Below are positions 1-14,209 of a DNA stretch of 14,209 nucleotides, piece after piece (within the stretch, counting starts at the first letter, position 1; every line of letters starts with the position of its first letter). The notes beneath the pieces were generated by a model. The model saw only the letters and a program-made list of their open reading frames with translations, had not been told where the DNA came from and searched no databases. The position numbers and the translations under genes are program-made. The DNA is from Thermomicrobiaceae bacterium (GTDB lineage Bacteria > Chloroflexota > Chloroflexia > Thermomicrobiales > Thermomicrobiaceae), in NCBI GenBank assembly GCA_007123655.1, contig SKKR01000237.1, positions 1 through 14,209 on the forward strand. The letters run 5' to 3'.

Positions 1-1581
1 GCTAGTGTGGTCACAGTCCTGCTCCTGATCATCTACCGCAGTCCGTTCGTCTGGATCGTTCCCCTGATTGTCGTCGGGTTTGCCAACCAGACGGCGAGCG
101 CTTCGATTTACGGCATGGTGACGAATTTCGGGCTCACCGCCAGCGGTCAGAATACGGGGATCCTGGCGATCCTGATCTTCGGTGTCGGGACCGATTACGC
201 GCTCCTCCTGATCGCGCGGTATCGCGAGGAGCTTCGCAATTTCAAAGACGACCATGTGGCCATGGCCACCGCGCTGCGCCGTGCGGGGCCGGCAATCCTT
301 GCCTCCGGCGGAACGACTATCATCGGATTGCTCTGTCTCTTGCTGGCCGATCTCAACTCCACAAGCGGCCTGGGTCCGATCGGCGCGACCGGTATCGCAA
401 GCGCGTTTATTGCAATGCTTACTCTATTGCCGGCGATCATGGTTACCGTCGGTCGTCGGATTTTCTGGCCGTTTATCCCGCGGTGTGGCGAGATCGTCGA
501 GGAACGAGAGAGCATCTGGCACCGAATCGGACGGCGAATTAGTGGCCGCCCCCGTCCGATCTGGATGGGCGCAACGATCGCGCTCTTGCTCATGGTCGGC
601 GGCATGCTGGCACTCGGCGACGATCTGACACAGGACGAGTCGTTCCGAGGAAACCCTGAGTCGCTTGAAGGTCAGGCGGTCATCGCGGAGCACTTCGTCG
701 CCGGAAGCGGTGCACCGACGATCGTCGTCGCGGAGTCCCAGAATGCCGATGACGTCCAGGCAATTGTGCGCCAGACGGAAGGGGTGGACGAGGTCTTTTC
801 GACCGGCGAGTCGGACGGACTCGTTTCGCTGGCGGTGGTGTTGAGCGCGAATCCCGAGAGTAGCGAAGCGTTCAGTACCATCGAACGGCTTCGAGAACGG
901 CTCTCGGCCGCTCCGGAACGGAGCGCGCTTGTCGGCGGGCCGGACGCCACCGAACTCGACACGCAGAACGCCAACGCGCGCGACCGGCTGGTCGTCACGC
1001 CGGTCGTCCTGCTGGTGGTGCTCGCGATCCTCATTGTGTTGTTGCGCGGCCTGGTCGCCCCGCTGCTGATGATCGGCACGACGATCATCTCGTTCCACGC
1101 CGCGCTGGGAGCGGTGGCGCTTCTCTTCACGGTTGGACTCGGGTACAGCGGGATTTCGGACTACGTCATCCTGCTGGCGTTCGTCTTTCTGATTACGCTC
1201 GGCGTTGATTACAATATCTTCCTGATGACCCGAATCCGGGAAGAGACCGCCCGCCACGACACCTCGGAGGCGACCCGACGGGGGCTTGTTGCGACTGGTG
1301 GAGTGATCACGTCAGCCGGCGTGGTTCTGGCCGCGACGTTCCTTGTCGTCGCGGTATTGCCGCTGGTGGAACTGCTGCAACTCGGAATTATCGTCGCGTT
1401 CGGCGTCCTGCTGGAGACGACCATCGTGCGTTCGCTCGTGCTTCCGGCGATGGTTATGGATCTCAGAGAGTGGACCTGGTGGCCCGGCAAATCACTCGGG
1501 GCACGGCCGGGAAGTGGGTCGGGCGGAACATCGCAGCCGGACGATGAACCGCTCCCCGATCTGGTGCGGATCAGGAGCTGA
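1..1581 (+). CDS. MMPL/RND-family transporter, 5'-truncated by window edge
   Basis: Inner-membrane exporter of the MMPL branch of the RND superfamily, which uses the proton gradient to move lipids or hydrophobic compounds; the substrate cannot be read from sequence. The frame is open from base 1, so the GTG at base 7 is probably internal and the true start lies to the left. The first transmembrane block has the hallmark GVGTDY...RYREEL (Asp-Tyr at 193-198), and a second copy, GVDYNIFLMTRIREE, starts near 1201 (Asp-Tyr at 1207-1212). These paired DY motifs match the proton-relay residues of MmpL3-type proteins (family knowledge). A soluble, presumably extracytoplasmic loop of about 120 residues lies between them (about 610-980). 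Family members usually have 700 or more residues, so roughly 200 N-terminal residues (first helix and first external domain) are missing. The C-terminus is a Gly/Ser/Pro-rich cytoplasmic tail. Its last 11 bp overlap the convergent pyrD. Confidence 0.93.
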   Translation, partial: ASVVTVLLLIIYRSPFVWIVPLIVVGFANQTASASIYGMVTNFGLTASGQNTGILAILIFGVGTDYALLLIARYREELRNFKDDHVAMATALRRAGPAILASGGTTIIGLLCLLLADLNSTSGLGPIGATGIASAFIAMLTLLPAIMVTVGRRIFWPFIPRCGEIVEERESIWHRIGRRISGRPRPIWMGATIALLLMVGGMLALGDDLTQDESFRGNPESLEGQAVIAEHFVAGSGAPTIVVAESQNADDVQAIVRQTEGVDEVFSTGESDGLVSLAVVLSANPESSEAFSTIERLRERLSAAPERSALVGGPDATELDTQNANARDRLVVTPVVLLVVLAILIVLLRGLVAPLLMIGTTIISFHAALGAVALLFTVGLGYSGISDYVILLAFVFLITLGVDYNIFLMTRIREETARHDTSEATRRGLVATGGVITSAGVVLAATFLVVAVLPLVELLQLGIIVAFGVLLETTIVRSLVLPAMVMDLREWTWWPGKSLGARPGSGSGGTSQPDDEPLPDLVRIRS

Positions 1582-2668
1582 CGATTTCAGAGATCGAACT
1601 CAGTCCCTCGTGTTCGCAGAATTCGCTGAGCTCAGTCAATATCTGGCCGGGCAGGCCCGGACCGCCGTAGACGAAACCGGTGTAGATCTGCACGACGTTC
1701 GCGCCGGCGCGCATCCGTTCGATCACATCGCTGGAGCAACTGATGCCGCCCACCCCGATGATCGGGAGCCGGTTCGCCGGACCGAGTCGGGCGTCCGCTG
1801 TTCTGACAAGTTCGGTCGCCCTGGTGCGCAAGGGGCGACCACTTACCCCGCCGGGAAGCTCCATCGCGGGGTCGGTGAGCACTGACCGATCCGTCGTGGT
1901 GTTGGAGATAATGAACCCGGAGATTCCTCCGTCAATCGCGCCTCCGAGCACCTCATCCAGCGCCGTATCATCGAGATCCGGTGCGATCTTGACCAGGACT
2001 GGACGGGGCGAGAGGCTGAACACATCAGCTTTCCAGCGATTGATCCGCTGGACCTCCGCGACCAGTTCTCTCAGGGCATCTCGTCTCTGAAGTTCCCGGA
2101 GCCCGGGAGTGTTTGGTGAACTGACGTTGATTGTGACGTAGTCGGCCATCGGCCAGAGTTCATCGAGCACCGCCGCATAGTCCCTGGCGGCGTCCTCCAG
2201 GGGAGTTTCCCGGTTTTTTCCCAGGTTCACGCCGAGCACACCAGGGTACTGTCTCCCGAACAGCCGGCGGCGGACTGTCTCCGCACCCTCGCTCGGGAAT
2301 CCCATCGCGTTGATGAGCGCTTCGTCTCCGGGGATGCGCCAGACCCGCGGTCGCGGGTTTCCGGGCTGCGGTCGCGGGGTAACCGTCCCGGTCTCAACGG
2401 CGCCAAAGCCGAGTGCGAACAGGGCGTCGATGGCCTCGGCGTCCTTGTCCAGTCCCGCCGCTACACCGAGCGGATTCGCGAAGAGGAGTCCGAGACATTC
2501 GACGGAGAGACGGGGGTCCCGGTCCGGAACGTCTCGTCCCAGCGCTGAAAACCCGCCGGGAACGCGACCGGCCATGTGCAGGCCGTGGAGCGCCAGCCGG
2601 TGGGCACGCTCTGCATCGAGCCGCGTCAGAAGCGGGAATACCTTCGTCTGATACGTTGAGATCGGCAT
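1571..2668 (-). CDS. pyrD: Dihydroorotate dehydrogenase (quinone), class 2
   Basis: Oxidises dihydroorotate to orotate, the fourth step of de novo pyrimidine synthesis, passing electrons through FMN to membrane quinone (EC 1.3.5.2). The 365-residue protein has the class 2 N-terminal helical extension (about residues 5-35) that forms the quinone tunnel and membrane contact. Then follow NPLGVAAGLDKD (66-76), ETGTVTPRPQPGNPRPR (92-108), GVNLGKN (146-152), NVSSPNTPGLR (181-191) with catalytic Ser184, VLVKIAPD (224-231) with the FMN-contacting Lys, SNTT (255-258), and the phosphate-binding GVGGIS and YTGFVYGGP. Serine rather than cysteine as base marks class 2. I start at ATG 2666-2668: the frame is open 28 codons further up, but that would run into the preceding methyltransferase, and the family homology begins here. 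The methyltransferase stop is 13 bp upstream, suggesting cotranscription. Confidence 0.96.
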   Translation of the reverse strand: MPISTYQTKVFPLLTRLDAERAHRLALHGLHMAGRVPGGFSALGRDVPDRDPRLSVECLGLLFANPLGVAAGLDKDAEAIDALFALGFGAVETGTVTPRPQPGNPRPRVWRIPGDEALINAMGFPSEGAETVRRRLFGRQYPGVLGVNLGKNRETPLEDAARDYAAVLDELWPMADYVTINVSSPNTPGLRELQRRDALRELVAEVQRINRWKADVFSLSPRPVLVKIAPDLDDTALDEVLGGAIDGGISGFIISNTTTDRSVLTDPAMELPGGVSGRPLRTRATELVRTADARLGPANRLPIIGVGGISCSSDVIERMRAGANVVQIYTGFVYGGPGLPGQILTELSEFCEHEGLSSISEIVSS

Positions 2669-2681
2669 CAATCGTCCGCCG

Positions 2682-3284
2682 TCACTGCTTCCGAGCCAGG
2701 CATTCGAGCGTCCGTTTCTCCAGATGGTGCTGGAGGATCGTTCTCGGTTCAACCCGTTGCAGTGTAAAACACGGCTCCACGAATCGTCTCACCATCCCGG
2801 GGTCAAAGAAACGCTTCAGTCGGCCATCCGGTTGCCGAAAAACTGACGGTTCGATCTCGACACCGTTCCCGTACCCGAAATTGACATCTCCCACGGCGTT
2901 GACGCGAAAGATGAGATAGCCTCCCGGCCGGATCACGCGGGCGATTTCCTTCACCGCGCGGTCCGTCGTGCGGGCATCGAAATAGTGCAGGCTCAGGCTG
3001 GCGACCACAGCGTCGAACACCTCTCCGCGGAACGGGAGCCAGCCTGCAAGGTCTGCTACCACGGGAGCGCTGACGCCGGCGGGAACCAGCCTGATTCGCT
3101 CCGGCGCGAGATCGACCGAAATCACATGACATCTCATCGCGGCGAGTTCGGCAGAATCGTCTCCGGCACCACAACCGAGATCGAGCGTCAGGCTTCCTGA
3201 ACGAAACGTCTCCGAGAAGCGTGCGAGCCAGGGACTGTTCTCGCGCTGGCGGGTCACTGATCGATTAGAATGATCCATCGACAT
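2682..3284 (-). CDS. Class I SAM-dependent methyltransferase
   Basis: A 200-residue Rossmann-fold methyltransferase of the Methyltransf_11/UbiE-like kind. Motif I is LDLGCGAGD (34-42), the SAM-ribose acidic residue is Asp58 in ISVDLAPERI, motif II is FDAVVASLSLHYF (90-102), and motif III is the ARVIRPGGYLIF region (115-126). The substrate is unknown. The SLSLHYFD stretch and absence of a nucleic-acid-binding extension fit a small-molecule substrate, but that is inference. A second ATG lies two codons downstream (3276-3278); neither start has a strong ribosome binding site, so the start is uncertain by 6 bp. It is the first gene of a two-gene unit with pyrD, and both would share a transcript. 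A link to pyrimidine or quinone metabolism is possible but not shown. Confidence 0.85.
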   Translation of the reverse strand: MSMDHSNRSVTRQRENSPWLARFSETFRSGSLTLDLGCGAGDDSAELAAMRCHVISVDLAPERIRLVPAGVSAPVVADLAGWLPFRGEVFDAVVASLSLHYFDARTTDRAVKEIARVIRPGGYLIFRVNAVGDVNFGYGNGVEIEPSVFRQPDGRLKRFFDPGMVRRFVEPCFTLQRVEPRTILQHHLEKRTLECLARKQ

Positions 3285-3393
3285 CCCACTTCGCTCGGGG
3301 TGTCCGGCGCTCCGGATGTGAGCCTACCCGGTTCGCACGCCGGGCGCCAGAATGGTGGCTGGGCGTTCCGGCGAAACGTAATTGGGGGCATTG
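3285..3393. other. Divergent intergenic region, methyltransferase/M20 peptidase
   Basis: This 109 bp gap must hold the start signals for the minus-strand methyltransferase-pyrD unit and the plus-strand peptidase. I see two small perfect inverted repeats: TCCGG-4 nt-CCGGA (3303-3316) and CCCGG-8 nt-CCGGG (3327-3344). I find no convincing -35/-10 pair on either strand. The G-run at 3384-3388 serves as Shine-Dalgarno for the peptidase. The repeats could be operator half-sites or chance in GC-rich DNA. Confidence 0.4.
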
Positions 3394-4764
3394 ATGTCGT
3401 ACGAAGAACGCATCGCACAGGTGGAGCAGTATATCGACGATCATCTTCGCGAGTTTCTCGAAGACCTGAAGGCATTGTGCGCGTTTCCAACTGTGGCCGC
3501 TCAGGGACAGGCGATCGATGAGACCGCAGAATTCACCAGGCAGCTTCTCGAGAAGTACGGATTCCAATCAGACGTGATGCCCAGTACCGGAAATCCGATG
3601 GTGTACGGTGAACTCACGGGAAGCGGCGACAAAATACTCCTCTGCTACAACCACTATGACGTGCAGCCGGCCGAGCCGCTGGATCTGTGGGACTCGCCGC
3701 CGTTCGAGGCGACCGAGCGAGACGGGAAGCTCTATGCTCGCGGAGTCGTCGATGATAAGGGTCACATCGTGTGCCGGCTGGCGGCGATCGCCGCACTGAA
3801 AGCCGTGTACGGTGAACTGCCGTGCAGTGTCAAGATACTGATTGAAGGCGAGGAAGAGATTGGCTCGATGAGCATGGAGCCGTTCATCGAGCAACACCTG
3901 GAGTTGCTCTCGGGCGCGGATGGGTGTCTCTGGGAGTTCGGTGGTGTTGATTACGAAGATCGCCCGGAGACCGTCCTCGGGATGCGGGGGGACGTGTACG
4001 TCGAGCTCCGGGCTCGAACGCTCGCGCATGACGCCCACTCCGGGATCGGCGGTTCGATCTTCCCGAACGCGGCCTGGCGGTTAACCTGGGCGCTTTCGAC
4101 GCTGAAAGGCCCTGACGAGCGAATCCTCATCCCTGGCTGGTACGACGACGTCCGGGACCCGACCGCGCGGGAACTCGATCTGCTTCAGGGAACGCCACGC
4201 ACTGACGAGGCGCTCAAGGAATCGTTCGGGCTCGACTCGTTCCTCAATGGGGTGGACGGCGTCGGCATGAAACGCCAGCAGCTGTTCGAGCCGACCTGCA
4301 CCATCGCCGGCCTTGGATCCGGCTACCAGGGTCCGGGATCGAAGACCGTTCTCCCGGCCGAGGCGATGGCGAAGATCGACTTTCGCATCGTGCCGGACCA
4401 GGATCCAGACGACCTGATGGAGAAACTGCGGGCCCACCTGAAGAACCAGGGATTCGGCGATATCGAGGTCATTCAACACGGTGGTTCACGCGCGGCGCGA
4501 GTCGATCCGGATGCGCCATTCGTTCAGATGTACGTTGAAGAGGCTCGAGAGGTCTATGGCAAGGAGCCTGTCATTCAGCCGACGAGCGGCGGATCCGGCC
4601 CGATGGACCCGTTCGTCCGGCTCCTCGGCGTGCCCATCGTGAACGTCGGGGTCGGGTACCCGCACACGCTGGTTCACGCACCGAACGAGAATATGCGGAT
4701 CGCCGACTTCGCCCGGGGAGTCAAGCTCACGGCGCGCATGATGGCGCGCATGAGAACGGCGTGA
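3394..4764 (+). CDS. M20-family metallopeptidase (CNDP dipeptidase-like)
   Basis: A cytosolic, probably dizinc, exopeptidase of 456 residues that likely cleaves dipeptides or related amides. Numbering from ATG 3394, the metal and catalytic residues of the M20 fold are present: His87 and Asp89 in NHYDVQP, bridging Asp120 in GVVDDKG, and the glutamates of EGEEEIGS, where Glu154 is the expected base and Glu155 a ligand. A dimerisation/lid domain carries the conserved AHSGIGGS motif with its substrate-contacting His. A C-terminal TSGGSGPM glycine loop is followed by VHAPNENM, which holds the last metal His. Length and motifs fit the carnosinase/CNDP-like subgroup; the exact substrate is unknown. 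An in-frame TTG lies 12 bp upstream, but ATG 3394 has GGGGG at 3384-3388 spaced correctly. It faces the DUF4388 gene with a 42 bp gap and appears monocistronic. Confidence 0.94.
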   Translation: MSYEERIAQVEQYIDDHLREFLEDLKALCAFPTVAAQGQAIDETAEFTRQLLEKYGFQSDVMPSTGNPMVYGELTGSGDKILLCYNHYDVQPAEPLDLWDSPPFEATERDGKLYARGVVDDKGHIVCRLAAIAALKAVYGELPCSVKILIEGEEEIGSMSMEPFIEQHLELLSGADGCLWEFGGVDYEDRPETVLGMRGDVYVELRARTLAHDAHSGIGGSIFPNAAWRLTWALSTLKGPDERILIPGWYDDVRDPTARELDLLQGTPRTDEALKESFGLDSFLNGVDGVGMKRQQLFEPTCTIAGLGSGYQGPGSKTVLPAEAMAKIDFRIVPDQDPDDLMEKLRAHLKNQGFGDIEVIQHGGSRAARVDPDAPFVQMYVEEAREVYGKEPVIQPTSGGSGPMDPFVRLLGVPIVNVGVGYPHTLVHAPNENMRIADFARGVKLTARMMARMRTA

Positions 4765-4806
4765 TCGACCCACCTGAAGGATACTCGGTCCGGCAGAGGG
4801 AATCGT
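4765..4806. other. Convergent gap, no terminator seen
   Basis: These 42 bp separate the ends of the M20 peptidase (plus) and the DUF4388 gene (minus). I looked for a GC stem followed by a T-run on either strand and found none, so termination here is either Rho-dependent or extends into the opposing gene. Confidence 0.4.
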
Positions 4807-5982
4807 TCAGGCGGATGCCCGTTCCTGCGATTCGGTCCGGTCACTTCCGAACATGTCCAGCATCAGCAGGCCTTCGATCTCGATGAACTCGTACATCCGC
4901 ATCATCGCCTGGAACTCCGGATCGGTGTGGAGGTACAGCCCTTCCATGAGTCCCTGGGACACGACCGGATCGAACATCTTCGAGAACTTGTTGTTCTGGA
5001 TCGCAATGAACAGTTTGTACAGGTCGACGAGCTCGGCGGGGCTGATCGGCGTCCGTTGATCGCTCATCAACACCTTGCCCTGGGACATACGGACCTTCAA
5101 GCCGTTCTCGAGGGCGAATCGGTTGAGCTGGTTCTCGAACTCAACAGCGGTCCGCCCCTGACTGAACAGAATCAGTTTGAAGTACATCGATTCGACCGCC
5201 ATGTTGAACAACTCGGTGACCTTCTGCTTGTCCGGCGGGATGGACTCGACGTATCCGGCCTTCACCAGGTCGTAGAGTGCCCGGGCGGTGTCGAACTGGG
5301 TCTTTCCCGCACGGGAGGCGATCGTGGCCACGTCTCGGTTGCCGTCCACCAGTCGGTAGAGCTCTCGCATGTCCTTTGGTGGTTGCGCGGCCGGCGGCCG
5401 GCTCGTTCGCCGGTAGATCATGTAGACCGACGGCACGATGGGACTGATCTCGATCCACTCGTCGACGCGCCGCGTACCCTCAATGATCAGGTGCATGCTG
5501 TCCACGGAGACGTTGACGCCACCCTCACGCACGATCTCGCCAGACTTGAACGTGAACTTGCAGTTTCGCCAGAGGAACAGGGTGAAGATCGAGATTTCCA
5601 GCAACTGATCCCGACAGCTCGTTACGTCCGCGTCCGTGATGCTTCCGTTGCGCTTGAGTTCGCCGATCGCGGCCTCATCGGTCCGGTACCCGCGCTTTGA
5701 TAGAGTGTCCAGTTGCTGGCGGGTTACTTTTCCGTGCCGGAGCAGCAGATCACGCATCGTTGGCAAGCGGCTTCCGGCGGCGACGTAGCTGATTCGACCG
5801 TCCTGGAACGTAATCGTTCTCGTGTTCCAGCCCTGAATCAGCGTCAACACGCCGGATTTGTTGCTGAAACTCAGCATCTGGAAGAGATCGGACAGCGTAA
5901 ACGCGCCGAGTTTCCCCTGAAGGTCGTACTCACCGGAGGCTATTCCGTTAGTCATCATGTCGTACTGCATCGTCGGTCTCAT
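4807..5982 (-). CDS. DUF4388 (PatA-N-like) protein with winged-helix and helical C-terminus
   Basis: A 391-residue cytoplasmic protein. Residues about 20-168 match the DUF4388 pattern: LQGKLGAFTLSDLFQML, then a beta-rich SGVLTLIQG...ITFQDGRISYVAAG block, then two helical segments of the type LLLRHGKVTRQQLD and GELKRNGSITDADV, ending in a strand pair FTLFLWRNCKFTFKSGE. Family knowledge places DUF4388 in signalling proteins (for example cyanobacterial PatA and many chloroflexal and deltaproteobacterial proteins); its molecular activity is not settled. A winged-helix-like module follows at about 204-247 (LYRLVDGNRDVATIA...YDLVKAGYV). The remaining approximately 130 residues are helical and unrecognised. 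It starts 6 bp after the SGNH hydrolase stop and is the last gene of that unit. ATGs at codons 1 and 5 both compete as start; GTGGA lies just before the first. Possible role: scaffold or regulator. Confidence 0.85.
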   Translation of the reverse strand: MRPTMQYDMMTNGIASGEYDLQGKLGAFTLSDLFQMLSFSNKSGVLTLIQGWNTRTITFQDGRISYVAAGSRLPTMRDLLLRHGKVTRQQLDTLSKRGYRTDEAAIGELKRNGSITDADVTSCRDQLLEISIFTLFLWRNCKFTFKSGEIVREGGVNVSVDSMHLIIEGTRRVDEWIEISPIVPSVYMIYRRTSRPPAAQPPKDMRELYRLVDGNRDVATIASRAGKTQFDTARALYDLVKAGYVESIPPDKQKVTELFNMAVESMYFKLILFSQGRTAVEFENQLNRFALENGLKVRMSQGKVLMSDQRTPISPAELVDLYKLFIAIQNNKFSKMFDPVVSQGLMEGLYLHTDPEFQAMMRMYEFIEIEGLLMLDMFGSDRTESQERASA

Positions 5983-5988
5983 ATTCCA

Positions 5989-7029
5989 CTAGCGCGGTGG
6001 CGGAAGAATGATCGACACACGCTCTTCTGACGAATTGCCGGCAAGATCGGCCGCGATAACGGAGAGTTCCACCTGGTTCTGCTCGTAGGCGCGTCCGTTC
6101 CAGACGCCTACCCATGCGTCCCGATCCGGAACGTAGGTCAGATCCTTTTGTGGCTCTCCATCCACGGCCAGAACCACCCGATCGACGCCCACGTCGTCCT
6201 GGACGACGGCATGAATCGTCGGTGTCCGGTTTCGAACGTTGAGCTCGTCTGGCATCGTGATTTCGACTTCAGGCGGATCCTGGTCATAGCCGAGCGACTG
6301 CCAGATCTCCCGGGCGATAAGCTGATGGCCGGCGTTGTTCGGGTGAATGTCGGCCGGGAACCAGGTGAGCGAGCCGATGCGGCCCCGAAAGATCGACTCC
6401 AGGTCAACTACGGAGAACCCCGCGTCTTCGGCGGTTTCTCGAATGACGTGATTGAACTGGGCCAGCCACCAGGAGTCGCTTCCTTCAATCTCGGGATCGC
6501 CCTCAGACACATCGTAGTACGTGGTGACGATCACATCGGGGTCCTGGCCCTCGAGTGCATCGGCGAGCGTGCCGACGATTTCGTCAAATCCGGTCGCGAA
6601 ACGCTCCAGTTCGTCCTGTCGCTCGGCCGCGTTTGCTTCCCAGAGGGCGAGGATGTCATTCCCGCCGATCGTCAGCGTCACGGTGCGCAGTGCGCCATCC
6701 TGGACATCGCCGATTGCGTCCAGTGCGTCGTCGAGCTGTCCATCCTGGACGAATGAATCAACCGTCTCACCCTGCTCGGCGAGATTGATCAGGTCAACGG
6801 CTCCCGGCGCGTCCGCGGCCAGGCGTTGCTGTTGCATCAGATCCTGGAGTAGCCACGAATATCCCCGTTGGGTTGGCAGACTCGCCAGCAGCCCCGCCGC
6901 GATCGAGTCCCCGAGCGCCAGGTATACGTCTTCTGACTGCGCCTGTGTGCCGGTTCCGCTCGCATGCGAGAGGATGAGCAGCAGCGCGATTCCTGTCACA
7001 CCGATCGTCCGGATGATCCTCGTCAGCAT
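5989..7029 (-). CDS. Secreted SGNH/GDSL hydrolase with C-terminal Ig-like domain
   Basis: A 346-residue exported esterase or lipase-like enzyme. Residues 1-30 form a signal peptide (positively charged start, hydrophobic VTGIALLLILS core, cleavage likely in the small-residue stretch around 23-30). The SGNH blocks are visible: ALGDSIAAG with nucleophile Ser42, Gly87 in AEQGET as the oxyanion glycine, IGGND with Asn124, and DIHPNNAGH with Asp227 and His229. From about residue 250 a separate beta-rich module begins (DPPEVEIT...DDVGVDRVVLAVDG...ADLAGNSSEE), typical of bacterial Ig-like/fibronectin-type cell-surface domains. It ends in a proline-rich tail without an anchor motif. The natural substrate is unknown; acyl or acetyl esters on lipids or polysaccharides are plausible. 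The ATG overlaps the end of the HIT-Nudix gene (ATGCTGA), a sign of coupled translation, with AGGA upstream as binding site. Confidence 0.92.
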   Translation of the reverse strand: MLTRIIRTIGVTGIALLLILSHASGTGTQAQSEDVYLALGDSIAAGLLASLPTQRGYSWLLQDLMQQQRLAADAPGAVDLINLAEQGETVDSFVQDGQLDDALDAIGDVQDGALRTVTLTIGGNDILALWEANAAERQDELERFATGFDEIVGTLADALEGQDPDVIVTTYYDVSEGDPEIEGSDSWWLAQFNHVIRETAEDAGFSVVDLESIFRGRIGSLTWFPADIHPNNAGHQLIAREIWQSLGYDQDPPEVEITMPDELNVRNRTPTIHAVVQDDVGVDRVVLAVDGEPQKDLTYVPDRDAWVGVWNGRAYEQNQVELSVIAADLAGNSSEERVSIILPPPR

Positions 7030-7940
7030 GGTGGACCGTCCTGCAGGAGACGATGGATCGCGGGCAGCGCGGCTTCAAGCATTTCCTTTGCCGGAGGGTG
7101 CGTCAATGCGGTGACCGCCTCCTCCGGCGAATACAGTTCAGTATCGTGACCCAGGTGTCGATCGAACGACGTTCCCGGTACGGCGGAAAGAATCAGGTGC
7201 GCCACACGCCGGCGCTCGTCGCCGTAGGTAAATTCCAGGGTGCCGCCCCACCCGGCCGGTTCCGCAACCAGTCCCATTTCCTCATCGACTTCGCGGATCG
7301 CGGTCTGGTAGGCGGCTTCGTCGGATTCGATGTGCCCCTTCGGTAGCACCACGCTTCCGTTCGCGGTCTTCCGAAGCGCGACGGCGCCCCGGGACGGAAT
7401 CACCGGGATTGCGCCGGCCTGACCGATCACCGGGTCGACCTCGAGGTCGGTTCGGCTCGCAAGTTCCAGTTCCGCGCGGATTTTGGCGTAGGTGATGGGA
7501 ATCAGCTCCGGGAGCACCATCGTGTTGGCCAGGACCGGCATGAAGTTCGCATCTCCCACCCAGCGTGGGACGACGTGAATGTGCAGGTGCTCCGAGACCC
7601 CGGCGCCTGATACCTCACCCAGGTTCAGCCCGATGTTGAATCCATCGCAATTGAGAACCCGTTTCAACGCCGTCGTTACCCAGGGAACCAGGTCCCAGAG
7701 ATCACGGTTGACGTGGGTAGGAAGATCGGCGAGATCGGGGGCGTGCTGATAGGGAACGACCATGACGTGTCCGCTGTTATAGGGATAGAGATTCATGATC
7801 ACGTAGGCGTGCCCGGCGCGATGCAGGATCAGATGACGCACGTCGTCATCGTGCTCCGGCCTGGAGCAGAAGATGCACGAAGCGTCACGCGCTTCTCCAC
7901 TCACATAGCGCATTCGCCACGGGGTCCAGAGTCGTTCCAT
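7023..7940 (-). CDS. HIT-Nudix fusion protein, predicted dinucleoside polyphosphate hydrolase/phosphorylase
   Basis: A single 305-residue protein joins two nucleotide-cleaving domains. Residues 1-150 are a HIT domain of the Ap4A-phosphorylase-like group: MERLWTPWRM start, CIFC (22-25, probable zinc site), NLYPYNSGHVMVVP, and the catalytic HLHIH (His118, 120, 122). Residues about 175-300 are a Nudix hydrolase. The segment 202-224 matches the Nudix box GX5EX7REUXEEXGU at every fixed position (Gly202, Glu208, Arg216-Glu217, Glu220-Glu221, Gly223), preceded by VVLPKGHIE, a wording common in MutT/Ap4A-hydrolase relatives. Both domains look catalytically complete. Family knowledge suggests degradation of Ap4A-like alarmones or other nucleoside diphosphate derivatives; the exact substrate is inference. 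It is first in a three-gene unit. ATG 7938-7940 is preceded by AAGGTG at good spacing. Confidence 0.93.
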   Translation of the reverse strand: MERLWTPWRMRYVSGEARDASCIFCSRPEHDDDVRHLILHRAGHAYVIMNLYPYNSGHVMVVPYQHAPDLADLPTHVNRDLWDLVPWVTTALKRVLNCDGFNIGLNLGEVSGAGVSEHLHIHVVPRWVGDANFMPVLANTMVLPELIPITYAKIRAELELASRTDLEVDPVIGQAGAIPVIPSRGAVALRKTANGSVVLPKGHIESDEAAYQTAIREVDEEMGLVAEPAGWGGTLEFTYGDERRRVAHLILSAVPGTSFDRHLGHDTELYSPEEAVTALTHPPAKEMLEAALPAIHRLLQDGPPC

Positions 7941-7983
7941 TGTGCAGGCACCTTGCCATCAGCTTCGTCCGCAAGTACTTCGG

Positions 7984-8009
7984 ATGCTAGCACAGTTTCC
8001 CCCGGTCAA
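7984..8009 (-). promoter_or_regulatory. Possible promoter for the HIT-Nudix unit
   Basis: On the minus strand TTGACC (8009-8004) is followed by TGTGC and TAGCAT (7989-7984). The -35-like box is strong (5 of 6), and the -10-like box is fair (4 of 6). The spacer is only 14 bp, shorter than the usual 16-18. It lies about 44 bp upstream of the HIT-Nudix start, a sensible place. Tentative. Confidence 0.35.
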
Positions 8010-8068
8010 TCCTGACCCGAAAGTCCCGTCCTTCCGTGGCCGATAAGTGTAGCTGTCCGGGGGCGCTC

Positions 8069-8099
8069 TCGAAAGCGACCAAGCGGAGTCTGATATACT
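8069..8099 (+). promoter_or_regulatory. Extended -10 promoter of the polysaccharide operon
   Basis: TGATATACT at 8091-8099 is an extended -10 element: TG at the right place and a TATACT hexamer matching the consensus at 5 of 6 positions. A weak -35-like TCGAAA lies at 8069-8074 with a long 19 bp spacer, as often seen when TGn compensates. A short inverted repeat CGCT-6 nt-AGCG (8064-8077) covers the -35 and could be an operator. Transcription would start near 8105-8107. Confidence 0.5.
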
Positions 8100-8106
8100 C
8101 CGTGAC

Positions 8107-8157
8107 CGTGGGGTCCAGGTTTCCACGCCGGTAATTCAGATCTGTTCGGACCCCGTG
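8107..8157 (+). promoter_or_regulatory. 5'-leader stem-loop ahead of the polysaccharide operon
   Basis: CGTGGGGTCC (8107-8116) can pair with GGACCCCGTG (8148-8157): seven consecutive Watson-Crick pairs, then two G-U pairs and a closing C-G, enclosing a 31 nt loop. The stem begins where transcription is predicted to start and ends about 23 nt before the ATG at 8181, leaving the GGCGGA binding site free. The loop contains the palindrome CAGATCTG (8137-8144). It could stabilise the mRNA 5' end, bind a regulator, or be a DNA operator; there is no U-run, so it is not an intrinsic terminator. Confidence 0.45.
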
Positions 8158-8180
8158 CAAAGCGCAGGCGGAATAGAAGC

Positions 8181-9668
8181 ATGTCGACACTGCTCTCGAG
8201 CGCCCGGCCGTTCTCTGAGCGCTCAGCCGCTGGACTTGAACGCTGGCTAATGCCTGTCGGTCGGGCGACAATCGACGCACTGCTCGTGTTTGCCGCCTTC
8301 GGGATCGCGTACTGGATGCGCTATCGACTCGAGTTCGGCGGCGAAGTCCTCCCCGGGTTCAGTCAACCTTTCCGCTTCTTCCTCGAAACCGTCATTCTCC
8401 TCATGATCGTCTCCATCGTGGTTCTGCAGGTACGCGGCATCTACCGGTTGCCACGCTGGACGAGCTTCCTCGACGAAGCGTTAATCATCGCCAGTAGCGC
8501 CACAACTGCAATGGCGATCATCGTCATGTACAGCTTCCTGCAACGGTTCTTCCCGTCCCGCTTGATCTTCATCTACGCCTGGATCCTGATGATCGTTCTG
8601 CTGATCGGGAAACGGCTCATCGTCCGGATGGTCAGGCAAGGGTTCTGGGCGCGAGGTATCGGGGTGGAACGTGTGCTCATTGTCGGAGCCGGGCGAGCGG
8701 GCCAGCGAATCATGCAGCACATCTATGGCAACCCCCAGCTTGGCTACCGCGTCGTCGGTTTCCTCGGGGATCAGCCGGCGGATTCCAACTGGGGCATCGC
8801 CACGGAACGGAGGGTAGAACGCCCACCCTTCCTGGGCGATCCCGGCGCGATCGAGGAAGCAATCCGCCAGCATGACGTTGATGAAGTCATCATAGCGTTG
8901 CCGCCGGCAGAGCATCACAGCATCTTTCAGATGATTCAGCAGTGCCGTCAGATGGACGTTTCGTTCACCTTCCTGCCGGATCTCTTCGAGATGGCGCTTG
9001 ACCGGGTATCGATCCATGAGGTCGCCGGGTTACCGCTCATCGAACTGCGGGAGTCCCGGATTCGCGGGCTGAACTACGTGGTAAAGCGGGCGATGGACGT
9101 GCTTGTATCCATGGCTGTCCTGATCATCACCGCTCCGCTGCTCGGGCTGATCTCACTTGCCATCAAGCTCGATTCTCGCGGGCCCATATTCCTGCGTCAG
9201 GTTCGCGTCGGTCGGGATAGCGAGGAATTCGTCTGCTATAAGTTCCGGTCCATGGTGCAGGACGCAGAGAGGCGCAAGCAGGAATTGATGGAACAGACCG
9301 GTAGCAACGGACCGTTGTTCAAAATGAAGAACGACCCCCGCGTGACCAGGGTCGGCAAGCTGCTCCGGAAAACATCGCTGGACGAGCTTCCGCAGTTCTT
9401 CAACGTCCTGCTGGGCGAGATGAGCGTCGTCGGGCCTCGCCCTCAGGTGCCGTCCGAAGTTGATCTCTATGAGGACTGGCATCACCAGCGCCTGCAGGTT
9501 ACCCCGGGACTGACCGGGCTCTGGCAGGTGAGCGGACGAAGTGATCTGACGTTTGACGAGATGGTGAAGCTGGATCTGTATTACGCGGAGAACTGGTCTC
9601 CCTGGCTGGACATCAAGCTGATGCTTCGCACGATTCCCGCGGTTCTCTTCGGGCGGGGAGCGTACTGA
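8181..9668 (+). CDS. Polyprenyl-phosphate sugar-1-phosphate transferase (WcaJ-like)
   Basis: Membrane enzyme that starts polysaccharide repeat-unit synthesis by transferring a hexose-1-phosphate from a nucleotide sugar to undecaprenyl phosphate. The 495 residues show the full long-form PHPT architecture. Four N-terminal transmembrane helices lie between about 28 and 146. A CoA-binding/Rossmann-like domain follows, with VLIVGAGRAGQ (165-175) and VIIALPP. The catalytic domain runs from about 300, with a membrane hairpin helix after KRAMDVLVS, YKFRSM (353-358), TSLDELPQFFNVL with the Asp401-Glu402 dyad, SVVGPRP (415-421) and GLTGLWQVSGR (443-453). The sugar (glucose or galactose in relatives) cannot be read from sequence. 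It is the first gene of the plus-strand polysaccharide operon, behind an extended -10 promoter and a leader stem-loop. GGCGGA precedes the ATG. Confidence 0.95.
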   Translation: MSTLLSSARPFSERSAAGLERWLMPVGRATIDALLVFAAFGIAYWMRYRLEFGGEVLPGFSQPFRFFLETVILLMIVSIVVLQVRGIYRLPRWTSFLDEALIIASSATTAMAIIVMYSFLQRFFPSRLIFIYAWILMIVLLIGKRLIVRMVRQGFWARGIGVERVLIVGAGRAGQRIMQHIYGNPQLGYRVVGFLGDQPADSNWGIATERRVERPPFLGDPGAIEEAIRQHDVDEVIIALPPAEHHSIFQMIQQCRQMDVSFTFLPDLFEMALDRVSIHEVAGLPLIELRESRIRGLNYVVKRAMDVLVSMAVLIITAPLLGLISLAIKLDSRGPIFLRQVRVGRDSEEFVCYKFRSMVQDAERRKQELMEQTGSNGPLFKMKNDPRVTRVGKLLRKTSLDELPQFFNVLLGEMSVVGPRPQVPSEVDLYEDWHHQRLQVTPGLTGLWQVSGRSDLTFDEMVKLDLYYAENWSPWLDIKLMLRTIPAVLFGRGAY

Positions 9669-9693
9669 GGTGCGTTCTCCTGCGGACAGCACC
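9669..9693 (+). repeat. Small intergenic hairpin after the transferase gene
   Basis: GGTGC (9669-9673) and GCACC (9689-9693) pair immediately after the transferase stop codon, with an inner TCC-TGC-GGA stem. No U-run follows, so it is not a clear terminator. It might protect the upstream mRNA end or tune expression of the downstream glycosyltransferase. Chance occurrence is possible. Confidence 0.3.
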
Positions 9694-9740
9694 TGCGTTC
9701 ATCGTTTCGGCCCATCATACGGACGGGCACGAGGCAGGCG

Positions 9741-10886
9741 ATGACGGAACCGCGAGTCGCGCTCTCTCACGACTATCTCAATCAATACGGCGGTGCGGAG
9801 CGTGTGGTCGAGGTCTTTCACCGGGTCTATCCGGACGCGCCGGTGTATACGTCGATCTTCGATCCCGATTCGATGCCGCCGGATTACGCCACGTGGGATG
9901 TCCGCACCTCGTTTCTTCAGCATGTTCCGGGCGTTCATCGCAACCACCAGCCATATCTCCCGCTCTATCCGCTGGCATTCAAGTTCCTGCGTGTAGACGA
10001 GGGGTACGACGTGCTTCTCTCCTCGAGCAGTGCCTGGGGAAAGGGCATTCGGGTGCCTCCGGATATGCTGCACATCTGCTACTGCCACAGCCCGATGCGG
10101 TTCGCATGGGACTTCGACCACTACGCGGAGCGCGAACGCATGGACTGGGTGAGCCGGCGGGCCGTACAGCCTATACTCAGGCGCCTGCGGAACTGGGACC
10201 GGGCAACGGCGAAGCGCGTCCACCATTTCATCGCAAACTCCCGAACGGTTCAGAAACGCATCGCGGAGTACTGGGGTCGGACGTCGACCGTGATCCACCC
10301 TCCAGTCGACACCGAAAGCTTCAGAACAGCACGGCAGGACCAGGTTGAGGAGTATTTCGTCCTGGTTTCGCGGCTCGTGCCGTACAAGCGGTTTGATCTG
10401 GCGATTGAAGCGGCCAACGAACTGGCGTTTCCGCTGAAGATTATCGGCGACGGGCGCGCCCGGGCTGAACTCGAGGAGATGGCAGGCCCGACGGTCGAGT
10501 TCCTTGGCCGTGTCAGCGACGATGAGCGCAACCGGCTGTTTGCCCGCTGCCGGGCCGCGATCTTTCCGGCTGAGGACGACTTCGGCATCGGCCAGGTGGA
10601 GGTTCAGGCCGCCGGTCGACCGGTCATCGCGTTCGACCGCGGCGGTGCTCAGGAGACGGTTATCGATGGCGAGACCGGCGTGTTATTCTCTCCGCAAACA
10701 ACAGACGGACTGATCGACGCGATTCGTCGATTCGAGGCTCTCACGTTTTCGACCGAGAGTATTGCATGGCACGCCCAGCAGTTCAGCCGGGATCGGTTCG
10801 AGCGTGAGATCAGGGAGTTCGTCTCCGAGCGGTTCGCAGCGTTCTCCGGCTTGCGATCCGGCACGGTTGACCAGGCTGGTGATTGA
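9741..10886 (+). CDS. GT4-family glycosyltransferase
   Basis: A 381-residue retaining GT-B glycosyltransferase, probably cytoplasmic and acting on the lipid-linked sugar made by the preceding enzyme. The N-terminal domain has the acceptor-side loop YGGAERVV (16-23) and HICYCHSPMRFAWD (111-124), a stretch typical of the WbaZ/mannosyltransferase-like GT4 subgroup. The donor domain has VSRLVPYKRFDLAIEA (209-224), with Arg211 and Lys216 as expected phosphate contacts, and FPAEDDFGIGQVEVQAAG (275-292). In relatives the EX7E motif begins with Glu; here the aligned residue is Asp279 (with Glu278 next to it) and the second Glu287 is kept. Donor sugar is inferred to be GDP-mannose-like but not certain. 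GAGGCAGG precedes the ATG, 72 bp after the upstream gene. The next gene starts 6 bp after its stop. Confidence 0.92.
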   Translation: MTEPRVALSHDYLNQYGGAERVVEVFHRVYPDAPVYTSIFDPDSMPPDYATWDVRTSFLQHVPGVHRNHQPYLPLYPLAFKFLRVDEGYDVLLSSSSAWGKGIRVPPDMLHICYCHSPMRFAWDFDHYAERERMDWVSRRAVQPILRRLRNWDRATAKRVHHFIANSRTVQKRIAEYWGRTSTVIHPPVDTESFRTARQDQVEEYFVLVSRLVPYKRFDLAIEAANELAFPLKIIGDGRARAELEEMAGPTVEFLGRVSDDERNRLFARCRAAIFPAEDDFGIGQVEVQAAGRPVIAFDRGGAQETVIDGETGVLFSPQTTDGLIDAIRRFEALTFSTESIAWHAQQFSRDRFEREIREFVSERFAAFSGLRSGTVDQAGD

Positions 10887-10892
10887 GGTGCG

Positions 10893-11588
10893 GTGGAGCT
10901 GAAGTACTATCTGTCCATTCTCAGACGACGCTGGATGCCGTTCCTCATGGTGCCCATGATGGTCGGTTTGTTTGTCATGATGCAGATAATCGGGGCGGAT
11001 ACCACGTACTCCGCCTCCGCCCAACTCAGCGTCACCCGTGCCCCGCAGCAGCTCGAAATTGACGACTTTCGTTACAACGAGTACTACCTGTTCCTGTCGA
11101 GCGAGTTCCTGATCGACGACCTCGTCGAGATCGTCCACGGCAACGTGTTCGCACAGGACGTACACCAGCGGCTTCTCGACGAGCAGGGAGTGGATATCTC
11201 CGCGGGCGAGATCCAGGGGTCCATTACGGCCGACCGGCAGCATCGGATTCTCACGATCGACGTGAGCAGCCATGATCCGGATCGCGCCGTGCTGATCGCC
11301 CGGGTAGCTACCGATCAACTGCACGCCGATGCGACCCGTTACTTTGGATTCGGGGAGGATGAGCGTTCCGCGGTCGTCGAACCGGTACAGATCGCCGAAC
11401 ATGCAGGCCCTTCGATGGGGCGGGATCAGGTGTTCTGGGCGCTTCAACTCGCGGTGGCGCTGTTTGGCGGGGTACTGCTGGCGTTCTTCATCGAATACCT
11501 GGATGACCGGATGCACTCCTCCGAGATGGTCGAACACGCGCTGGGTCTCGATGTGATCGCGGAAGTCCCGCGCGGGAAGGTGGACTAG
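10893..11588 (+). CDS. Wzz-like polysaccharide co-polymerase, first of two
   Basis: A 231-residue inner-membrane protein with the Wzz/PCP plan: short cytoplasmic start ELKYYLSILRRRW, transmembrane helix about 15-33, a periplasmic domain of about 145 residues with alpha-helical stretches, a second helix about 180-200, and a C-terminal cytoplasmic tail reading FIEYLDDRMHSSEMVEHALGL, the usual PCP ending that precedes the kinase in Wzc-like proteins. Such proteins set polymer chain length and help export. The proline-rich motif normally found just before the second helix is absent here (AEHAGPSMGRDQ). GTG is the start: the in-frame stop of the preceding gene lies three codons upstream (10884-10886) and GAGG (10885-10888) provides a short-spaced binding site. 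Confidence 0.85.
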   Translation: MELKYYLSILRRRWMPFLMVPMMVGLFVMMQIIGADTTYSASAQLSVTRAPQQLEIDDFRYNEYYLFLSSEFLIDDLVEIVHGNVFAQDVHQRLLDEQGVDISAGEIQGSITADRQHRILTIDVSSHDPDRAVLIARVATDQLHADATRYFGFGEDERSAVVEPVQIAEHAGPSMGRDQVFWALQLAVALFGGVLLAFFIEYLDDRMHSSEMVEHALGLDVIAEVPRGKVD

Positions 11589-11591
11589 GTG
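11586..11591 (+). other. Back-to-back stop and start, TAG-GTG
   Basis: The TAG stop of the first Wzz-like gene is directly followed by the GTG start of the second, in the same reading frame. The AAGGTGG that serves the second gene (11577-11583) lies inside the end of the first. This geometry strongly implies coupled translation by the same ribosomes; stop readthrough would yield a fused double-PCP protein, though the base after the stop (G) does not favour readthrough. Confidence 0.7.
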
Positions 11592-12275
11592 CGCCCGGAG
11601 GAGTACCTGCTGATCATCGCCAGACGTTGGTGGCTGGTGCTGATTACGATCTTCGTAGCCGCTGGCAGCGCGTTTCTGTACAGCTCGACGCAGGATGAAA
11701 CCTACGAGACATCCGCGCGGTTGATGGCCATCGCGGAACCTCCTGACTACTACACCGACCTGTACGCCAAGAACCGGCTGGCGTCCTACCGGGATTTGAT
11801 TGACAATCACGAGTTCGTTGCCACGGCGTTGGAAAGCGCCGGTTCCGGGATCGATCCGGGTCGGGCGGTCGGAATGCTCTCGGTTGGACACAATCCCGAT
11901 GCAAACGTCGTCCAGGTGATCGCCCGGGACACCGATCCGGCGCGCGCCGCTGAGGTCGTCAACGCGGTCGCCAACGAGTTTGTGGAACAGAGCGCCGAGG
12001 AGAACCGGCAGTTGCGGGAGATCTACGCCGGGGAAGGTGAGGACGTTTACCGGGGCGGGATCGTACGAATCGCCCAGCTGGACCATCCGGCCCCGCCGGA
12101 GACGCCGGTTGGCCCGCGCACCCGTCTGAACACGGCTGCCGCAGCACTGCTCGGTCTCGTGTTCGGGGTGCTGCTGACCTTCGGCATCGCATACTTTGAA
12201 GACTCGTTGCGGAAGCCCGAAGACATCGAACGGTATCTGGGTCTCCCGACGATCGGGGAGATCCCCGGGCGTTGA
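11589..12275 (+). CDS. Wzz-like polysaccharide co-polymerase, second of two
   Basis: A 228-residue partner of the preceding gene with the same topology: EEYLLIIARRWWLVLITIF leading into helix 1 (about 14-32), a periplasmic domain, and helix 2 (about 181-201). Unlike the first copy it keeps the proline-rich segment before helix 2 (PAPPETPVGPRTRL, 167-180). The tail AYFEDSLRKPEDIERYLGLPTIGEIPG is the textbook PCP-2 ending that leads into the BY-kinase domain in fused proteins. Here translation stops (TGA 12273-12275) and a separate kinase-like gene follows after 18 bp. The periplasmic part contains a DPARAAEVVNAVANEFVEQS helix typical of Wzz proteins. The two copies are clearly related in plan but diverged in sequence, so they probably form a mixed oligomer or have different partners (inference). 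Confidence 0.9.
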   Translation: MRPEEYLLIIARRWWLVLITIFVAAGSAFLYSSTQDETYETSARLMAIAEPPDYYTDLYAKNRLASYRDLIDNHEFVATALESAGSGIDPGRAVGMLSVGHNPDANVVQVIARDTDPARAAEVVNAVANEFVEQSAEENRQLREIYAGEGEDVYRGGIVRIAQLDHPAPPETPVGPRTRLNTAAAALLGLVFGVLLTFGIAYFEDSLRKPEDIERYLGLPTIGEIPGR

Positions 12276-12280
12276 GAGGT

Positions 12281-12286
12281 GGAGGG
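12281..12286 (+). promoter_or_regulatory. Ribosome binding site deciding the pseudo-kinase start
   Basis: GGAGGG lies 7 bp before GTG 12294-12296, ideal spacing. The upstream in-frame GTG at 12279 overlaps this purine run and has no room for its own binding site, so 12294 is the better start. Confidence 0.7.
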
Positions 12287-12293
12287 TAGTGGT

Positions 12294-12968
12294 GTGCCAG
12301 CAGACCAGTCGGCGGCCGGGAGTACCGGTCCATCGATCATGACGCCCGATCTCGTCGTTGTCCGGGAGCCGGACTCTGACGGGGCGCAGGCGTACCGATC
12401 TGTCCGGGAGACGATCCGTCACGCCCGGAGCGACCCACCGGTCCGCTCTGTGTTACTGGCCGACGCCGGCTCTCGCGATCAGGCGGGTGAAGTGATCGCC
12501 AACGTCGGCGCCAGCTTCGCGCTGAACGGAAGCCCTACGGTACTCGTCGACGCTGATGGTTCCAATCCGTCCTTGCACCGACTGCTCAACACCCCGCTGA
12601 GTCCTGGACTGATCGAACGCCTGTCATCCGGTTCAGCGAATCCGTTGTCGACGGCTGTTGCATCGCTCTCGGTCATTCCGGTCGGCACTCGGGCGGATTC
12701 CACCGTGCTCCCGCTCGCCGATCTGCTCTCCGACGAGACGTGCCAGCAGCTGGTCACGGAGCTGACGTCCTCCGCTCGCTACGTGCTGTTCAATGCCACC
12801 GTCGCGCCCGTTTCGAGCGAGGCGCTAACCATTGCCGCGAATGTTGACGCGGTCCTGCTGCTGGTGCGGTCATCCGTGACCAGGCGAACGGACGCCCAGC
12901 GCGCGAGAGAGTCGCTGGAACGCGTGGGCGCCAACATTCTCGGCGCGGTGCTTACCGATAGCCGCTGA
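12294..12968 (+). CDS. BY-kinase-like (CpsD/CapB-type) protein with degenerate ATP site
   Basis: A 224-residue cytoplasmic protein with the layout of the tyrosine autokinases that partner Wzz proteins. AYRSVRETIRHARSDPPVRSVLL (33-55) matches the family's EAYRxLRTNI entry and first strand. Aligned without gaps, the Walker A loop (PxPGEGKST in active enzymes) reads ADAGSRDQAGE here (residues 56-66): the glycines, the Lys (now Ala64) and the Ser/Thr are lost. Walker A' survives as TVLVDADGSNP (82-92). The Walker B DTPP reads NATV (167-170), with Asp replaced by Asn. The later strand DAVLLLVRSSVT and the closing GANILGAVLTD are conserved. There is no C-terminal tyrosine cluster. It should therefore bind the PCP tails but not phosphorylate; this is inference. 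Last gene of the operon; its end overlaps the convergent DUF4388 gene by 17 bp. Confidence 0.85.
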   Translation: MPADQSAAGSTGPSIMTPDLVVVREPDSDGAQAYRSVRETIRHARSDPPVRSVLLADAGSRDQAGEVIANVGASFALNGSPTVLVDADGSNPSLHRLLNTPLSPGLIERLSSGSANPLSTAVASLSVIPVGTRADSTVLPLADLLSDETCQQLVTELTSSARYVLFNATVAPVSSEALTIAANVDAVLLLVRSSVTRRTDAQRARESLERVGANILGAVLTDSR

Positions 12969-14209
12969 CGGCGCGACCGTTGTTTCCTGGGGACTGGAAT
13001 GTGTCTCGGGACGGTTCATCCGGGAAGTCTGTGTCAGTGGTGAGGTACCGGCGTTCGATCAGGCTCGAAGCGTGTTTCTCGAGCAATGACATGGGCAGTC
13101 CCGTGTTGTTCGAGATCTCAGTCAGAGACGTCGCCCCGTTGAGCACTGCCATCATGATCTGAACTTCGGTCCTGGGGAGTTCGCGCAAGCCGTTGAGTTC
13201 GACACCGGTGCCAGCGGGGCGCAGTATCCAGCCAGGGTCCGAACCCTGAATTTGCGGCTTCTCCCCGTCCGGTTCATCGCTTTCACCGTCGAGGCGAGAT
13301 TCGATATCGATCAGGTCGTCAGCCAGGAGTTGATCGATAGCCTCATTGAGCTGTTCCGGGGTGAGGTCCAGCTGGCGGGCGATCGAGATCGTATCTGTCT
13401 CACCGTTCAGCAGTGTAAGTACGATCCGATGCGCATTCGTGCCGAGCGAGGCAAGGATCCACGGATCGACCAGTTCGTCCTTGAGGCGAATCCGTTCGTT
13501 GCGGGCGTTTTCCCGGCCGGTGAGGTGCTCATCTTCGTGAGACTCGACCGCAATCCGGATCAACACGTTTTCCAGCAGGCGCTCTACGCCTTTTTTCATG
13601 TTGAGCGCGGAGGTTCCGATCCGCCAGGCGAGCCGATGCAGTTCGCCGTAGGTTTCTACGAGTTGCTCCAGCAGTTCCCTCTCGTGCGGGCGCAGCCGCT
13701 CCAGTATCCGGGGATCGATCAGATCCTCCGGTAGCGAGTGAACTTCAGTCGGCTTCTGATCAGCCAGCCATCGGTCGGCAAGATAGGTGGCGTTGAGCAC
13801 CAGGGGTTCGAAGTTGATGGGAGCCGGGTGCGTATCTTCCTCCGAGTCCGGCTCCAGGTGGTACTCGAAGGTCCCGTGTTCCTGAATCAGAAGGTTGACC
13901 AGTGACGCCTCGAGCTGCGCGGCGACCGCGCGGCTAATCTCGTTCGGCGTCACGTACCCCACGTCGATCAGCACATCCCCGATGCGGTTCGGGTCGTGCG
14001 CCACTTCCTGCAGAATGAGTGCCTGCTCGATCTGCTCCTCGGTAACATACCCCTGATCGACAAGCACCTGACCGATGCGGAGCGATCCGTCACTGGAGCT
14101 GACCGACTGGACCGTGCCGCGGTCGAAGGTAATCGTAACGTCGGCGACTTCCGTGCGAATAGTCAGCCGCCCGGATTTTCGATGCCGGGCGAGAACGTGG
14201 AGGGTATCA
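12952..14209 (-). CDS. DUF4388 protein with three winged-helix-like repeats, 5'-truncated by window edge
   Basis: The frame is open to the right edge, so GTG 14065-14067 is not the true start. The 47 residues encoded by 14208-14068 read like a DUF4388 beta-sheet: RKSGRLTI, VTITFDRGTVQSVSSSDGSL, then RIGQVLVDQGYVTEEQIEQA. A second copy of that helical unit follows (RIGDVLIDVGYVTPNEISRA), then LLIQEHGTFEYHLEP, parallel to the DUF4388 protein at 4807-5982. Numbering from that GTG, three winged-helix-like modules come next: about 119-172 (DPRILERLRPHERELL...), 202-255 (DPWILASLGTNAHRIVL...) and 294-344 (LRELPRTEVQIMMAVLNG...), separated by acidic linkers. The first two begin with the same DPxIL phrase and look like internal duplications. 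It ends with a polar disordered tail. Likely a signalling or scaffold protein; partner unknown. Its stop codon lies inside the convergent pseudo-kinase gene. Confidence 0.85.
   Translation of the reverse strand, partial: DTLHVLARHRKSGRLTIRTEVADVTITFDRGTVQSVSSSDGSLRIGQVLVDQGYVTEEQIEQALILQEVAHDPNRIGDVLIDVGYVTPNEISRAVAAQLEASLVNLLIQEHGTFEYHLEPDSEEDTHPAPINFEPLVLNATYLADRWLADQKPTEVHSLPEDLIDPRILERLRPHERELLEQLVETYGELHRLAWRIGTSALNMKKGVERLLENVLIRIAVESHEDEHLTGRENARNERIRLKDELVDPWILASLGTNAHRIVLTLLNGETDTISIARQLDLTPEQLNEAIDQLLADDLIDIESRLDGESDEPDGEKPQIQGSDPGWILRPAGTGVELNGLRELPRTEVQIMMAVLNGATSLTEISNNTGLPMSLLEKHASSLIERRYLTTDTDFPDEPSRDTFQSPGNNGRAVSGYR

Follow-up and report, generated by a model that had tools for sequence, protein, structure and literature searches.

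A BY-kinase-like protein without catalytic motifs, probably a structural partner of PCP proteins, in an order of Chloroflexota

The window analysed here, a stretch of 14,209 nucleotides on contig C63 of a Thermomicrobiaceae draft genome (G000; 594 contigs), contains a run of polysaccharide genes in which a BY-kinase-like protein without catalytic motifs (a BY pseudokinase) lies directly downstream of two short PCPs. The features are listed below, with pseudokinase residue numbers counted from GTG 12279.

8181–9668, plus strand: WcaJ-type undecaprenyl-phosphate sugar phosphotransferase, which opens the gene run (TIGR03023, above cut-off)
9741–10886, plus strand: group 1/family-4 type glycosyltransferase in the same gene run
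10893–11588, plus strand: PCP1, a second short CapA/Wzz-like protein
11589–12275, plus strand: PCP2, a CapA/Wzz-like protein of the short form
12281–12286, plus strand: Shine-Dalgarno-like GGAGGG, read from the sequence, 7 nt before GTG 12294
12294–12968, plus strand: BY pseudokinase, with its stop codon at 12966–12968
12387–12407, plus strand: QAYRSVR, the counterpart of the EX2RX2R octamer-ring helix, reading QX2RX2R here
12474–12491, plus strand: former P-loop, R66-D67-Q68-A69-G70-E71 at the positions of G-E-G-K-S-T
12549–12566, plus strand: Walker A' remnant D-A-D-G-S-N, with D91-x-D93 kept and Leu-Arg changed to Gly-Ser
12792–12803, plus strand: former Walker B, N-A-T-V in place of D-T-P-P (Asp to Asn)
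12879–12908, plus strand: conserved C-terminal stretch TRRTDAQRAR, whose entropy ranks at the 3rd percentile among the genus-level sequences
12957–12968, plus strand: C-terminal end D-S-R-stop, with S-R alone after the last strand motif and no tyrosine tail

PCP1 and PCP2 are about 230 residues each and have no BYK domain of their own. A second in-frame GTG at 12279 is an alternative to the start at GTG 12294, and the GGAGGG upstream of the latter agrees with the good ribosome binding site reported in the initial annotation. Promoter and terminator scans gave nothing above shuffled sequences. The gene for a DUF4388 protein (12952–14208, minus strand) runs towards the pseudokinase gene, with a 17-base overlap at the 3' end of the latter. 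All 11 loci of family f1 have such a DUF4388 gene facing the pseudokinase; none was seen at nine other loci, some of them short. The window also encodes a second DUF4388 protein (4807–5982, minus strand) and a single protein with HIT and NUDIX domains (7023–7940, minus strand), the latter adjoining polysaccharide genes in many relatives.

Homology of ORF 12294–12968 to BY-kinases is far above chance. The NCBIfam models TIGR03018 (E 6.8e-19) and TIGR01007 (E 1.1e-17) both match, each below its curated cut-off, and the best PDB match is S. aureus CapAB (3bfv, E 7.3e-14); Pfam lists no family for the protein at E 0.1. These profile searches support the earlier description of a BY-kinase homologue with the P-loop replaced by RDQAGE and the Walker B DTPP by NATV. 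GK[S/T] is absent, with A69-G70 found where K-S is expected, and the reported lack of a tyrosine tail also stands, since the chain continues for only two residues (S-R, no Tyr) past the last strand motif. Two details required correction. The alignment to CapB had been called gap-free, which is true across the P-loop and Walker A' but not between Walker A' and Walker B, where there are short indels. Walker A' had been called intact; only D91-x-D93 remains, with Gly-Ser in place of the Leu-Arg that normally comes next.

A protein search for relatives of the pseudokinase returned 55 proteins, and a genome search produced matches in 41 of 61 genomes, BY-kinases with intact motifs among them. The family that carries the pseudokinase is that of Thermomicrobium and Sphaerobacter (Chloroflexota), and its proteins include P0074 (Thermomicrobium sp. 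4228-Ro) and P0058 (Thermomicrobiaceae bacterium CFH 74404). Orthologues from three of four same-genus relatives share 59–61% identity with the window protein and are missing the same motifs. Motifs were counted in one alignment of distinct sequences comprising 63 stand-alone and 28 fused members of the family, 32 stand-alone kinases from the class level, and 26 fused BY-kinases of the order; bracketed counts below follow that order. The family sets derive from 64 stand-alone and 34 fused rows, of which one and six, respectively, had the same core under two ids. Membership was assigned by tree clade, plus P0056–P0077 by fused similarity, and not by motif, with P0049 in neither set. The class-level set represents 33 loci (32 distinct sequences) out of many more stand-alone matches.

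Catalytic motifs are lost throughout the family to differing degrees. K[S/T] is kept in none of the family sequences (0/63, 0/28, 32/32, 23/26), and the same is true of complete GK[S/T] (0/63, 0/28, 26/32, 23/26), for which the lower class-level count results from six sequences with E, D or N for Gly. At least two Tyr after the last strand are nearly confined to the kinases (1/63, 0/28, 30/32, 21/26). The Walker B Asp is present in a minority of the family (22/63, 6/28, 32/32, 25/26), and all 22 stand-alone members that have it are outside the window's genus. Retention of Walker A' differs by position: the first Asp (61/63, 23/28, 31/32, 26/26), Asp or Asn at the second position (61/63 and 27/28 in the family), and the Arg (31/63, 28/28, 32/32, 26/26). 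Both ring-helix Arg are kept in most sequences of every set (63/63, 26/28, 30/32, 26/26), and the ring-helix Glu in 30 of the 63 stand-alone members. Counted by alignment rows, the 32 stand-alone rows of the window's genus have the Walker B Asp in 0, the Walker A' Arg in 1 and the ring Glu in 0, against 23, 31 and 31 of the other 32 stand-alone rows. The P-loop and tail are gone almost everywhere in the family, loss of the Walker A' Arg is almost confined to the window's genus, and g5, part of g2, f4, f5 and a few of the fused forms still have the Walker B Asp. A check for close relatives in which GKS/T and DTPP are intact found none with GK[S/T] among the orthologues examined from the genus, the family and the order. 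The six class-level kinases in which E, N or D replaces the Gly preceding the P-loop Lys (L101, L104, L106, L117, L119 and L121) retain the Lys and Ser and are maybe half-way states.

A maximum-likelihood tree of 91 rows placed all 39 family rows on one side of a branch with support of 100/96. P-loop columns were excluded, and no root was inferred. The tree used 91 of 141 rows, leaving out near-copies, P0052–P0055, L033, L070 and some fused kinases. One of the 39 family rows, L051, has a Lys near the site and no P-loop glycines; the alignment of the 63 and 28 sequences places no Lys there. An earlier tree of 96 rows (96 of 111, near-copies dropped) recovered a 64-row family clade at 100/95. 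Both K[S/T] and the Walker B Asp are intact in the stand-alone relatives that belong to other families of the class (32/32), which suggests that the ATP site was lost near the base of the order (the Thermomicrobium/Sphaerobacter lineage of Chloroflexota). At ten loci of these outside stand-alone kinases, a PCP is directly upstream in 10/10, both PCPs are present in 9/10, a glycosyltransferase in 9/10 and WcaJ in 1/10. Given this similar gene run they are likely orthologues, although they do not come out in the tree as the closest sisters of the pseudokinase family.

The pseudokinase is under purifying selection. Values of dN/dS (NG86) were 0.06 for the closest pair (L004/L005) and 0.11, 0.23, 0.17, 0.09, 0.15 and 0.21 for six further pairs with dS < 0.75, and YN00 estimates ranged up to 0.25. 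Comparisons of the window protein with its genus are saturated (dS 1.7–2.2). In four fused pairs the PCP part has a dN/dS of 0.05–0.13, which means slightly weaker constraint on the pseudokinase part. A protein missing two motifs in a draft assembly that is 70.56% complete could reflect a decaying pseudogene or a sequencing fault. However, the same loss is found in 91 distinct family sequences, in frame, with conserved neighbours and low dN/dS in measurable pairs. Because the 63 stand-alone and 28 fused sequences without K[S/T] belong to one supported clade under purifying selection, the loss is not recent decay. Orthologues from the same genus, family and order rule out a recent fault, and we consider decay of any kind extremely improbable. 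The initial annotation had likewise held that the gene is not a decaying pseudogene, and the loss shared by orthologues of the genus, family and order, with dN/dS of 0.06–0.23, agrees with this.

In the window's genus, constraint has moved from the active-site motifs to the ring and C-terminal helices. The genus-level set (n = 32) has the ring helix at the 1st percentile of entropy, the C-terminal helix at the 3rd and the three former active-site motifs at the 58th–59th, while in the fused BY-kinases of the order the P-loop, Walker A' and Walker B are at percentiles 0–6 and the two helices at 18 and 68. In family members from outside the window's genus, few stretches are better conserved than Walker A' (10th percentile in stand-alone members, 3rd in fused), and the former P-loop is among the most variable (90th percentile in other stand-alone members, 80th in fused); these family percentiles rest on 64 stand-alone and 34 fused rows, duplicates included. 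The P-loop of the class-level kinases is of average conservation only (55th percentile). Within the window's genus (n = 32), the loop that replaces it has G64, G70, A74 and N75 in 32/32 sequences and D62 in 30/32. These well-kept positions, and the wide retention of Asp at the first (61/63, 23/28) and Asp or Asn at the second Walker A' position, would suit a former ATP site rebuilt to hold another ligand or effector, making the protein a sensor and not a plain scaffold. Against this, the former P-loop is highly variable in the rest of the family and its letters differ from genus to genus, so a sensor seems improbable. Pure scaffolding in turn does not explain the conserved Walker A' outside the window's genus or the Walker B Asp in 22 of 63 stand-alone members.

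Linkage to the PCPs is conserved. A PCP gene is immediately upstream of the pseudokinase in 20 of 20 loci (PCP2 in 18, PCP1 alone in two f3 loci). PCP2 and the pseudokinase form one open frame in four of these loci, all from the three sister genera g3, g4 and g6, and translations identified the fused PCP2-pseudokinase in all 12 g3/g4/g6 genomes found. In these fused forms the PCP part is CapA-like and short, at about 230 residues. Pseudokinase loci and kinase loci cannot be told apart by the length of the PCP tail. Wzy_C proteins (PF04932) were identified in 10 of 10 genomes searched, with no listed place at the pseudokinase locus. Loss of K[S/T] in all family members examined, selection, PCP linkage and fusion to PCP2 together favour the role proposed in the initial annotation, that of a dedicated non-catalytic partner of PCPs. 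Its further suggestion, that the protein may hold the Wzz-like oligomer in a single state and so control chain length, is more speculative.

A partner without an ATP site could still depend on an active BY-kinase encoded elsewhere in the genome, which it would modulate through mixed rings or competition for PCP tails. The window's genome has one BY-kinase with intact motifs (G000:C154), and this genome and three of four same-genus relatives encode both the pseudokinase and a fused kinase with intact motifs (4/5 genomes of the genus; the fifth, G003, 84% complete, shows the kinase only). Modulation of this type has been discussed for S. aureus CapB1/CapB2 in PMC3795738. Other genomes argue against it. 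A profile of intact BY-kinases (A4) was run over 21 genomes, and in 12 of 12 g3/g4/g6 genomes the pseudokinase was the only full-length match (E at most 3.3e-37), with the next matches at E 1.2e-18 or weaker. Nine of the 12 are at least 90% complete, and one lists two equal-scoring pseudokinase copies. Ten of the weaker matches, from four of the 12 genomes (G006, G007, G009 and G012), were compared with NCBIfam and identified as four MinD, two ParA-like, two Mrp/ApbC and two MinD-like proteins behind response-regulator domains, with no BY-kinase among them; an eleventh (L141) was read by eye only. Poor profile sensitivity was considered as the cause of the missing kinases and rejected, given the gap in E values (3.3e-37 vs 1.2e-18) and the identities of these ten matches from four of the 12 genomes. 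Pairs of fused genes from g3/g4/g6 genomes nevertheless have dN/dS of 0.09–0.23, and the gene order is the same (four loci). Modulation is therefore already unlikely for the fused lineages, if the genomes are complete, and as the main role of the family it is made unlikely by genomes in which no active kinase to modulate was found. The pseudokinase as the only full-length match in 12/12 genomes favours a scaffold acting alone.

CpsB/CapC-type phosphatases were identified in 5 of 10 genomes, four of which are fused-form genomes with no catalytic BY-kinase found (G006, G007, G009 and G012; four of four fused-form genomes searched). A BY-kinase is encoded in one of the five stretches around these genes, the one from G005. 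Matches to low-molecular-weight phosphatases were obtained in 9 of 10 genomes. Phosphotyrosine removal may therefore still matter, which counts against a purely structural role.

The explanation we favour, and regard as likely, is that the window protein is a BY pseudokinase, a CapB/CpsD-type domain whose ATP site and tyrosine tail were lost near the base of the order and which was retained to serve PCP1 and PCP2 as a structural partner. Loss of the site and tail in a protein still kept by selection suggests that it is probably a scaffold rather than an enzyme. The pseudokinase would bind PCP2 at its cytoplasmic tail, in the manner of CapB with CapA and EcpK with EpsV, and its RX2R helix would form a ring, or support one, beneath the PCP oligomer. 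Since the ATP site and the tyrosine cluster are both missing, such a ring could not be dissolved by trans-phosphorylation, and its assembly would be set by binding and unbinding alone. In that case no phosphorylation cycle would be needed to support polymerisation of an envelope polysaccharide by a Wzy enzyme encoded elsewhere. The ring, the binding to the PCP, to which the natural fusion to PCP2 points only indirectly, and the lack of ATP binding are all predicted here from sequence.

Structural work on CapB bears on this prediction in two ways. PMC3795738 describes the octamer interface of CapB as two halves: the EX2RX2R helix, on which trans-autophosphorylation and polysaccharide synthesis depend, and the Tyr cluster. 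Judged by its motifs, the family appears to keep most of the first half and to have lost the second, and on that description of the interface a stable ring is not assured. Retention of the ring-motif Glu in 0/32 sequences of the window's genus also counts against a ring role. According to PMC3795738, crystalline CapA1B2(K55M) held ADP-Mg, so losing the P-loop Lys alone need not abolish nucleotide binding. Beyond the lost Lys, the window protein is also changed at the P-loop glycines and at Walker B.

BY pseudokinases paired with PCPs are known from Myxococcus (EcpK) and Caulobacter (HfsB), and the interaction of EcpK with the PCP EpsV provides an experimental precedent (main text of PMC12004946). 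The window protein fits the description of this kind, a BYK-like domain without Walker A, Walker B or Tyr tail. The EcpK/HfsB kind is defined by function, and the likeness drawn here is one of features. Like the window protein, EcpK of M. xanthus is a stand-alone BYK-like protein without Walker A, Walker B or a Tyr tail, and its PCP lacks a BYK domain; unlike it, EcpK has no Walker A' either, carries a C-terminal helix rich in Lys/Arg and occurs in a cell with two bona fide BYKs, as the same text describes. The window protein keeps the Walker A' Asp, ends right after the last strand and is accompanied by two short PCPs, and in some of the pseudokinase lineages studied here no other BY-kinase was found. 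HfsB of C. crescentus is likewise a stand-alone BYK-like protein with a PCP partner (HfsA) and no catalytic residues or Tyr tail, but it belongs to another phylum and has a single PCP partner, a comparison made from the description in PMC12004946 only. S. aureus CapB/CapA shares the stand-alone domain beside a short PCP and the ring-helix Arg; CapB2 differs as an active kinase with a P-loop, Walker B and a Tyr cluster. PCPs joined to a BY pseudokinase in one chain, among them SMc01795 of S. meliloti, are named in the main text of PMC12004946 and have the architecture of the g3/g4/g6 fused forms.

Chloroflexota are absent from this literature as far as it was covered: the word Chloroflex does not occur in the main text of PMC12004946, and a search for Chloroflexi and BY-kinase found nothing on a pseudokinase lineage by title and abstract. 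With EcpK and HfsB published, the Chloroflexota pseudokinase is therefore a new lineage of a known kind, and an order-wide one. What is new here is the order-wide loss placed on a tree, a natural series of fusions, and genomes in which no catalytic BY-kinase was found. The one-chain examples such as SMc01795 are presumably larger than the g3/g4/g6 fused forms, the likeness being one of architecture.

Under the current model, a PCP-2 system depends on a BY-kinase that goes through cycles of phosphorylation, a view that EcpK and HfsB called into question in two Gram-negative species. Some of the genomes analysed here appear to operate a conserved PCP locus in which the only BY-kinase-type protein found in the whole genome is a pseudokinase. 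Relatives outside the order keep the catalytic motifs at loci of this type, which allows the change to be placed on the tree and tested. A broader reconstruction, which we offer tentatively and hold to be somewhat less probable than its negation, is that the order, near its base, turned an ancestral stand-alone capsule kinase into a permanent structural subunit and kept it across at least five families, and that the Thermomicrobium/Thermorudis branch fused it with the PCP and gave up all its catalytic BY-kinases. If true, this would be natural proof that PCP-driven polymerisation needs the ring and not the phosphorylation cycle. Several members of the family are misannotated in public records as a tyrosine kinase or ATPase.

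Changes at the P-loop were also observed outside the family. Two fused PCP-BY-kinases, L073 (G005:C1) and L071 (G013:C81), have Lys replaced by Arg in an otherwise intact P-loop and a single tail Tyr, and are possibly a second, separate pseudokinase. In another fused BY-kinase, L059 (G025:C126), the P-loop Lys is Thr and there is no tail Tyr, which is another separate loss. Four further proteins, P0052–P0055, form a distinct clade of BYK-like proteins that lack a P-loop, end in FPIP-x3-Y-x2-L and have the Walker B Asp in three of four.
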